Shown: piece by piece, positions 1-64,000 of the stretch
Layout of the letters: each line of letters begins with the position of its first letter
Position numbering within the stretch: the stretch's first letter is position 1
Origin: Stenotrophomonas maltophilia
GTDB taxonomy: Bacteria; Pseudomonadota; Gammaproteobacteria; Xanthomonadales; Xanthomonadaceae
Direction of reading: 5' to 3'
Length of the DNA: 64,000 nucleotides
Assembly: GCF_006970445.1 (NCBI RefSeq)
Contig: NZ_CP033877.1
Location: 2,178,750-2,242,749 of the forward strand
The notes under the pieces: generated by a model
What the model was told of the DNA's origin: nothing
The model's database searches: none
What the model saw: the letters and a program-made list of their open reading frames with translations, nothing else
Program-made: the position numbers and the translations under genes

Positions 1-471
1 GCCGCGCTGCAGCCGGGTGCAGCGGGCGAGATCACGCTGGGCCTGTGCCTGGACTGCTGCGGCTGGGAAGATCCGCCGGTGCGCTTCTATCGCCACGACG
101 GCGAGGGCCTGCCCGGCTGCCATCCCAGCCAGTACCGCGAGGTGCCGAACACGCCCACCGACAGCGGCGACCTGATGCAGGCCGAGGTGGGCCTTGTGGC
201 GCTGGAAAGCGTGCGCTGGCAGCAACAGGACTGGGGCCAGTCCAATCATCGGCAGAACCTGTCACGCGTGGGCGGTGCGCCCAGCTGGGTGCAGAGTGCC
301 TGGTACCCTGCGTGCATCGATTGCGGCGAGGAGATGCCCTTCGTGATGCAGCTGGATTCGACGCTGCCGACCACGCGTGAGGGTACGCTGCTGTGGGGCA
401 GTGGCGGCATGCTCTACACGTTCTGGTGCGCGACGTGCCGGGTGAGTGGGCACTTCTGGCAGTGCACCTGA
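1..471 (+). CDS. DUF1963-like cysteine-containing protein, 3' part
   Basis: The frame is open from base 1, so the 5' end lies outside the window; 156 codons are visible. The C-terminal part carries two cysteine pairs (CIDCG and CATCR) around a stretch reading MPFVMQLDST, which resembles the end of DUF1963/YwqG-type proteins, where such pairs probably bind a metal. No signal peptide or membrane segment is visible in this part. The biochemical role of the family is unknown. It runs toward the next gene on the opposite strand, with a SMAG palindrome between them. The family assignment comes from memory of the motif pattern and is moderate. Confidence 0.6.
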   Translation, partial: AALQPGAAGEITLGLCLDCCGWEDPPVRFYRHDGEGLPGCHPSQYREVPNTPTDSGDLMQAEVGLVALESVRWQQQDWGQSNHRQNLSRVGGAPSWVQSAWYPACIDCGEEMPFVMQLDSTLPTTREGTLLWGSGGMLYTFWCATCRVSGHFWQCT

Positions 472-553
472 GCGCAGCGCACTCGCCATCGCGCTGGTAA
501 ACGCCAACCCTATGGCCTGGTGGGTGCCGATCTTGCCTCGGTCGGACGTCCTG

Positions 554-576
554 GTAGGTGCCAACCTTGGTTGGCA
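554..576. repeat. SMAG-type palindrome
   Basis: GTAG is followed by GTGCCAACC-TT-GGTTGGCAC, a 9-bp perfect stem. It is a single intergenic REP-like element between two convergent genes. The same palindrome with one base changed forms half of the tandem array near 9.9-10.3 kb. Confidence 0.75.
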
Positions 577-586
577 CGCTTTTCCG

Positions 587-1720
587 CTACGGCTCTACGC
601 GGAACGGGCCATGCCCCTGCAGCTCCTGCTGGTAACGCCGCACATCGCGCCGCTCCTGCCGGCACCAGTCCTGCAGCGCCTCGGCGAACTCCGTGTCGGC
701 CACCCAATGCCGGCTGCGCACCAGCGTAGGCAGGAAGCCGCGTGCCAGCTTGTGCTCGCCCTGCGCTCCGGGCTCGAAACGGGTCAGCCCCTCGCGCAGG
801 CAGTATTCGATGCCCTGGTAATAGCAGGCCTCGAAATGCAGGCCGGGCAGGGCGCCGCCGCCCCAGTAGCGGCCGTACAGCGTGTCGCCACCGCGCAGGC
901 ACAGCGCGCCGGCAATCGGCTGGCCGTCCTGTTCGGCCAGGAACAGCACCAGCCCACGACCCAATGAAATGGCCAGATGGCGCAGGAAGGTTTCGGTCAG
1001 GGCCGGAGCGTTGCCGTACTCGAGGAACGTCTGCAGGTAGAAGCGGTACATCGCCTGCAGGTCGGCGCGGCTGGCCTCGTCGCCATGCACCACGCGAAAG
1101 GTGATGCCCTGGCGGGTGACCTTGGCCCGTTCCTGGCGGATGTTCTTGCGGTGCTTGTGGTCCATCGCGCCGAGGAACTGATCGAACGTCGCCCAGTCAC
1201 CCGGGTTCTGCCACTGGAACTGCACGTCCTCGCGCAGCAGCCAGTCATCGCCGAACAGTGCCTCGTCGCCCGCGGTGTGGAAATTGATATGGGCCGAGGA
1301 CACGTCCAGTGCCGGCAGCGCATCACGCAACGCCGACAGCAACGCGGCGCGTTCTGAATCGTGACGGGCCAGCAGCCGCGGGCCGGTGACCGGCGAGTAC
1401 GGCACCGCGCCCAGCCATTTCGGGTAGTAGTCACGGCCGTGGCGGGCATAGGCGTTGGCCCAGGCGTGGTCGAACACGAACTCGCCGTGCGAATTAGTCT
1501 TCAGGTAACCCGGAATGGCGCCCATCAGGCGGTCGCCCTCCCACAGCGTGAAGTGCCGGGGCTGCCAGCCCCAGTCCTCGCGCAGGCAGCCGTGCTGTTC
1601 CAGGCCTGAGAGGAAGGCGTGGCTGACGAACGGGTTCTGGCCGTCGTGCAGGGCGTCCCAGTCGGTGGCGGGAATGGACTGCAGGGAGTCGAGGAAGCGG
1701 GCTGAGGACATGGTTGGCAA
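587..1720 (-). CDS. GNAT/FemAB-like N-acetyltransferase family protein (COG3146 type)
   Basis: 377 residues, close to the usual size of the COG3146 (DUF482, peptidogalycan biosynthesis) family. Typical signatures are seen: NPFVSHAFL near the N-terminus, VFDHAWANAYARHG near residue 85, KHRKNIRQERAKV near 190 and the C-terminal FEPGAQGEHKLARGF. The family has a duplicated GNAT fold and is thought to transfer an acyl or aminoacyl group; its substrate is not established. No signal peptide or membrane helix is visible, so it is presumably cytoplasmic. A second Met at codon 4 is an alternative start. It stands alone, convergent with the upstream fragment and divergent from the amidase gene. Confidence 0.85.
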   Translation of the reverse strand: MPTMSSARFLDSLQSIPATDWDALHDGQNPFVSHAFLSGLEQHGCLREDWGWQPRHFTLWEGDRLMGAIPGYLKTNSHGEFVFDHAWANAYARHGRDYYPKWLGAVPYSPVTGPRLLARHDSERAALLSALRDALPALDVSSAHINFHTAGDEALFGDDWLLREDVQFQWQNPGDWATFDQFLGAMDHKHRKNIRQERAKVTRQGITFRVVHGDEASRADLQAMYRFYLQTFLEYGNAPALTETFLRHLAISLGRGLVLFLAEQDGQPIAGALCLRGGDTLYGRYWGGGALPGLHFEACYYQGIEYCLREGLTRFEPGAQGEHKLARGFLPTLVRSRHWVADTEFAEALQDWCRQERRDVRRYQQELQGHGPFRVEP

Positions 1721-1902
1721 GGATAGGCCAGGTGGATCGCGAACGGTGTTGGCGGGGCTGGGTTGGTTTGTTCCGGTTGGGGGTGAGGAAAATTTGAATT
1801 CTCCATCCGTGTGCGCTTGGTTGCGAAATGCCTGAATGCACGGGGGCAGAGTGAGCTGCGCCGCTGGAGCGGTGCATTCACTCTTTGCATGGAGTAGCCA
1901 AA

Positions 1903-3411
1903 ATGAACCAGAAAATTCGCCTTGGATCCCTTTCTGTCCTGCTGTCTCTTTTGGGCGGCGGACTGTTGATCAGCCCCGCGCAGGCCGTTGATGCTCCTCG
2001 TGCGATGGGGCAGGACACTGGGCTCGACATCCTCTTGACCCAGAAGGCGCGCGACATTCTGGAGCTCGTTCGTCTCGTGGATGGCCAGGCGCGCAGTCAC
2101 CGGGTTGAGGTGTCAGCAGATATCGCCAACGGTGTAGTGACCGTAGCGCTGGATCGGGTCTTCCTTCCTGCCGATTACGGACCGTCGTTCGAGGATCAGC
2201 GAAGCGAGATCAGTTTTGGACTACTGCATTGGGCCGAGCAGGCGGCGCCGTTCAGTCGTGTCGTTTTTCTGTATGACGGGAAAGAGATCGAATACTACTT
2301 TCCCGAGATAAAGGCTGCGGACGACGCGGCGCGGGAGGCGGGAGAGGCGCTGCGGCGGATGCGTGGAGCGCCTGGTTCCGGGATGGCATTTGTCGCAGCC
2401 GGACATGGGTATTTCTATAGCTACAAGGACAACCGGTGGGTGACCTCGAGAGATGAATGGAATGGCGTCTCCGAGGGGTTGTTGACTCCGTCGTACGCCG
2501 CGGACCTGAAGGCGGTGATCGAGCAAAGGAGCCAAATGCCTGTCGTCCGTCCGCGCGTTCAGATCACGGGGTCGACTCATCCGCAGAGTGGTGAAGAGTG
2601 GTGGACCATAGCTGCGCGCTACGCAATTGCGGAGCAGTATCCGGCCGAGACAAAGATATGGAATACGTACGCAGGCAGTGCGCTTTGGGATCGGGAGGAG
2701 CGTGAAGACATCAATAGTCGGCCGCTGCTCGCAAACCACCACGGCGCTGAGGTAGCGATTCATCTGCACAGCAATGGAGAACCCTCGGGGGCGGCACGCG
2801 GCACTCGTGTGATCGTGCAACCTGGTAGGCCGATGGATGCTGCCCTTGCACAGAGTGTCCTGTGCTCGATGAAGGAGCTGATTCACTCGCTACCTGAGTA
2901 TGGGGCGTTCACCGTGGCTCCCGCTCCGCACGCGCTGAACAAAGGGGAGAACCGCGAGGCGCACATGCCATCGATCATCGTAGAGACGGCATTTCACACG
3001 AATCCGGAGGATGCCAAGGCATTGCAGGACCCCGTCTTCCGCTCGGCGTCGATGAAAGGCGTGGAGAAGGGCTATCGCCTGTGGGCATCAGGAAAGAACT
3101 GCGAGCCCCTGGCATTGCATCCGGTGCCGGATACCGACGTGCCGATCCAGGCGGCCCGGGACATTGAACTGGGCTATGCCGGGAATCCCCAATATCCGTT
3201 GTCTGTGGAGCTCTCGCTGACGTCCTGCTCGGAGGCGGGCGCATGCACGCCTTGGGCGACGACGTTCGATGACCCTGCCAAACCGCTGACCATCACTCTC
3301 GCCTGCAATGGCCCAGACCCGGGTGTCGCGCGCTGGAGTGCTGTACTGCGCGACGCGGATGGCGTTGCCACGGCACCGGTCGAGTTCTCGCAGGCGTGCG
3401 TGCGGGCGTGA
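1903..3411 (+). CDS. Secreted N-acetylmuramoyl-L-alanine amidase (Amidase_3 family)
   Basis: The start at 1903 is chosen because GGAG lies 10 bases upstream and a clean signal peptide follows (charged start, LSVLLSLLGGGLLI, cleavage after AQA). About 502 residues. The catalytic zinc-amidase half covers roughly residues 220-390: VQITGSTH, the metal-binding AIHLHSN, and SIIVETAFHTN with the catalytic glutamate. An N-terminal region of about 200 residues and a C-terminal region of about 110 residues with a cysteine-containing segment are not recognised. It should cleave the amide bond between MurNAc and the stem peptide in the periplasm or in other cells' walls. Sampled sequence is nearer 55% G+C, lower than its neighbours, which may mean later acquisition. 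Confidence 0.8.
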   Translation: MNQKIRLGSLSVLLSLLGGGLLISPAQAVDAPRAMGQDTGLDILLTQKARDILELVRLVDGQARSHRVEVSADIANGVVTVALDRVFLPADYGPSFEDQRSEISFGLLHWAEQAAPFSRVVFLYDGKEIEYYFPEIKAADDAAREAGEALRRMRGAPGSGMAFVAAGHGYFYSYKDNRWVTSRDEWNGVSEGLLTPSYAADLKAVIEQRSQMPVVRPRVQITGSTHPQSGEEWWTIAARYAIAEQYPAETKIWNTYAGSALWDREEREDINSRPLLANHHGAEVAIHLHSNGEPSGAARGTRVIVQPGRPMDAALAQSVLCSMKELIHSLPEYGAFTVAPAPHALNKGENREAHMPSIIVETAFHTNPEDAKALQDPVFRSASMKGVEKGYRLWASGKNCEPLALHPVPDTDVPIQAARDIELGYAGNPQYPLSVELSLTSCSEAGACTPWATTFDDPAKPLTITLACNGPDPGVARWSAVLRDADGVATAPVEFSQACVRA

Positions 3412-3428
3412 AGGCTGGCATCGGTCCG

Positions 3429-3449
3429 CCAGGCATGGCCTGGCACTAC
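3429..3449. repeat. SMAG-type palindrome
   Basis: CCAGGCATGGCCTGG followed by CACTAC, the reverse form of GTAGTG plus stem. It lies just after the amidase stop. Confidence 0.65.
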
Positions 3450-3458
3450 TGAAAGTAC

Positions 3459-3487
3459 AAAGGCCGGCGCTTTCGCGCCAGGCCTTT
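3459..3487. terminator. Bidirectional terminator between amidase and trxB genes
   Basis: AAAGGCCGGCGC pairs with the following CGCGCCAGGCCTTT around a short TTT loop, with one mismatch or bulge. The A-rich side and T-rich side let it act on both strands, which suits its place between two convergent genes. Confidence 0.6.
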
Positions 3488-3494
3488 GGCCTGG

Positions 3495-3516
3495 GTCGAG
3501 CATGGCTCGACGCTAC
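3495..3516. repeat. SMAG-type palindrome
   Basis: GTCGAGCATGGCTCGAC followed by GCTAC, the common GTAGCGTCGAGC class of SMAG repeat. The same sequence recurs at 12238-12259 and, inverted, at 11713. Confidence 0.75.
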
Positions 3517-3533
3517 AGAAGCAGGTTAGCTTC

Positions 3534-4598
<1,065 letters not shown>

Positions 4599-4738
4599 TC
4601 AAGCCGATGAACAGAACGCCGTCATCCAGCGGTGGTTCCGGCCCTCTGATTGCCCTGTCAGATGTCGCATAACTGAAAACTGACGCCGTCTCATTTATTA
4701 TCAATCACTAACAGCGCATTCCAAAGGTATGGTCTAAG

Positions 4739-7099
4739 GTGGCGAAGCAGGTCCCCGAACGCTCCAAGTCCGACGACAGCAAGGCGTCACGTCGCACGGC
4801 CGCGGCGGCGACGACCGACAATCCACGCCGCCAGCGCCTCTGGCGCGATCTGGGTCTGATCGCCATCGCGCCAGCCCTGCTGTACCTGGCGGCCAGTCTT
4901 TTCACGTATTCAGCGACTGATCCGGGCTGGTCGCATACCGGCAGCGTGGTCGCGCCGGTGCACAACCTGGGTGGCCGCGCCGGCGCCTGGATCGCCGACG
5001 TGCTGCTGCAGCTGTTCGGCTACATCGCCTTCCTGCTGCCCGTGGTGCTGGGCGCGCTGGCGTGGATCGCCATGTTCGGCCTCAAGCGCGAGAGCAAGGG
5101 CGAGAACGACCTGGACCCGGCGCTGCGCCTGGTTGGCCTGGTCGGCTTCCTGATCGCCGGCACCGGCTTCCTGCATGTGCGCCTGTTCAGTGGCGATGTC
5201 TCCAGTGCCGGCGGCATCCTCGGCAAGCTGGTCGGCAATTCGCTCACGGTGGGCTTCGGCGCGCTGGGGGCGAACCTGTTCGTGCTGGTGCTGCTGCTGG
5301 CCTCGATCACCCTGGCCACCGGGCTGTCCTGGTTCACGGTGATGGAGAAGATCGGCCGCGGCGTGATGTCGCTGGCGCCGTTGCTGGCGCGCAAGAAGGA
5401 AGAAGTCACCGAGTGGCAGCAGACCCGGGTGATGCGCGAGGAGCGCCAGGAAGTGCGCAAGGCCGATGCCGAGGTGCGCGCCAAGCGCGAGCCGGTGAAG
5501 ATCGAGCCGCGCCCGGAGCCGGTGATCGAGAAGAGTGACCGGGCCAAGCGCGACACGCAGATCCCGATGTTCCGTGGCGTCAACGGCGACGGCTCGGACC
5601 TGCCGCCGCTGGCCCTGCTGGACGACCCCAAGCCGCAGCCGGTGGGCTACGACAAGGAAACCCTGGACGCGTTGTCGCGGCAGATCGAGTTCAAGCTGAA
5701 GGACTTCCGCATCGACGCCCAGGTGGTCGGCGCCAACCCGGGCCCGGTCATCACCCGCTTCGAGATCGAGCCCGCGCCGGGCATCAAGGTCAGCCAGATC
5801 AGTTCGCTGGACAAGGACATCGCGCGCGGCCTGTCGGTGAAATCGGTGCGCGTGGTCGACGTGATTCCGGGCAAATCGGTGATCGGCCTGGAAATCCCCA
5901 ACGTCACCCGCGAGATGATCTACCTGTCCGAGCTGCTGCGCTCGAAGGAATACGACAAGTCGGCCAGCGTGCTGACCCTGGCGCTGGGCAAGGACATCGC
6001 CGGCCGCTCCACCGTGGCCGACCTGGCGCGCATGCCGCACCTGCTGGTGGCCGGTACCACTGGTTCGGGCAAGTCGGTGGCGGTCAACGCGATGGTGCTG
6101 AGCCTGCTGTTCAAGGCCTCGCCGAAAGACCTGCGAATGCTGATGATCGACCCGAAGATGCTCGAACTGAGCGTCTACCAGGGCATCCCGCACCTGCTGG
6201 CGCCGGTGGTCACCGACATGAAGGAGGCCGCCAACGGCCTGCGCTGGTGCGTGGCCGAGATGGAGCGTCGCTACAAGCTGATGAGCGCGGTGGGCGTGCG
6301 CAACCTGGCCGGCTTCAACAAGAAGGTGAAGGAGGCGCAGGACGCCGGGCAGCCGCTGATGGACCCGCTGTTCAAGCCGAACCCGGAACTGGGCGAGGCG
6401 CCGCGGCCGCTGGAGACGCTGCCGTTCATCGTCATCTTCATCGACGAATTCGCCGACATGATGATGATCGTCGGCAAGAAGGTGGAAGAACTGATCGCGC
6501 GCCTGGCACAGAAGGCGCGTGCGGCCGGCATCCACCTGATCCTGGCCACGCAGCGCCCGTCGGTGGACGTGATCACCGGCCTGATCAAGGCCAACATCCC
6601 GACCCGCATCGCCTTCCAGGTCAGCTCCAAGATCGACTCGCGCACCATCCTCGACCAGTCCGGCGCGGAAACCCTGCTGGGCCACGGCGACATGCTGTAC
6701 CTGCCGCCGGGCACCGCCATGCCCGAGCGCGTGCACGGCGCCTTCGTCTCCGACGAGGAAGTGCACCGCGTGGTCGAGCACCTCAAAGCGATGGGCCCGG
6801 CCGACTATGTCGACGGCGTGCTGGACGAAGTGCAGACGATGGGCGACGGCGTGGTCGTCGGTGCCACCGGCCTGCCCGAGAACAGCTCTGCCGGCGATGA
6901 GTCCGACCCGTTGTATGACGAAGCGCTGCGGGTGGTCACCGAGACCCGCCGCGCTTCGATTTCCGGCGTGCAGCGCCGGCTGAAGATCGGCTACAACCGT
7001 GCAGCGCGACTGATCGAGGCCATGGAAGCGGCCGGCGTGGTCAGCCCGCCCGAGCACAACGGCGACCGTACGGTGCTGGCACCGCCGCCGCCGAAGTAA
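4739..7099 (+). CDS. ftsK: DNA translocase FtsK
   Basis: 786 residues from a GTG start. The N-terminal 200 residues hold four or five hydrophobic segments for the septal membrane. A short charged linker rich in Glu, Arg and Lys (about 215-275) follows, then the RecA-like motor with Walker A GTTGSGKS (about 438-445) and Walker [12 protein letters not shown], and a C-terminal winged-helix gamma domain ([19 protein letters not shown]) that reads KOPS and activates XerD at dif. It pumps the chromosome terminus across the division septum. The linker is short compared with E. coli FtsK but normal for SpoIIIE-sized members. A KOPS-like octamer lies upstream at 4587, and a dif site lies within this window at about 50.83 kb. 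Confidence 0.97.
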
Positions 7100-7138
7100 G
7101 GCCCGACGTATCCCCCACGACGTCCAAGGAACCGACGC

Positions 7139-9082
7139 ATGCTTCACCCCGTACCAAGCGCGCTGGCACTGGCGCTGGCAGCCTTCCTGGCTGCCGGCCC
7201 GGCACTGGCAGACACCGCCACCTCCGCGCCCGCCACGGCGCCGCCTTCCACCAGCGGCGATACCGAAGCCAGCAATAATTTCAGCATTGTCCGTTACCGC
7301 GCCGACTACCAGGTGCGGCCGGATGCGGGCAATGTGCAGACCGAAACCTACGAAGTCCTGCTCAAGACCAAGGCCTCCGTCGAGCAGTTCAGCCAGGTGC
7401 GGCTGAGCTACAGCGAAAAGATGGAGACGCTGGAGGTGCTCGGCGCCTACACCATCACCGCCGATGGCCAGCGCCGCGACGTGCCGGCCGACCGCATCTA
7501 CACCCAGGAGAGCTACTCCAGCGCTTCGGCGGCGATGTATGCCGACCGCAAGGTGCGGGTGATCGTGTTCCCGAACCTGGCGCCGGGCACGCGCCTGTTC
7601 TACCAGGTGCGCCGCACCCAGGCCACGCCGTACTTCCCGGGCTACTTCGGCCTGTGGGAAACCTTCAATGTCTTCACCGAGTACGAGGACGCCGAGGTCA
7701 CCCTGAGTGCGCCGGCCAACCTGCCGATGTTCGTCGACAGCCGCGGCGTGCAGGGCAGTGATCGCCCAACGGTGAAGAACGGACAGGCACAGTGGCGCTG
7801 GCGCTACCAGCGGCGCGAAGCCATGCCAGCACAGAACTGGTCGGCGGCGGGCTGGGAGTTTGGCCCGAACATCATGGCGAGCACCTATCGTGACTGGTCG
7901 CAGATGGGTCGCGCCTACCAGCTCAAGGCCGGCCCGGCCGCGCAGGTCACGCCGGAACTGCAGGCACTGGCCGACCAGGTCACCGCCGGCATCAGCGACC
8001 GCCGCGAGCAGGCCGATGCGCTCTACCGTTGGGTGGCGCAGAACATCCGCTATGTGGCGGTGTACCTGGGCAACGGCGGCCTTGAGCCGAACAGCGCGCA
8101 GAGCATCCTCGACAACCACTATGGTGACTGCAAGGACCATGTGACGATCCTCGAGGCGCTGCTGGCAGCCAAGGGCATCGCCAGTTCGCCGGTGCTGATC
8201 GGTGCCGGCGGCGGCCCGACGCTGCCGAAGATCCCGGTGCTCGGCCGCTTCAACCACGCCATCACCTACATCCCCGAATTCGATCTGTACTTGGATTCGA
8301 CCACCGCGTGGGCGCGCTTCGGGCAGTTGCCGGAAGGTGACCTGGGCGCACCGGTGATGCGTACCCGCGACGCTACGCTGGCGCGCACCCCGGCCAACAC
8401 GCCGGAGCGCAATGCCACCTCGATGGAAGTGCGTTTCACCTTCGACGCCAACGGCAACCTGCGCGGCGAGACCATTCCGAAGCTGGGCGAGAACGCCGAG
8501 ATCGGCATGCGCGCCCAGTTCTCCCAGCTCAACGCGCAGAATCGTGCGCGCGCCGAGGAGCAGATCATGGCCGCGTCCGGTTTCGACGGGCGAGGGCAGC
8601 TGCAGATCCAGGGCGTGCCGGTCGACCTGACCCGGCCGTTCGGCTATCGCATGGCGTTCCAGGCCGAGGACTACGCCGACTTCAGCGTGGCCGGCGGCAT
8701 GGCCGTTCCGGACCCGCCGGGTGGCGAGTCGGTACGTGGGCTGTACGCCACCGCCTCGGCGCCGGCCAACGAGACGCCGTTCTACTGCAATGCCAGCCTG
8801 CGCGAGGAAACCTACCGCCTGCAGTTCCCGGCCAATGCACCGATCATCGCCATCCCGGCGAGCCAGCGTTTCACCAACGCCGCCGGTGAGTATCGGGTGG
8901 ACTGGAGTCGCGAGGGCCAGGACGTGATAGTGCACCACCGCCTGCAGCAGAACGCGGTGCGTGGGCCGGAGGCGTTGTGCCAGCCACAGGACTATCCGGC
9001 GTTCCGCGCGCTGTACCGCGAAGTGCGTCGTGGCTTCCGTGGCCAGGTGCTGTACGGCAAGCTGCCGGGCTCCGGCGGCTGA
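7139..9082 (+). CDS. DUF3857 and transglutaminase-like domain protein, exported
   Basis: 647 residues with a signal peptide ending ALADT. The N-terminal half (about 45-240) is a DUF3857-like beta domain. A transglutaminase/cysteine-protease core follows: the catalytic Cys in HYGDCKDHVTILEALL (about residue 337), His in FNHAITYIPE and Asp in YLDSTTAWARFG. A C-terminal beta-rich region completes it. AAGGA sits before the ATG, and 39 bases separate it from ftsK. It is probably a periplasmic or cell-surface protein; the substrate is unknown for this family. Confidence 0.88.
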   Translation: MLHPVPSALALALAAFLAAGPALADTATSAPATAPPSTSGDTEASNNFSIVRYRADYQVRPDAGNVQTETYEVLLKTKASVEQFSQVRLSYSEKMETLEVLGAYTITADGQRRDVPADRIYTQESYSSASAAMYADRKVRVIVFPNLAPGTRLFYQVRRTQATPYFPGYFGLWETFNVFTEYEDAEVTLSAPANLPMFVDSRGVQGSDRPTVKNGQAQWRWRYQRREAMPAQNWSAAGWEFGPNIMASTYRDWSQMGRAYQLKAGPAAQVTPELQALADQVTAGISDRREQADALYRWVAQNIRYVAVYLGNGGLEPNSAQSILDNHYGDCKDHVTILEALLAAKGIASSPVLIGAGGGPTLPKIPVLGRFNHAITYIPEFDLYLDSTTAWARFGQLPEGDLGAPVMRTRDATLARTPANTPERNATSMEVRFTFDANGNLRGETIPKLGENAEIGMRAQFSQLNAQNRARAEEQIMAASGFDGRGQLQIQGVPVDLTRPFGYRMAFQAEDYADFSVAGGMAVPDPPGGESVRGLYATASAPANETPFYCNASLREETYRLQFPANAPIIAIPASQRFTNAAGEYRVDWSREGQDVIVHHRLQQNAVRGPEALCQPQDYPAFRALYREVRRGFRGQVLYGKLPGSGG

Positions 9083-9193
9083 ATCGCCGATGGACGTTCA
9101 GGGCGGCATAATGTCGCCCTGATCGCCCATTCATCTTTATTTGGGCACACTGGCAACCACCTTTCCTGGCGCCCGCGCCCACAGGATTCCCGC

Positions 9194-9832
9194 ATGAACT
9201 TCCGCTTCCGCCGTTTCCTTGCCGCCACCACCCTGGCCGTGGCCTGCGCCGCCGCCGGCAGTGCCTGGGCTGGCGCCCGCGATGACCTGAAGACCTTCAC
9301 CAGCGGCCTGAAGGGCCTGGATGGCCAGTTCAGCCAGCAGGTGTTCGACAGCCGTGGCAAGGTGAAGGAATCGACCAGCGGCCGGGTGGCCCTGTCGGCG
9401 CCACGCCTGTTCCGCTGGGAATACGTGCGTCCGCACGAGCAGCTGATCGTGGCCGACGGCAAGAAGGTCTGGATGTACGAGCCGGACCTGGAGCAGGCCA
9501 CTGTTCGCGAGCAGGGCAAGGAAGAACAGAACAGCCCGCTGACCGCGCTGATCAATCCAGCACTGCTGGAGCAGCAGTACGACGTCAGTGAAGAGGCCGC
9601 GCAGCGCGACGGCCTGCAGTGGCTGTCGCTGTCGCCGAAGCGCGAGACCGAAGCCAGCTTCCAGTACGCCGCGCTGGGCTTCAACGCGCAGGGTCTGGCC
9701 AAGATGGAGATCACCGATGCCGTCGGCCAGCGTACCGTGATCAGCTTCAGCGGCTGGAAGCGCAACCCGGGCTTCGCTGCCGGTACCTTCAGCTTCACCC
9801 CGCCGAAGGGCACCGACGTCATCGGTAATTGA
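9194..9832 (+). CDS. lolA: Outer-membrane lipoprotein carrier protein LolA
   Basis: 212 residues with a Sec signal peptide (LAATTLAVACAAAGSAWA). The mature protein shows the half-barrel LolA pattern: LKTFTSGLKGLDGQFSQQV, the RPHEQLIVADGKKVWMYEPDL strand pair, and the C-terminal FSFTPPKGTDVIG. LolA accepts lipoproteins from LolCDE at the inner membrane and delivers them to LolB. The position between ftsK and rarA is the conserved gammaproteobacterial order. Confidence 0.96.
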   Translation: MNFRFRRFLAATTLAVACAAAGSAWAGARDDLKTFTSGLKGLDGQFSQQVFDSRGKVKESTSGRVALSAPRLFRWEYVRPHEQLIVADGKKVWMYEPDLEQATVREQGKEEQNSPLTALINPALLEQQYDVSEEAAQRDGLQWLSLSPKRETEASFQYAALGFNAQGLAKMEITDAVGQRTVISFSGWKRNPGFAAGTFSFTPPKGTDVIGN

Positions 9833-9892
9833 TCGGGGACGCCGGGCATGGCCCGGCGCTAACTGCTCTGGAGGGTGCCAACCGGCACCGCC

Positions 9893-10304
9893 TTGGTGGG
9901 TGCCAACCTTGGTTGACTCGCTTTTGATCTGCCGGCCAGCGGCCGGCACTACCGAACCCTGTGGCCCGGCGCAAACTGCCTTGGTGGGTGTCAACCTTGG
10001 TTGACACGCTTTTGATCTGCCGGCCAGCGGCCGGCACTACCGAACCCTGTGGCCCGGCGCAAACTGCTTTGGTGGGTGTCAACCATGGTCGACACGCATT
10101 TGATCTGCCGGCCAGCGGCCGGCACTACCGAGCCCTGTGGCCCGGCGCAAACTGCTTTGGTGGGTGTCAACCTTGGTTGACACGCATTTGATCTGCCGGC
10201 CAGCGGCCGGCACTACCGAACCCTGTGGCCCGGCGCAAACTGCTTTGGTGGGTGTCAACCTTGGTTGACACGCATTTGATCTGCCGGCCAGCGGCCGGCA
10301 CTAC
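9893..10304. repeat. Tandem array of 88-bp SMAG doublets
   Basis: The word GATCTGCCGG starts at 9926, 10014, 10102, 10190 and 10278, an exact 88-bp period, giving about 4.7 units. Each unit carries two different palindromes: GGTGTCAACC-TT-GGTTGACAC, and GCCGGCCAGCGGCCGGC followed by ACTAC (the reverse of GTAGTGCCGGCC...). The units differ by only a few bases. This fits a REP doublet (BIME) multiplied in tandem. A degenerate extra copy starts near 9870. It fills the gap between lolA and rarA; no gene is seen here. Confidence 0.92.
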
Positions 10305-10340
10305 CGGAATCGTGGTCACCCGGCGCGGTACAATGACCGT

Positions 10341-11702
<1,362 letters not shown>

Positions 11703-11712
11703 CCCGGTTTAT

Positions 11713-11796
11713 GTAGCGTCGAGCCATGCTCGACTTCGCTCTTGCACGGGCTACAGGCGCCCTCTGGAGCAGCAGTCGAGCATGGGGCGACGCGAC
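11713..11796. repeat. Inverted pair of SMAG elements
   Basis: A GTAGCGTCGAGC element at 11713-11734 faces a degenerate inverse copy (GTCGAGCATGGGGCGAC, then GCGAC) at 11775-11796, with about 40 bases between them. The second copy has lost the perfect stem and the CTAC tail. Confidence 0.7.
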
Positions 11797-11846
11797 ATTG
11801 TCCTGCGCGCCGGCATTTGGCACACTGCGTGGCTACTTTTTCAAGG

Positions 11847-12227
11847 ATGGATGCCGTGCAGGAAATGATTCTGCCGTTGAAGCGTTACGCCCAGTTTGAT
11901 GGTCGTGCCAACCGTCGTGAGTACTGGATGTTCCAGCTGTTCATGCTGATCGTCTCAGCCGTGCTGATGGTGCCGCTCATTGCCGGGCTGGTGATGCAGT
12001 CCGACGTCCTGGGCGTCGCGTCGATCATCCTGTTCGTCGTGTTCTGGCTGGCTACCTTCCTGCCGGTCATCGCTGTCACCGTGCGTCGCCTGCATGACTG
12101 CAACCAGTCGGGCTGGATGTACCTGTTGGCCTTCGTTCCGTTCGGTGGTCTGGTGATCTTCGTGTTCGCGCTGATGCCGGGTACGCCGCAGGAGAACGCA
12201 TATGGTCCGGTGCCTGCGGGTCCCTGA
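11847..12227 (+). CDS. DUF805 inner-membrane protein
   Basis: 126 residues. The start at 11847 is preferred to a frame opening 35 codons earlier, because the family usually starts just before MILPLKRYAQFDGRANRREYWMF; the Met seven codons on (11865) is also possible. Three hydrophobic helices follow, with the family loop VRRLHDCNQSGWMYL between the second and third, ending in GTPQENAYGP. The function of DUF805 proteins is unknown. It is followed by a SMAG repeat and a terminator. Confidence 0.88.
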   Translation: MDAVQEMILPLKRYAQFDGRANRREYWMFQLFMLIVSAVLMVPLIAGLVMQSDVLGVASIILFVVFWLATFLPVIAVTVRRLHDCNQSGWMYLLAFVPFGGLVIFVFALMPGTPQENAYGPVPAGP

Positions 12228-12237
12228 CATGGCGTGA

Positions 12238-12259
12238 GTCGAGCATGGCTCGACGCTAC
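12238..12259. repeat. SMAG-type palindrome
   Basis: GTCGAGCATGGCTCGAC plus GCTAC, identical in class to 3495-3516, directly after the DUF805 stop. Confidence 0.75.
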
Positions 12260-12274
12260 AGAGGCAAAGAAAAG

Positions 12275-12295
12275 AAGCCGGCGTTTTGCCGGCTT
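12275..12295. terminator. Terminator between convergent genes
   Basis: AAGCCGGC-GTTTT-GCCGGCTT, a perfect 8-bp stem, preceded by an A-rich run and ending in TT. It serves the DUF805 gene and the small secreted protein gene on the other strand. Confidence 0.75.
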
Positions 12296-12300
12296 CGTCT

Positions 12301-12675
12301 TCACTTGATGCTGCAATCGCCGAAGGACAGGTAGTCGGTGCCGGAGCTGAACTGCAGCGTGCAGCTGGCGGTGAAGGTCGCACCTTCTTCCAGGGCGCCC
12401 AGCCTGGCGGCCTGCTGTTCGTCGTCGGTGGTCAGCCGGGCCAGGACATTGCCCTGGTCGTCGCCGGCCTCGATCAGCGGTTCACCCGCCAGGTTGCTGG
12501 AAACGCTCAGTGCCACGGCGGTGAACGTCACCGTCTGGTTGAGTTGGTCCATGCTCAACGTCGAATTGCCGGCCTCTTCAAAGGCCTGGTAGAGCGACGG
12601 CAGATCCTGCGCGGCGTGGGCGGCCAGCGGGGCGAGCAGGCCGAGGGACAGGGCGATCAGTGCGGTGTGCTTCAA
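12301..12675 (-). CDS. Small secreted protein, OB-fold (tRNA_anti-like) type
   Basis: 124 residues with a signal peptide (LIALSLGLLAPLAAHA). The mature part of about 100 residues has the arrangement of periplasmic OB-fold tRNA_anti-like proteins: an N-terminal strand VTFTAVALSV, a central VLARLTTDDEQ, and the end GATFTASCTLQF...LSFGDCSIK with two cysteines that may form a disulphide. No function is established. The fold call is from pattern memory only. Confidence 0.7.
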   Translation of the reverse strand: MKHTALIALSLGLLAPLAAHAAQDLPSLYQAFEEAGNSTLSMDQLNQTVTFTAVALSVSSNLAGEPLIEAGDDQGNVLARLTTDDEQQAARLGALEEGATFTASCTLQFSSGTDYLSFGDCSIK

Positions 12676-12880
12676 GGGTTCTCACAATCATGGGATCCGA
12701 TCCCATGGCGGTTGTGTGCAGATGAACGCGACCCGGATGGCGGCAAGTGCCCGCCATCCATGGCTGCGCTGTAAGCGGGGCGATCCAATGCCCCGATGGG
12801 CGGCAAAATAGGGGAATTGCTGCCCCTTGCGCAACCCGGGCATGCGCGCGCGTGATACACAGCGTGACGTTCGATCGATG

Positions 12881-12899
12881 TGATAATCATTCGCGTTTA
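12881..12899. promoter_or_regulatory. Fur-box-like site upstream of the iron-uptake operon
   Basis: TGATAATCATTCGCGTTT contains GATAATCATT, identical to ten consecutive bases of the 19-bp Fur consensus; the other side is degenerate. It lies about 57 bases before the first gene of the esterase/ABC operon. Read by eye, not scored. Confidence 0.55.
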
Positions 12900-12955
12900 A
12901 GGTAGACTGCGGTCCCTTGTGAACCGGCGGCCCTGAGCCGCTTCTGCCGCCGCTG

Positions 12956-13984
12956 ATGAAGCATTTCGTCCCGCCTTCGCGCCGTGGTCCGCTGGCCCGC
13001 GGCCTGGCCGCCTTGATGATGGGTCTGCTCCTGGCCACCCCGTACGCGCATGCACAGCAGCGCAATCCGCTGCAGAAGATCGGCCATACCGTGCTCGATG
13101 AGGCGGCGGCGAGCTATCGTTTCGAGCATTTCGTGGTGGACAGCCCAGACCAGCAGCGCCGCTGGCGGGTGAACCTGGCGATCCCGGCCAAGGCCGGCAA
13201 GACGCCATCGCCGGTGCTGTACGCGCTGGACGGCAACGCCGTCGCCATGGTCCTGGATCAGCCGTTGCTGGCCGAGCTGGCCGCGCGCAAGGCGCCGCCG
13301 GTGCTGGTGCTGATCGGCTACGACAACGACCTGCGCATCGATTCCAAGGCGCGCACCCGCGACTACACCGCGTGGATCGACCGCGCCGATGACGAGAGCG
13401 GTACGACCCAGGCGGTCGGCGGTGGCGCCGCAGCCTTCCTGGATGTGATCGAACGCCGCATCAAGCCGGAAGTCGAGCGTCGCGCACGCATCGATACGCA
13501 GCAGCAAGCGCTGTGGGGTCACTCGTTGGGTGGGCTGTTCGTGCTCAATGCGTTGTACACCCGCCCCGCCGCCTTCCAGTCCTATCTGGCCGCCAGCCCG
13601 TCGCTGTGGTGGAGCCAGGGTGCGGCCCTGGGTGATCCGGAACAGCAGTTCGTGCAGAACGTGCACGGCCAGCCGGCAAGGCTCTGGCTGATGCTGGGCG
13701 GTGCCGAGCGTGTCGGTGATCGCGGCAAGCGTGACATGAACAACCCGCGCGTGGTCGCGCACCTGCGCCGCATCGGCGGCGCCACCCCGGATGCCGCGAT
13801 GCAGTTGTCCGAGCGGCTGGGCAAGGTGCCGGGCCTGAGCGTGCAGTACCGCGAGTTCGACGGCCTCGGTCACGGCCCGATGCTGCCGGCGTCGTTCCAC
13901 GCTGCGCTGCATGAGCTGTACGGCGTGACCGACCGCAGCGCCGGCGATGGCGCGCCCAACGGTGGTGACAACGCCGCCGAATGA
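12956..13984 (+). CDS. Secreted alpha/beta hydrolase, siderophore-esterase-like
   Basis: 342 residues with an N-terminal signal region (RGLAALMMGLLLATPYAHAQ). The hydrolase core resembles IroE/Fes-type esterases (COG2819): nucleophile elbow GHSLGG with Ser near 189, ASPSLWW shortly after, and FDGLGHGPM near the C-terminus supplying a likely catalytic His. It opens an operon with a propeller protein and an iron/heme-type ABC transporter, behind a Fur-like site. Periplasmic opening of an imported ferric siderophore ester is a reasonable role, but the substrate cannot be read from sequence. Any other secreted carboxylesterase is possible. Confidence 0.75.
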   Translation: MKHFVPPSRRGPLARGLAALMMGLLLATPYAHAQQRNPLQKIGHTVLDEAAASYRFEHFVVDSPDQQRRWRVNLAIPAKAGKTPSPVLYALDGNAVAMVLDQPLLAELAARKAPPVLVLIGYDNDLRIDSKARTRDYTAWIDRADDESGTTQAVGGGAAAFLDVIERRIKPEVERRARIDTQQQALWGHSLGGLFVLNALYTRPAAFQSYLAASPSLWWSQGAALGDPEQQFVQNVHGQPARLWLMLGGAERVGDRGKRDMNNPRVVAHLRRIGGATPDAAMQLSERLGKVPGLSVQYREFDGLGHGPMLPASFHAALHELYGVTDRSAGDGAPNGGDNAAE

Positions 13985-14106
13985 ATCCCTTCGCACGCGA
14001 TGCCGTGCGACCCCACTACCCAGGCGAGGCTGCCGACGTGCAGCGGCCCAGGCAACCGATGAATCCCGCGCCATGTGGCGCGGCCTACGTGTGCAAGGAG
14101 CCTTCC

Positions 14107-15483
14107 ATGTCGTTCCGTCCGTCTTTCCGTCTTACCTCTCTCGCCGCCGGTCTGCTGCTGGCAGTGACCGCCACCGCCCAGCCGGTGTTCGATCAGCCGG
14201 CCAACGCCACCTTCAAGGGTGAGGTCGTCTCACGCGGTGAGAACGTGGTTCCCGGCAGCACCGCCGATGTGGTCGGTCGTGGCTTCGTGCCGGGCCAGAA
14301 GGTCAGCCTGTTGCGCGGCGACAGCGTGCTCAACGCCCAGCCGGTGGTGGTCGATGCCGATGGCAGCTTCAAGACCCAGCTGAGCATTCCGACGGACGCG
14401 GTGCCGGGCACCCATCCGGTGGTGGTGCGCGCCAGCCAGCCGGCTGCGGCCACGGTGCTGAAGCTGCGCGTGTCGCCGCAGCTGCCGCTGTCCGGCCAGG
14501 CGCAGTTCGCCACCCAGTCCAACAAGCTGGTGCCCGGCCTGTACCAGTCAGCCTACAGCGCCGCCAGCAATGCGGTGTTCGTGACCTCGGCGGTCGGCCG
14601 TCCGCCGGTGACCCAGTCGCAGCTGCTGAAGCTGGACCCGAAGTCGCTGAAGGTGACCAAGGCGATCACCCCGGCGCAGGTGCCGGGCAGCACCAATGGC
14701 GCGGTCTATGCGGTCTACGGTGTGGGCGTGGATGACACCAACGGCAATGTCTGGGTGACCAATACCCGCCAGAACTCGATCGCGGTCTACCGCCAGAAGG
14801 ACCTGTCGCTGGTCCACCAGTTCCCGGTCGACACCGTGCCGCACGCGCGCGACGTGGTGGTCGATGGCACCCACGGCAAGGTGTTCGCCTCGGCCACGGG
14901 TGAAGACCACCTGTCGGTGTTCGATGCCAAGACCTTCAAGGAGCTGCCGGCAGTGACGCTGGAATCCGGCGTGGATGACGGCAAGTTCACCCCGATGAGC
15001 CTGGTGCTGGACGAGAAGGCCGGCAAGCTGTTCACCGTCAGCATCGGCACGCCGGAAGCGGCGGTGATCGATGTGGCCAGCGGCAAGGTCGAGAAGGTCA
15101 TCGACCTGGGCAATTCGATCAGTGCCTCGGGCGTGGCCTTCGACGCGGCACGCAACCGCCTTTACGTAGCCTCGCAGGGCACCGACAACCTGCTGATCGT
15201 CGACGTGGCGGCCGGCAAGGTGCTGCATGACGTGCCGGTCGGCGCCGGTGCGCTGAACGTCGCCTTCGATGATGCCTCCGGCCTGGCCTATGTCAGCAAC
15301 CGTGGCGCTGGCACGGTCACCGTGGTGAATGGTGACGGCAAGGTGGTCGCCAACCTCGATGGCGGCACGCTGCCGAACCATGTCCGCGCCGACGGCAAGG
15401 GCAACGTGTTCGCGGTGAACAAGTCGCGTGGCGCCGAAGACCCGAAGGGTGACCGCATCACCCGCATCACCCCGAAGCAGTAA
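14107..15483 (+). CDS. Secreted YncE-like beta-propeller protein
   Basis: 458 residues from an ATG with AAGGAG 7 bases upstream; a longer frame reaching back to the previous stop lacks this site. A signal peptide (LTSLAAGLLLAVTATAQP) is followed by an Ig-like N-terminal region (about 30-115, VPGSTADVVGRGFVPGQKV) and a seven-bladed YncE/YVTN-type propeller, with repeats such as VFDAKTFKELP, LLIVDVAAGKVL and VTVVNGDGKV. Such proteins often accompany TonB-dependent iron or metal uptake loci, probably as periplasmic accessory proteins. It sits between the esterase and the ABC transporter genes. The exact role is unknown. Confidence 0.82.
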   Translation: MSFRPSFRLTSLAAGLLLAVTATAQPVFDQPANATFKGEVVSRGENVVPGSTADVVGRGFVPGQKVSLLRGDSVLNAQPVVVDADGSFKTQLSIPTDAVPGTHPVVVRASQPAAATVLKLRVSPQLPLSGQAQFATQSNKLVPGLYQSAYSAASNAVFVTSAVGRPPVTQSQLLKLDPKSLKVTKAITPAQVPGSTNGAVYAVYGVGVDDTNGNVWVTNTRQNSIAVYRQKDLSLVHQFPVDTVPHARDVVVDGTHGKVFASATGEDHLSVFDAKTFKELPAVTLESGVDDGKFTPMSLVLDEKAGKLFTVSIGTPEAAVIDVASGKVEKVIDLGNSISASGVAFDAARNRLYVASQGTDNLLIVDVAAGKVLHDVPVGAGALNVAFDDASGLAYVSNRGAGTVTVVNGDGKVVANLDGGTLPNHVRADGKGNVFAVNKSRGAEDPKGDRITRITPKQ

Positions 15484-15534
15484 GTCACACGGCGGGGCGG
15501 CGTGCGCGTCGCCCTGCCAGCAAGGAGAACATTC

Positions 15535-16581
15535 ATGAGCATCGTGTCCCGTCTGCGCCTGTGTGCGCTTCCGTTGGCTGTTTCGCTGGCGCTGTCTGCC
15601 TGCAGTGGCTCGTCGACGCCGCCTGATGGCCAGAAGGCCGCCGAGCCGCCCGCCGCAACGGCCGCTGCGGAAACCGCGCTGCCGGCAGGCTGGCAGCGCG
15701 TGGCCGGTGCCGAGATGCCGGCGGTGCATGACCAGAAGGCGGTGCTGCCGGCCAAGGTGCATTCCGATGACGGCGCCGATATCGAGGTGGTCGATACCGG
15801 TCGCATCATTGCCGGTGGCGACGACGTCATCGCGGTGATCGAGGCGCTGGGCCTGGGCAAGCAGGTATTTGCCGCGCCGACCAACACCACCACCCAGGCC
15901 GGCCTGGCCGCGCCGCACCAGTTCCTGTTCAACCGAACCACTGGCGTGGAGGGCGTGCTGAGCCTGCAGGGCTCGCTGTTCCTCGGCAACAGCCTGCGCC
16001 GCCACACCGAGCTGGCCAAGAAGCTGCGCGAAGTGGGCGAACCGGCGGTGGTCATCGATGACCTGCAGCCAGCGCCGGATAAGGTGCGCAAGGTCGCCGC
16101 CGCACTAGGGCTGGCCGAGGCAGGGCAAGCACTGGCCACGCAGGTGCAGCGCCAGCTCGACGAGGCTGCAGCGATTGGCAAGGGCCTGGGCCATGCGCCA
16201 CGAGTGATCCACGTGTCGGCTACCGGCGCCGGTGGCTCACCGACTGTTGCCGGTGCCGACAGCGCCTCGGCGCAGCTGATCGCGCTGGCTGGCGGCGTCA
16301 ACATCGGCACCGAGGCGGGGGTGAAGAACTACTCGCAGCTGAGCAACGAAGGCGTGGTTGCTGCGGCACCGGAGGTGATCCTGGTGACCGAGCATGACCT
16401 GCAGCTGTTCGGCGGTGCCGAAGGCCTGTGGAAGGCGTACCCGACGCTGAAGCAGACCCCGGCCGGGCAGGCCAATCGGGTCTGGGTGATGCCGGATGTG
16501 CAGCTGAAGTACACCAGTGTCGGTTCCGGTGCTGGCGCGCTGGCGCTGGCCAAGGCCCTGGCGGCGTTGCCGAAGGCATGA
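15535..16581 (+). CDS. Hemin/iron ABC transporter substrate-binding lipoprotein (HmuT-like)
   Basis: 348 residues from an ATG behind AAGGAG. The N-terminus is a lipoprotein signal with lipobox LSAC. The rest has the two-lobed type III binding-protein pattern: VVDTGRIIAGGDDVIAVIEALGLG near the start, VGEPAVVIDD in the middle, and PEVILVTEHDLQLFGG toward the C-terminus. It resembles HmuT more than BtuF. The signal peptide predicts a periplasmic location anchored by lipid. The stop overlaps the next start (ATGA), so translation is probably coupled. The true ligand (heme or ferric siderophore) is uncertain because no outer-membrane receptor is adjacent. Confidence 0.82.
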   Translation: MSIVSRLRLCALPLAVSLALSACSGSSTPPDGQKAAEPPAATAAAETALPAGWQRVAGAEMPAVHDQKAVLPAKVHSDDGADIEVVDTGRIIAGGDDVIAVIEALGLGKQVFAAPTNTTTQAGLAAPHQFLFNRTTGVEGVLSLQGSLFLGNSLRRHTELAKKLREVGEPAVVIDDLQPAPDKVRKVAAALGLAEAGQALATQVQRQLDEAAAIGKGLGHAPRVIHVSATGAGGSPTVAGADSASAQLIALAGGVNIGTEAGVKNYSQLSNEGVVAAAPEVILVTEHDLQLFGGAEGLWKAYPTLKQTPAGQANRVWVMPDVQLKYTSVGSGAGALALAKALAALPKA

Positions 16582-17621
16582 ATCCGGCGGATCGGCGCCG
16601 CCGTCGCGGGCGGACGATGTTGCTGGTGGCGTTGCTGGCACTGCTGGGGGCAGTGCTGGCGTCGTTCGCCGTGGGTCCGTTGCGGTTGCCGCCGCTGGAG
16701 GTGATGCAGGCGCTGGCGGTGAAGCTGGGCCTGCTCGATCCGCAGGCGGTCAGCAGCCGCGACCTGGCCGTGGTCTGGCAGCTGCGCATTCCGCGTGCCC
16801 TGTTGGGCGCGATGGTCGGTGCGTCGCTGGCGATGGCCGGTGCCAGCCTGCAGGGCCTGTTCGGCAATCCGCTGGCCGACCCTGGCATCGTCGGTGTCAG
16901 CCAGGGTGCTGCGCTGGGTGCGGTGGCCGCCATCGTGCTGGGTGCTGCCGGTGCGGCCGGCTGGCTGGTGCCGGTGGCCGCGTTCGCTGGCGGTGCGCTG
17001 GCGATCGGCCTGACCTACGCACTGGCCCGGCCCGGTAAAGGTTCGGGCAACGCGACGCTGTTGCTGGTCGGCATCGCGATGGCTGCGTTCTGCTCGGCAC
17101 TGATCGGGTTCCTTACTTACATCGCCAGCGAAAGCGAACTGCAGTCGCTGGTGTTCTGGCAGATGGGCTCGCTGGCGCGTGCCAATTGGGCCGATGTGGC
17201 AGCCGTGGTGCCGTTGTTTGCGATTGGCGTGTTTGCGCTGCAGCGACTGGCCACGCCGCTGGACATGCTGGCGCTGGGGGAGCGCCAGGCACAGCACCTC
17301 GGGCTGGATGTCACCCGCACGCGTCGTCGCCTGGTGGCGTTCAGTGCGCTGCTGGTGGGCGCGGCGGTGGCCTTTGCCGGCTCGATCAGCTTCGTTGGCC
17401 TGGTGGTGCCGCACGTGGCGCGCCTGCTGGTCGGCCCCGGGCATCGCTGGCTGCTGCCGTTGTCCGGCCTGCTCGGTGCGCTGCTGATCGTGGTGGCCGA
17501 CACCGCCGCACGCACGCTTGATCCACCCGCGGAGATTCCGCTGGGCTTGTTCTCGGCCGCGCTGGGCGCACCGTTCTTCCTCTGGCTGGTGCTGCAGCAG
17601 CGCCGCAAGGCGGCCCCATGA
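16578..17621 (+). CDS. FecCD-family ABC transporter permease (HmuU-like)
   Basis: 347 residues, starting at the ATG that overlaps the previous stop. About nine to ten hydrophobic segments are visible, with family signatures RIPRALLGAMVGASLAMAG, LFGNPLADPGIVGVSQGA, and the cytoplasmic coupling-loop region LGVxxxxTRRR-like LGLDVTRTRRRL, then GLVVPHVARLLVGPGHR and EIPLGLFSAALGAPFFLWLL-like end. It forms the membrane channel for iron-chelate or heme import with the preceding binding protein and the following ATPase. Confidence 0.92.
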   Translation: MNPADRRRRRGRTMLLVALLALLGAVLASFAVGPLRLPPLEVMQALAVKLGLLDPQAVSSRDLAVVWQLRIPRALLGAMVGASLAMAGASLQGLFGNPLADPGIVGVSQGAALGAVAAIVLGAAGAAGWLVPVAAFAGGALAIGLTYALARPGKGSGNATLLLVGIAMAAFCSALIGFLTYIASESELQSLVFWQMGSLARANWADVAAVVPLFAIGVFALQRLATPLDMLALGERQAQHLGLDVTRTRRRLVAFSALLVGAAVAFAGSISFVGLVVPHVARLLVGPGHRWLLPLSGLLGALLIVVADTAARTLDPPAEIPLGLFSAALGAPFFLWLVLQQRRKAAP

Positions 17622-18379
17622 GCGTGCTGCTGAAGCTGCACGAGGTGGTGGTGCGCCGCCAGCAGCGCGAGATCCTGCATGGCATCTCGCTGGCGTTCGA
17701 GCCGGGCACGGTGACCGCCCTGGTTGGCCCGAATGGCGCGGGCAAATCCACGCTGTTGGCGGTGGCTGCCGGTGACCTGCGTGCCGACGTGGGTGAGGTG
17801 AGCCTGCTGGGCAAGCCCTTGGCCAGCTACAAAGCGGGGCCGCTGGCACGCGAGCGCGCGGTGATGCCGCAGGAGCACGGCGTGCGTTTCGCCTTCAGCG
17901 TGGAGGAAGTGGTGGCGATGGGGCGGTTGCCGCATCCGCCGGATCCGCGTGTGGACGACGCGCAGGTGGAAGCCGCAATCGATGCCGCCGAACTGCAGGC
18001 CCTGCGCCTGCGCGAGGTGCAGCAGCTCTCCGGTGGCGAGTCCGCCCGCACCACGTTCGCGCGGGTGCTGGCGCAGGACACGCCGCTGCTGTTGCTTGAT
18101 GAGCCGACGGCCGCGCTGGATCTGCGGCACCAGGAACGCACGCTGCGCAGTGTGCGCGCCTGTGCCGAGGCCGGCGCGTGCGTGATCGTGGTGCTGCACG
18201 ACCTGAATCTGGCCGCCGGCTATGCCGACCGCATCGTGCTGCTGGAGCAGGGCAGGGTGGCGGCCGATGGCACGCCGCTGCAGGTGCTCACCGAAGATAA
18301 TCTGCAGCGGGTCTACCAGCAGGATGTGGTGGTGCTGGAGCATCCGCGCCGTGGAGTGCCGCTGGTGGTGGTGACCTGA
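17618..18379 (+). CDS. hmuV: Heme/iron-chelate ABC transporter ATP-binding protein
   Basis: 253 residues; ATG overlaps the permease stop (ATGA). Walker A GPNGAGKST (about 37-45), Q-loop MPQEHGVRF, signature LSGGESARTTFARVL (about 137), Walker B LLLLDEPTAALD, and the H-loop in VVLHDLN. Length and the signature region fit HmuV/FecE-type subunits. It powers the importer from the cytoplasmic face. It is the last gene of the five-gene operon. Confidence 0.92.
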   Translation: MSVLLKLHEVVVRRQQREILHGISLAFEPGTVTALVGPNGAGKSTLLAVAAGDLRADVGEVSLLGKPLASYKAGPLARERAVMPQEHGVRFAFSVEEVVAMGRLPHPPDPRVDDAQVEAAIDAAELQALRLREVQQLSGGESARTTFARVLAQDTPLLLLDEPTAALDLRHQERTLRSVRACAEAGACVIVVLHDLNLAAGYADRIVLLEQGRVAADGTPLQVLTEDNLQRVYQQDVVVLEHPRRGVPLVVVT

Positions 18380-18442
18380 GTCAGCGTAGCGCGCTTCACC
18401 GCGTATCATGTTCGACGGGATTTCCTTCAATGGACTGATGCA

Positions 18443-19192
18443 ATGATCTGTAATGTTTCGCGTGGCGTGCTGCTGGCCCTGATGGTCGCCTCCGCAGGCG
18501 CCGCCAATGCGGCATCGACTTCGCCGGTGTCGCTGATGAGCGCGGCCGAGCAGGCTTCTCTGATCGAAACCCGGTACTCGGCCGGTGATGGCGCGCCGGT
18601 CGCCGCGATGACCACCCGCTACTTTGCCAATGATGAGCTGTCGGTCAGCTGGGATGACCAGCAGGTGCTGGTGCTCTGCAAGGAAGCGGCGTACCTGAAG
18701 ATTCCCGCCGCCAAGCTGAAGGCCGGTGCGTTGACCACCGAGCAGCGGCAGATGATTACCTACCAGGCGGTGATGTCGGGGCTGGGGGCGATCGCAGCCG
18801 TGGCCGAAGCGGCCGGTGATGCGGTGATGGTGGCCGACGATGGCAGCGAGCTGCGCCGCACGGGTGAAAGCAATTGGGCCTACGGTGTGGAGCGGTATGA
18901 CGTCACCACCCAGCGCATGGCTGACGGCGCGCTGCGGGTGCGGGCGCGCAAGACCGAAACCGTGAACAACGCCAAGCCCGCTTCGCCGGATGATAGGTTC
19001 AGCACGGAGGATGATCAGGCGGCTCGCCTGTCCGAGCTGGCACCGGTGGGGAGCTGGACCGAGGCGTTGATCCACGGCGGCCCGCGCCAGGCGCAGGTGG
19101 ACCCGGCGATGTCGCTGAAGGGGTGGGTGTCGATGGCGGACGACCAGGCGGCGACCGTGGCTGAGGCGCGCAAGCTGCACGACTGCAAGTAG
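18443..19192 (+). CDS. Secreted protein of unknown function
   Basis: 249 residues with a signal peptide (LLALMVASAGAANA). The mature part has no motif I recognise; it has single cysteines near the middle (VLCKEA) and at the C-terminus (HDCK) and an acidic, alanine-rich helix region. It starts 63 bases after the ABC operon and may be a separate unit. Its codon use matches the neighbours, so it is probably a real gene. Function unknown. Confidence 0.75.
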   Translation: MICNVSRGVLLALMVASAGAANAASTSPVSLMSAAEQASLIETRYSAGDGAPVAAMTTRYFANDELSVSWDDQQVLVLCKEAAYLKIPAAKLKAGALTTEQRQMITYQAVMSGLGAIAAVAEAAGDAVMVADDGSELRRTGESNWAYGVERYDVTTQRMADGALRVRARKTETVNNAKPASPDDRFSTEDDQAARLSELAPVGSWTEALIHGGPRQAQVDPAMSLKGWVSMADDQAATVAEARKLHDCK

Positions 19193-19200
19193 TGCTGACA

Positions 19201-19241
19201 GGGGTCAGAGCCCTTTGCCCCAGGCAAAGGGATCCGACCCC
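19201..19241. repeat. Long interspersed palindrome
   Basis: GGGTCAGAGCCCTTTGCC is answered by GGCAAAGGGATCCGACCC, a stem of about 18 bp with two or three mismatches around a very short loop. It may end transcription of the preceding gene, but no T-tract follows. Only one copy is seen in the window. Confidence 0.7.
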
Positions 19242-19286
19242 GATCGTTGTCGGCCTCATCGTTCCATTTATGTGCGCAATATTCAC

Positions 19287-19314
19287 TTGCGCGCCAGATT
19301 GGCAGGTCTAGAAT
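19287..19314 (+). promoter_or_regulatory. Candidate promoter for the EF-G paralogue leader
   Basis: TTGCGC and TAGAAT are separated by 16 bases. If used, transcription would start around 19320-19322, at or just before the ATG of the 29-codon frame, which would make that frame nearly leaderless. Inference from sequence only. Confidence 0.4.
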
Positions 19315-19321
19315 GCGCCCC

Positions 19322-19411
19322 ATGAACCGGATGCCGCTCCTGAAGTATTTCACCCTGACCCGCGCAAGCGCGGAAAGGGCGTGTCTGCCTGGAGCCCCAC
19401 GAGGCCGTTGA
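19322..19411 (+). CDS. Putative 29-residue leader peptide before EF-G paralogue
   Basis: The frame begins MNRMPLLKYFTLTRASAERA and ends PRGR-stop. There is no Shine-Dalgarno, but a candidate -10 box lies only 8 bases upstream, so it could be translated from the very 5' end. Its stop codon sits in the loop of a 6-bp hairpin (19403-19418), and an intrinsic terminator follows. This order (short frame, hairpin at its stop, terminator, then a ribosome-acting GTPase) is that of a translation-sensing attenuator. Not proven; it could be a chance frame. Confidence 0.45.
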   Translation: MNRMPLLKYFTLTRASAERACLPGAPRGR

Positions 19412-19460
19412 GACGGCCATCGCTGGACCTTCGACAGAGCGCCCTCCGGGGCGCTCTTTT
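19403..19460 (+). terminator. Attenuator: hairpin over leader stop plus intrinsic terminator
   Basis: First hairpin GGCCGT-TGAG-ACGGCC (19403-19418), with the leader stop codon TGA starting its loop. Second hairpin AGAGCGCC-(6 nt)-GGCGCTCT (19436-19443 with 19450-19457), followed by TTTTCGTTT. The second is a convincing Rho-independent terminator located 147 bases before the EF-G start and on its strand, so transcription must read through it for expression. AGGGCG at 19376-19381 could pair with CGCCCT in the terminator arm as a weak alternative. Confidence 0.65.
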
Positions 19461-19513
19461 CGTTTCCGCAGTTCCATTCCCCGTAACCCGATGTACCGCA
19501 AGGAGAACGTGCC

Positions 19514-19575
19514 ATGCACCAGATCGCCGAGACCGAACGCTAGCCGCGCACCCTGTCGCCAACCGGGGTGCGCGG
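19514..19575 (+). promoter_or_regulatory. Nine-codon uORF with strong SD and downstream hairpin
   Basis: AAGGAG (19500-19505) stands 8 bases before an ATG that encodes MHQIAETER and stops at 19541-19543. Directly after the stop a perfect 10-bp hairpin begins: CCGCGCACCC (19544-19553) with GGGTGCGCGG (19566-19575). The EF-G gene itself has only a weak AGGA site. A second overlapping frame from the ATG at 19491 runs 39 codons and ends in TGA overlapping the EF-G ATG. Either could couple or gate EF-G translation. Confidence 0.5.
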
Positions 19576-19606
19576 CCCCTGGAGTTGGCTTTGCAGGAAC
19601 CTCTTT

Positions 19607-21643
19607 ATGAACACCCAGACCCTTTCCCGCCGTCGCAACCTCGGCATCATTGCCCACATCGACGCCGGCAAGACCACGTTGACCGAACGCCTGCTGTGGA
19701 AAAGCGGTGAAATCCACCGCGTCGGCGAAGTGCACGATGGCAATGCGACCACCGATTTCTCGGCGATCGAACGCGAGCGAGGCATCACCATCGGCGCGGC
19801 CGCCGTGCAGGCACAGTGGGCGCCGCGCGACCTGCCGCCGCATCGGCTGACCCTGATCGACACCCCCGGCCACATCGACTTCGCCATTGAAGTCGAGCGT
19901 TCGCTGCGCGTGCTCGACGGCGCCGTGGCGGTGTTCTCGGCCGTGGACGGCGTGCAGCCGCAGTCCGAGACGGTGTGGCGCCAGGCGCGTCGCCATCGTG
20001 TGCCGCTGATCGCTTTCGTCAACAAGATGGACCGTGTTGGCGCCTCGTTCGAGCGCGTGCTGGAGCAGCTGCAGGACAAGCTGCAGGCGCGGCCATGGGC
20101 GCTGGGCGTGCCGTTGGGTAGCGAAAGCGGCTTCAACGGCTGGGTCGATCTGGTCGATGAGCGCGTGCTGCACTGGCAGGACGGTGCAGCGACGATCGTC
20201 AGCGGGTGGGACGCCGCCGCGCGTGCACAGTGGCAACCGCAGCGCGATGCGCTGGTCGAAGCCGTGGCCGATCATGACGAACAACTGGCTGATGCCTGGC
20301 TGGAAGGTCGCGTGATCGATGCTGAACTGCTGCGCGCGGCGATCCGCCGGGCGACGCTGGCGGGTGCGGGCGTGCCTGTGCTGGCCGGCGCCGCCTTCAA
20401 GGACAAGGGCATCGAAACGCTGCTGGACGCAGTGGTCGATTACCTGCCGTCGCCGCTGGATCGGCCCGCCGTCAGCGCTGAAAGCGATGAGGGCGAGGTG
20501 GTGCTGCCGCCGGATCCGGAGGGTCCGCTGGCCGGCCTGCTGTTCAAGATCACCCACCAGCAGCACGGCGCGCTGAGCTTCGTGCGGCTGTACTCGGGCA
20601 CCTTGAAGGTGGGCGACGCGGTGGCCAGTTCGCAGCATCCGCACGGCCGGCGCGTCAGCCGGCTGGTGCGGGTGCAGGCCGACCAGACCCACGACATCGA
20701 ACAGGCCGTGGCCGGTGACATCGTCGCGGTGCTGGGCTGGAAGGATGCGGTCAGCGGTGAAACGCTGAGCGGGCGTGCGCAGCCGCTGCGCCTGGAGAAC
20801 ATCCAGGCACAGGCGCCGGTGCTGGCGTGGCGGTTGGAGCCGGCGCGTGCGGCCGACCTGATCCGGATGGCACAGGGACTGGCCAGCCTGGCCCAGGAAG
20901 ATCCCTCGTTCCGCGTCGAAACCGATCGCGACACGGCGGAGACCCTGGTCTGGGGCATGGGCGAGCTGCACCTGGAGGTGATGGTCGAGCGCCTGCGTAG
21001 CGAATGGAAGGTCGATGTGGGCGTGGGTGCGCCGCGCGTGGCCTACCAGGAGACGCCGATGCGTGCGATGACCGGCGTCGTCGGGCGGCTGGTCAAGCAG
21101 ACCGGTGGACAGGGCCAGTTCGCGCATGTGGTGCTGGATGTGTCGCCGCGCGAGGACGGCCAGGTGGTGTTCAACGACCGCATCGTCGGTGGCGTGGTGC
21201 CGCGCAGCTTCATCGCCGCGGTGGAGAAGGGTGTGCGTGCTGCGCTGTCGGAAGGCCCCCAGGGTCATCCGGTGGTCGGCATCGAGGTCAGTCTTGTCGA
21301 TGGCCAGACCCATGCCAAGGACTCTTCGGAGATGGCGTTCCATCGCGCGGGCGCCGAGGCGATCAAGGCGGCGCTGGCCGAGGGTGGCACGCAGCTGCTG
21401 GAGCCGGTGATGGCGGTGACGGTGCATTCGCCGTCAGCGTCGGTGGGCGATGTGGTTGGCGACCTCAACCGCCGCCATGGACGTATTGCCCGCATTGACG
21501 ATCAGGATGGTCGCGCCGAGGTCAGTGGCTTCGCACCGCTGGCGCAGCTGGTGGGTTACACCACGTCGCTGCGTTCGCTCAGCCAGGGCCGGGCCAGCAG
21601 TGAGGCGCACCTGCATGGCTACGAGCCGGTACGCGCGGCATGA
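19607..21643 (+). CDS. Elongation factor G paralogue (translational GTPase)
   Basis: 678 residues from the ATG before NTQTLSRRRNLGIIAHIDAG. Domain I has the P-loop AHIDAGKTT, switch I ERGITIGAA, DTPGHIDF and NKMD. Domain II (about 305-390), III (VETDRDTAETLVWGMGELHLEV), IV (TGGQGQFAHVVLDVSP) and V (MAVTVHSPSASVGDVVGDLNRRHG) follow. It is shorter than the essential EF-G of about 700 residues and is not in a str operon, so it is a second copy. EF-G catalyses translocation and recycling; paralogues can specialise or protect ribosomes, as Tet-type proteins do. The leader described upstream suggests induction by translation stress. The specific role is unknown. Confidence 0.88.
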   Translation: MNTQTLSRRRNLGIIAHIDAGKTTLTERLLWKSGEIHRVGEVHDGNATTDFSAIERERGITIGAAAVQAQWAPRDLPPHRLTLIDTPGHIDFAIEVERSLRVLDGAVAVFSAVDGVQPQSETVWRQARRHRVPLIAFVNKMDRVGASFERVLEQLQDKLQARPWALGVPLGSESGFNGWVDLVDERVLHWQDGAATIVSGWDAAARAQWQPQRDALVEAVADHDEQLADAWLEGRVIDAELLRAAIRRATLAGAGVPVLAGAAFKDKGIETLLDAVVDYLPSPLDRPAVSAESDEGEVVLPPDPEGPLAGLLFKITHQQHGALSFVRLYSGTLKVGDAVASSQHPHGRRVSRLVRVQADQTHDIEQAVAGDIVAVLGWKDAVSGETLSGRAQPLRLENIQAQAPVLAWRLEPARAADLIRMAQGLASLAQEDPSFRVETDRDTAETLVWGMGELHLEVMVERLRSEWKVDVGVGAPRVAYQETPMRAMTGVVGRLVKQTGGQGQFAHVVLDVSPREDGQVVFNDRIVGGVVPRSFIAAVEKGVRAALSEGPQGHPVVGIEVSLVDGQTHAKDSSEMAFHRAGAEAIKAALAEGGTQLLEPVMAVTVHSPSASVGDVVGDLNRRHGRIARIDDQDGRAEVSGFAPLAQLVGYTTSLRSLSQGRASSEAHLHGYEPVRAA

Positions 21644-21653
21644 AGAAGGTGAG

Positions 21654-21682
21654 GGGAGCCCGTTCGCGGGCTCCCTTTTCTT
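21654..21682 (+). terminator. Rho-independent terminator of the EF-G paralogue
   Basis: GGGAGCCCG-TTCG-CGGGCTCCC, a perfect 9-bp stem with a tetraloop, followed by TTTTCTT, 10 bases after the stop codon. Confidence 0.9.
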
Positions 21683-21702
21683 GTGGGGGTTCGAATTTCC
21701 GT

Positions 21703-21818
21703 ATCCACGCATGGCGTGGATCTACCAGGCGCTGGCGGGTTTCCGCGCCCATGCATGGCGTGGATCTACCGGGTGATCGGTCCGCAAGCTCTGCAGTAGA
21801 TCCGCGCCATGCGTGGAT
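21703..21818. repeat. Cluster of three SMAG-type elements
   Basis: Two elements in one orientation (ATCCACGCATGGCGTGGAT plus CTAC at 21703-21725, and a shortened copy at 21751-21769) are followed by one in the opposite orientation (GTAGATCCGCGCCATGCGTGGAT at 21796-21818). This is the GTAGATCCACGC class, distinct from those near 3.5 and 10 kb. The remaining intergenic DNA up to 21942 is A/T-rich before the next gene and probably holds its promoter. Confidence 0.8.
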
Positions 21819-21942
21819 GCAGCCCTTGGCTCGGGATTTTTTGCACTGCAATGCAGCAAAACTGCAGAAAAAGCTGGATTAAAGTGATGCCTCACGATAA
21901 ATTGCGCACCCCCCGTTGCTCGCCGCCGCCCGCACCCCACCC

Positions 21943-22215
21943 ATGCGTGATGACAAAGACCCCGGAACCCTGGAGCTGACCCTACCGCGCAAGCGCGGTC
22001 GTCCGCCCAAGTTCGGGTACGCGATGAGCGATGCGCAGCGGGCCGCGCGCTACCGTGCGCGCCGGGCAGGGCAGGCCAATCATGCCGATGTACGCGCCTG
22101 CTCGGACATGGTGCTGTTGGACAAGATCCGTGCGGCGGTGAGCGCGCGCGATACCGAGCTGGCCGGCTTTCTGGTCCACGTCCTCTGGCAGCGCTACCCC
22201 CTGCAGTTGAAATAG
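21943..22215 (+). CDS. Small basic AT-hook-like protein
   Basis: About 90 residues from the Met of MRDDKDPG; a frame nine codons longer exists. It carries an AT-hook core KRGRPPKFG followed by a basic helix SDAQRAARYRARRAGQ, then an acidic/hydrophobic C-terminal half. This suggests binding of the DNA minor groove. The upstream region around 21830-21900 is A/T-rich. I do not recognise a named family; proteins of this type occur as hypothetical proteins in pseudomonads and xanthomonads. It stands alone, 111 bases before sapC. Confidence 0.65.
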   Translation: MRDDKDPGTLELTLPRKRGRPPKFGYAMSDAQRAARYRARRAGQANHADVRACSDMVLLDKIRAAVSARDTELAGFLVHVLWQRYPLQLK

Positions 22216-22325
22216 TTCGCTGCTGGGGTGGCCGTTGTCATCGAGCTTGTTGATAATGCGGGATTCAGGTTGTTCCCGCTGGCGTGCCCGGGATGGCAGG
22301 CGCGCATGATCGAACGGTTCCCAAG

Positions 22326-23081
22326 ATGACCACCACCAGCGACACCACCACCGAAGCGGCGCAGAGCGGCGCTCCCCTGTTCTACACCCGTCCGGTGCCG
22401 CTGCAGGCCGATGTGCATGCCGATCTGCGCATCCTGCCGGGCAAGCTCGAGTTCGCTGCCGGCAACAACGCCATTCCGCTGGTGCTGGGCGAGTTCTCGC
22501 TGGCCCTGCACCACTTCCCGATCCTGTTCGCTGGCCCGGGCGCGGTGCCGATGGCCGCCGTTGGCGTGTCCGACCAGAACCTGTTCATCAAGGACGGCCT
22601 GTGGGAAGACGAGGCCTACATTCCGGCCTACCTGCGCCGCCACCCCTTCATCTTCATCGACACTGGCGCGGAGAATGACTTCCTGCTGGGCATCGACGAG
22701 GAAAGCCCGCGCGTGGTCAAGGGTGGCGAAGAAGGCCAGCCGCTGTTCGTTGACGGCAAGGCCACCGAAATGGTGCAGCAGGCGCTGGAGTTCTGCGGCC
22801 AGTACACCCGCGAGCACGAACAGACCCAGGCTTTCTCCAAGGCCCTGACCGACAACGGCCTGCTGGTCGAGCGCAATGCCACCGTGCGTACCCCGGATGG
22901 TCGTGAGTTCAATCTCAACGGCTTCCTGGTCGTGGACGTCGAGAAGTTCGTCGCGCTGCCGGAGGCAACCGTGGTCGAGTGGCACCGCAGCGGCTGGCTG
23001 GCATTGATCCACCAGCATCTGATGTCGCTGGGCCGCTTCAACGATCTGACCCGTCGTCAGGTCGAGCGTCTGGCCGCGTGA
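22326..23081 (+). CDS. SapC family protein
   Basis: 251 residues from the Met of MTTTSDTTTE. Signatures of the family are YTRPVPLQADVHADLRI, IPLVLGEFSLALHHFPILF, LWEDEAYIPAYLRRHPFIFI, and the C-terminal WHRSGWLALIHQHLMSLGRFNDLTRRQ. SapC is named after an S-layer transport gene of Campylobacter, but its biochemical role is not known. No signal peptide is visible. Its last 44 bases overlap the end of the histidine kinase gene on the other strand, so the two genes share coding DNA at their 3' ends. Confidence 0.88.
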   Translation: MTTTSDTTTEAAQSGAPLFYTRPVPLQADVHADLRILPGKLEFAAGNNAIPLVLGEFSLALHHFPILFAGPGAVPMAAVGVSDQNLFIKDGLWEDEAYIPAYLRRHPFIFIDTGAENDFLLGIDEESPRVVKGGEEGQPLFVDGKATEMVQQALEFCGQYTREHEQTQAFSKALTDNGLLVERNATVRTPDGREFNLNGFLVVDVEKFVALPEATVVEWHRSGWLALIHQHLMSLGRFNDLTRRQVERLAA

Positions 23082-25410
23082 TCAAGGGGTCGGGCAGGGC
23101 TCCCGCTGCGCGGGGGCTCTGTCCGGCCTGCAGCACGTCCAGCAGGCGACGCGCATCGATCCAGTCCGGCGCGGTGTCGTGCGCAAGATCGACCAGTTCC
23201 GCGGCGATGGCCGCATGCTCGCATTGGCCCAGCATCTGTAGCGTGCCCTGCAACCGGTGCGCGTGATGGCCGAGTGCCGATGCGTCTGCATGATCGACAG
23301 CTCGCCTGATTGTGCCGAGCTCATCGCAGATGTCGGCGATGTAGGCCGCATCCATTTCATTCGTCTGCGGGGATTCGCCCGGGCTCTCCGGCGCCGGAAT
23401 GCCGAGCGCAGGCAGCAGCTGTGCGGCGCGCAGGGGCTTGGCCAGCACCGCGTCGAAGCCTGAGCGCCGGCAGCGTGCGTGGTGACGTCGCCCGGTGCGG
23501 GCAGACAGCGCGATCAGGCGGACCGGGTGCCCGGAACGGGCGCGTAGTTCGCGCGCCAGCGCGTGACCATCAGTGCCACGCAACCCAATGTCGATCAGCG
23601 CGGCGTGGCGAGGCTTCCGGATCTGTTCGGCCAGGGCGCTGGCCGCATCTTCCAGGGCGCACACTTCTGCACCCCAGCGTCGCAACTGCTCGGCGATGAC
23701 GTGGCGATTGAGCGCGTGGTCCTCCACCAGCAGCAGTTGCAGTCCGGCCAGTGGCGTGCTGCCTACAGGCATGTCCTTGGCGTGCTCGCTGGTGCCGGCT
23801 GGGCACACTGGCAGGCGCAGGATGAAGCGGCTGCCGCGTCCGAGAACGCTGTGTACGGTCAGATCACCTCCCATTGCGCGGGCCAGCTCGCGTGCGATGG
23901 AGAGCCCGAGACCACTGCCGCCACGCTGCTGCCCGCCGTCGCCCTGCTGAAAAGGCTGAAACAGTGCAGCCACCTGCGCTGGCGCGATGCCGATCCCGCT
24001 GTCGATCACCTCCAGCAGCAGTTCCCGCGGTCGCGCTGCGGGCAGCAACTGCAGGCGCAGTTCGATGCCGCCGATATCACTGAACTTCACCGCGTTGGCC
24101 AGCAGGTTGCTGGCAATCTGGCGTAGCGCATCGCTGTCCACCAGGATGATCGGCGAAGGTCCGGCCGGGGTATCGAGAAGCAGCTGCAGGCCTTTCCGTT
24201 GCGCGTGTGGGCGGACGGCGTCCAGTGCCTGCTGGCAAAGCTGGGCCGCATCACAGGCTTGGGCGTGCGGCCTGAAGGCGCCACTGGCGAGGCGCGAAAA
24301 ATCCAGTGCGCGATTCAACAGGCTGCGCAGGGATTGGCTGGCGCTGCTGGCAGCGGCGAGTAGATCGCGCTCGCCTTTCGGCAATGTCGATTGTCCAAGC
24401 AGCTCGATCGAGGTCAGTACGGCCTGCGCCGAATTGCGCATCTCGTGACTGATCACCCCGATGGCATGCGCGCTGCTTCGGTCGCCGCGTACGCGCAGGT
24501 GGCGGATCGCGCGCCACAGCAACGGTAGGGCGATCAGTAGAGGGGCCAGAAGCAGCCACCCGCGCGGGGGCGAGACCTGCATCCAGTCAAGTGCGTTCCC
24601 GGCTGCCGCAGGCAGGGTCTGGCCCGCCCATAGGTGGAGCAGTCCTGCATGCTCCTCCAGCGTGATATCGCGCAATGCCTGTTCGATGCGTCCGAGCAAC
24701 TGCCGGTCGTCCTGGCGGACGAGCAGGTAGAGGTCGGTGGAGAAGCTGCTGTCGAACGATTGCAGGCGCAGGCTGCCATTGAAATGGCGTCGAACCAGGG
24801 GTCGCAATGTCGGCTCGATGCCAATCGCCACGTCCGCCCGGCCGGATTCGACTGCCGTCAATGCCGCGTGCCGATCAGGCAGGTGCTGCAGCCGGACCTG
24901 CGGATGATGCGCGCGCAGCCAGCCGGCGTAGGGCCCGCCTTCAACGACGGCGACGACCCGTCCGTCGAGCTCGCGCATCTCCCGTGGCAACCACTCGCCG
25001 GCGCGTCCGGCCAGCAGGGTAGCGCCACCCCGGAAGCGGCTGGACGCGGCAAGGTCGGGGCAGGGGAGGGCCTGGTGCCTTGCGCCGCCAAACACCATGA
25101 CCAGGTCGGCCTCGTGACGGCACACCGCGAGGATCGATGCGGCAGTGGTCGGATAGGGGTGGTCCAGGAAGGCGAGTTGGGCGTGCTGGGCCACAAGGTC
25201 GGCGTAGCCATGGGCAAGCGTAGGCGGTGACGATGTATCGGCCAATGCCGGGGGAACGGGGCGCAGGGAAGGGGCCGTGGCCACCCGTACGCTGCTGCCA
25301 GGCAGCCAGCGCGACGACCGGATATCTTCCGCCGATGCGGCGGGTAGAAGCAGCAGTACCAGCAGTCCCGTGGACAGGAAGCGCGGGCGCAGCGGCGCCT
25401 GGCGCCTCAC
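23038..25410 (-). CDS. EvgS/BvgS-like hybrid sensor histidine kinase
   Basis: 790 residues. Order: signal peptide (LLVLLLLPAASAE), one periplasmic solute-binding (SBP_bac_3, Venus-flytrap) domain at about 40-265, one membrane helix (WLLLAPLLIALPLLW), HisKA with phospho-His in VISHEMRN, HATPase (DSGIGIAPAQVAALF, GGSGLGLSIARELA), a receiver with Asp in ALIDIGLRGTDGHA, and a C-terminal Hpt with His in HHAHRLQGT. This is the complete four-step phosphorelay of the EvgS type, with one binding domain instead of two. The start overlaps the response-regulator stop by 4 bases. The ligand is unknown. It is convergent with and overlaps sapC. Confidence 0.9.
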   Translation of the reverse strand: MRRQAPLRPRFLSTGLLVLLLLPAASAEDIRSSRWLPGSSVRVATAPSLRPVPPALADTSSPPTLAHGYADLVAQHAQLAFLDHPYPTTAASILAVCRHEADLVMVFGGARHQALPCPDLAASSRFRGGATLLAGRAGEWLPREMRELDGRVVAVVEGGPYAGWLRAHHPQVRLQHLPDRHAALTAVESGRADVAIGIEPTLRPLVRRHFNGSLRLQSFDSSFSTDLYLLVRQDDRQLLGRIEQALRDITLEEHAGLLHLWAGQTLPAAAGNALDWMQVSPPRGWLLLAPLLIALPLLWRAIRHLRVRGDRSSAHAIGVISHEMRNSAQAVLTSIELLGQSTLPKGERDLLAAASSASQSLRSLLNRALDFSRLASGAFRPHAQACDAAQLCQQALDAVRPHAQRKGLQLLLDTPAGPSPIILVDSDALRQIASNLLANAVKFSDIGGIELRLQLLPAARPRELLLEVIDSGIGIAPAQVAALFQPFQQGDGGQQRGGSGLGLSIARELARAMGGDLTVHSVLGRGSRFILRLPVCPAGTSEHAKDMPVGSTPLAGLQLLLVEDHALNRHVIAEQLRRWGAEVCALEDAASALAEQIRKPRHAALIDIGLRGTDGHALARELRARSGHPVRLIALSARTGRRHHARCRRSGFDAVLAKPLRAAQLLPALGIPAPESPGESPQTNEMDAAYIADICDELGTIRRAVDHADASALGHHAHRLQGTLQMLGQCEHAAIAAELVDLAHDTAPDWIDARRLLDVLQAGQSPRAAGALPDPLITRPDARPDDGSDR

Positions 25411-26033
25411 GGTGACTCCAGGTGTTCGCGCAGCGCGTAGATCTCCACGTCGCTGCGCAATCCCAGCTTGCGCAGCACCGCGACCTTCTGTGTGCTGACG
25501 GTCTTGATGCTGCGGTGCCGGCGCAGTGCGATTTCGGAGACGGTCAAGCCTTCCAGCAGCAGGCCCAGTACCTCGCGTTCGTTGCGGCTGAGTTCGCCGC
25601 GATCACCTGCCAGCCTGACGTCCGGGGGAACCCGGATCAGGCCCTGGGATACGCGCACGCTGGCGTCGGATAGTGCAGGAAGGGGCTCGGCCTTGCTGAC
25701 GAATCCGCTGAGTCCGGCATCGAACAGGCTGTTGAGGTTGGTGGTGGGGGAGAGCGTGGCGAAGGCCAGCAGCGGCGTGCGGGGGAACTGCTGGCGCAGC
25801 AGCGCAACCAGCTCGATGCCGCCCAGGTCGCCACGGGCGAGCGTGAGGTCGATGATCGCCACATCAACGGGCGTGTGGCGGAGGCTGTCGATCAGTGCAT
25901 CGCTACACCCATGGCTGGCGACGATGTCGAGCCGGAGATCGCCTGACAGGTGCAGGGCAGTGCCGCGACGGACGACTTCGTGATCGTCCAGGAGCGCCAG
26001 GCGGAGCCGACGCGGTGCAGGAAATCCATTCAT
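25407..26033 (-). CDS. NarL/EvgA-type response regulator
   Basis: About 208 residues from the Met of MNGFPAPRRL (a frame 13 codons longer also exists and neither start has a clear SD). Receiver domain: LALLDDHEVVRRG at the N-terminus, phospho-Asp in AIIDLTLARGDLGG, and the conserved Lys in GFVSKAEP. The C-terminal LuxR-type helix-turn-helix reads LSRNEREVLGLLLEGLTVSEIALR...SIKTVSTQK. It is the partner of the downstream kinase, as gene order and the 4-base overlap show. It should bind DNA as a dimer; targets are unknown. Confidence 0.9.
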   Translation of the reverse strand: MNGFPAPRRLRLALLDDHEVVRRGTALHLSGDLRLDIVASHGCSDALIDSLRHTPVDVAIIDLTLARGDLGGIELVALLRQQFPRTPLLAFATLSPTTNLNSLFDAGLSGFVSKAEPLPALSDASVRVSQGLIRVPPDVRLAGDRGELSRNEREVLGLLLEGLTVSEIALRRHRSIKTVSTQKVAVLRKLGLRSDVEIYALREHLESP

Positions 26034-26242
26034 GCGCGGGAGGTGGTCGGCGCCCATGGGCGTGGCCGTCATTCTGGCGCCGCTGTCGCGTCGAGCATCG
26101 AATTTGTTGCGTTTTTACGACTATTCCTAAAGATCGATATGTGCGGCCGATCGAGCAGGGCCTACTCAGTTGCTGTGCAAATGGATATGGCGCGGGTCAG
26201 GGGTGTGCGCGTGACTTCCGTCGTGGTCACTGGGGTTATTAA

Positions 26243-26256
26243 CGTGACGCGTCACG
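26243..26256. promoter_or_regulatory. 14-bp perfect palindrome in the two-component promoter region
   Basis: CGTGACGCGTCACG lies about 210 bases before the response-regulator start, between it and the end of the helicase gene. It could be an operator. The rest of 26034-26316 contains A/T-rich promoter-like DNA and the helicase terminator. Confidence 0.35.
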
Positions 26257-26272
26257 TCGGCATGACCTTGCG

Positions 26273-26309
26273 CCCCTGCCCTGGGAGGGCGGCTCCGTCA
26301 GGGCAGGGG
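26273..26309 (-). terminator. Hairpin after the helicase gene
   Basis: CCCCTGCCCTG and CAGGGCAGGGG form a perfect 11-bp stem around a 15-base loop, 8 bases beyond the helicase stop. No T-tract follows, so termination would be by structure alone. Each arm also contains a GGGCAGGG octamer. Confidence 0.5.
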
Positions 26310-26316
26310 AGGGCAG

Positions 26317-29300
26317 CTATCGAGTCTGCACGCCGGGTATCGACATGCGATCCAGGAACTGTGCCGGCGTGATGCGGGGCAACTGTTCGGCATGGGCGGC
26401 GGAGAAGTGACGCAGACCGCCCCAGAGTGCGGTGTCTCCGATCAGGAAGCAGCGGTGCTGGGCACGGGTGACGGCGACGTTGAGCAGATTGGGCTTGCTG
26501 GAGGCCCAATGCGCCGCGCCCACCGTGTCCGTGTCACAGCCCAGCACCATCCAGACAATGCTCTCTTCCTTGCCCTGGAAGGTGTGCACGGTGCCGACGC
26601 GCTCCCTGCACCACGTGCGCAGCTCGGTGGTGCGTGGCGCCTGCGTGCCGGGCGGGGCATCCGCGCCAAGCCAGGCGTCCTGATTCCGCAGTCGCGCGAG
26701 CAGGGCGTTCTTGATGCGCTTGAAGGGCGAGATGATATAGACCGGGGGAAGCGTTCCTGTGCTGTGATAGAGCACCGCCAGCGCCTGCCGCACCAGGTCG
26801 ATCTGGCACGGCACGACCTGCTTGTCGCTGGTGCGGCCGGGGGCGTGTACCCAGGCGCTGCCGCCGATATCCAGGCTGTCGGCGGGTGGCCGTGCTGCGC
26901 TGGGCTCCCACGGGTTGGAGAAGATCATCTTCCCCTCGTAGGCAATCGTGTTGGCAATGGAGAACATCGGTTCGACGCAGCGACGATGCACACGCAGCGG
27001 GCTGCCGATCCAGAGCGGCTCACCGCCGGACTCCATCCGGGCACCGAGCGGGTTGGCCTCGTCGGCCAATACCTGCACGGAGGTCTTGTCGGGCGAGACG
27101 TTCATGTCTGCGGGCAGTGCGCTGGTTTGGCCCAGCGCCTGCAACAGCTTGACCGGCACGGTGAACACCGGCTCGATCTGCAGCGGATCACCCACCACGA
27201 TCGCGCGCCTGGAGCGCAGCAGTGCACCAACCGCCGCCTGTGGCACGGCCTGGCCGGCTTCATCGATGAACAGCCAGCCGATCGAGTCCGGTCCCAGGTG
27301 GCGGAACTGGCGTGCGACGGAAGCGAAGGTGCTGGAGACAACCGGCACGATCATGAACAGGCTCTGCCAGATGGCCAGCGCATCGCGTGGCTCCTGCAGC
27401 CGCTTGCCGCCCAGCAGGTGGCACAGTGCAATGATGTTCTGGGCGAAGCCGCCGCCCGTCTGCACGACCTCGTGCAGCCAGGCCTGGTGAAGCTGCAGCG
27501 CCGCCACGAAGAGGTTGGCGCGCTGCTCGTTGAGTTGCTCGCTGTTCCAGACTCCCTTGATTTGCCAGTCCTGATTCTCCAGTTCGGCCGCGGTGGCGGG
27601 ATGGGACGCGGTGCCGAATTCGGCTTTCAGCCGTTCCAGCTGTTCCGCCATTCCAGCCCACTGCTGCGCCCGTGCCTGCGCGGCGGCCGATGCCTCGGCC
27701 AGGGTGCTCGCGGTGCGGTCCAGGTGCTGTTGCGCTGAATCACATTGCGGCCCGAGTTCGAGGCGGCGCAGGGTCCATTGCTGCTGATGATCTGCGTTCT
27801 GCGCCATTGTGGCCGCATGGCTGTTCGCACGTTGCCGATCAAAGATGCTGGCCCACCAGCCTGGCTTCTCTTCCTTCAGCAGGGTGCGTTGCGCCTTGAG
27901 CAGCGCGAGCTCTTCATCGGTCCTGCGGCGCTGGCTGTCGAGTGCAATGAATGCCTGTACGGCTTGCTCATGCGCGCGCTGTGCATCGCGAAGCTGTGAC
28001 GCCGTATGCCGGCAGAAGCTCTCCTGATCGTTGCCGCTGACTTCACGGCTGAGCGAGGCGAGCCGATCAAGCTTTTCGACCAGTCCATTGACCATCGCGT
28101 CCGCCTTGTCGAACGCCTGCCGGGCCTCCTGGAAGCTCATGGCTGCCGGGCTGCTGCGCCATTGCCAGAGCGACTGGTGGCGGGTTCGGTCGTACCCCTT
28201 CGGCGTGGTCGTTTCGCCCTTCCTCGGGCCGGCCACGCTGATCGCCCGTACAAGCGCCTCGCGGTTGGCCTTCCTGCCCAATGCGCAGCTGATCAATCCC
28301 CAAGCATCGCTGTCTGCTGCCGGTCGTTCATAGGCGCCCCTGCCGTTCCAGTCGAGCAGGTTGCGGGCCAGCGGCCGAAGGTAGTCGAAGGTCACGTCCC
28401 CTGTGCTACTACGCCAACACGAACTTCCGGGCTTGCCCAGTGAACGGCTCTTCGGCAGGTCACGCGAAATGTTCTCCACGGCGGCGTTGTTCGACGATGC
28501 AACCACCATCTCGAAGCCGGTCAGGTCGGTCTTCAGCAGGGAGATCCTGCACGGCTTCTCACCTTCGAAGTTCACTTCGCGGGTTGCATCAAACGCAGCG
28601 GCGGGCGTTGCGCACTGTGACAATGCACGTGCACGGCGCACAATGTTTTCAGCGAAGATTTCACGCAGCAGCGTGGTCTTGCCGGTCCCGGGTGGGCCAT
28701 TGACCGAGAAAATGCCTGAGTCGCGCACCTGCTCGAAGATGCTGTTCACAGCGAACTGCTGCATCAGGCTCATCGTGTGCGCAGGATCACCGGGCCAGTG
28801 GCCCCGATTGATGTGCCGCGGCCGCAGCCGCTCGGAAATCAGCGTCTGCCCTTTCGGTGTGTACAGGTCTTCGCGCCGGCTTTCCGGCAATGGGCTCAGG
28901 TAGGCGCGCAGCGGGGCACTGGCAGTGCCCTGGTCCAGTGCGCCGATGGCCCGCGCGATATCCTCGACGAAGAAGCTGTTGAGGATGCTGATCTCCGCGT
29001 CCTCTTCGGAGTGGGCCTCATCGTCCTCGGCGTCGTCCGCTTCCGGCGTTGACGCATTGTCGGGCCCCGGGGGTGCGGCCTTTGGTGCCTGTTCCGGCTT
29101 CGGCTTGTCTTCAACGCTTTTCGCCCGGATGACCAGCAGGGGAGCGGACGCGTCGCCCGCGGACGGGTCATGACCCGACCAGGTGCGCAGGATGTCGAGC
29201 AGGCGCAGCAGGTCGTCGGGGCTGCAGGGCATCGGGCCCTCATCCTGTGCGGCGGGGGTGGCAGTGGTGCTGCGGAACGTCGCCACGTCGCGCTTGAGTG

Positions 29301-29886
29301 CTTCAAGGCTTGCCTGGAAGGCGTCGAAGCCCAGGCCCTGCAAGCCATGCCTGGAGATCGTGCCCAGTGCCCACGGAACGGTCGACACCGAGATTTCACC
29401 CAGCTGCATCACGCCGTCGGCGTTGGCCCGCAGGCTGGCCGCGCAGGTCAGTCCTTCCAGTTCGGCCCGTTCGTCCTGCTCCAGCGATTCGTCATCGCTC
29501 GGCGTATCGGCCAGTACCCGCTGGGTGATGTCGGCCAGCTGGACCTTGTCGAAAATGCCGAGGTAGACATCGAATCCACTCAGCCGGCGCCCGGACGGCA
29601 CGGGTGGGGACCACAGATCCTGCGGGTCCAGTCGCTCCAGCTGATCCCTGGACAGCAGCCGTACGCTCCAATCCGCGTCTTTCGACTCAAGGACCTGGCC
29701 CTGCAGATCGTAGGGTATGAAGAACTCAACCCTGTGCCAGAAGCTGAGGATCGCGCGGTGCCTGGCCTGCAACGTGTTGCGTCGTTCTTCCTTCAACTGC
29801 CTGTTCCTTCCATTGTGAAATCGGCTGCGGCCGGAGTGCGCCCTTCGCGGGCCATTGTGACCGGCGCGCAGCCCTGCATTAGCCAT
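26317..29886 (-). CDS. Large SF1 (Upf1/DNA2-like, AAA_11/AAA_12) helicase
   Basis: About 1190 residues if it starts at MANAGLRAGH; the frame stays open 49 codons further upstream and the first recognisable residues are ILSFWHRVEFFIPYDL, so the start is unsure. Motif I NGPPGTGKTT is near residue 395; motif II LFIDEAGQAVP is near 873, followed by VVGDPLQIEPVF. Motif V/VI are VGTVHTFQGKEESIVW and NVAVTRAQH. A charged coiled coil (about 600-740) separates the ATPase halves, an unusually long insertion. The N-terminal 350 residues are not recognised. It should unwind nucleic acid with ATP. It stands alone, with no nuclease or methylase beside it. A solitary defence or DNA-repair factor is possible. 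Confidence 0.82.
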   Translation of the reverse strand: MANAGLRAGHNGPRRAHSGRSRFHNGRNRQLKEERRNTLQARHRAILSFWHRVEFFIPYDLQGQVLESKDADWSVRLLSRDQLERLDPQDLWSPPVPSGRRLSGFDVYLGIFDKVQLADITQRVLADTPSDDESLEQDERAELEGLTCAASLRANADGVMQLGEISVSTVPWALGTISRHGLQGLGFDAFQASLEALKRDVATFRSTTATPAAQDEGPMPCSPDDLLRLLDILRTWSGHDPSAGDASAPLLVIRAKSVEDKPKPEQAPKAAPPGPDNASTPEADDAEDDEAHSEEDAEISILNSFFVEDIARAIGALDQGTASAPLRAYLSPLPESRREDLYTPKGQTLISERLRPRHINRGHWPGDPAHTMSLMQQFAVNSIFEQVRDSGIFSVNGPPGTGKTTLLREIFAENIVRRARALSQCATPAAAFDATREVNFEGEKPCRISLLKTDLTGFEMVVASSNNAAVENISRDLPKSRSLGKPGSSCWRSSTGDVTFDYLRPLARNLLDWNGRGAYERPAADSDAWGLISCALGRKANREALVRAISVAGPRKGETTTPKGYDRTRHQSLWQWRSSPAAMSFQEARQAFDKADAMVNGLVEKLDRLASLSREVSGNDQESFCRHTASQLRDAQRAHEQAVQAFIALDSQRRRTDEELALLKAQRTLLKEEKPGWWASIFDRQRANSHAATMAQNADHQQQWTLRRLELGPQCDSAQQHLDRTASTLAEASAAAQARAQQWAGMAEQLERLKAEFGTASHPATAAELENQDWQIKGVWNSEQLNEQRANLFVAALQLHQAWLHEVVQTGGGFAQNIIALCHLLGGKRLQEPRDALAIWQSLFMIVPVVSSTFASVARQFRHLGPDSIGWLFIDEAGQAVPQAAVGALLRSRRAIVVGDPLQIEPVFTVPVKLLQALGQTSALPADMNVSPDKTSVQVLADEANPLGARMESGGEPLWIGSPLRVHRRCVEPMFSIANTIAYEGKMIFSNPWEPSAARPPADSLDIGGSAWVHAPGRTSDKQVVPCQIDLVRQALAVLYHSTGTLPPVYIISPFKRIKNALLARLRNQDAWLGADAPPGTQAPRTTELRTWCRERVGTVHTFQGKEESIVWMVLGCDTDTVGAAHWASSKPNLLNVAVTRAQHRCFLIGDTALWGGLRHFSAAHAEQLPRITPAQFLDRMSIPGVQTR

Positions 29887-30092
29887 TAGCGGCCGCCGCG
29901 GTCGAGTCTTGAGTGTTCGTGGTTCGGGCGCCAGGCTGCGATGCCGTCGGCGACCATTGCTGGCTTGCCCGGGACGGTGGCGATGATGATAGACATGGCC
30001 CCGACAGCGGCTGCGCGCGTGCGGCATGACCAAGGCGGCTGCGGTGATGAATGCGACATCCGGCGCCAGCCAAATGTCGATATACGCTGCCG

Positions 30093-30626
30093 TCAGCGCA
30101 CCGACTGCGGCACACGCCTCAGCTTGCCGGTGTCGTAGCCCATGGCCGCGATGCGTTGCACGGCCTGCTGGTAGTCGCTCTCGGATACCTGCGGCGTGCG
30201 TGCCATGTACCAGACATAGTCGCGCTTGCTGCGGGCGACAATGGTCTGCCCATAGTCGTCGTCCAGCCAGGCAATCACGTACTCGGCCTGGATCGGCCAG
30301 ACGAACTGCATGCCCCAGATGGCGCCGTTGCCGTTCTTCTCGACCCGTCCAACAGGGTGCATCGACTTCTGCGGGGCGTCGAAACTGCCCTTGCGATAGG
30401 TGAAGGTCGTCTGGATGCGCCCGTCCGGCTTCAATGCGTAGCTCTCCACGGCGTCGAAGGCTTCGCGCTCCGGCCAGGATGGGATGTGGGCGATCACATA
30501 CCAGTCGCCCATGAAGCGTGGCACGTCCACGGATGGAGGGCGGGGCAGGGGACGGGTATCGCTGGAACTGCAGCCAGAGCCAAACAGGCTCAATGCCAGC
30601 AGGGGAAGCAGCGAGCGCATGCGCAT
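30093..30626 (-). CDS. Outer-membrane lipocalin (Blc-like)
   Basis: 177 residues from the Met of MRMRSLLPLL; GAGGTG lies just upstream. Lipoprotein signal with lipobox FGSGC. Lipocalin signatures: FMGDWYVIAHIP (the GxW motif), the central IWGMQFVWPIQAEYVIAWLDDDY and YVWYMARTP. Bacterial lipocalins bind lipids, often in response to membrane stress. It begins 8 bases after the methyltransferase stop and is the last gene of the eight-gene lipid operon, which fits a role in handling modified or damaged fatty acids. Confidence 0.92.
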   Translation of the reverse strand: MRMRSLLPLLALSLFGSGCSSSDTRPLPRPPSVDVPRFMGDWYVIAHIPSWPEREAFDAVESYALKPDGRIQTTFTYRKGSFDAPQKSMHPVGRVEKNGNGAIWGMQFVWPIQAEYVIAWLDDDYGQTIVARSKRDYVWYMARTPQVSESDYQQAVQRIAAMGYDTGKLRRVPQSVR

Positions 30627-30634
30627 GTCACACC

Positions 30635-31708
30635 TCAACCGGGGCGGAACAGATAGTGGGCGACCAGCCACTGCTGGCCGTCGTCGTATCCAAACAGCTC
30701 GGCGCATGCCATCCAGAACATGCGCCAGCGCTGCCACCAGATCTTCGCCGCGGCCTGGCCGTAGGTTGCGACAAGAACCGGCATCACCTGCTCGCGCGCT
30801 GCATCCTGGTTGGCCAGCCAGTGGTCGGCGGTGCGCTGGTAGTGGGTGCCATCCAGCAGCCAGCGTTGATCGAGCCGCAGGTCGCGCTGGAAGTGCAGCA
30901 GCGTATCGGCCGCCGGCATCAGCCCGCCGGTGAAGAAGTGACGCCCCATCCAGTTGTCGCCACCCTCGGTCTCGAACGGGTACATCAGCGTGCGATGGGC
31001 GAAGATGTGCACGAACAGCGCGCCGTCGGGCTTCAGCCACTGGCTGATTCGCGCCAGCAGGCGTTCGTAGTTGCGTACATGCTCGAACATTTCCACCGAG
31101 ACACAGCGATCAAAGCGCGCGGTTGGGAGCTCGAGCTGGTTGACGTCGCAGGTCAGCACCTCGACGTTGTGCAGCCCCCGGGCCTGGCATTGCGCCAGGA
31201 TGTGCTGGCGCTGGCTGTGCGAATTGGACACTGCCGTGATCGCAGCGGTGGGATAGCGTTCGGCCATCCACAGGGTCAGCGAACCCCAGCCGCAGCCAAG
31301 CTCCAGGATGTGCTGGCCATCGGCCAGTTCGGCGCGCTGGCCATACAGTTCCAGCATGGCCTCCTCAGCCTGGTCCAGCGTTTCGCGCCCGGTGGGGTAG
31401 TAGCAGCTGCTGTACTTCAGGCGCCTGCCCAAACAGGCCTGGAAGAACGCCGCGGGAACTTCGTAGTGCTGGCGGTTGGCCGCGTCGGTATGCAATGCGA
31501 GCGGGCTGTCGGCGAGTTCTGCGATACGACGGCTGAAGCGCGCGGACTGTGCTTCGATATCGCTCAGCATTTCCTCGTGCAGACGTTGCGCGCACAGGCG
31601 ACGGATGCCGGCACGCAGGGCCGCATCGGGAACCAGTCCGCGCTCGGCCCAGGCGATCAACCCGGTCTCCGCGTCGTCGGCCGGGTTCAGTGACGGAATC
31701 GCGTTCAT
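30635..31708 (-). CDS. CFA-synthase-like SAM methyltransferase (UfaM-like)
   Basis: 357 residues. SAM-binding motif LELGCGWGSLTLWMAERYP near 145, then VEVLTCDVNQLELP and SVEMFEHVRNYE, in a cyclopropane-fatty-acyl-phospholipid-synthase-type fold. It lacks the long N-terminal lipid-binding part of true CFA synthase. This shorter second methyltransferase beside CFA synthase, DUF1295, DUF2878 and DUF1365 resembles the RpoE-ChrR-controlled genes of Rhodobacter, where UfaM methylates an unsaturated acyl chain on the way to furan fatty acids. Its start overlaps the DUF1295 stop by 4 bases. The substrate is inferred from context. Confidence 0.82.
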   Translation of the reverse strand: MNAIPSLNPADDAETGLIAWAERGLVPDAALRAGIRRLCAQRLHEEMLSDIEAQSARFSRRIAELADSPLALHTDAANRQHYEVPAAFFQACLGRRLKYSSCYYPTGRETLDQAEEAMLELYGQRAELADGQHILELGCGWGSLTLWMAERYPTAAITAVSNSHSQRQHILAQCQARGLHNVEVLTCDVNQLELPTARFDRCVSVEMFEHVRNYERLLARISQWLKPDGALFVHIFAHRTLMYPFETEGGDNWMGRHFFTGGLMPAADTLLHFQRDLRLDQRWLLDGTHYQRTADHWLANQDAAREQVMPVLVATYGQAAAKIWWQRWRMFWMACAELFGYDDGQQWLVAHYLFRPG

Positions 31709-32490
31709 GCGGAATGCTCCTTGGAAGAACGAGGGAACCAGGGGAAGAACATCGGCGTGCTGCGCTGGTAAGCGCGATAGTCGTCGCCGCGGCTGCGCAG
31801 CGCCTGCTTTTCAGTGAATGGAATGCCGCTGAGGTAGCGCAGGAACACGTACATCAGCAGTGGGCCTGCCCAGGCCAGCCACCACAGCGGCGAGCCGATC
31901 GCGAGCAGGACGTAGCTGAACCAGTGCAGCCACTCGAAGAAGTAGTTGGGGTGGCGGGAGTAGCGCCAGAGCCCGTCGCGGCAGGTGCGTCCCTTGTTCG
32001 CCGCATTGGCGCGGAAGCGGGCCAGCTGGCGATCAGCCAGGCTCTCGCCGCCGACGCTCAGCAACCAGACGCATGCCGCGGCCACTACCCACGGTGTCAG
32101 GCCGGTGTGGGAATTGGCAGCCACTGCAACGAAGGGCAGCGCGAACAGTACGACCAGCAATGCCTGGGCCATGAAGAAGCCGAAGATCCTGCCCTGATGC
32201 CCGTGCCAATGCTCGCGCAGGTAACGGTAGCGGCCGTCTTCCTGCTCGTGACGGACCCGGTGCCACAGGTGCAGGGCGAGTCGACTGCCCCACAGGCCGC
32301 CGAGCAGCCCCAGTGCAACCCGTGGCACCACCGCGCCATCACCCAGCAGCGCCAGCAACAGGGCCGAAGCGCCCACGCCCTTGGCCCAGAGCACATCGAC
32401 CACGCCGATGTTGCGGTGGCGGCGCTGCCAGGCCCAGCCCCAGCTCATCACCAGCACGGCATACAGCAGCACCCACAGCAGATTGATCAT
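31705..32490 (-). CDS. DUF1295 membrane protein (steroid-reductase/isoprenylcysteine methyltransferase-like)
   Basis: 261 residues starting at MINLLWVLLYAV. Seven or so hydrophobic segments with the family end: GLWRYSRHPNYFFEWLHWFSY and a C-terminal GIPFTEKQALRSRGDDYRAYQRSTPMFFPW-type tail. DUF1295 proteins share a fold with 5-alpha-reductases and ICMT methyltransferases and may reduce or methylate a lipid. Start overlaps the DUF2878 stop by 4 bases. The inner membrane is the likely location. Confidence 0.9.
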   Translation of the reverse strand: MINLLWVLLYAVLVMSWGWAWQRRHRNIGVVDVLWAKGVGASALLLALLGDGAVVPRVALGLLGGLWGSRLALHLWHRVRHEQEDGRYRYLREHWHGHQGRIFGFFMAQALLVVLFALPFVAVAANSHTGLTPWVVAAACVWLLSVGGESLADRQLARFRANAANKGRTCRDGLWRYSRHPNYFFEWLHWFSYVLLAIGSPLWWLAWAGPLLMYVFLRYLSGIPFTEKQALRSRGDDYRAYQRSTPMFFPWFPRSSKEHSA

Positions 32491-33032
32491 GACGTTGCTC
32501 CGGCCAAGGAGGGCGGGAGGGTGCGGGAACCGCGACGAGCGGCCATGCACAGCAGCGAAAGCGCGATGCTCCAGCCTACGCCCAGCACCAGCAGACCCTG
32601 CCATAGCGGCGCAGTGAAACAGACCGCCTCGAAACCGCGCGCTGCGGAGAGATACGCCAGCGGGGCCAGCAACAGGCCGAACAGGGCTGGCAGGGCAGCG
32701 TGGCGCAGCAGGAAGCGCATCGAAGTGGTCAGCGTCATCGCAAACGCGGCCCATAACGCCATTATCCAGGGCGGCGGCGCTACGCCCAGCGGGGCCGCAG
32801 CGTAGCGCACGGTGCCGCTGGCCGCGGCACTGGCGTCGACCAGCCACGCGCAGGCCAGCGCCAACAGCATCAGGCGAAGATCCAGCCGGGGTTGTGGCGA
32901 CGTCAGTAGCTGGCTGCCGATATAAAGCGTCGCTGCCAGCAGCGCAGGCCATTGCCAGCCGCGCGCGGCGCCGGCCACTGCGCACAGCCAGACCAGCTGG
33001 TTGCCAAGCAGATTGGCCCAGAACCGGCGCAT
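32487..33032 (-). CDS. DUF2878 inner-membrane protein
   Basis: 181 residues from MRRFWANLLGNQLVWLCAV. Five or six hydrophobic helices; the N-terminal NLLGNQLVW motif is typical of DUF2878. Function is unknown, but the family travels with CFA synthase, DUF1295 and DUF1365 in ECF/ChrR-type loci. It starts one base from the CFA synthase stop and overlaps DUF1295 by 4 bases. Confidence 0.85.
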   Translation of the reverse strand: MRRFWANLLGNQLVWLCAVAGAARGWQWPALLAATLYIGSQLLTSPQPRLDLRLMLLALACAWLVDASAAASGTVRYAAAPLGVAPPPWIMALWAAFAMTLTTSMRFLLRHAALPALFGLLLAPLAYLSAARGFEAVCFTAPLWQGLLVLGVGWSIALSLLCMAARRGSRTLPPSLAGATS

Positions 33033-33033
33033 C

Positions 33034-34293
33034 TCAGCTGCCCTGGTCCGGCGAGGCACTCGGACGATGCCCCGGGCGCGCCAGCAGCAGATGTGAAACG
33101 CCGATCGAACGCTCCAGGAAGCCGCCCTCGCAATAGGCCAGGTAGAACTCCCACATCCGGCAGAAGCGCGTATCGAAGCCCTGCGCCTGCACGTCGGGCA
33201 ACCTGGCGAGAAACCGTTGGCGCCAGGCGCGCAGGGTCAGTGCGTAGGAGTGGCCGAAGTCCTGCTGGGCGATCAGCTGCAGGTCGCTGGAGCGGGTCTT
33301 GGCGGCCATGATCGCGTTGATCGACGGAATGAAGCTGCCCGGGAACACATAGCGCTTGATGTAGTCGACGCTGCGCCGGGCCTGCTCGTAGCGGTGGTCC
33401 TCGATGGTGATGGCCTGCAGCAGGGCAATGCCATCGGGCTTGAGCAGGCGCTGCAGCGTGGCCATGTAGGTGTCCAGGTACTCCGCGCCGATGGCTTCGA
33501 TCATCTCGATCGACACCAGCTTGTCGAACTGACCCTGCAGGTCGCGGTAGTCCTGCATCAGCAACGTGACCTGATCCTGCAGGCCAGCTGCCCGCACACG
33601 TTCGGCGGCCAATGCATGCTGTTCCGCGGAGATGGTGGTTGTGGTGACATGGCAGCCGTAGTGCTGCGCCGCGTGCAGCGCAAAACCACCCCAACCGGTA
33701 CCGATCTCCACCACGCGGTCGCCCGGCTTGAGTTGCAGCTGCTGGCAGATGCGGTCCAGCTTGCGCTGCGAGGCGGACTCCAGCGACTCGCTCTCCTTGG
33801 CGAACAGGGCCGAGGAGTACATCAGGTCCGGCGACAGGAACAGGGTGAAGAAGTCGTTGCCGAGATCGTAGTGCGCGGCGATGTTGCGGCGGCTGCCCTC
33901 ACGACTGTTGCGGCGCAGGCGGTTCCAGCCGCGCAGCAGCCAGCCACCCACGCGGGCCGGGCCGTGTTCCATGCTGTCGAGCAGGTCGCGATTGCGCACC
34001 AGCAGTCGTATCAGGGCGACCAGGTCATCGCAGTGCCACTCGCCCTGGATGTAGCTTTCACCTGCACCGACGCTGCCTTGTGCCGCGACCTTGCGATAGA
34101 ACGCCGGGTCTTCGATGGTGACGGTGACATGCAGTTCGCCGCGGGCATCACCCAACCAGACTTCGCCCAGTGCGTCGCGCACGCACAGGCGGCCGTCGCG
34201 CATCGGGGCCAGCTGGGCCAGCAGGCGGCGGCGCAGGAAGGCATCCAAGGCGCCGGGGCGCGGCAGCGCGACCGAAGGAGTCATCGAGTTCAT
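33034..34293 (-). CDS. cfa: Cyclopropane-fatty-acyl-phospholipid synthase
   Basis: 419 residues from MNSMTPSVAL; full CFA-synthase length. N-terminal lipid-binding region (about 20-130, GAGESYIQGEWHCDDL), then IAAHYDLGNDFFTLFL with the substrate-binding motif, SAM site VVEIGTGWGGFALHAA, and the active-site region SIEMIEAIGAEYLDTY. It transfers a methylene group from SAM to unsaturated chains of membrane phospholipids. It overlaps DUF1365 by 4 bases. Confidence 0.95.
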   Translation of the reverse strand: MNSMTPSVALPRPGALDAFLRRRLLAQLAPMRDGRLCVRDALGEVWLGDARGELHVTVTIEDPAFYRKVAAQGSVGAGESYIQGEWHCDDLVALIRLLVRNRDLLDSMEHGPARVGGWLLRGWNRLRRNSREGSRRNIAAHYDLGNDFFTLFLSPDLMYSSALFAKESESLESASQRKLDRICQQLQLKPGDRVVEIGTGWGGFALHAAQHYGCHVTTTTISAEQHALAAERVRAAGLQDQVTLLMQDYRDLQGQFDKLVSIEMIEAIGAEYLDTYMATLQRLLKPDGIALLQAITIEDHRYEQARRSVDYIKRYVFPGSFIPSINAIMAAKTRSSDLQLIAQQDFGHSYALTLRAWRQRFLARLPDVQAQGFDTRFCRMWEFYLAYCEGGFLERSIGVSHLLLARPGHRPSASPDQGS

Positions 34294-35057
34294 CGCGGTT
34301 TCTCGGCAAGGGTGGGGTGGTCGTGCACGGGGTTGCGCTTCAGCCACAGCCGCAACGCGTGCCAGTGGATGGCGGCCACCACCTGGGTGGTCATCAGTGG
34401 ATAGCAGGCCAGCACCCGGGCCAGCCCACGGCCATCCAGGGTGTGGCGCTGCATGACCTGGGTGGCATCAAACTGGCGCACACCGTCGCGCCAGACCTGC
34501 ATGTGCACGCGCAGATCCTCATCAGGGCAGTTGAACCGCCAGTCGTAATGGCAATCCATCGGCATGAAGGGCGAGACATGGAAGCACTTGTCGAACCGCC
34601 AGCGCAGCGAGGTGCCTTCGTGCGTGGCCGTTGCGATTGGCAGCACGTAGGCGTGCCGTTCCTTCCAGGGCGTGTTGGTGATCTCGGCGACGATGCAGTC
34701 CAGCGTGCTGCCATCGGCGCGGTAGCAGTAGTAGAAGCTGACCGGGTTGAATGCGTGCCCGGCGAAGCGGAGATGGGTAAGCAGGCGTACCGGGCCGGTC
34801 GGCCGGTAGCCGAGCACGGTTGCCGCGTGGTCGCGCACCGCATCGGCCAATGGCCGGGCGGGATCCCCGAAGTAGTCGCTACGGCGGAACTCGGCCAGGT
34901 TGCGGCGATTGACCGACCACAGCCAGCGGCCGGCGAACACCGTGTCCAGCTCGTCCAGATCGAGCAACAGCTGCGCGATGGGGTAGCGGAACGCATGCGG
35001 ATGCGGATGATGCCGGCGGTGCATCACCTGCCCGAAGTAGAGCGCACTGGCGCTCAT
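34290..35057 (-). CDS. DUF1365 domain protein
   Basis: 255 residues from MSASALYFGQVMHRRHHP. Family signatures: MHRRHHPHPHAFRYP, RFAGHAFNPVSFYYCY, TNTPWKERHAYVLP and FHVSPFMPMD. The protein is His- and aromatic-rich and probably cytosolic or membrane-associated. No activity is established, but it is a constant neighbour of the FAD oxidoreductase and CFA synthase. Four-base overlaps on both sides show a tightly coupled operon. Confidence 0.9.
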   Translation of the reverse strand: MSASALYFGQVMHRRHHPHPHAFRYPIAQLLLDLDELDTVFAGRWLWSVNRRNLAEFRRSDYFGDPARPLADAVRDHAATVLGYRPTGPVRLLTHLRFAGHAFNPVSFYYCYRADGSTLDCIVAEITNTPWKERHAYVLPIATATHEGTSLRWRFDKCFHVSPFMPMDCHYDWRFNCPDEDLRVHMQVWRDGVRQFDATQVMQRHTLDGRGLARVLACYPLMTTQVVAAIHWHALRLWLKRNPVHDHPTLAEKPR

Positions 35058-36331
35058 GCGGCCACCTCGCCGGGAGTCGCCATGACGCGGTGCGGTTCGC
35101 AGGTGCGCAGGGCATCGACCACGCGACGGGCGCTGCGGATACCGTCCTCGTGGAAGCCCCAGCCCCAATAGGCACCTGCGAACCAGGTGCGGCGGTGGCC
35201 CTGCAGCTCCGCCCAGCGCTGTTGTGCGCGTACAGCAGCGTGATCGTGGACCGGATGCGCATAATGCAGGGTGCGCAGCACCTTGCCCGGGTCGATCGCC
35301 TCGCTGCGGTTGAGCGTGACCACCAGCGGCGTGTTGCCGGGCAGGCCCTGCAGCAGGTTCATGCAATAGCTCACCGTGCAGGGGGCGATGGGGTCTTCTG
35401 GTACGTGCGCGTTCCATGCTGCCCAGGCCTTGCGGTTGCGCGGCAGCAGCGAGGCATCGGTATGCAGCACGGCCTCGTTGGATTGGTAGCGGATTGCGCC
35501 GAGGATGTCGCGCTCGGGGGCATCGGCATCGATCAGCAGGGCCAGCGCCTGGTCGCTGTGGCACGCCAGGATCACCTCGTCGAAGTCCTCCACGCCAGCG
35601 GCGCTGTGCACGCGCACGCCCCATGGCATGCGCTCGACGGCCGTGACCGGGCATTGCAGCCGCTCATGCACCCGCCAGCGGCGGCGCAGTGCATCCACAT
35701 AGCGCGCCGAGCCGCCCGTCACTACGCGCCAGTCCGGGCGACCGGTCATCTGCAGCATCTGGTGGTTGGCCATGAACTGCGCCAGGTAGCGGGCCGGAAA
35801 CTCTCGCACCGTGGCCGCAGGAGACGACCACAACGCCGACGCCATCGGCAGCAGGTGCTCTTCAATGAACGCCTCGCCATAGCGCTGGCTGTGCAGGTAC
35901 TCGCCGAGCGTTGGGCCTTCGGATTCGGCCAGCAACAATGGTGCATCCCGATAGAAGCGGCGCAGGTCAGCCAGCATGCCCCAGAACCGCGGCGACACCA
36001 GGTTGCGGCGCTGGCAGAACAGGCCATCCAGCGAGGTGGCGTTGTACTCCACGCCACTGCGCTCGCTGTGCATCGAGAAGCTCATCGTCGTCGGCTGCGA
36101 GGCCACGCCCAGCTCATCGAACAGCGCCGTCAGCAGCGGGTAGTGCAGGGGGTTGAAGACGATGAAGCCGGTATCCACCGCCATGCGCGCGCCGTCCACC
36201 TGCACGTCGTGGGTGTGGGTATGGCCGCCCAGGTAGTCGTTGGCTTCGAACAGCGTGACGTCGTGCTGGTCATCCAGCCACCAGGCGCTGGCCAGTCCTG
36301 CAATGCCGGAACCGATGATCGCGATGCGCAT
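35054..36331 (-). CDS. FAD-dependent oxidoreductase (amine-oxidase family; UfaD-like)
   Basis: 425 residues. N-terminal dinucleotide fold AIIGSGIAGLASAWWL with the following acidic residue in VTLFEAND, then YLGGHTHTH, and a C-terminal FAGAYWGWGFHEDGI loop for flavin binding. This subfamily (COG2907) is found beside DUF1365 and CFA synthase. In the Rhodobacter furan fatty acid pathway a flavin enzyme desaturates the methylated acyl chain, and this gene could do the same. That is inference from neighbours. One base separates it from the desaturase gene. Confidence 0.85.
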   Translation of the reverse strand: MRIAIIGSGIAGLASAWWLDDQHDVTLFEANDYLGGHTHTHDVQVDGARMAVDTGFIVFNPLHYPLLTALFDELGVASQPTTMSFSMHSERSGVEYNATSLDGLFCQRRNLVSPRFWGMLADLRRFYRDAPLLLAESEGPTLGEYLHSQRYGEAFIEEHLLPMASALWSSPAATVREFPARYLAQFMANHQMLQMTGRPDWRVVTGGSARYVDALRRRWRVHERLQCPVTAVERMPWGVRVHSAAGVEDFDEVILACHSDQALALLIDADAPERDILGAIRYQSNEAVLHTDASLLPRNRKAWAAWNAHVPEDPIAPCTVSYCMNLLQGLPGNTPLVVTLNRSEAIDPGKVLRTLHYAHPVHDHAAVRAQQRWAELQGHRRTWFAGAYWGWGFHEDGIRSARRVVDALRTCEPHRVMATPGEVAA

Positions 36332-36332
36332 G

Positions 36333-37283
36333 TCAGTACCTCGCCTTGGCCAGCACCCATTCGGGAATCGGCTTGAGCCCTTTCACCAGCCCAAGCGCCG
36401 CCATCGCGCGCAGCCCATACCAGGTCAGGTCCACTTCCCACCAGCGGAAGCCTTGGCGAACGGTGCCCGGGAAGAAGTGGTGGTTGTTGTGCCAGCCTTC
36501 GCCGAAGGTCAGCAGGGCGAGCCAGAGGTTGTTGCGGCTGTCATCGCGGGTCTCGAAGCGGCGGCGGCCGAAGCGATGGGCCAGCGAATTGATGGTGACC
36601 GTGGCATGGAACAGCACGATGGTGGAGATGAAGAAGCCCCACACCAGCAACTGTGGCCCGGAGGTGTGCAGGCCCGGCGCCCAGCGCTCCAACCAAGCAC
36701 CCAGTGCATACAGTGCCGCAGCCAGCAGTACCGGCACGGCCGTATCGAAGCGGTCCAGCCAGCGCAGCTCCGGGAAGCGCGCCAGGTCCGGTACCCGCGA
36801 CAGGTCGGTGGTAAACCCCTCGCGGGTCAGGAACCAGCCCATGTGGCTGCGCCAGAAACCACCTTCGCGCGGGGAATGCGGGTCCAGCGGCTGGTCGGCG
36901 TGCCGATGGTGGTGGCGATGATGGGCGGCCCACCACAACGGCCCGCGCTGCACGCTGGACGCGCCGATCACCGCGAACACGAACTGCACCGGACGCGATG
37001 CCTGGAAGGTGCGATGGGAGAAGTAGCGGTGATAGAACGCGGTGATGGCGAACATGCGCACCGCATAGAGTGCTGCGGCCACGATTACCGCCGTCCACGA
37101 GATGCCCACCCAGATCACCGTGAAGCAGGCCAGATGCATCAGCGCGAAGGGCACGGCGCGCAACCAGTCGATGCGCCCCGGCCGCTCGCCGGGGGCCTCT
37201 GCGGCGTTGCCGGTATCGAACCAGCGCTGCAGCGTGCGCAGCAGGCGCCAGCGTCGACGGGGAAGGGGCGCTACAGAGGCCAT
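36333..37283 (-). CDS. Membrane fatty acid desaturase (delta-9 acyl-CoA type)
   Basis: 316 residues with four hydrophobic helices and the three di-iron histidine boxes HRYFSH, HRHHH and HNNHH. The C-terminal motif WHNNHHFFPGTVRQGF is typical of acyl-CoA/acyl-lipid delta-9 desaturases. It inserts a double bond using O2 and electrons, giving the unsaturated chain that the downstream CFA synthase and methyltransferase need. It is the first gene of the operon and has its own ECF-type promoter 32-56 bases upstream. Confidence 0.93.
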   Translation of the reverse strand: MASVAPLPRRRWRLLRTLQRWFDTGNAAEAPGERPGRIDWLRAVPFALMHLACFTVIWVGISWTAVIVAAALYAVRMFAITAFYHRYFSHRTFQASRPVQFVFAVIGASSVQRGPLWWAAHHRHHHRHADQPLDPHSPREGGFWRSHMGWFLTREGFTTDLSRVPDLARFPELRWLDRFDTAVPVLLAAALYALGAWLERWAPGLHTSGPQLLVWGFFISTIVLFHATVTINSLAHRFGRRRFETRDDSRNNLWLALLTFGEGWHNNHHFFPGTVRQGFRWWEVDLTWYGLRAMAALGLVKGLKPIPEWVLAKARY

Positions 37284-37314
37284 GGCGGATCTCGGCGGGT
37301 GTCGTGTCTTCCTT

Positions 37315-37339
37315 TACGCAGCAGGATGCGCAATGGATG
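37315..37339 (-). promoter_or_regulatory. ECF-type promoter of the lipid operon
   Basis: Read on the minus strand: CATCCA (37339-37334), 14 bases, GCGTA (37319-37315). The spacing and both boxes match the two promoters around 38.2 kb. Transcription would start about 25 bases before the desaturase ATG. Confidence 0.7.
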
Positions 37340-37394
37340 CGCCACGACGCAGTAAATTTCCACTTCACCTGGGCGTCACGACGCAACGCTCGGC

Positions 37395-38141
37395 CTAGGG
37401 TTGCGCCCATGCCTGTTGCCAGTCGCCTGCCGGTCGCTCGGCAGGTGGCGAGCGGAAGCGCACGGCTACCTGCGGGTAGCTGCCGCGGGCGTCGCGCAGA
37501 TTGCTGGTGCCGCGGAACTCCAGCAGGCGGCGGTCGGCAGTGGCGTAGACCAGGGCCAGGCGCGGCGCGATGCCGCCGTACCAGGTGTCAAGACTGACCT
37601 CGATGGCCTGGGCGTCGATGCCCTGCCAGCGAACAGGGCCGGTGCGCCGCACCTGCACCGGGAAGTAGCGCTGGCGCGCAGGCACCAGGAACGGCAACGT
37701 GATGCGCTCGCCCCGCAGCAGCGCCGTCCAGTGCAGGCGCACCGCCGCGTCGAATCCCGCATCGATCACCGCATCCGTCGGCAACGCAAGCTGGCCCTGC
37801 CGCAGCGGGCTTGTGTCATCTTCCCGCCAGGAGATCGACACCGAATCGCCTGCGGCCTCCACCTCGGCCATCTGGCCGCTGCGACGGTCCTCGAGCGAGT
37901 AGCCCCGTGCCTGTGGCCGGGTGCTTGCCGGCAGATGCTTGCGGGCGAATGGCTGGCCGTCCGGGCATTGGTACAACACCCATCGCTCGGCGCCCTCCGC
38001 TGCCTCGCGCCGCCAGTGCACCTCATGGTAAAGGACGGCGCCCTGGCTGGAGGTCGCTACCCCCTCGTTTCGCAGCCAGGGCGCCGCCAGCGCGGCGTGG
38101 GGCAGGCACAGCAACAGCCAGGCAATGCGCATGGCGTTCAT
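37395..38141 (-). CDS. Secreted protein, DUF3108-like
   Basis: 248 residues with a signal peptide (IAWLLLCLPHAALA). The mature protein is beta-rich with DUF3108-like features: VLYHEVHWRRE near the start, a central VIDAGFDAAVRLHW, and a final part LALVYATADRRLLEFRGTSNLRD. The Met at codon 4 is an alternative start. It probably works in the periplasm. It has its own copy of the shared ECF promoter and faces the sigma factor gene, so it is likely in the same regulon. Confidence 0.78.
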   Translation of the reverse strand: MNAMRIAWLLLCLPHAALAAPWLRNEGVATSSQGAVLYHEVHWRREAAEGAERWVLYQCPDGQPFARKHLPASTRPQARGYSLEDRRSGQMAEVEAAGDSVSISWREDDTSPLRQGQLALPTDAVIDAGFDAAVRLHWTALLRGERITLPFLVPARQRYFPVQVRRTGPVRWQGIDAQAIEVSLDTWYGGIAPRLALVYATADRRLLEFRGTSNLRDARGSYPQVAVRFRSPPAERPAGDWQQAWAQP

Positions 38142-38164
38142 CCGGAAGGGGAGGGCTCAGGTCA

Positions 38165-38189
38165 TACGGCGGAGATGGGCGGTTGGATG
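38165..38189 (-). promoter_or_regulatory. ECF-type promoter of the DUF3108-like gene
   Basis: Minus strand: CATCCA (38189-38184), 14 bases, CCGTA (38169-38165), 24 bases before the start codon. Same pattern as at 37315-37339 and 38204-38228. Confidence 0.68.
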
Positions 38190-38203
38190 CGTTGCGCTGC
38201 CTG

Positions 38204-38228
38204 CATCCAATTGCTGCCCCCGCGCGTA
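38204..38228 (+). promoter_or_regulatory. ECF-type autoregulatory promoter of the sigma factor gene
   Basis: CATCCA (38204-38209), 14 bases, GCGTA (38224-38228). It is divergent from and back-to-back with the previous promoter; the two -35 boxes are 14 bases apart. This fits a sigma factor that activates its own gene. Confidence 0.7.
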
Positions 38229-38265
38229 CAGAGGACAGACCTTCACCCGCCCGCCGCGAACGCCG

Positions 38266-38889
38266 ATGTACCCTGACGCCGCCAGCACTCTCCTCAACTT
38301 CGATAGCGTACGCATTGTGTCCAGCGCCCAGCAGCCGAGCAGCGAGCCGACGAACTGGGCCGGTGACATGGATGGCGTGGCGCGGCTTCGTGACCGCGAC
38401 TGTTTCATGCGGATCTACGACTACTTCATGCCGCGGCTGTGCGTGTACCTGCGTGGCCTGGGCGTGCCTGAGGCGGTGGCCGAGGAGCTGGCGCAGGAGA
38501 GCCTGCTGCGGCTATGGCTGCGGGCCGCCGATTTCGACCCCGGGCAGGGGGCCTTGAGTACGTGGCTTTATCGCATCGCCCGCAATCTGCATATCGATCG
38601 CATACGGCGCGAACGCAGCTGGATGCAGGTGCAGGCCGCGGTGGAAGATGCGGCAACGATGGATGTGGTTGAGCGCAGCAGCGCCGAGCAGTTCGCCGAC
38701 CAGGCGCGGTTGCGGCAGAAGATCAATGAGCTGCCCGCCGTGCAGGCGAGGCTGGTGCGGATGTCCTATTTCGAAGCGAAGAGCCACAGCGAGATTGCCG
38801 AGGCGCTGGGCATGCCACTGGGGACGGTCAAGTCACACCTGCGCCGTGCGTTCCTGCAACTGCAGGCCAAAGTGGGAGGTGCGCTGTGA
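38266..38889 (+). CDS. ECF RNA polymerase sigma factor (RpoE/ECF11-like)
   Basis: 207 residues from MYPDAASTLL; later starts at the GTG of VSSAQQPSS or at MDGVARLRD are possible, and no SD is clear. Region 2: FMRIYDYFMPRLCVYLRGLG and ESLLRLWLRAADFDPGQGALSTWLYRIARNLHIDRIR; region 4: INELPAVQARLVRMSYFEAKSHSEIAEALGMPLGTVKSHLRR. The partner is the ChrR-type anti-sigma factor encoded next, with overlapping GTGA. By analogy with Rhodobacter RpoE-ChrR it responds to singlet oxygen or related stress. Confidence 0.92.
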   Translation: MYPDAASTLLNFDSVRIVSSAQQPSSEPTNWAGDMDGVARLRDRDCFMRIYDYFMPRLCVYLRGLGVPEAVAEELAQESLLRLWLRAADFDPGQGALSTWLYRIARNLHIDRIRRERSWMQVQAAVEDAATMDVVERSSAEQFADQARLRQKINELPAVQARLVRMSYFEAKSHSEIAEALGMPLGTVKSHLRRAFLQLQAKVGGAL

Positions 38890-39560
38890 ATCCGCATCAC
38901 CACCTGCACGAATCCACCTTGATGAGCTATGCCGCCGGCGCGCTGCCGGCGCCGTTGAGCATCGTGGCCGGCGCCCATCTGGAGCAGTGCCCGCATTGTC
39001 GGCAGCGCCTGCGCGAGGCTGAGGCGATCGGCGCTGCTCTGCTGGAACAGACACAACCGTCCACCGCCGATCTGCGGCGTGAGCAGTTGCGCGAGGCCAT
39101 GCTGATGCAGCTGGCCTCGGAATCGCCGATCGCCAGGGCGGAAATTACGCGCCCGGTACCGAAGGAGCGGCCCGAGGCCAATCCGGACCATCTGCCTGCT
39201 TCGTTGCACCCTTACTTTGGCGCTTCACTCAGTGGGTTGCGCTGGCGCTGGATGGCGCCGGGCGTGCACTGCATCCGTGCCGAGCAGATGCCGTCGCTGA
39301 TCATGCTGAAGATCGCACCGGGCAAATGCCTGCCCATGCACAGCCATGGCCGCAGCGAGCTGACCCAGATCCTGCGCGGTTCCTACAACGATGCGCTGGG
39401 GCTGTTTGCACCGGGCGACGTGGCGGATCTGGATGAGGACGTGGAGCATCAGCCGGTGACGGCGCCGGGCGTACCGTGCATCTGCGTGTCGGCGTTGGAT
39501 GCGCCACTGGTGTTCAGTGGCTGGCTGGCGCGGAAGATCCAGCGTTTCGTGAAGCTCTAG
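38886..39560 (+). CDS. chrR: ChrR-type zinc anti-sigma factor with cupin domain
   Basis: 224 residues from a GTG that overlaps the sigma stop. The N-terminal anti-sigma domain has zinc ligands in MNPHHHLHESTLMSYAAGALP and HLEQCPHC (the HxxxCxxC motif). The C-terminal cupin-like domain has CLPMHSHGRSELTQILRG and DEDVEHQP, further possible metal ligands. ChrR holds its sigma factor inactive until reactive oxygen destroys the complex. Both domains are present and complete. Confidence 0.93.
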   Translation: MNPHHHLHESTLMSYAAGALPAPLSIVAGAHLEQCPHCRQRLREAEAIGAALLEQTQPSTADLRREQLREAMLMQLASESPIARAEITRPVPKERPEANPDHLPASLHPYFGASLSGLRWRWMAPGVHCIRAEQMPSLIMLKIAPGKCLPMHSHGRSELTQILRGSYNDALGLFAPGDVADLDEDVEHQPVTAPGVPCICVSALDAPLVFSGWLARKIQRFVKL

Positions 39561-39561
39561 G

Positions 39562-40263
39562 ATGAGTGCGGCGATGGCGACGGGCGCGCTACGGGTTCTG
39601 CTGACCGGTGCTGCAGGGCTGGTGGGGCAGGGTGTGGCCCTGGCCTGCCAGCGCTCGCCCCGGGTCGCCGATCTGACTGCCCTGGTCCGGCACCCGGGCA
39701 GTCTCAATGGCACTGGCAGCGAACTGATCGTGCCTGACTTTCTGCGTATCCAGGAACGGCAGGATGATCTGTTGGGATTCGACGCCTGCTTCTACTGCGC
39801 CGGCGCTCCGCCGGTGGGCACGGCCGAGGCAGAGTACCGGCGGGTGACGCTGGACACCACCCTGGCCGTTGCCCGCGCCTGGGCCACCGCGAATCCGCAG
39901 GGGTGCTTCCTGTATGTGTCCGGCGCCGGCGCGGATGCGCGAAGCCGTGTAATGCCATTGCGGGTGAAGGGCGAGACCGAGCGGGCGCTGCAGGAACTGC
40001 CGGTCCGCACGGTCATGCTGCGCCCGGGTGGCGTGCGCCCTGTCGAGGGAACCGGTACCCGTCATCCCCTGTTGAAGCCCTTGTACTGGGGTGGCGCACC
40101 GTTGATGAAGCTGGCGGGCGCGATTGCGCCATCGCTGATGACCAGCAACCTGGCCCTGGGCCAGGCGATGATTGCACTGGCCGGCAGGGAACATCCGCCG
40201 GCCACGGTGGAGTGCGCGGACATCAACCGGATCGCGATGGACGTGAGCGACCCGGTTGCCTGA
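39562..40263 (+). CDS. NAD(P)-binding epimerase/dehydratase-like protein
   Basis: 233 residues. Rossmann motif LLTGAAGLVGQGVAL at the N-terminus, FYCAGAPPVG, a YVSG strand near 120 and VMLRPGGVRP, as in short atypical SDR proteins (NAD(P)H-binding family). No classical YxxxK is visible, so redox activity is uncertain. It starts one base after chrR and is probably transcribed with the sigma/anti-sigma pair. Similar SDR genes occur next to RpoE-ChrR systems elsewhere. Confidence 0.8.
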   Translation: MSAAMATGALRVLLTGAAGLVGQGVALACQRSPRVADLTALVRHPGSLNGTGSELIVPDFLRIQERQDDLLGFDACFYCAGAPPVGTAEAEYRRVTLDTTLAVARAWATANPQGCFLYVSGAGADARSRVMPLRVKGETERALQELPVRTVMLRPGGVRPVEGTGTRHPLLKPLYWGGAPLMKLAGAIAPSLMTSNLALGQAMIALAGREHPPATVECADINRIAMDVSDPVA

Positions 40264-40265
40264 CC

Positions 40266-42665
40266 TCAGTGCGCGGCACCTTCCAGCGCGGTACGCACGG
40301 CCTGGGCCAGGTCGCTACGGGTAAACGGCTTGGGCAGCAGCGCGGCTGCCCGGCCTTGGCTGCCCACCTGGTCGTGGTCGCGTGGATACCCCGAAGTGAA
40401 CAGCACGGCGACTTCCGGCCAGCGTTCCCGCACTTCACGCACCAGCTCCCAACCCGACATGCCGGGCATCACCACGTCCGAGAACAGCAGGTCCACCCGG
40501 GTGTCGGGACGTTCCAGCAGCCGCAGCGCGGAGGGGCCGTCGTGCGCTTCCAGCACGCGATAGCCGAGCAGGCGCAGGGCATCAACGGTGTGCGCACGCA
40601 CATCATCGTTGTCCTCGGCCACCAGGATGGTTTCCTCGCGCGGCGAGTAGCCCGCCAGGCCTGTCTGAGGCGCGCTTGCCGCGCAGGGCAGGGCCAGCGC
40701 GGAACGCGGGAACATCATGGTGATGCTGGTGCCGCCACCTTCCACTGAATCGATCAGCACATGGCCGCCGGACTGCTTGACGAAGCCGTGCACCATCGAC
40801 AGGCCCAGGCCGGTGCCGCGGCCGACCTGCTTGGTGGTGAAGAAGGGCTCGAACACGCGCGCGAGGGTGGTCGCATCCATGCCGTGGCCGTTGTCGCGGA
40901 CCCGCAGCATCACGTATTCGCCAGGCGCTGCATCGGGGAACAAGGCGGCGTAGTCGTGGTCGAGATGGCTGTTGTCGACCTCGATCACCAGCCGGCCACC
41001 GTGGGGCATGGCGTCGCGGGCGTTGACGGCCAGGTTGAGCACCGAAGCCTCCAGCTGGCTGACGTCGATCTCGACGCACCAGACGTCTGCAGCGGCGCGG
41101 ATTTCCAGCTGCACCAGCTCGCCCAACGCACGCTGCAGCATGTCATGCATGTCCAGCAGGCGGTCGTTGAGGTTGGCGGCCTGGCTGTGCAGCGGCTGGC
41201 GCCGGGCAAATGCCAGCAGGCGCTGGGTCAGGCTGGCGGCACGGCCCACGCCCTTGAGGGCGTTGTCCAACGCACGGCCGACCATGGCGCCCGGCTCGCC
41301 GGCACGTTCGCTCAGTAGCATGGCGTGTTCGACGTTGCCGGAAATCACCGTCAGGATATTGTTGAAATCGTGGGCGATGCCGCCGGTGAGCTGGCCCACC
41401 GCTTCAATCTTCTGTGACTGGCGCAGTGCATGCTCGGCCTGCAGGCGGGCGGTGGTTTCCACGGCCTCCGCCACCACCGCCGTCACCGCGCCTTCGGCAT
41501 CCAATAGCGGACGGAACGAGAAATCGTAGCTGCGGCGGCCGGTGGGCAGCTCCAGATCCAGTGCATGCAGCGAGCTGTGCCCCTTCGCGGCAGCGGCAAC
41601 GGCCTGGTCCACCAGGGTGCCGACGTCGCCGCTGGTGGCGAACCACAGCGATTGGCCATAGCGCTGACCCACCACATCGGGCTTGTCGGCCAGTACGGCA
41701 GCCAACGAGGCGATATTGGCGTCGACCACGCGACCGCCCTGGTCCAGCAGCACCTGATGCTGGAAGCTGGATTCGAAGATGGCCTGCAAGCGCCGCTTGC
41801 TGGCCCGAAGCTCGGCGGTACGCGCCTGAACCTGCTGCTCGAGCAGCTGGTTGTCTTCGCGCAGGGCGAGCTCGGCCTGCTTCAGCCCGGAGACGTCGCT
41901 GCCCAGGCAGATGTAGCCGACCACGGTGCCGTCGGCGCTTCGCTCCGGCACACAGTCCATCTGCACGAATCGTGATTCGCCACTGCGGTGGGCCAGTTCC
42001 ACCTGGAAGCGGGTGCGCTCACCCTGCAGCACCCGTTCGATGCTGGGCAGGGCATGTTCGAAGGCGGAAATGCCACTGACATCGCGCGCCGTACGGCCCA
42101 GCAGTTCGGCCAGGCTGACGCCGTGCCAGTCCAGGAAGGCCTTGTTGGCAAAGCGGTAACGATGCTCCCTGTCGAGCTGGGCGATCAGTGCCGGTACGGC
42201 ATCGGTCACCTGCTGCAGCTGGGCCTGGCTGTCGTTCAGCGCGGCCTGCGCATTGGCCAGCTGGGTGCGCTCGTGCGCCTCCTGGCGGGCGCGGCGAATC
42301 GCATCCGGCAGGCGTTGCAGGCGCTGCTTGACCACGTAGTCACGCGCGCCGCGGGTCAGGGCCTGTACCGCCAGCTCTTCGGTAAGCGTGCCGGAGACAA
42401 AGATGAAGGGCGTCTGCGGGATGCGCTCACGGGCCAGTGCCAGCGCGGCGTCGCCATCGAATCCCGGCAGCACATGATCGGCCAGGATGACATCGAAGGC
42501 GCGATTCTCGATCGCCTCGATGAAGGCATTGCGGGTCCAAAGGCGCTCGGCCTCGAAGTCGAGGCCGGCCCGTTGCAGTTGTGCGGTGATCAGCTCCGCA
42601 TCAAGCGCACTGTCCTCCAGCATGAGGATGCGCAGGCGCTCGCTGCGGCGCGATCCATCACGCAT
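40266..42665 (-). CDS. Hybrid sensor kinase REC-PAS-PAS-HisKA-HATPase-REC
   Basis: 799 residues, no membrane segment, so cytosolic. Order: receiver (about 10-125, Asp in [14 protein letters not shown]), PAS (140-265, [11 protein letters not shown]), a coiled linker, PAS (295-410), HisKA with His in [11 protein letters not shown] near 430, HATPase ([33 protein letters not shown]), C-terminal receiver (Asp in [15 protein letters not shown]). The start overlaps the upstream response regulator by 8 bases. In an operon with a bacteriophytochrome, the N-terminal receiver could take phosphate from the light sensor or its regulator. Confidence 0.92.
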
Positions 42666-43125
42666 TGTGCTGCCCCGAGCCGTTGGGGCGATGCGGCGGC
42701 GGCTGGTTGGTGATGCCCCAGAACATGCCCAGGCCCTGGATGGCGTCGAAGAACTCCTTGAAGTCCACCGGCTTGACCACGAATGCGTTGACGCCCAGTT
42801 CGTAACTGCGCACCAGATCCTGCTCTTCGCGGGAGGAGGTCAGCATCACCACCGGCGTGCTGCTCAGGTTCGAATCGCCACGGACCTGCTCCAGCACCTC
42901 CAGGCCGTTCACCTTGGGCAGCTTCAGGTCCAGCAACACCACCACCGGGCCGCCGTGGTTGGCGCCAGCGAATTTGCCTTCGCAGCGCAGGTAGTCCAGC
43001 GCTTCGGCGCCGTCGCGTACATGGATGACATCGTTCAGCAACTGGCAACGCGACAACGCCGCCAGCGTCAGCTCTGCATCCTTGGGGCTGTCCTCTACCA
43101 GGAGGATCGGCCGCAGGTCCCTCAT
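42658..43125 (-). CDS. Single-domain response regulator (phytochrome partner, Rcp1-like)
   Basis: 155 residues, a lone receiver: ILLVEDSPKDAELTLAAL at the N-terminus, phospho-Asp in VVVLLDLKLPKVNGLEVL, VVMLTSS, and Lys in AFVVKPVDFKEF. The sequence with PxxxxxE-spacing LKLPKVNG is typical of Rcp1/CheY-like partners of phytochromes. It overlaps genes on both sides by 4 and 8 bases. It probably shuttles phosphate between the phytochrome and the downstream kinase. Confidence 0.92.
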   Translation of the reverse strand: MRDLRPILLVEDSPKDAELTLAALSRCQLLNDVIHVRDGAEALDYLRCEGKFAGANHGGPVVVLLDLKLPKVNGLEVLEQVRGDSNLSSTPVVMLTSSREEQDLVRSYELGVNAFVVKPVDFKEFFDAIQGLGMFWGITNQPPPHRPNGSGQHNA

Positions 43126-45362
43126 GGGTGATCTCCTGTGGAACGGGGTAGGGTGAAGTGGATCGTGGCGCCCTTGCCGGGTTCGCCCTCGGCCCAGGTG
43201 CGGCCGCCATGGCGGCCGACGATGCGGCGGACATTGGCCAGGCCGATGCCGGTGCCTTCAAATTCCTCGACGTGGTGCAGGCGCTGGAACACGCCGAACA
43301 GCTTGTCCACGTAGCGCATGTCGAAGCCACAGCCGTTGTCGCGCACGAAGAAGTGGTCCTCTTCCTCGAGGCGCTCATGGCCGATCTCGATCGCTGCCTG
43401 CTCGCGTTCACGCGTGAATTTGACGGCGTTGGCCAGCAGGTTCTGCCAGACCAGGCGCATCATTGTCGGGTCGGCCTGCACCTCCGGCAGTGGCGCCAGT
43501 GTCCACTGCACGTCGCGAGCTGCGTAGTCCAGGGCCAGGCTCCGGCGCACATCTTCGGCCAGAGCGGCCATGTCCAGCCGTACCCGGCCAAGCGTGGAAC
43601 GGCCCATCTGCGAGAAGCTCAGCAGGTCGTCCACCAGTGTCCCAGCGGATTTGGCCGACTCCACGATCGTATCCAGGAAGCGGCGCTCGGTATCGTTGAG
43701 GCGTTCGCCGGCCGAGCTTCCCAACAGCTCCGAGTAACCAACGATGTGGCGGAAGGGCGCACGCAGGTCGTGGCTGACCGAATAGGAAAACGCTTCGAGT
43801 TCCTTGTTGCTGCGGACCAGCTGCTCGTTGAGCTCCGCCATTTCCTCGGCCTTGCGCAGCACGATGTCGACGATGGCGGTGCGCATCTCGTGGGCGGCAT
43901 CGCGGTCGGCGTCGTTCCACGGCAGGCTGCGCTGCTGAACGGTTTCCTTCCAGGCCTCGAAGGAGCTGCGCGGCGACAGTGCCACGTCGGGTGCCGCGGT
44001 CTTGCGTGGATCGCCGCCCCAGCGCACGGTACGCAGCACTTCGGGGCGGAACCACATCAGGTAGCTGTCATGCAGCTGCGAAATGGACACCGCCAGGACG
44101 CCGCTGGCCACGTCGGACAGGCGTGCGCCGGGCGCCCAGTCGGCCGCCAGGTGGTCACTGCAGTACGTCTCCTGCCCGGCCTGCTGTGCGGCCAGCCAAT
44201 CGGCCAGGGCCAGCACGTCGGTTGCGGGCGGGCACTGGCCCACACGCATGCAGTCACCCTTGTGCACGATGGCGGCGCCTGCCGCGCCGGTCAGCGACAG
44301 CAGGCTGGCTTCATCGTGGCGCAGCGCAGCCATGAAATCCTCGTCGCCGGCCATGCGTGCCAGCAGCTTGACCAGCACCGAGCGGCGCGCCACGCGCTCT
44401 TCGATGGCGCGTGCACGCTCCTTCAGCGCGATCTGCAGCGACAGGATCTGGCCCATGAACTCACAGGCGGTGCGCACGTGGTAGGGCAGGCGGCGCGGCT
44501 GCACCGTGTGGCAGGACACCAGGCCCCATAGCTGGCCCTCATGTACCAGCGACACCGACATCGACGCACCGGTGCCCATGTTGCGCATGTACTGCAGGTG
44601 CACGGGCGAAACGCTGCGCAGCACGGCCAGGCTCAGGTCGGTGGCCGGCGCGTCGCGGTGTTCCTCGCTGCGCACCAGCGGGGCGGGGGAGTAGTTGTTG
44701 TCCGCGATCAGTCGCACCCGGTTGCGCCGATACAGCTCGCGGGCCTGGGCCGGAATGTCCGACTCGGGGAAGCGCAGGTCCAGGTAGGACGGCAACAGGC
44801 CGTTGCCATCCTCGGCGACCACGATGCCGTTCCAGCCGGCATCGAACTGGTAGACCAGGGTGCGGTCGAAGCCGGTCAGCCGGCGCATGTGCGCGGCCGC
44901 CAGCTGGCACAGATCTTCCACGGTGGTAGCCGATTCGATGCCGGTCATCAGTTCGCGGATCGACGGATACAGTTCTTCCAGCGAACCTGGCTGGCCGGGA
45001 ACCGGTGCCTCCAGCTCGATCAGCAGATCGGTGGCGGAGCGATGCACCAGCAACTGATGCCGGCCGTGGCCATCCAGGTGCACAGCGCCGACATGGGCGC
45101 TGCTGCCGACCGTGGCCTGCTGGAACAGCGCCTGGAAGGGCGCCAGCACGCCGCCCAGTACTTCGCTGACATGCTGCATCAAGGGTTCGCCGAACTGCTG
45201 CAGCAACCCCGGCTGGCTGATGGCGCGCTCACGCACCCGCAGTGACTGTGGCTCCACTACCAGAAGCACGCCGTATGGCTGGATGGCACCGGGCGTGTGG
45301 ATCGGTTCGCGCGCACAACGGGACTGGGTGGTGTCGTGCGTGGACTCGGCAGAAGGCATCAA
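43122..45362 (-). CDS. bphP: Bacteriophytochrome histidine kinase
   Basis: 746 residues. N-terminal biliverdin-binding cysteine Cys16 in the motif SRCAREPIHTPGAIQPYG, PAS domain to about 125, GAF (140-310) with LRFPESDIPAQARELYRRN (the DIP motif) and SPVHLQYMRNMG, PHY (320-500), HisKA with His in YSVSHDLRAPF near 530, and HATPase (GCGFDMRYVDKLF, GTGIGLANVRRIV). It should sense red/far-red light with biliverdin and phosphorylate the regulator encoded next. No heme oxygenase gene is adjacent, so biliverdin must come from elsewhere. Confidence 0.95.
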   Translation of the reverse strand: MMPSAESTHDTTQSRCAREPIHTPGAIQPYGVLLVVEPQSLRVRERAISQPGLLQQFGEPLMQHVSEVLGGVLAPFQALFQQATVGSSAHVGAVHLDGHGRHQLLVHRSATDLLIELEAPVPGQPGSLEELYPSIRELMTGIESATTVEDLCQLAAAHMRRLTGFDRTLVYQFDAGWNGIVVAEDGNGLLPSYLDLRFPESDIPAQARELYRRNRVRLIADNNYSPAPLVRSEEHRDAPATDLSLAVLRSVSPVHLQYMRNMGTGASMSVSLVHEGQLWGLVSCHTVQPRRLPYHVRTACEFMGQILSLQIALKERARAIEERVARRSVLVKLLARMAGDEDFMAALRHDEASLLSLTGAAGAAIVHKGDCMRVGQCPPATDVLALADWLAAQQAGQETYCSDHLAADWAPGARLSDVASGVLAVSISQLHDSYLMWFRPEVLRTVRWGGDPRKTAAPDVALSPRSSFEAWKETVQQRSLPWNDADRDAAHEMRTAIVDIVLRKAEEMAELNEQLVRSNKELEAFSYSVSHDLRAPFRHIVGYSELLGSSAGERLNDTERRFLDTIVESAKSAGTLVDDLLSFSQMGRSTLGRVRLDMAALAEDVRRSLALDYAARDVQWTLAPLPEVQADPTMMRLVWQNLLANAVKFTREREQAAIEIGHERLEEEDHFFVRDNGCGFDMRYVDKLFGVFQRLHHVEEFEGTGIGLANVRRIVGRHGGRTWAEGEPGKGATIHFTLPRSTGDHP

Positions 45363-45611
45363 GGGCGGGACTCATGATTCGTGGATGGCTGGAATGGCCC
45401 AGCGTTGCATCCGGTATGCATGGATGGTGAAGCAAAATCGTGCATTCGCCTACCAGCACGTGCGCGTGAAGAACGTTTCATTCAAACCTGAATTCTTCAT
45501 CTGAACATTCCAACAGCACTTGCATGTTTCGCGAAAGGTACATGCGCGCTGCACGCGCGCTCGACACCGACTTGCCTAGGGTGAACGCACATTCCTGAGT
45601 GACCACGTCCC

Positions 45612-45914
45612 GTGAACCTGCAGACCTTGCCTTCAACGCCATACCGCATGCTTGCCGACAGCTGCCAGTTCGAGTTGCTGGATGTGGATGCGTTGCAGGA
45701 CCCGGCCAGTGGACGCCTCCTCCACCTCTACTCGCTGGTTGCACGGTGCATGAGCTGCCAAACGGTGTTCAAGGCCGAGGAAGGGCAGGGACTGGTCAGC
45801 CATACCTCCGCACGCGTGGTGCGATGCCCCACGGGTTGTGGCCAGCAGGCGTTCAAGCCGGCGTTGCTGCGTGCATGGCAGCCGCAGCGCGTCGCACAGG
45901 CCTGCGAGCCCTGA
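45612..45914 (+). CDS. Small protein with zinc-ribbon-like cysteines
   Basis: 100 residues from a GTG. Cysteines are placed as CMSC (about 46-49) and CPTGC (about 72-76), a possible four-ligand zinc knuckle. No other motif is recognised, and no signal peptide. It is divergent from the phytochrome gene and ends 8 bases before the tspO stop on the other strand. Codon use matches the neighbours. Function unknown. Confidence 0.6.
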   Translation: MNLQTLPSTPYRMLADSCQFELLDVDALQDPASGRLLHLYSLVARCMSCQTVFKAEEGQGLVSHTSARVVRCPTGCGQQAFKPALLRAWQPQRVAQACEP

Positions 45915-45921
45915 TGCCGGC

Positions 45922-46407
45922 TCACAGCAACCCGGGATTGGCGCGCCACACCGCGAAGTTCAGCGCCGAGGCGAACGATATCCAGGCCAGGTAAGGCAGC
46001 AGCATCACCGCCGCGCCGCGATGGAGGCGGGCGAAGGCAATGATCGTTGCGCACACCAGCGTGATCAGTACCAGGATGTCAACGAAGGCCAGCGCGCCCA
46101 GTTTCCAGCCGAAGAACAGCCAGCTCCAGAGGGCATTGACGGCCAGCTGCACCAGATAGAGCACCAAGGCCGGCTGTGCGTTGCGCCAGCCGCGTTCGCG
46201 CCAGACCAGCCACGCCGCAATGGCCATCATCGCGTAGAGCAGACTCCACACCGGGCCAAACACGCTGGCAGGCGGTGCCCACGCGGGCAGGGCGAGGGTG
46301 GCGTAGAAGCTGGCGGCGGATGTCGATGCCCACGCGCCGACTGCCGCCGCCGCAAAAGTGACCACACCCCATCCCAGAAGACCCGCAACCTGTGAACGCC
46401 GTTTCAT
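45922..46407 (-). CDS. tspO: TspO/MBR family tryptophan-rich sensory protein
   Basis: 161 residues from MKRRSQVAGLLG, with GGAG upstream; starts 5 or 10 codons earlier are possible. Five membrane helices with family motifs: LPAWAPPASVFGPVWSLLY, LVQLAVNALWSWLFFGWK and LPYLAWISFASALNFAVW. TspO binds porphyrins and in Rhodobacter tunes photosynthesis and oxidative-stress genes. Its place beside the phytochrome and the ECF-ChrR cluster fits a shared light/porphyrin/oxidative stress theme. It lies in the inner or outer membrane. Confidence 0.93.
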   Translation of the reverse strand: MKRRSQVAGLLGWGVVTFAAAAVGAWASTSAASFYATLALPAWAPPASVFGPVWSLLYAMMAIAAWLVWRERGWRNAQPALVLYLVQLAVNALWSWLFFGWKLGALAFVDILVLITLVCATIIAFARLHRGAAVMLLPYLAWISFASALNFAVWRANPGLL

Positions 46408-46478
46408 TCCGTGCCGCTCCATCCTGCGTTTATCCATTCATACGAACGGAAGCGGCAATTGGATGCAGCCCTGGGCGA

Positions 46479-48704
46479 TCAGTCTGAAGAACCCGCGGTG
46501 CTTCCACTTTCGCCAGCCGGCAACAGCGAAGGGCGTTGATCGAACCATTCACGCGCGTTGGCCAGATGCCACTGCCGCTGTTCGCCATCAAGCTCGATGC
46601 CCGCGCCCAGCAGCCCCCAACGCAGGTAGAGATCGCCACGCTTGCGCTGCTCCAGAAGATCCAGCCGCGCACGTACCGTCAGGCGATCATTCTCGGCCCG
46701 CAGGCCATCGATCAGCAGATGACCTGGGCGCCAGCGCAACGTGGCCTGTGCATCGACCTGGCCGGAGTCGAGCAGCGACAGCGTCCAGCGCGGATAGTCG
46801 GTGCGCTTGGCGAACACCGCCAGCAAGGGGCGCGCGTCGCTCAGGATCAGATCGGTGGTAGCGTCCACCTGGAACGGGGACTGCGCGTCGATGCGGCCCC
46901 GCTTGAACACAGCACGGCCTTTCCACGCGCTGCTGGAATCGGTGCCCGCCACCTGCACATTGCGCAGCTCCACGGTGGTGCCGGACAGATCGAAATGGCG
47001 CTGGTTGAAGTCCCCGCGGCGAAGCGTCGCGTTCACGTCGACATCGCCGCCCATGTCCAGGCCCGCCACCTTGGCGCTGGCATTGCGGCCCAGCAGCCGC
47101 GCGGTGCCGTGGCCGACGCGGCCATCGGTGTCGAGCGTGGCGTCGCCGCTGAGGCTGCCGGTGCCACGCAGCAGGTGCACCTGTTGAGACCCAAGGTAGC
47201 GGTTGTAGGCGGCCAGGTCCGGGATGGTCGCTTGGCTGAAGCGCAACCGCGCACGAACGCCCTTGCGCAGTTCCTGCAGGCGGCCATCGCCGGTGAGGTC
47301 CACGGCCAGGTCACGCCCGTCGAACAGCCGCACGTCCTGGGCATCGCTGGGCCGCGCGGTGAAGCGGGGCAGCCGGATGGCCAGCTGTGCCTGAGTGGGG
47401 CTGCCGGCCTTCAGCTCGCCATGCGCGCTGGCGGTACCGGCCAGGCGCACGCCGGCCACTGTGGCCACCGCCGCGGCGGAGGGAATGTCCACGGTGCTGC
47501 CTTCGATCAGTTCGCCATTGCGCAGGCGCAGATCGGCCTTCAGCGTGCCGCCGCCGTCGAGCTGCAGCCATGGTTTGCGCACGAACAGGGCAGGGATCCA
47601 GTTGAGCGAGGTGAAGGCCCATTCGCCTCGCACGGTACCGGAGCTGCGCTCCAGCAGCTGGGCAGGGTGCTGGAACGGAATCTCGCGCCCGGTGATGTGC
47701 AGGTCGGCATCGATGCCGGCGGCCGAATCCGGACGTGGCGGCAGGCGGGCCTGCAGGCGCAGGTCGTTGGCCACATTGAGCTGCAGGGCCAGCACACCGC
47801 GATTGGGCGCGCCATCGCCGAGGAACAGCGGCACCTGCCAGAGTGCGTGGTCACCGGGTTGCAGCTGGCCGTCGATCATGTGAACGGCCAGTTGCAGGCG
47901 GCCGGGCACCGGCGAGCTGGAGACGCGCGGCGTCTGCACGTCCGTATCCATGCGCAGGCCCTGGCTGCGCGCATCCACCTCAAGTTGCGCATGCAGCAGC
48001 TTCAACTTGGCAAGACCGGGCGCCTGGTCGCGATAGTGCCGCGGATAGCTGAAGCGCGCGGTCAGATCCATGTCGCCCAGCAACTGCACGCCGTCATAAC
48101 TGGTGTCTGCCTTGCTGAACGAGACCTCGGAATCGAACAGTTCCGATGGGCCGCCGCGCAGCTGCTTGAGGAACCCGACCGTGCCCTGGCCCTTGCCGAT
48201 GATCAGCAGCTTGCCGAGCCGGGCACTGCGAATGCTGTCGCTGTGGATGGCGTCGAAACGCAGGGTCCAGCCCTGGTCGCTACGCGGCGGTGACGGAATG
48301 GCGTCCTCGACGCGACTGATCTCGGCCGACACGCCAGTGGCCTGCAATCGCGGAACCCGCACTTCGCGGCGGAACAGGGGCAGGACCGCCAAGCGAGCGC
48401 TGGCACGTTCGGCGTGCAGTACGTAGACGGTATGGTTGACGTGGCCGCGCATATGCACGTTCCAGGCAATGACGTGGCCCGGCAGCAGCGTGATGGCCGG
48501 GCCGGTCGTCATCACGAACTTGTGCGGCTTGCGGTTGGTGACCTGGTCGAACAGCGGGGTGTTGAGGAAGATGTTGCCGGCCAGCAGGTAGAGAACGTAT
48601 ACGCCCAACAGGATGTAGCCAGCGACGCGCCATCGGCGGAGCCGGTGCGGGATGCGCGCGGAAGTAGGGGGCATGTACTGCTCTAAGGACCGGAATTCAC
48701 TCAA
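46479..48704 (-). CDS. AsmA-like membrane-anchored protein
   Basis: 741 residues; a Met ten codons in (48674) is an alternative start. One N-terminal helix (VAGYILLGVYVLYLLAG) anchors a long periplasmic part made of repeating beta segments with little else, such as LLGRNASAKVAGLDMGGDVDVNATLRRG. This is the pattern of AsmA/TamB/YdbH-like bridge proteins proposed to carry phospholipids between membranes. No catalytic motif is visible. I place it in that group by architecture only. Confidence 0.6.
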   Translation of the reverse strand: MSEFRSLEQYMPPTSARIPHRLRRWRVAGYILLGVYVLYLLAGNIFLNTPLFDQVTNRKPHKFVMTTGPAITLLPGHVIAWNVHMRGHVNHTVYVLHAERASARLAVLPLFRREVRVPRLQATGVSAEISRVEDAIPSPPRSDQGWTLRFDAIHSDSIRSARLGKLLIIGKGQGTVGFLKQLRGGPSELFDSEVSFSKADTSYDGVQLLGDMDLTARFSYPRHYRDQAPGLAKLKLLHAQLEVDARSQGLRMDTDVQTPRVSSSPVPGRLQLAVHMIDGQLQPGDHALWQVPLFLGDGAPNRGVLALQLNVANDLRLQARLPPRPDSAAGIDADLHITGREIPFQHPAQLLERSSGTVRGEWAFTSLNWIPALFVRKPWLQLDGGGTLKADLRLRNGELIEGSTVDIPSAAAVATVAGVRLAGTASAHGELKAGSPTQAQLAIRLPRFTARPSDAQDVRLFDGRDLAVDLTGDGRLQELRKGVRARLRFSQATIPDLAAYNRYLGSQQVHLLRGTGSLSGDATLDTDGRVGHGTARLLGRNASAKVAGLDMGGDVDVNATLRRGDFNQRHFDLSGTTVELRNVQVAGTDSSSAWKGRAVFKRGRIDAQSPFQVDATTDLILSDARPLLAVFAKRTDYPRWTLSLLDSGQVDAQATLRWRPGHLLIDGLRAENDRLTVRARLDLLEQRKRGDLYLRWGLLGAGIELDGEQRQWHLANAREWFDQRPSLLPAGESGSTAGSSD

Positions 48705-48807
48705 CTATTGCCGAACCGATGGCGGTGGCGCGTGAAGCGGGTACGGGACGCTTGCTGGATTCTGCTAGTGTCCGCCTTGCCCACTACGCCGATCCGCGAG
48801 GAATCGC

Positions 48808-49287
48808 ATGGAAATCCGAGCTGCCACCGACGGTGACTTCGACGCCATGTGGGCGATTTTCAAGGCGGCCATTGCGATGGAGGATTCGCTTCCGTTCGCC
48901 GGCACCTTCGAGGCCGGCACCTTTCGGAGCCATTGGTTCGGAGTGCAGGCGGCCTTTGTGGCCGTTCTGGAAGGGCGCGTGGTCGGAATGTACAAGATGG
49001 GCGCCAACTACCCGGACCTGGGGGCGCATGTGGCCAGCGCCACCTACGTGGTCGATCCGCTGACGCAAGGGCGTGGCATCGGGCGGGCGCTGGTGGAAGA
49101 CAGCCTGGTCCGGGCCAGATCGGAGGGGTTCCTGGCCATGCAGTTCAATTACGTGGTCAGCACCAATGCGCCAGCGGTTGAGCTGTACCGGAAGCTGGGC
49201 TTTGCCGTGGTCGGGTCGCTACCGGCGGCGTTCCAGCATCAGAAGCTGGGAATGGTTGATGTGTATGTGATGCACCGGTTCCTGTAG
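48808..49287 (+). CDS. GNAT N-acetyltransferase
   Basis: 159 residues: EIRAATDGDFDAMWAIF at the N-terminus, the acetyl-CoA motif A region ASATYVVDPLTQGRGIGRALVE (Q/RxxGxG/A as QGRGIG), and NAPAVELYRKLGFAVVGSLP. The mid-part MYKMGANYPDLGAHVASA is typical of a subgroup annotated as L-amino-acid N-acyltransferase-like. The substrate cannot be told. Confidence 0.9.
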   Translation: MEIRAATDGDFDAMWAIFKAAIAMEDSLPFAGTFEAGTFRSHWFGVQAAFVAVLEGRVVGMYKMGANYPDLGAHVASATYVVDPLTQGRGIGRALVEDSLVRARSEGFLAMQFNYVVSTNAPAVELYRKLGFAVVGSLPAAFQHQKLGMVDVYVMHRFL

Positions 49288-49359
49288 GACCAGGTGGGGC
49301 AGAGGCGGCCTATCCATGCAGCAAGAATCCTTGGCGACTGCCATGGCAGAGGACCCGAA

Positions 49360-50676
49360 ATGACTGCGACGACGAAATTCCCGTTCCTTGCACCATCGGG
49401 GCAACGCACGTTCGTCATAGGCATCCTGGTGCTCACCTTGGTGGCTTGGATATGCACCGGCGCCGTCCTTGCCATCGGCGGTCGGCCTGATCCATCCAGG
49501 CTCCGCGCTGTGGCACCCCCGATTGACGGGCCATGGAAATTTCATGTCGGTGACGATCCGCGCTGGGCGGGTGTCTCAGTGGATGATTCGTCCTGGGAAA
49601 CACTCGACCTGAGCGCGCCGGCCAGCAGCATCGACGGCGACGTGGGGCTGCCCAACTATGTCGGCGGATGGATGGCACACGGTCACGCCGGGTACCAGGG
49701 ATATGCCTGGTACCGGCGCTCGCTTGTGATTCCAGAGGGCGACCGCGGGTGGGACATTCTGGGGCCTACCGCCGTGGAGGATGGCTACGAGCTGTACTGG
49801 AACGGCAAGCGCCTGGGCGGCTCAGGCAGGCTAGGGGAGTCGCCTCGTGTCGTGGGTACGCGGCCGATGATCTTTTCGTTGCCCGCCGATGCGGCAGGCA
49901 CGCAGGGCGTGATCGCCATAAGAGTATTCATGCAGCCCGGCAGTGCTTCCGGCTCTGCGAGCGGCGGCATCCACGTGGCCCCGACACTTGCTCCGCAGCC
50001 AGAAAGCCGTGAGCTGTATCGCGTGCAATGGTGGCGTACCGTCGCGGGCTACATTGTTGAAGTGGTCGAGCCGCTTGCGATGGCCATGGTGATCGTGTTG
50101 GCGCTGTCGCTAAGGCCGCTCAGCAGCCACCAGTCGTTCATCGCCTTCGTTTGCGTCGCGCTTCTGCTCTCTGCCGTGAAGCGGCTCGATAACGCGATCG
50201 TCTCCTGGACGGATCTGCTCAGCCTTCCTGCCTACACATGGTTGAACAATGTGCTGTGGATGCCGCTCAGCCTGGCGGCATGGGCGCTGGCGTGGAATCG
50301 CTGGGTGCTGCCACCTTCGCGGGCGATCGATGCTGGCGCCCTTGTTCTGGCAGCGCTGGGGGTTGCGGGAGGCGTCACAGGCGCCGTCTCGGCCACTCAG
50401 GTCTTCCGCCTCGGCACACTCGCGCTGCTCGTGCTTGTTGCCGCGCGGATAGCCCGCAATGGGCCAATGCGCGGCATGGCACTGACCGTGCTGCTGGTGA
50501 TCGCCGTGTCGCAGTACACGGGTGAACTCGGTTCGGTCGGGGTTCCAACGATCTGGTTCCCGTTTGGGATTGGCGTGACGCTGACCCAGTATGTGTACGG
50601 AATCTCTGTCCCGTTGCTGGCGGTGTTGATTGTGCGGACGGTCACGGCGGCTGAAGCGGTTCCTGGGAGGCGGTAG
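49360..50676 (+). CDS. Membrane protein: galactose-binding-like sensor domain plus multi-helix domain
   Basis: 438 residues from MTATTKFPFL, with GAGGA upstream; the frame opens 22 codons earlier. One N-terminal helix is followed by an outer domain (about 60-220) like the jelly-roll part of glycosidases: IDGPWKFHVGDD, YAWYRRSLVIP, DGYELYWNGKRLGGSGR. Then come seven or so helices (about 235-430). This resembles 7TMR-DISM-type receptors without an output domain. No kinase or cyclase part is attached, so signalling would need a partner. Function unknown. Confidence 0.65.
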   Translation: MTATTKFPFLAPSGQRTFVIGILVLTLVAWICTGAVLAIGGRPDPSRLRAVAPPIDGPWKFHVGDDPRWAGVSVDDSSWETLDLSAPASSIDGDVGLPNYVGGWMAHGHAGYQGYAWYRRSLVIPEGDRGWDILGPTAVEDGYELYWNGKRLGGSGRLGESPRVVGTRPMIFSLPADAAGTQGVIAIRVFMQPGSASGSASGGIHVAPTLAPQPESRELYRVQWWRTVAGYIVEVVEPLAMAMVIVLALSLRPLSSHQSFIAFVCVALLLSAVKRLDNAIVSWTDLLSLPAYTWLNNVLWMPLSLAAWALAWNRWVLPPSRAIDAGALVLAALGVAGGVTGAVSATQVFRLGTLALLVLVAARIARNGPMRGMALTVLLVIAVSQYTGELGSVGVPTIWFPFGIGVTLTQYVYGISVPLLAVLIVRTVTAAEAVPGRR

Positions 50677-50818
50677 TGAAACGGGGGCGGGTGACAGGGG
50701 GCCAGCGGTGTGGCCACATTGATCACGAGGGCTGGCCAGATTCCGATGACGCACGATCAGGGTCCATGCCAGACCAGGAGCCTGGGGGCTGGCTAGGGGT
50801 CGTACAGGCCCTGAAGCT

Positions 50819-50846
50819 CTAGAACATAATATACATTATGCGAAAT
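50819..50846 (-). other. Chromosome dimer resolution site dif
   Basis: On the minus strand the core reads CGCATAATGTATATTATGTT, identical over these 20 bases to E. coli dif. The XerC arm is ATTTCGCATAA, the centre TGTATA and the XerD arm TTATGTTCTAG; the last four bases differ from the TTATGTTAAAT consensus. KOPS-like GGGCAGGG octamers to the left point here (see findings). It marks the replication terminus and the place where XerCD resolves dimers and where filamentous phages integrate. Confidence 0.88.
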
Positions 50847-50860
50847 TATGTATCGAGCGT

Positions 50861-51121
50861 GTGGAGCCATGCGACATGGCCTGGTGGTCCCTGACCTGCA
50901 ACATTGCACGCGAATGGCGGCTGATGATGGCTGAGGCGGCTCCCCGGGCTGCAACTGCCCGGAAGGCGTCAACTACGGCGAAATCTAGTGTTATCTACCT
51001 AGCCGAAGCGCTCAGAATTCGCCGAGAACGGCGGTTCCGCGTGGGCGCCCCCAGTTCCGGCGCTGGGGCGTCCAATGTTGTCTACATGAGCCGTGGGCCG
51101 AGGCCCCGCCAGCGCGTGTAA
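50861..51121 (+). CDS. Doubtful small ORF next to dif
   Basis: 86 codons beginning MEPCDMAWWSL, basic C-terminal half (RIRRERRFRV, RGPRPRQRV). No family is recognised and no good SD is visible. It fills part of the 480-bp interval 50677-51158 which otherwise holds dif and a hairpin. It may be a leftover of an element integrated at dif, or chance. Confidence 0.3.
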   Translation: MEPCDMAWWSLTCNIAREWRLMMAEAAPRAATARKASTTAKSSVIYLAEALRIRRERRFRVGAPSSGAGASNVVYMSRGPRPRQRV

Positions 51122-51142
51122 AGCGCCCCCCGCAGGGGCGCT
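51120..51142. terminator. Hairpin, possible terminator
   Basis: AGCGCCCC-CCGCA-GGGGCGCT, a perfect 8-bp stem just past the small ORF stop and before the convergent gene. No T-tract. Confidence 0.45.
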
Positions 51143-51158
51143 GCCCCTACACCCCGAT

Positions 51159-51545
51159 TCATCGGTAACCAGCTAGGCCGTAGTCGACCATCACGCGCCG
51201 TCCATCCGGAAGAACGCCTGCATCAGCACTCTTCAACTCGTAGGGCGTGGCGTCTCCAACAAAGTGCGGCCAATCGTCTGATTCGAACCATGCGTCGAAT
51301 TCACTGTCCGACATACTGCGTGCGCGAGGCATTACAACCAGTAATGGCCCAGGTGACGACCACAGTATGGGACAAAGGTTCGGGTAGCGCTGTTCCTTCC
51401 AAGCATCGACCTCGGCTTGATTGCAGCGTAGTCCTTGTGTGACCCGACGCAGACGGGACACGCGGGGGAACTTGACGGCGTATCGTCCTATGAGCAGTAC
51501 GATACGGGAGGAACCTCTACACAAAGAAGGTCTTCCGAGTGCCAC
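51159..51545 (-). CDS. Small protein with kinase-like N-terminal strand, unknown
   Basis: 128 residues. SRIVLLIGRYAVKFPR looks like the first strands and nucleotide-binding Lys of protein-kinase-like folds, followed by EVDAW and PGPLLVVMPRAR, and the end VMVDYGLAGYR resembles a DYG metal motif. The protein is too short for a full kinase. Small proteins of this kind occur near Rhs and phage genes in xanthomonads. It may be the last gene of the Rhs unit. Function unknown. Confidence 0.6.
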   Translation of the reverse strand: MALGRPSLCRGSSRIVLLIGRYAVKFPRVSRLRRVTQGLRCNQAEVDAWKEQRYPNLCPILWSSPGPLLVVMPRARSMSDSEFDAWFESDDWPHFVGDATPYELKSADAGVLPDGRRVMVDYGLAGYR

Positions 51546-51626
51546 GATCTATCCCTCCCGACAACGTAGCCAATCGCCTTTGGCATTAAGAGCCAGGCGA
51601 CCCATGCGCCAGGTCGAGAACTTCAC

Positions 51627-52169
51627 TTAAGAGATATTTTGATTCGCAAACCCCACGATCCAATCAGGCCTCAATTCCGCAACGACCGTTATTATTTGCT
51701 CAATGAAATCCACGGGCTGCGCGTCCAAAGTCCCACCAACATTCATCTGCATAAAGAATTCTCTGATGAATGGTGCCGTATACTTTGTTCTGAAGCTCCA
51801 GCCATTCTCAAGGTTTACATCAAACTCTCTCGATAAGCATCGCTTCGACCAAGAAATCACTGGCACCGAGAAGCCATCTCCCATCAACTTTCCGTCGATC
51901 ATCAATACAAGGCTACGGGAATAATCTGGCGTCCCATGCGAAGCATCCAGATGCCACGAGAGGAATGCCATTGGCACGTATATGGACCCAGACCTCCCCT
52001 CCCCTACAACGCCTCGTAGAGGAAGCGCCCCCGAAGAAGAAGCGGACTCGGATACCACAAGAACGCCATCTTCATTGATCTTCGCTGCGCGCCTTTTCCC
52101 GACGCTTTGATAGTCAATAAGATAGAACTCGCTATCGAGAGAGCCTTCCACCATTTTAATTGCAGTCAC
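51627..52169 (-). CDS. Putative immunity protein of the Rhs toxin
   Basis: 180 residues if it starts at the GTG of VTAIKMVEGS, which has GGGAGG a few bases upstream; the Met five codons later is also possible. Sampled sequence is about 48% G+C against about two thirds in the core genes. It begins inside the 3' end of the rhs gene (13-base overlap), the usual place of an immunity gene. No family is recognised and no signal peptide is seen, so it should act in the cytosol. Function is inferred from position. Confidence 0.65.
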   Translation of the reverse strand: MTAIKMVEGSLDSEFYLIDYQSVGKRRAAKINEDGVLVVSESASSSGALPLRGVVGEGRSGSIYVPMAFLSWHLDASHGTPDYSRSLVLMIDGKLMGDGFSVPVISWSKRCLSREFDVNLENGWSFRTKYTAPFIREFFMQMNVGGTLDAQPVDFIEQIITVVAELRPDWIVGFANQNIS

Positions 52170-55100
52170 ATTCCCTCCCCGCTGCAGTGACAGCGCTGTT
52201 TGCCGCCTTGGCCGAACCAGCACCAACCAAGCCGAGCGTCCACGGAAAACTTGTGTTCCCAGATCGCGCAATGGCTCGGGCAGCGTCGCCCCCATTCTTC
52301 GCCAGTATTTCCTGTGCTCCGGGATAGCCGAACCTGTTACTGATCTTCGGCAAAAGAGTATCCAGTGGGCGGCCACGATAGTAGGACTTCAGAGCATTTC
52401 TCGCCGCCACTGTCTGTTCCAAAGACAAGCCTGCCCTCGGAAGCTGACCAACCTTATATACATAGCTGACGCGTCCCACCGGCACCACTAATCCCGCAGC
52501 AATTCCTGCCCACTCGGAACCTCGATAGCTGCTCGAGCACTTGTTCACGCTGCCGATGCCTGCCCAGTCCCTGAAGTCGGAGGTCAGGCCTCCACTGATA
52601 CCGTCACCCAAACCCGCTGCTCCGTCAACCAGCCAATCCGGCAAATTAGGCAAATCCGCTGCTTCGAAAAGTCCCAATGGATCGCTGATTCCGATAGGAC
52701 TTAAGTTTACGTAGCCGTAGCTGGAGATCCCCCCCATCAGCCCAATCGGATCACTCTGCGAATACCGCCCCACCGCCGGGTCATACTCGCGCTGGTAGTT
52801 GTAGAACAACCCACTCGCATCCGTCGCCTGCTGGCCTGGGAAGCGCAGCGCAAGCCCGAACGCTACACCATCGCCATCCGGATCTGCGCTCGGAATCTGG
52901 TTACCGAACGCCTCGCTCTTGTTGCTCCACTCCCAGATCGCCACATCGCGCGCCGGGTCGATCACCACACGCGGCGTACCCAGATGGTCCGGCTGGATGT
53001 AGGCCAACTCCGGCACACCTGTGCTTGGCACATTGATCAGTGCCATCGGGTAGTTGTCCAGCCAGATGGCCTGCTGCTGCGCCTGGCCCGTGGCCGAATA
53101 GTTGCCCAGCCATTGCCCGGCCTCATCGTACAGCGTGATCTGAGCTGCGCCACCGGCTGGAGTACGCAGCACGCGCTCGCCGCGATGGTTGTAACCGTAG
53201 CTTTCCAGCACGGCATTGCCCTGCTTCACCGCGTTCATGCGGTTGGCATCGTTGTAGGTGAGCGTCTTGCCGCCGATGCTGGTGGTGTTGCCCGCCGCGT
53301 CATGGTTGCGCGCTTCGCCGTCCACCGCAGTCAGGCGGTGGCTGGCTGCGGGATAGGTGTAGCTGGCGGTGCCTGCCGAGGTGGTCAGCGCGGTCCGATT
53401 GCCGGTGGCGTCATACGCATAGCTTTCAATCGGCGTGCCGGTCGCGCCGTCCTGGGTCTGGGTCAGGCGACCCAGCGCGTCGTAGGCGTAATTGGCCAGC
53501 ACCGTCGAGCCTGTGCCGTTCTTCAGCTCGGTGATCGAACCGACCGGGTCATAGCCATAGCCCAGCGACAGGCCGCCCGCGGCCGGGTCGTGCACCGCCT
53601 GCGGGCGATAGTCCAGGTCCAGCGGACGCTGCAGCTGGCGGCCATTGCCATAAGTCCAGCCCGTCGCCGGGCCGAAGGCCGCGTAGGTCACGCTGTTCAC
53701 CACGATCTGGCGGGCCTGGCCGGGCCGGGTCAGTCCGATCTGGCTGATGCGCCCTTGGGTATCGCGCACGTAGTCGGCCACGCTGCCATCGGGGTAGGTC
53801 AACGCAGTCAGACGGCCCGACTTGCTGTAGGCGTAGCGCAGCGTGCTGGCGACACCATTGATCGTCTGCACTTTACGGGTGACCTGGCCGAAGCGGTCAT
53901 GGCAGTACTGGGTGCTGCCATTGGCGTGCAGCACCTGCCCCAGGCGCCCCTTGGCAAAGCGCTCGTCGGCGGTACACGCGGCAGGCGCCACGTCGTAGCT
54001 GTAGCCCACGTCCAGATTGGGGTCCGGGTAGGCGATGCCGATCAGGCGGTTGAGTGCATCGTAGTGATAGGTGGCGGTGACGCCACGCGCATCGGTGGCC
54101 GTCTTGCGGTTGCCGGCGGCATCCACGGTGAAGCTGCTGGCGCCAGTGTCCGGGCTGACCTGTCCAGTCAGGTCACCGAAACCGTTGTAGGCGTAGGTGG
54201 TATGCAGGCCCTTCGGGTCGGTGACCTGGGTGACCTGGTCCAGCGCGTTGTACTGGCTGCGGATCTCCGCTGCCACGCCATCGACATCCTGCAATGTGCT
54301 GGCCAGGCGATTGAGCGGATCATACCCGAGCTGGGTTCTTCGACCGAGCGCATCGGTAACCTGGGTGGCGTTGCCATTGGCATCGTAGCCAATGTCGGTG
54401 GGGTCACCGCTGGAGGTAGCCATTGTTGTCAGCTGGCCGAGCTGGTCGTAGATGCGCGAAAGTGTGTGTGTGAGTGCGCCGCTGGCATCGAGCGTGTCCT
54501 CTGTCACCCGATTGCCCGCATTGTCGAGGGTGTACTGCCGCGTGTTGCCGGCATTGTCGGCAATGCTTGTAAGCCGCTTGGCCGCATCATAGGTGAACAC
54601 AACAAAGGCGCCGTCTGGTTGGGTCGCCTGCTTGACGAGGCCGTTGGGCCAATATTCAAAGCGCGTGATCTGATCATCGGCCTGGCTCGATTCATCAGGT
54701 CCTCGAACGATGCGGGTGGTGAGCCAGCCACGTGGGTGATAACCGTAATCGGTGACTACGCCGTTGGCGTCTCGCATCGAGAGTACTCGGCCTGCACCGT
54801 CGTAGGCCAAGTACTCGGTGATGTGCCCCAGTGCATTGCTGATCTTCCATAGATCCCCCTTCCTATGCGAGCAAGTGGTGGGGGTGCCGGAACAGGCCGC
54901 GTCATCGGAGGCGTAATATTGATAGGTCGTAAGCTCCGCAACATCGCCGCGGGGGCCTTTGATCGAAGTCAGCAAGCCCACGAATGGGCAGTTTCCCGCG
55001 TTGACGTCGGCCTGCTCGCAATAGGTCGTGGTGGTGGTCCGAGCCAAGCTGGAAGCGGGATCGTGCGACGTTGCGCCTACTACTTGCCCGCGGGCGTTGT

Positions 55101-56526
55101 ATGCCCATGTCCAGCGTTCGACCTGCACGTTCGCTGCATCGTAGATGCGGCGCTCGATGGGCACCCGGAACTGGGGGTGCCAGTCAGTCTGTATGGTGCG
55201 CCTGTAGCCTTGGGTGTCGTTGGAGGCGCTGATCTGCTGGGTCAGCAGGCCCCGGGCATCATAGTCCTCGTCGGTGGTAACCCCGTTGAAGTCCGTCAGG
55301 ACGTCGGGATAGCCATTGGCGTCGTAGCTGCGCTGGCTGATCTGCGAGCCGCCGCACTGACTGCATAGCTGGTCAATCGACGTTTGCTTGGCGCGGCCCA
55401 GGGCAAGAGTGTAGGCATAGGTGGTGGTGTTGCCCAGCGCATTGGTAACCTGTGATTGTTGTGAGCCATAGGACACTGACACCCGATCGATCGGGCTGTC
55501 CAAGCCGCCATGCCAGCTTGCAACGGCGCGACCCTGGGTGTCGTACTCCCAATTCGCAAAGGTCTGGCCGGTTTCATCCACGATTCCCGTCAACAGCAGG
55601 GGGTCGTCGCTGTCAGTGTAGGCATAGCCGACGGTGGAGAACGTCGCGCTTGCTCCTTCCGTGGTGTCATACCTCACCCGGCTGAGGTTCTGCTGGGTGT
55701 AGATGTACTTGACGGTGCGCCCATCTGGACGAGTTACCGTACTCAGGCGTCCGGAGGAGTAACTCATGCTCAAGCGGCGCCCTCGCCTATCGGTGACGTC
55801 CCGCAATGCGCCGGCCGAGGTGTAGCGCAGGCTCAGCACATCGCCGTCAACATAGCTTATGCGTACCAACTTGCCATCGAGATTGAACTGGTAACGGATA
55901 TCGTCGTCACCAGTGACCTCCCATCCGGTTTGCGCGCCATTCTGTTTCACCACCTTCAAGCGCTCACGCACGTCCGCGTCGGGTAACCAGACATCCTGGT
56001 CTTGGCCGACAAAGCGATAGCTGTCGCCGCTGGGCAGGTTCAGCCGGCGCACCAGTACTGCCCCCTCGTCGGCAGTGGCCAGCGAAATCTGGAAGCTGTG
56101 ACGCCAGCGCGGCCCCAGCTCGATGCCGGGATTGCTGTCGATGGACAGGCTGTTGTAATGACGTTGCAACGATAGGTGGCCAGACGCGTCCGACACATCC
56201 GTTTCGCTCTGAACCTTGATGCCCAGCAGTGCATTGATCGGATTACCCACCTGCGTGGAGCCGGTGGTCACGTCGCACTGGTTGTTCTTGCCAGGATCCC
56301 AAGGCGGCAGCACCACGCCGCCGCAGTACTCGTCGACGATCCGCGGGTTTTCGCAGTGGTAGGTCCCGAGACCGAACAGGGCGTTTGACGCATCATCCCG
56401 GCACGATTGTGACCCGGGGCTCGCGCCTGCCTCCTGGTACAGCTCCACACATTCGGTGGGAACTTCAGCCCATGCCGGTCCTGCGGCCAAGCAAGCGAAG
56501 ACACCCATCCATGCAATTCGACCCAT
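52156..56526 (-). CDS. Sec-exported Rhs/YD-repeat protein with variable C-terminus
   Basis: About 1456 residues from the ATG of MGRIAWMGVF (GGGAG upstream; a TTG six codons earlier also opens the frame). It has a signal peptide ending PAWAE and no PAAR domain, so it is exported by Sec and not loaded on a T6SS spike by its own N-terminus. DUF6531-like N-terminal region, then some 25 YD repeats (YDANGNATQVTDALGR, YDALNRLIG, YDATGNRTAL), core motif DHLGTPRVV, LRFPGQQ, YDPAVGRYSQSDPIGL, a pre-toxin segment (DGAAGLGDGISGGLTSD, SYRGSEWAGIAAGL), then a variable tip of about 90 residues I cannot assign (ending ECDCN). The tip gene part is poorer in G+C than the core. Confidence 0.9.
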   Translation of the reverse strand: MGRIAWMGVFACLAAGPAWAEVPTECVELYQEAGASPGSQSCRDDASNALFGLGTYHCENPRIVDEYCGGVVLPPWDPGKNNQCDVTTGSTQVGNPINALLGIKVQSETDVSDASGHLSLQRHYNSLSIDSNPGIELGPRWRHSFQISLATADEGAVLVRRLNLPSGDSYRFVGQDQDVWLPDADVRERLKVVKQNGAQTGWEVTGDDDIRYQFNLDGKLVRISYVDGDVLSLRYTSAGALRDVTDRRGRRLSMSYSSGRLSTVTRPDGRTVKYIYTQQNLSRVRYDTTEGASATFSTVGYAYTDSDDPLLLTGIVDETGQTFANWEYDTQGRAVASWHGGLDSPIDRVSVSYGSQQSQVTNALGNTTTYAYTLALGRAKQTSIDQLCSQCGGSQISQRSYDANGYPDVLTDFNGVTTDEDYDARGLLTQQISASNDTQGYRRTIQTDWHPQFRVPIERRIYDAANVQVERWTWAYNARGQVVGATSHDPASSLARTTTTTYCEQADVNAGNCPFVGLLTSIKGPRGDVAELTTYQYYASDDAACSGTPTTCSHRKGDLWKISNALGHITEYLAYDGAGRVLSMRDANGVVTDYGYHPRGWLTTRIVRGPDESSQADDQITRFEYWPNGLVKQATQPDGAFVVFTYDAAKRLTSIADNAGNTRQYTLDNAGNRVTEDTLDASGALTHTLSRIYDQLGQLTTMATSSGDPTDIGYDANGNATQVTDALGRRTQLGYDPLNRLASTLQDVDGVAAEIRSQYNALDQVTQVTDPKGLHTTYAYNGFGDLTGQVSPDTGASSFTVDAAGNRKTATDARGVTATYHYDALNRLIGIAYPDPNLDVGYSYDVAPAACTADERFAKGRLGQVLHANGSTQYCHDRFGQVTRKVQTINGVASTLRYAYSKSGRLTALTYPDGSVADYVRDTQGRISQIGLTRPGQARQIVVNSVTYAAFGPATGWTYGNGRQLQRPLDLDYRPQAVHDPAAGGLSLGYGYDPVGSITELKNGTGSTVLANYAYDALGRLTQTQDGATGTPIESYAYDATGNRTALTTSAGTASYTYPAASHRLTAVDGEARNHDAAGNTTSIGGKTLTYNDANRMNAVKQGNAVLESYGYNHRGERVLRTPAGGAAQITLYDEAGQWLGNYSATGQAQQQAIWLDNYPMALINVPSTGVPELAYIQPDHLGTPRVVIDPARDVAIWEWSNKSEAFGNQIPSADPDGDGVAFGLALRFPGQQATDASGLFYNYQREYDPAVGRYSQSDPIGLMGGISSYGYVNLSPIGISDPLGLFEAADLPNLPDWLVDGAAGLGDGISGGLTSDFRDWAGIGSVNKCSSSYRGSEWAGIAAGLVVPVGRVSYVYKVGQLPRAGLSLEQTVAARNALKSYYRGRPLDTLLPKISNRFGYPGAQEILAKNGGDAARAIARSGNTSFPWTLGLVGAGSAKAANSAVTAAGRECDCN

Positions 56527-56751
56527 CCTGTGGTCTCCCGGCAATCCATTAAAGCGGCCGAACCCGCATCAACGCGGCATCCTTCCGGCGTCGGTCACCG
56601 CCGCATCAGCAGCCAGTGAGTGCGGCCGAGTCTAGTTTGCTCCGGGCGGTCATACGTTATGGTCATGTGAGGGTCATTCGGGTGATTACCCGTTTTCACG
56701 CCGCCCTTCGCCCCCTATAGTGCCAACCCTCACAAGGACGAGGCGGCACAC

Positions 56752-57507
56752 ATGCCCTATATCGGAATCGGACTCCACGTACTGGCGGCCATCTACTTTG
56801 CGGTGCACGCCATCCGCTCGGGCCAGAGCCTCTACTGGCTCATCCTGCTCTTCTCGTTCCCGCTGCTCGGCAGCGTCGTCTACTTCTTGGCGATCTACTT
56901 TCCGGAAGTCCGTCACTCGCGCGGCGCCCGACAGGTCGTCCGCTCCGCCAAGCAGCTCATGGACCCGGGCCAGGACCTGCGCAACGCTCGCGCGGAACTG
57001 GCGCGCACACCCACCGTGCAGAATCGGGTTCGCCTGGGCATGACGCTGCTGGATGCTGGCCAGGCCGAGGAAGCCAGCACCCTGCTCGATCAGGCGGCCA
57101 GCTCGCCGCTGGGCGACGATCCCTACATTCTTACCGGCCTTGCCCGTGCTCGCCTCGAGTCCGGGCACGCCGCACTTGCAGTCGAGACGCTGGACGGCCT
57201 CTTCGCCCGTCATCCGGATGTGCGCCGCAAGCCAGAACAGACCCTCCTCTATGCGCAGGCATTGGCCGCCACCCGGTCGCCCGACGCCCGCGCCGCATTC
57301 GAGCGCGCCGTGGAATGTGGAAGCGATGCGGCCGCCCGCTGCCTCTTCGCCGAGTGGCTGATGGCGCAACCGCAGCCTGCCGACCGTGAGCAGGCCCGCA
57401 GCCTGTTCGCCAGCATCATCGACGATGCCCAGCATTGGTCGCGCCATGCGCGCAGCCACAATGCCGCGTGGCTGGAGCGGACCAAGGTCGCGTTGAAGGG
57501 CTACTGA
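56752..57507 (+). CDS. PLDc_N-like membrane segment plus TPR protein
   Basis: 251 residues. Two N-terminal helices with a PLDc_N-type WLILLFSFPLLGSVVYFL, then an antiparallel helical region with TPR-like repeats (AELARTPTVQNRVRLGMTLLDAGQ, LLDQAASSPLGDDPYILTGLARARLESG). The C-terminus reads SIIDDAQHWSRHARSHNAAWLERTKVAL. It may be an inner-membrane scaffold. It lies directly behind (divergent from) the rhs gene, 225 bases away. Its 3' end is duplicated downstream (58678-58923), beyond the deaminase-like gene. Confidence 0.78.
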   Translation: MPYIGIGLHVLAAIYFAVHAIRSGQSLYWLILLFSFPLLGSVVYFLAIYFPEVRHSRGARQVVRSAKQLMDPGQDLRNARAELARTPTVQNRVRLGMTLLDAGQAEEASTLLDQAASSPLGDDPYILTGLARARLESGHAALAVETLDGLFARHPDVRRKPEQTLLYAQALAATRSPDARAAFERAVECGSDAAARCLFAEWLMAQPQPADREQARSLFASIIDDAQHWSRHARSHNAAWLERTKVALKGY

Positions 57508-57634
57508 CGCATGGCGGCCTTTGGCAATCCTGTCGCATCCGCTTCGATCACAGCCTCGCCGGGTGGATGTAATCTCATGCGCGCGAACTCCACGCGTTGG
57601 AGCGGCGCCTGGCAAGGCGCTCACTCCGCAGGTT

Positions 57635-58435
57635 CTACGCCCTGGGGCCGTGCTTGATCTGGAGTCGGGTGGAGAAGCACTGAAGACTCTTGTTCTCCAC
57701 TAGCACTCTGTCGAGCTGTATACGATCGGAGGAATTGCTCTCCCCAACCTGCTTGATGAACTCCTTGTCACTTCTGGCTAGACAGCCCTTAGATGGGTTT
57801 GTGTCGTATGTGTACCCAACGTACAGCTTCGCGGCTGCATTTCTTTCTAGGAATTTAAGCATAGTGCGAGTGCAGCTCTCGCAAGGGATGCGCTCCGTCG
57901 CAATAACGACCATCAGGTCTTGCGGGAGGAAGTTGGCTTCAAGCATTGCATCAACAAGGTTGATGAGTATGTGTTCTGAATCGGATGACCTATTCAACCT
58001 TTCGCATGCAATGGTCTCGGTGATGACGTTGCACTCATTCAAATTTTCGCCGAGTGAAACGTAGATCTTCCCCGTGTCGAAGATGTCATCCTCATCGCTC
58101 CACCCTCCTCCATGCACCTTCGTGGCAATACGGCAGTCAAGCGGTGCCCCCTGCGAGCATTGCTCGCGTTGATACCCCCTCACTTCAGCGCCGATAGCGA
58201 AGCTTGGCGAGATTAATGTATTGCTAATTACTTCCAGCGTTGATCCGTTGATAATCACGCAGGTTGCCAGGTTTCCGGGCACTTGATCTCGATCAGCCGT
58301 GTAGCGTGGCGCGCCCTCGCGATTGTCCTTCTTCATCTCCGAGATGCAGTAGATTTCTACATCTCTGTATTTATCAAGGTGGTTGTAGCACTGCAAGTAG
58401 GCGGCCAGTAGGCTCTCCTTTAATTCATTAATCAC
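57635..58435 (-). CDS. Orphan deaminase-like protein, low G+C
   Basis: 266 residues from a GTG (GGAG ten bases before). The C-terminal half has the zinc-deaminase layout: DSEHILINLVDAML (acidic residue on the second helix) and, about 35 residues on, TERIPCESCTRTML (PCxxC). The SE...PCxSC pattern is that of toxin-type nucleic-acid deaminases more than of free cytidine deaminase with HAE. The N-terminal half is not recognised. No secretion signal. About 48% G+C in sampled lines, foreign to its surroundings. It is flanked by the intact TPR gene and a copy of its tail. It could be a stranded Rhs-type toxin tip, a defence deaminase or a nucleotide enzyme. Confidence 0.55.
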   Translation of the reverse strand: MINELKESLLAAYLQCYNHLDKYRDVEIYCISEMKKDNREGAPRYTADRDQVPGNLATCVIINGSTLEVISNTLISPSFAIGAEVRGYQREQCSQGAPLDCRIATKVHGGGWSDEDDIFDTGKIYVSLGENLNECNVITETIACERLNRSSDSEHILINLVDAMLEANFLPQDLMVVIATERIPCESCTRTMLKFLERNAAAKLYVGYTYDTNPSKGCLARSDKEFIKQVGESNSSDRIQLDRVLVENKSLQCFSTRLQIKHGPRA

Positions 58436-58677
58436 CTCTCAGCTCCTTGATTGGGTGGTGCACTATACTAGTACCTACGAGTGCTCCCGTGCTGCGACTA
58501 TCCGTCATGGCCCCAGTTCACTCTCGCCGCCCGACTTTGCATGACACCATCGACGCCAACTGGGGCGTTGGACGCAAGCGGCCGCCAAGAGTTTATTTCG
58601 GCGCTGAGGGCGCAGGTGGCGGCGTTGCTCAATCTCCTGCGTTCGTCGCGACGTGCTTGCCTAGAGTCTGCACGACC

Positions 58678-58923
58678 TACAGCGGCTGCCCGCTGCCTGT
58701 ACGCCGTATGGCTGATGACACAGCCGCAGCCCGATGATCGCGAGCAAGCCCGCAGCCTGTTCGCCAGCATCATCGATGATGCCCAGCACTGGTCGCGGCA
58801 CGCGCGCAGCCACAACTCCACATGGCTGGAGCGGACCAAGGTCGCGTTGAAGGGCTACTGACGCCTGCCAGCCCTTGGTAATCCTGTCGCATCCGCCTCG
58901 CTCATGGCTCCGCCGGGCGGATG
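58678..58923 (+). pseudogene. Truncated duplicate of the TPR gene 3' end
   Basis: This stretch matches 57325-57568 closely, covering the last 60 or so codons (AARCL...WLM...QPQP, SIIDDAQHWSRHARSHN, LERTKVALKGY) and continuing about 60 bases past the stop into ATCCTGTCGCATCCGC. A frame of 126 codons ending at 58861 contains it, but its first half (from 58481) is unlike the TPR protein and has no clear start, so it is a remnant. The two copies differ at many positions, so the duplication is old. They form direct repeats around the deaminase-like gene. Confidence 0.75.
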
Positions 58924-59079
58924 CCGACACTCGTCAGGCGTGCGCCGCCAACATCGACAACAGCCTTGCGGAACAAGGCTCCGGACTCATTGAGCCGTAT
59001 GCAACGATTCTGAAAATGTTGAATGTGGTGACGGCATCGGCCTTACTGCATTGGCATCGCGCACAGCCGGGCGTATTCC

Positions 59080-59290
59080 TCTCCGTGCCACCGAAAACAG
59101 GTGGCCGGGATTCGAAACCCCGGTAGTTCGCTGAAGTAAACGCTTGCCAGCCGGCATCACCTGTGTGATGCCGGCTGGCAATCCGTCGGCCGGCTATGGC
59201 GGGCGGTGCGTGGGGGCCTTGTGCCCACCGGGCCAAGTCGCGTACCGGATTTCGAGCCACGCACCGTCCGCCACCTTTATCGGTGGCGGC
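59080..59290 (+). ncRNA. Structured leader or small RNA before an unknown gene
   Basis: Three hairpins in a row: CCGGG...CCCGG around ATTCGAAAC (about 59106-59124), a perfect 17-bp stem TTGCCAGCCGGCATCAC-CTGT-GTGATGCCGGCTGGCAA (59144-59181), and CCGCCACC...GGTGGCGG with a TTTATC loop (about 59265-59287). The last is followed by CTTCTGCATGCACGCAAGGAG and the next gene. The layout recalls phage C4-type antisense RNA leaders, but I cannot test this. The interval 58924-59317 has no other gene. Confidence 0.35.
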
Positions 59291-59317
59291 TTCTGCATGC
59301 ACGCAAGGAGCCCAGCC

Positions 59318-59674
59318 ATGACCCAGCCCCACTCCCCTGCCCAGCAGCCGATCCACGACGCGCCCGCCAACGGCCCCGCGCTGGATCCGAATACGCTCAT
59401 CGCCCTGCTGCACAGCATCGGCGCCGGTGCCGCCTCCGACGGTCAGCCCTGGCCAGAGCGCCATCAGATGCCCGGCCGACGCATCGCCCTGGCGGATACC
59501 GATTGCTCGCTGGCCGGCCTTCGCGTGGTGCTGGAGATCCTGCTGGCCGCACAGCGTGCCCGCGAGAACGGCGAGTTGGAGCAATACGTCGGCCCCCGCG
59601 TGATGGAGGGGCTGATCATGGCCGGGCTGGGTCTGGTGGCGTACGCCAGCACACGGGTACGCCCGGACGGCTGA
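59318..59674 (+). CDS. Small protein of unknown function behind a structured leader
   Basis: 118 residues from the ATG with AAGGAG upstream. It starts TQPHSPAQQPIHDAP (proline-rich, disordered) and continues with two helices (LDPNTLIALLHSIGAGAAS; LAGLRVVLEILLAAQRAREN) and a hydrophobic end LIMAGLGLVAYAST. It resembles in general shape the DUF3077/DUF6124 small proteins of pseudomonads, but I cannot confirm the family. It touches the next gene, whose GTG starts right after its stop. Confidence 0.6.
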   Translation: MTQPHSPAQQPIHDAPANGPALDPNTLIALLHSIGAGAASDGQPWPERHQMPGRRIALADTDCSLAGLRVVLEILLAAQRARENGELEQYVGPRVMEGLIMAGLGLVAYASTRVRPDG

Positions 59675-60145
59675 GTGACGCGGCATCGCTGGGTGGCCAC
59701 CGCGCTCTGTCTCGTCGCGGTGGTTGCGGCACAGGCGCAGTGGCCGGCGCCACCGGTGCCCTCGCCTGTCGGGTTCCAAAGCATCAACGGCGATCGATTT
59801 TCACAACTGCGCCGCCAGGCGATGCAGTTCGTGGATTCTCGGCCACGACAGGGCTTCCAGTTCGTCGTGCGGCAACGAGATGCCGAGTTCCAGGTTCATT
59901 GCGGAGGCGTGCCGGTGCTGTGGCTGGAGAGGCGCTCGCAACATCTGCTGTTGCGGGTCTCACTGGACGCGAAGCAGCGGGCGCCCGCCGTTCTTCAGCT
60001 TCGTGCGTTGCTTCAATGGCAGCTGCAACCGTTGGGCCACTTCGAGCAGGTGCTGGCTGGCGTGCCGGAGCCTATTCTGTTGGATCGGGTGCTGCAGATG
60101 TTCGCTGGCGAGGTGCCTGATGGAGTGCGGTGTGGCAGGCAGTAG
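59675..60145 (+). CDS. Small secreted protein of unknown function
   Basis: 156 residues from a GTG directly after the preceding stop codon (tgaGTG). A signal-like N-terminus (WVATALCLVAVVAAQAQ) is followed by a basic, leucine-rich part (LQLRALLQWQLQPLGHFEQVL) with no known motif. The tight junction indicates an operon with the previous gene. Function unknown. Confidence 0.5.
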   Translation: MTRHRWVATALCLVAVVAAQAQWPAPPVPSPVGFQSINGDRFSQLRRQAMQFVDSRPRQGFQFVVRQRDAEFQVHCGGVPVLWLERRSQHLLLRVSLDAKQRAPAVLQLRALLQWQLQPLGHFEQVLAGVPEPILLDRVLQMFAGEVPDGVRCGRQ

Positions 60146-60161
60146 TTGAGCATGGCTCGAC
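60142..60161. repeat. Degenerate SMAG-type element
   Basis: GTAGTTGAGCATGGCTCGAC, the GTAGCGTCGAGC class with the left arm shortened, overlapping the last codons of the preceding gene. Confidence 0.5.
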
Positions 60162-60173
60162 CCTTCTCCTCGG

Positions 60174-60542
60174 CTAGCGGTAAGGCTCGAAAGTCATTCC
60201 GCCATCGGGACCGCCCTCGACGATGTACTTCCCGCCTCCTCCGCGAATATTGGAGCCGCCATAGGGAAGCGGCATGAGCTGCACAACCACTCTTGAGCCC
60301 TCCAGGTAGACGATTGCCTTGTAGTTATCAATATCCGCCAAGTGGCGATCCAGCCCAGTAGTGCCATGTGCTTGTGCCTTCAGCCTCTGACCAAAGTCCT
60401 GATGGGCCCTGGAGAAGGCAGAAATCACAATCGGCCCTGAGGTCTGAGTTGCCTCTGACCCAAGCGCGGCAAACGGGAGCAGCGCCACTCCGAGTCCGAC
60501 CGCGACAGCCAGGCCACAGCACTTTCGAATCAATCCATTCAT
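60174..60542 (-). CDS. Small secreted protein of unknown function
   Basis: 122 residues from MNGLIRKCCG; a signal peptide (LAVAVGLGVALLPFAALGSE) predicts export. The mature part of about 95 residues has VYLEGSRVVVQLMPLPYGG and a glycine-rich loop IRGGGGKYIVEGGPDGG. A/T content is a little above average. No family is recognised. GGAGGG lies upstream of the start on its strand. Confidence 0.65.
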   Translation of the reverse strand: MNGLIRKCCGLAVAVGLGVALLPFAALGSEATQTSGPIVISAFSRAHQDFGQRLKAQAHGTTGLDRHLADIDNYKAIVYLEGSRVVVQLMPLPYGGSNIRGGGGKYIVEGGPDGGMTFEPYR

Positions 60543-60598
60543 GATATGCCCCTCCCTCCGTGGCTGCATGATCCCTTCCTGCGCGCGCCCTGTGCGGC

Positions 60599-61495
60599 CT
60601 ACTTTGCCGCCCGCTGGCGCCCGGTCGTGCCACTGAGCCAGGTTTGCTTGAGAAAATCCCGCACGGCCTGGAAGCGCGGGGTGTCATACAGCGACCGGTG
60701 CGTCCACAGCCACACTTCCTTGCTCAGCGCCGGCGCATCGCGCACGCGGATCAACCCGCCCACATGCTGGGCAACCGCGCATTCTATGACGCCCAATCCG
60801 GCTCCTGAGGTGACCCCATCGAGCACCCCAACAGAATAGTTGCAGCGAAGCCAAGGGCGGTTTGCACCGGGCAACGAACGCATCCAGCGCTCCACCTCAA
60901 ATTCCACGCGCGGCTCATCCAGACCCACGAATTCCAGCTCATGCCATGCCTGGCTGGCAATCTCTGCCTGCCGCCGCGCAGCGTAGGCCTGATTGGCGTA
61001 CAGCGCATAATTCATCTGCCCTACGCGGTCGCCGCGCAGATCACCTGTGTCAGGCGGGCCGTAGCGCAGCAGGGCATCGGCCTCGCGGCGGGCCAGGTTG
61101 TAAGGCTCGCGCGAGGTGAGCACCTCCACATCCAGCGAAGGGTGCTGGCGGTTCAAACCGGGTAGCAGCGTAATCAGCATGAAGCTGGCCCACTCATCGG
61201 CGTTGATGCGCACTGTGCCCACCAGCTCCCGGGGCGTATCAACCTGGCGAGCGATCTCGTCGGCGGCCTCCTCCATCTGCTCCGCCAGTGCAAACACGCG
61301 CTGCCCCAGGTCCGTGGGAACGCAGCCGGTTGAAGTGCGCTCTACCACTTTGCCACCCAGTCGCTCCTCCAGCGCATCCAGCCGGCGCGATAGCGTGGCC
61401 GTGCTCATGCGAGCCGCCTTCGCCGCCTCGCGCAGGGTGCCGCCGCGGATCACGGCCAACAGCACGATCAGGTTGTCCCAGGGAAAGTGTTTCAT
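60599..61495 (-). CDS. LysR-family transcriptional regulator
   Basis: 298 residues from MKHFPWDNLIVLLAV; the frame is open 24 codons further up but the family start is here. N-terminal helix-turn-helix: GTLREAAKAARMSTATLSRRLDALEERLG. The effector-binding domain begins at VGTVRINADEWASF and shows the PBP-like fold of the AaeR/DsdC-like group that acts on aromatic compounds or drugs. The start codon lies inside a TTTCA-N4-TGAAA palindrome, so self-repression is likely. It is divergent from a PACE-type efflux gene, which it probably controls. Confidence 0.92.
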   Translation of the reverse strand: MKHFPWDNLIVLLAVIRGGTLREAAKAARMSTATLSRRLDALEERLGGKVVERTSTGCVPTDLGQRVFALAEQMEEAADEIARQVDTPRELVGTVRINADEWASFMLITLLPGLNRQHPSLDVEVLTSREPYNLARREADALLRYGPPDTGDLRGDRVGQMNYALYANQAYAARRQAEIASQAWHELEFVGLDEPRVEFEVERWMRSLPGANRPWLRCNYSVGVLDGVTSGAGLGVIECAVAQHVGGLIRVRDAPALSKEVWLWTHRSLYDTPRFQAVRDFLKQTWLSGTTGRQRAAK

Positions 61496-61504
61496 ATCTG
61501 AAAC
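61489..61504. promoter_or_regulatory. Operator-like palindrome 1 (LysR start)
   Basis: GTTTCATATCTGAAAC, 6-bp arms with a 4-base centre, overlapping the LysR start codon. It contains the LysR-box pattern T-N11-A. Confidence 0.65.
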
Positions 61505-61529
61505 GGCGGCCTGCGTTATTGGTGGTTTT

Positions 61530-61545
61530 GCTTCATTTTTGAAGC
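61530..61545. promoter_or_regulatory. Operator-like palindrome 2 (LysR/PACE intergenic)
   Basis: GCTTCATTTTTGAAGC, 6-bp arms with a 4-base centre and the same TTCA-N4-TGAA core, 41 bases (about four helical turns) from the first site. The A/T-rich TTATAT right after it could be part of a promoter. Confidence 0.65.
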
Positions 61546-61661
61546 TTATATCATGGCGCCCGGGCACATTACGAGCGTGGATCGCCGCTCTGCCCCACCC
61601 CCTCTCGATTCGCTCTTACATCCGCTCGGCACTGCCGGCGGTGAACATCAGGTGTTGCAGC

Positions 61662-62111
61662 ATGAATTCCAAAAAGACCCTCTGGGACCGCCTCCTCCAC
61701 GCCGTCCTCTTCGAAGCCATTGCTCTGTGCCTGTGCGCTCCGGTGATGTCTTACCTGCTGGGCAAATCGCTGTTTGAAACCGGCGTGCTGACGGTCGCTC
61801 TGGCGACGTGCGCGATGCTCTGGAACATGATCTATAACGCGCTGTTCGAGCGGGTGGAGAAGAAGATCGGGTTCAAGCGAACCGTGCCGGTGCGGATTGC
61901 GCATGCGGTGGGGTTTGAAGGCGGCCTGGTGGTGGTTGTGGTGCTGCTTGCCGCGTGGTGGCTGTCCATCTCCTACTGGGACGCGTTCCTGCTGGAGTTG
62001 GGCCTGATTGCATTCTTCCTGCCTTACACCTATGTCTACAACCTGGTGTATGACAAGGTGCGGGAGCGGCTGCTGCAGCGGAATTTTGCGGATCGGGCAA
62101 AGCAGGCGTGA
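61662..62111 (+). CDS. PACE-family multidrug/biocide efflux protein (AceI-like)
   Basis: 149 residues from MNSKKTLWDRLLHAVLFE, a normal PACE length. Four hydrophobic helices made of two bacterial transmembrane pair units: ERLLHAVLFEAIAL-type helix 1 with the conserved Glu, WNMIYNALFERVEK after helix 2, then RIAHAVGFEGGLVV with the second Glu and YVYNLVYDKVRER. PACE proteins export biocides such as chlorhexidine by proton antiport, and are often controlled by a divergent LysR regulator, as here. No strong SD precedes the ATG. Confidence 0.9.
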   Translation: MNSKKTLWDRLLHAVLFEAIALCLCAPVMSYLLGKSLFETGVLTVALATCAMLWNMIYNALFERVEKKIGFKRTVPVRIAHAVGFEGGLVVVVVLLAAWWLSISYWDAFLLELGLIAFFLPYTYVYNLVYDKVRERLLQRNFADRAKQA

Positions 62112-62140
62112 ATCAAGGCCGGCGCATCTGGAGCGGAACG

Positions 62141-62166
62141 TTGCCCCGTCCTTGCAGACGGGGCAA
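62141..62166. terminator. Bidirectional terminator between PACE and autotransporter genes
   Basis: TTGCCCCGTC-CTTGCA-GACGGGGCAA, a perfect 10-bp stem in the space between two convergent genes. No long T-tract. Confidence 0.65.
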
Positions 62167-62175
62167 CGCGCTGCG

Positions 62176-64000
62176 TCAGAAGCTGTAACCCAGCCCCAGC
62201 TGCACGCCGTTCTGGGTCTGCCCATCGCGGCGTTCGCCGATGTAGTCCACCATGACCGACAGGCGGTCGCTGGCGCGGCTGGTTACGCCCAGATTCCACG
62301 CCAGCACCTGCTCACCCACCGTCTGGCTGTTGGTGCCGAACACAAGATCCGGTGCGGCGGAAAATCCGGTGCTGTAACGTGCCTGGGTATCGCCCAGCTC
62401 CTTCTGCCAGACAACGCGCGCACGCGGGGTGATGCGCTCGCCGTGGTTGCCTTCGAAGGTTTTGAACAGCTGCAGGCCGGCACCTGCGCGAATGCTCTCC
62501 AGACTGCCGCCACGCCCGACCAGTGCCGCAGCCCCCTGCCCTTCGTTGAAGCGGATGGCCGAGGTGCGAGCATAGTCAAGCACCGGCAGCAGCGGCTGGA
62601 TCACCAATCCCTTGCCTGTGGTGAACGAGAAGCCGTGTTCCAGGCGCGCTGAAATTGCATCGTTGTTGTACTTGGCCTGCAGCGGGGTCTCCAGCCCTTC
62701 GATGCCGGCAATGCTGCGACGGGTATCGTGGCGCAGGTCGGTATAGCGAACGGAGGCCGACAGGTAGCCGCGCGAGTATGTGGCATCCAGATAGCCGCCC
62801 ACGTCCAGCGCACGCACATCGCCGGTGAAGCCGGAGCCACCACGCCCCTTGGTGGACATGTCGGCGGCGGCGACGCTGACGCCCAAGGTGACGCGGTCAT
62901 CGGCAACCTGTGTATCGGCACCCAGCACGATGCCGCCCACGGTGTGGCTAAGCCCAGCCACGCCGCCCTGGCCGTCGATGCGGCCATGACTGCCGAAGCC
63001 GCGGCCCCATAGCCCGTGGCGGCCGGCCGGTGCGCTGGCCTCTGCACTGCTGTTGCCGAGGCCAGCGGGCTCCACCAGATGTATGGCCAGCTGATTGAAC
63101 AGGGTGCCGTTGGCCATGCCCGGCTGTGCCGAAGCCGCCTGCGCCGCTTGTGCGGCCAGGCCTGCGGCATCGCCGCTGCCATTGCGTCGGGCGGCCTGGT
63201 GCTGTTGTACGACGCTGCCGATGCTGCCCACCAGCGCATTGTCGGCCAGACGCAGGCTTGCGTGCGCATCACCCCGCAATGCACCCGCCTGCTGGGCAAT
63301 GACGTCGCGGTCGGCAAACTGCAGGATTCCCAGCAATGGATGCAGCGCCGACGCCGGCCGTGATGCTGCGTTCTTCAATGCCTCGCCCAGGCCGCCGCCC
63401 GACGCCGCGTTGGCAAACAGGGAGACATCGTCGAAGGCAGGGTTGGCGATCGCCCAGATGCCGTCGCCCGTCTGGCGGATGCTGAAGCTGAGCAGCGAAT
63501 TGTCGCGTGGGTGGAACATGCGCTTCCCTGCCTCTGCACTGGTCAGATCGACGCTGTAGCCCGAGCCATCCTGACGCTCGGCCTTGGTGAAGGCGACCTG
63601 GCCAGCCTGTAGTTGCGGAACACTGGCGTCGAACTCACTGCTGCGGTCTTTCAGCAGCTTGCCCGTCAACAAGGCGCCCTCTTTGCTGGCATAGATCCGC
63701 CCCTCCACCAGCGGAATGGCCAGATTCTGCTGGTAGTAGCCTGGCGCCACATTCAAGGCGAGCTTGCCCACGTCGCCGCCGATCAGGAAGCCCGGCGCTT
63801 TTGCAGCGGGTCCGCGATCGCACTGGAAGTAAGTGCTCACGCTGGCGCAGCGATGGACCTCGAACGTATCCAGGAAGAGGCCTGCCTGGCGTGTCTCCGG
63901 GGTGATATCGAACAGCAACCGACCTGCGTTGGAATACGCGAAACTGACGTAGCCATTTACGGTCAGTCGACCACCCTGCGGATGCAGGTCGCCGCCTGCC
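62176..64000 (-). CDS. Autotransporter (type Va secretion) barrel and end of passenger, partial
   Basis: At least 608 residues; the frame is open to the window edge and the N-terminus is missing. The C-terminal 280 residues or so form the beta-barrel: GLWGRGFGSHGRIDG, GGIVLGADTQVADDRVTLGV, YLDATYSRGYLSASVRY, FEGNHGERITPRARVVWQKEL, and the typical outer-membrane ending LGLGYSF. Before it is passenger sequence with few cysteines and a short helix-rich linker (AAGLAAQAAQAASA). It should bring its passenger to the cell surface. No protease motif is seen in the visible part. Confidence 0.9.
   Translation of the reverse strand, partial: AGGDLHPQGGRLTVNGYVSFAYSNAGRLLFDITPETRQAGLFLDTFEVHRCASVSTYFQCDRGPAAKAPGFLIGGDVGKLALNVAPGYYQQNLAIPLVEGRIYASKEGALLTGKLLKDRSSEFDASVPQLQAGQVAFTKAERQDGSGYSVDLTSAEAGKRMFHPRDNSLLSFSIRQTGDGIWAIANPAFDDVSLFANAASGGGLGEALKNAASRPASALHPLLGILQFADRDVIAQQAGALRGDAHASLRLADNALVGSIGSVVQQHQAARRNGSGDAAGLAAQAAQAASAQPGMANGTLFNQLAIHLVEPAGLGNSSAEASAPAGRHGLWGRGFGSHGRIDGQGGVAGLSHTVGGIVLGADTQVADDRVTLGVSVAAADMSTKGRGGSGFTGDVRALDVGGYLDATYSRGYLSASVRYTDLRHDTRRSIAGIEGLETPLQAKYNNDAISARLEHGFSFTTGKGLVIQPLLPVLDYARTSAIRFNEGQGAAALVGRGGSLESIRAGAGLQLFKTFEGNHGERITPRARVVWQKELGDTQARYSTGFSAAPDLVFGTNSQTVGEQVLAWNLGVTSRASDRLSVMVDYIGERRDGQTQNGVQLGLGYSF

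What the first reader, a model, noticed from the sequence alone, without database searches (positions are those of the whole stretch)
19280..19610. EF-G paralogue behind a two-step attenuator-like leader
Seen in sequence: a candidate promoter, a 29-codon frame beginning nearly at the predicted transcript 5' end, a hairpin over its stop codon, an intrinsic terminator with T-tract, then a strong Shine-Dalgarno driving a 9-codon frame whose stop is followed at once by a 10-bp hairpin, and only then the gene. A third frame from 19491 ends in TGA overlapping the gene's ATG. Established knowledge: leader peptides and terminators upstream of ribosome-protection genes such as tet(M) sense stalled ribosomes. 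Inference: this EF-G copy is induced when translation is slowed by an antibiotic or amino-acid shortage.
Basis: partly seen in the sequence, partly recalled or inferred. Interest (0 to 1): 0.8.

Follow-up and report, generated by a model that had tools for sequence, protein, structure and literature searches.

The report
Two-step switch controlling spare EF-G
A backup copy of the essential translation factor EF-G in Stenotrophomonas sits behind a conserved two-part RNA leader with two tiny reading frames, which probably switches the backup on when the main EF-G is blocked or lost, for instance by an antibiotic such as argyrin.

Summary
I compared 140 distinct leaders of orthologous EF-G paralogues (Stenotrophomonas, Xanthomonas-, Lysobacter-, Luteibacter- and Massilia-type). 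All 140 have the first short frame and a terminator. In 137 of 140 the 5-6-base core of the terminator's 5' arm has a full complement inside that frame, and the pair covaries between clades: a terminator/antiterminator switch read by ribosome position. 139 of 140 have the second frame; its stop abuts a covarying hairpin whose loop pairs with a site just upstream of the gene's SD. The third frame is not conserved. The paralogue is a true EF-G, not a Tet(M)-type protein. All 172 paralogue rows examined carry Trp where argyrin-sensitive EF-G has Ser459, against 0 of 69 canonical-like rows. A paper passage reports that argyrin resistance in S. maltophilia appeared by fusA1 inactivation with FusA2 overexpression; this leader offers a mechanism. 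Best reading: a ribosome-mediated attenuator inducing a probably drug-insensitive spare EF-G when EF-G activity falls, followed by a second, translation-coupled RNA switch of unproven direction. The function was known; a description of the leader was not found in the papers I could search.

The parts
19287..19314 (+). candidate promoter: weak -35 TTGCGC (19287-19292), 16-nt spacer, -10 TAGAAT (19309-19314)
   Evidence: direct reading; a promoter-like pair (>=7 of 12) with its -10 box 6-7 nt before the ORF1 ATG in 43 of 68 Stenotrophomonas loci; not found by the 9/12 scan
19322..19411 (+). ORF1, 29-codon leader frame without SD, predicted leaderless in this genome (MNRMPLLKYFTLTRASAERACLPGAPRGR)
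   Evidence: 140 of 140 leaders; no SD-like 4-mer in 134 of 140; eight codons from PLL on: dN/dS 0.43 in frame versus 1.77 and 0.88 in the other frames, Stenotrophomonas
19353..19379 (+). hairpin inside ORF1 (regions 1:2), core CCGCGC-AA-GCGCGG 19360-19373, extended CCCT:AGGG; competes with the antiterminator
   Evidence: alignment fold, conserved core; -13.9 kcal/mol
19376..19387 (+). region 2, antiterminator arm AGGGCGTGTCTG within ORF1
   Evidence: full complement of the terminator 5' arm core in 137 of 140, G-U allowed; duplex -17.6 kcal/mol
19403..19418 (+). hairpin over the ORF1 stop codon (GGCCGT-TGAG-ACGGCC)
   Evidence: (loop-closing pair T-A here, C-G in L090; an analogous stem in Luteibacter types); not recognised in the other clades
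19436..19463 (+). intrinsic terminator (stem 19436-19457 plus T-tract); its 5' arm is region 3, paired either with region 2 or with region 4
19500..19505 (+). Shine-Dalgarno of ORF2 (AAGGAG; GGAGAA invariant in the 15-leader sample)
19514..19543 (+). ORF2, 9-codon leader frame MHQIAETER
   Evidence: 139 of 140; absent with all of element 2 in L224
19544..19575 (+). hairpin A:A' (CCGCGCACCC / GGGTGCGCGG) beginning immediately after the ORF2 stop
   Evidence: 6 of 10 pairs with changes on both sides; cells changed on both sides reached by 0 of 500 shuffles
19558..19563 (+). B, loop sequence GCCAAC, pairs with B' (pseudoknot or alternative hairpin)
   Evidence: GCCAAC/GTTGGC in 107 of 111 Stenotrophomonas/Xanthomonas/Lysobacter-type loci; different complementary sequences in Luteibacter and Burkholderiales
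19584..19589 (+). B', GTTGGC, 4 nt upstream of the gene's SD-like CAGGAAC
19594..19600 (+). Shine-Dalgarno-like sequence of the EF-G paralogue (CAGGAAC)
19607..21643 (+). EF-G paralogue (fusA2), 678 aa, all EF-G domains, Trp at the position of argyrin-pocket Ser459
   Evidence: phase open in 36 of 68 Stenotrophomonas loci

Best explanation
The leader is a ribosome-read attenuator for a spare, probably drug-insensitive EF-G (fusA2). Step 1, transcription: RNA polymerase makes ORF1, translated without an SD. When EF-G is plentiful the ribosome moves into the middle of ORF1, covers region 2, the terminator forms and transcription stops. When translocation is slow (EF-G inhibited, for example by argyrin, or lost), the ribosome stays in roughly the first dozen codons; region 2 then pairs with the terminator's 5' arm and the polymerase reads through. 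Step 2, translation: a ribosome finishing ORF2 opens hairpin A, freeing the loop sequence B to pair with B' just upstream of the gene's SD; this probably promotes translation of fusA2. FusA2, whose argyrin pocket is altered, restores translocation and so damps its own induction. Shown here by sequence: the frames, terminator, antiterminator complementarity and covariation, hairpin A covariation, B:B' conservation, protein family and pocket residues. Reported elsewhere: FusA2 overexpression after fusA1 inactivation. Inferred: all dynamic steps, the ON direction of step 2, the drug insensitivity of the protein, and the feedback.
For: ORF1 in 140/140, ORF2 in 139/140, terminator in 140/140. Antiterminator: full complement of the terminator arm core (5-6 bases, G-U allowed) in 137 of 140, covarying between clades. 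Partial-transcript folding (terminator 3' arm not yet made): mean antiterminator probability 0.92 with the ribosome at codons 4-8 and 0.44 at codons 17-22, falling by more than 0.1 in 129 of 140 leaders and rising in 1. Hairpin A: with helix B, 97.5% of cells paired; 15 cells with changes on both sides against 4.4 in shuffles, 0/500. The ORF2 stop lies directly 5' of arm A (87) or overlaps the first base of B in the loop (22) in 109 of 111 loci. Element 2 has one convincing copy in the genome (104.7 bits, next 26.2, which lies in coding sequence). Protein: TIGR00484 above cut-off; Trp at Ser459 in 172 of 172 paralogue rows against 0 of 69 canonical-like rows; Ser/Ala at Tyr683 in 170 of 172 (2 gaps) against 2 of 69. 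S459F and Y683C are among published argyrin-resistance substitutions, and S459F EF-G1 gave no measurable Kd (PMC3438169, passages). FusA2 overexpression with fusA1 inactivation in S. maltophilia: PMC6902895 (passages). The genome has only two full-length EF-G genes, so this should be that FusA2 (inference).
Against: Single-sequence significance of the antiterminator is modest: 28 of 58 sampled leaders at p<0.05, 0 of 14 in Burkholderiales and 3 of 14 in Stenotrophomonas. Without any ribosome the model already gives an antiterminator probability of 0.79 on average (0.82 in the window), so untranslated leader would read through; the Burkholderiales profile is flat at about 0.4. In the window the modelled drop is only from 0.98 to 0.64. 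Codon-level selection is weak or absent: whole-ORF1 dN/dS 0.69 in Stenotrophomonas, 1.06 in the larger Xanthomonas/Lysobacter set; ORF2 1.53, 0.72, 0.67 and 0.39 in the four clades. The gene's SD is hardly more open with a ribosome on ORF2 (0.52 against 0.56 unpaired in Stenotrophomonas; 0.60 against 0.79 in Burkholderiales, where the AUG becomes less open), so step 2 lacks a clear gate. B:B' hardly varies in the 15-leader sample, so covariation there says nothing, and the number of further pair types is no higher than in shuffles (297/500). S459F mutants were still partially sensitive, and the matching change in human mEF-G1 had marginal effect (PMC3438169), so Trp at this site need not mean full insensitivity. 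No transcript data. The key induction paper (Jones 2017) was not held; I saw only another paper's sentence about it.
Confidence: 0.7

Rival explanations
1. General translation-stress attenuator: any elongation block (macrolide-type drugs, amino-acid shortage) stalls ribosomes in ORF1; the argyrin connection is incidental and the paralogue serves general slow translation.
For: In the folding model ribosome position alone decides, so any early stall would induce; ORF1 peptides differ much between clades. A K/R-x-K/R motif, recalled as a macrolide-stall motif, occurs somewhere in 114 of 140 ORF1 peptides, for example RVR in Xanthomonas/Lysobacter types.
Against: The paralogue is an EF-G with an invariant change in the argyrin pocket, not a ribosome-protection factor; FusA2 overexpression is reported with fusA1 inactivation. 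In S. maltophilia-complex peptides the motif is mostly a C-terminal RGR, past region 2, while the core reads RAC. No shared amino-acid run.
Confidence: 0.35
2. Only step 1 regulates; ORF2 and hairpin A:A'/B:B' are an mRNA-stabilising or ribosome-standby structure that simply ensures good translation of fusA2.
For: The gene's SD is not clearly gated; L224 lost element 2 entirely yet keeps step 1 and the gene.
Against: ORF2 start, SD and the stop-to-hairpin position are conserved over the Stenotrophomonas/Xanthomonas/Lysobacter-type rows (109 of 111 for the stop), and by eye a hairpin arm lies at or around the ORF2 stop in Luteibacter and Burkholderiales rows too, which an insulator would not need.
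Confidence: 0.3
3. Element 2 is a binding site for a protein or the ribosome itself (for example autoregulation by FusA2), and the short frames are incidental.
For: Nearly invariant loop GCCAAC and strongly conserved SD-to-start spacer, more than pairing alone requires.
Against: Luteibacter and Burkholderiales have wholly different sequences in a similar pairing layout; frame and stop placement are conserved.
Confidence: 0.12

Closest known systems
Ribosome-mediated transcription attenuators (trp/his-type leaders; recalled)
   Same: leader frame, competing antiterminator and intrinsic terminator, ribosome position decides
   Different: no shared run of a regulatory amino acid; ORF1 lacks an SD and is predicted leaderless here; the controlled gene is a translation factor; a second short frame and structure follow before the gene
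[quoted passage not shown] title seen in a reference list; paper not held; content recalled)
   Same: drug-insensitive spare copy of an essential translation component induced through ribosome-mediated attenuation
   Different: EF-G rather than a synthetase; two-step leader; different phylum; no codon-specific sensor
S. maltophilia FusA2 in argyrin resistance (Jones et al. 2017 AAC e02400-16, known to me through passages of PMC6902895; original not held)
   Same: almost certainly this gene: the only second full-length EF-G in the genome
   Different: the passage gives the overexpression but no mechanism; the leader supplies one. I cannot say whether the original paper describes the leader
Tet(M)-type ribosome protection genes with leader attenuation (recalled)
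   Same: translational GTPase behind a short frame and terminator
   Different: tested: tet_protect model 374 bits, cut-off 775; this is an EF-G
Leader-peptide-controlled pseudoknot activation of repZ in IncI-type plasmids (recalled)
   Same: small leader frame opens a hairpin; loop sequence pairs with a site just upstream of the main gene's SD
   Different: there it is replication control with antisense RNA; here the frame precedes the hairpin; the activating direction is not shown
P. aeruginosa EF-G1A/EF-G1B pair (PMC3832671, passages)
   Same: two EF-Gs differing in drug sensitivity and task
   Different: that pair is 84% identical; this paralogue is 47% identical to the genome's canonical EF-G and falls in its own group in a quick tree

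Membership tests
EF-G (TIGR00484) | whole-protein score above curated cut-off and all EF-G domains | tested here: met
   740 bits, cut-off 659.4; Pfam GTP_EFTU, EF-G domains 2, III, IV and EFG_C
tet(M)-type ribosome protection protein | NCBIfam tet_protect score above cut-off 775 | tested here: not met
   374 bits
ribosome-mediated transcription attenuator | leader frame upstream of an intrinsic terminator | tested here: met
   140 of 140 leaders; translation itself not tested
ribosome-mediated transcription attenuator | mutually exclusive antiterminator with covariation | tested here: met
   complement in 137 of 140, covarying between clades; weak singly, 28 of 58 at p<0.05, none in Burkholderiales
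ribosome-mediated transcription attenuator | regulatory codon run for one amino acid (amino-acid sensors) | tested here: not met
   runs of three equal residues in 6 of 140 ORF1 peptides, not shared within clades
ribosome-mediated transcription attenuator | read-through changes with the signal | not testable with these tools
   needs RNA-seq or a reporter
erm/cat-type translational attenuator | leader frame followed by a hairpin that hides the gene's SD and is rearranged by the ribosome | tested here: not met
   leader frame and hairpin present, but folding shows little change in SD openness in three clades and a moderate one in Burkholderiales
repZ-like leader-peptide pseudoknot switch | conserved hairpin loop complementary to a site just upstream of the gene's SD | tested here: met
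   107 of 111 exact GCCAAC/GTTGGC; other sequences, similar layout, in Luteibacter and Burkholderiales by eye
repZ-like leader-peptide pseudoknot switch | pairing activates translation | not testable with these tools
   needs reporters
argyrin-insensitive spare EF-G | altered residues at the argyrin pocket | tested here: met
   Trp at 459 in 172 of 172 paralogue rows, 0 of 69 canonical-like rows
argyrin-insensitive spare EF-G | purified protein translocates in the presence of argyrin | not testable with these tools
   only indirect reports seen
known Rfam family | match at gathering score | tested here: not met
   no match in the leader at gathering; best sub-threshold RF02869 28.3 bits, cut-off 46, judged chance

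The most novel reading that the evidence does not exclude
The leader is an EF-G homeostat that reads both tasks of EF-G in series: the SD-less ORF1 senses slow translocation (transcription step), and the ORF2 stop codon placed against hairpin A senses slow ribosome recycling after termination (translation step); only a cell short of EF-G activity passes both gates.
Probability: 0.22. Interest if true: 0.87.

Novelty: new variant of a known kind. Interest (0 to 1): 0.66.

Why it matters
It gives a concrete, testable mechanism for a reported but (in what I could read) unexplained response, the overexpression of FusA2 when fusA1 is lost in S. maltophilia. It would be a case of a bacterium measuring EF-G activity itself and swapping in a less drug-sensitive copy. 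The conservation across Xanthomonadales and some Burkholderiales would fit natural exposure to EF-G inhibitors. It also gives a practical marker (the leader plus Trp at 459) for recognising such spare EF-Gs; where a source name is shown in the 120-row homologue listing it is a form of 'elongation factor G'.

Tried and rejected
Third frame (19491): phase open in 36 of 68 Stenotrophomonas loci only, rejected. ORF2 read-through into the gene: the window's frame is open after the stop, but in close relatives it is out of frame or stopped (by eye), rejected. Simple SD sequestration by element 2: not clearly seen in folds with and without a ribosome. Rfam: only sub-threshold matches in the leader; RF02869/ncS25 appeared in the window but in none of 13 other loci at the E limits used (0.1 for nine, 0.5 for four), and is listed as a candidate sRNA of its own in B. 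cenocepacia (PMC5688073, passages), so judged chance. A second genomic match of element 2 (L261, 26.2 bits) lies in coding sequence. The element-2 model reaches L177 (33.3 bits) but not the Luteibacter or Burkholderiales rows given to it, beyond weak matches. Plasmid collection: no match. Phylum-wide search with the Massilia protein: 76 of 398 genomes matched, mostly canonical EF-G by my reading of the scores, uninformative. The first helix count for hairpin A mixed registers; redone in fixed register (110 of 111 rows, L177 not parsed; 31 distinct arm pairs, 27 cells changed on both sides, shuffle mean 8.9, maximum 18) and with the session tool. The automatic choice of the EF-G start was wrong for some rows (truncated ends visible there); searches do not use that choice. 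One search used a second, SD-based choice of start. Literature: all ten searches used.

Rows dropped: L009 (duplicate of L103) and other identical leaders; G077 (gene at a contig end) not fetched; L154 was fetched at a wrong place by my mistake and replaced by L226; two of the 71 genus matches (G079, G012) are canonical EF-G only. L224 is out of the element-2 counts because it lacks the element. The 172 paralogue rows are 120 listed homologues (fragments among them), 51 loci and the window; some are the same protein from two sources.

Full report
What is there. The window lies in a 4.55-Mb genome that I take to be of the Stenotrophomonas maltophilia complex (best homologue cluster 98% identical, named elongation factor G of S. 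maltophilia). The gene at 19607-21643 encodes a 678-residue EF-G: TIGR00484 740 bits against a cut-off of 659, all EF-G domains.

Distribution. An orthologue is present in 69 of 91 genomes of the genus (71 matches less two canonical ones; the window's genome counted), 52 of 297 drawn from the family (6 of 54 genera), 42 of 299 drawn from the order (6 of 85 genera), and, as a more distant relative, 14 of 245 from the family of Massilia. The family, order and genus samples overlap. In a quick tree of 39 EF-Gs the Xanthomonadales and Burkholderiales paralogues form one supported group (13 rows, SH-aLRT 99) apart from canonical EF-Gs and from a Streptomyces paralogue. The patchy spread suggests loss and transfer.

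The leader is conserved. I took 140 distinct leaders (68 Stenotrophomonas-type including the window, 43 Xanthomonas/Lysobacter-type, 15 Luteibacter-type, 14 Burkholderiales). ORF1 was found in 140 of 140, by similarity to nine seed peptides taken from these loci; ORF2 in 139 of 140, by requiring an SD. In L224 the whole second element is missing while the first remains, so the two are separable modules. ORF1 lacks an SD-like 4-mer in 134 of 140. A promoter-like pair puts the -10 box 6-7 nt before the ORF1 ATG in 43 of 68 Stenotrophomonas loci and 7 of 14 Burkholderiales loci, which predicts a leaderless first frame there. Other loci have a longer predicted 5' end or no match at the threshold used.

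Step 1, attenuation. The core of the terminator's 5' arm (5-6 bases) has a full complement, G-U allowed, inside ORF1 in 137 of 140 leaders. The pair is GGGCGY:GCGCCC in 64, GGGTGC:GCACCC in 54, and GGGCC:GGCCC in 13, in that order mostly Stenotrophomonas; Xanthomonas, Lysobacter and Luteibacter types; Burkholderiales: covariation between clades. Within ORF1 a hairpin precedes or overlaps the same arm; in Burkholderiales it shows changes on both sides. In partial transcripts ending at the terminator loop the modelled antiterminator probability is 0.92 with a ribosome masking codons 4-8 and 0.44 at codons 17-22, lower by more than 0.1 in 129 of 140 and higher in 1; for the window 0.97-0.98 at codons 2-12 and 0.64-0.65 from codon 13 on. 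So an early-stalled ribosome favours read-through and an advancing one favours termination. Against this: without a ribosome the value is already 0.79 (0.82 in the window), the Burkholderiales profile is flat at about 0.4, and single-sequence tests are modest (28 of 58 sampled leaders at p<0.05; 3 of 14 in Stenotrophomonas, none of 14 in Burkholderiales). Codon-level selection on ORF1 is weak (dN/dS 0.69 in Stenotrophomonas, 1.06 in the larger Xanthomonas/Lysobacter set), stronger over eight codons from PLL on in Stenotrophomonas (0.43 against 1.77 and 0.88 in the other frames). ORF2 gives 1.53, 0.72, 0.67 and 0.39 in the four clades. The frames seem to matter more than the peptides.

Step 2. 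ORF2 has a strong SD and ends against hairpin A:A'. In 109 of 111 Stenotrophomonas/Xanthomonas/Lysobacter-type loci the stop lies either directly 5' of arm A (87) or in the loop, overlapping the first base of B (22), so a terminating ribosome would cover arm A. On a 15-leader alignment hairpin A has changes on both sides in 6 of 10 pairs (15 cells, shuffle mean 4.4, 0 of 500 as high; the number of further pair types is not raised, 297 of 500). A fixed-register count over 110 of 111 rows agrees. The loop sequence GCCAAC is complementary to GTTGGC a few nucleotides upstream of the gene's SD in 107 of 111; it hardly varies, so covariation cannot test it. Luteibacter (GCCAGGGGC/GCCCCTGGC) and Burkholderiales (GGTGGTCG/CGACCGCC) have different sequences in a similar layout, by eye. 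Loop lengths would allow a pseudoknot in the Xanthomonadales, by recalled geometry; in Burkholderiales the pairings look mutually exclusive (my reading). Folding with and without a ribosome at the ORF2 stop changes the openness of the gene's SD little (0.52 to 0.56, 0.54 to 0.61, 0.39 to 0.46) except in Burkholderiales (0.60 to 0.79, with the AUG falling from 0.49 to 0.24). I therefore infer, without proof, that ORF2 translation releases B to pair with B' and thereby helps translation of the gene. A covariance model of element 2 finds one convincing copy in the genome.

What the protein is for. In all 172 paralogue rows examined (156 from Xanthomonadales-type rows, 15 Burkholderiales and the window; some the same protein twice) the residue at P. 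aeruginosa Ser459 is Trp, against 0 of 69 canonical-like rows (48 Ser, 15 Ala, 2 Gly, 2 Arg, 1 Gln, 1 Glu); at Tyr683 it is Ser or Ala in 170 of 172 with 2 gaps, against 2 of 69. Among 14 strict group-specific positions, three lie in domain III at and near this site and two flank the Phe of the switch II DFT motif (domain names recalled). S459F and Y683C are among published argyrin B resistance substitutions, and S459F EF-G1 gave no measurable Kd, though S459F mutants remained partially sensitive and the matching human mEF-G1 change had marginal effect (PMC3438169, passages). A later paper states that in susceptible S. [quoted passage not shown] 2017 (PMC6902895, passages). The original was not held. 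I recall its abstract as saying that fusA2 is strongly upregulated on loss of fusA1; that is recall, not a result here. The window's gene is the only candidate for FusA2 in its genome.

Synthesis. The simplest account is a ribosome-read attenuator that senses falling EF-G activity and brings in a spare EF-G that argyrin-type inhibitors probably bind poorly; restored translocation should damp the signal. The closest parallel is the auxiliary antibiotic-resistant TrpRS of Streptomyces (title seen; content recalled). The bolder reading, that ORF2 reads the recycling task of EF-G, is not excluded.

Print status. Searches combining EF-G, Stenotrophomonas, Xanthomonas, argyrin, fusA2, leader peptide and attenuation listed no paper whose title or shown abstract start describes this leader; the library lacks most subscription journals, and I opened passages of only some of the listed papers.

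Noticed in passing
L044, L057, L263-L282 (Streptomyces): A different EF-G paralogue (69 of 150 Streptomyces genomes; outside the window's group in the tree) is preceded by a conserved short frame, about 38 codons where its full start was read (core VILVS..xRCPLRGRHR), in 18 of 21 loci examined: apparently an independent EF-G copy behind a leader frame.
   Followed up: partly
window 19201-19241: GC-rich imperfect palindrome upstream of the promoter, resembling (recalled) the SMAG/REP repeats of Stenotrophomonas; related palindromes of varying sequence are seen there in close relatives (by eye).
   Followed up: no
window 59192-59278: Rfam C4 antisense RNA (RF01695, 56.7 bits), recalled as a phage-type immunity RNA, suggesting prophage remains.
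   Followed up: no
L224: An orthologous locus that lacks the entire second element (ORF2 and its structures) but keeps ORF1, the terminator and the gene.
   Followed up: partly
loci such as L132-L146 (paralogue about 77-79% identical to the window's, S. rhizophila-like by identity): The ORF2 stop after codon 9 is replaced by Trp and the frame ends five codons later at a UAG overlapping the B sequence: two alternative stop positions, both placing a ribosome over the hairpin.
   Followed up: partly
L189 (Burkholderiales): By eye the ORF1 hairpin keeps its pairing with quite different, AT-rich sequence, but its region 2 no longer shows the GGGCC motif of the clade.
   Followed up: no
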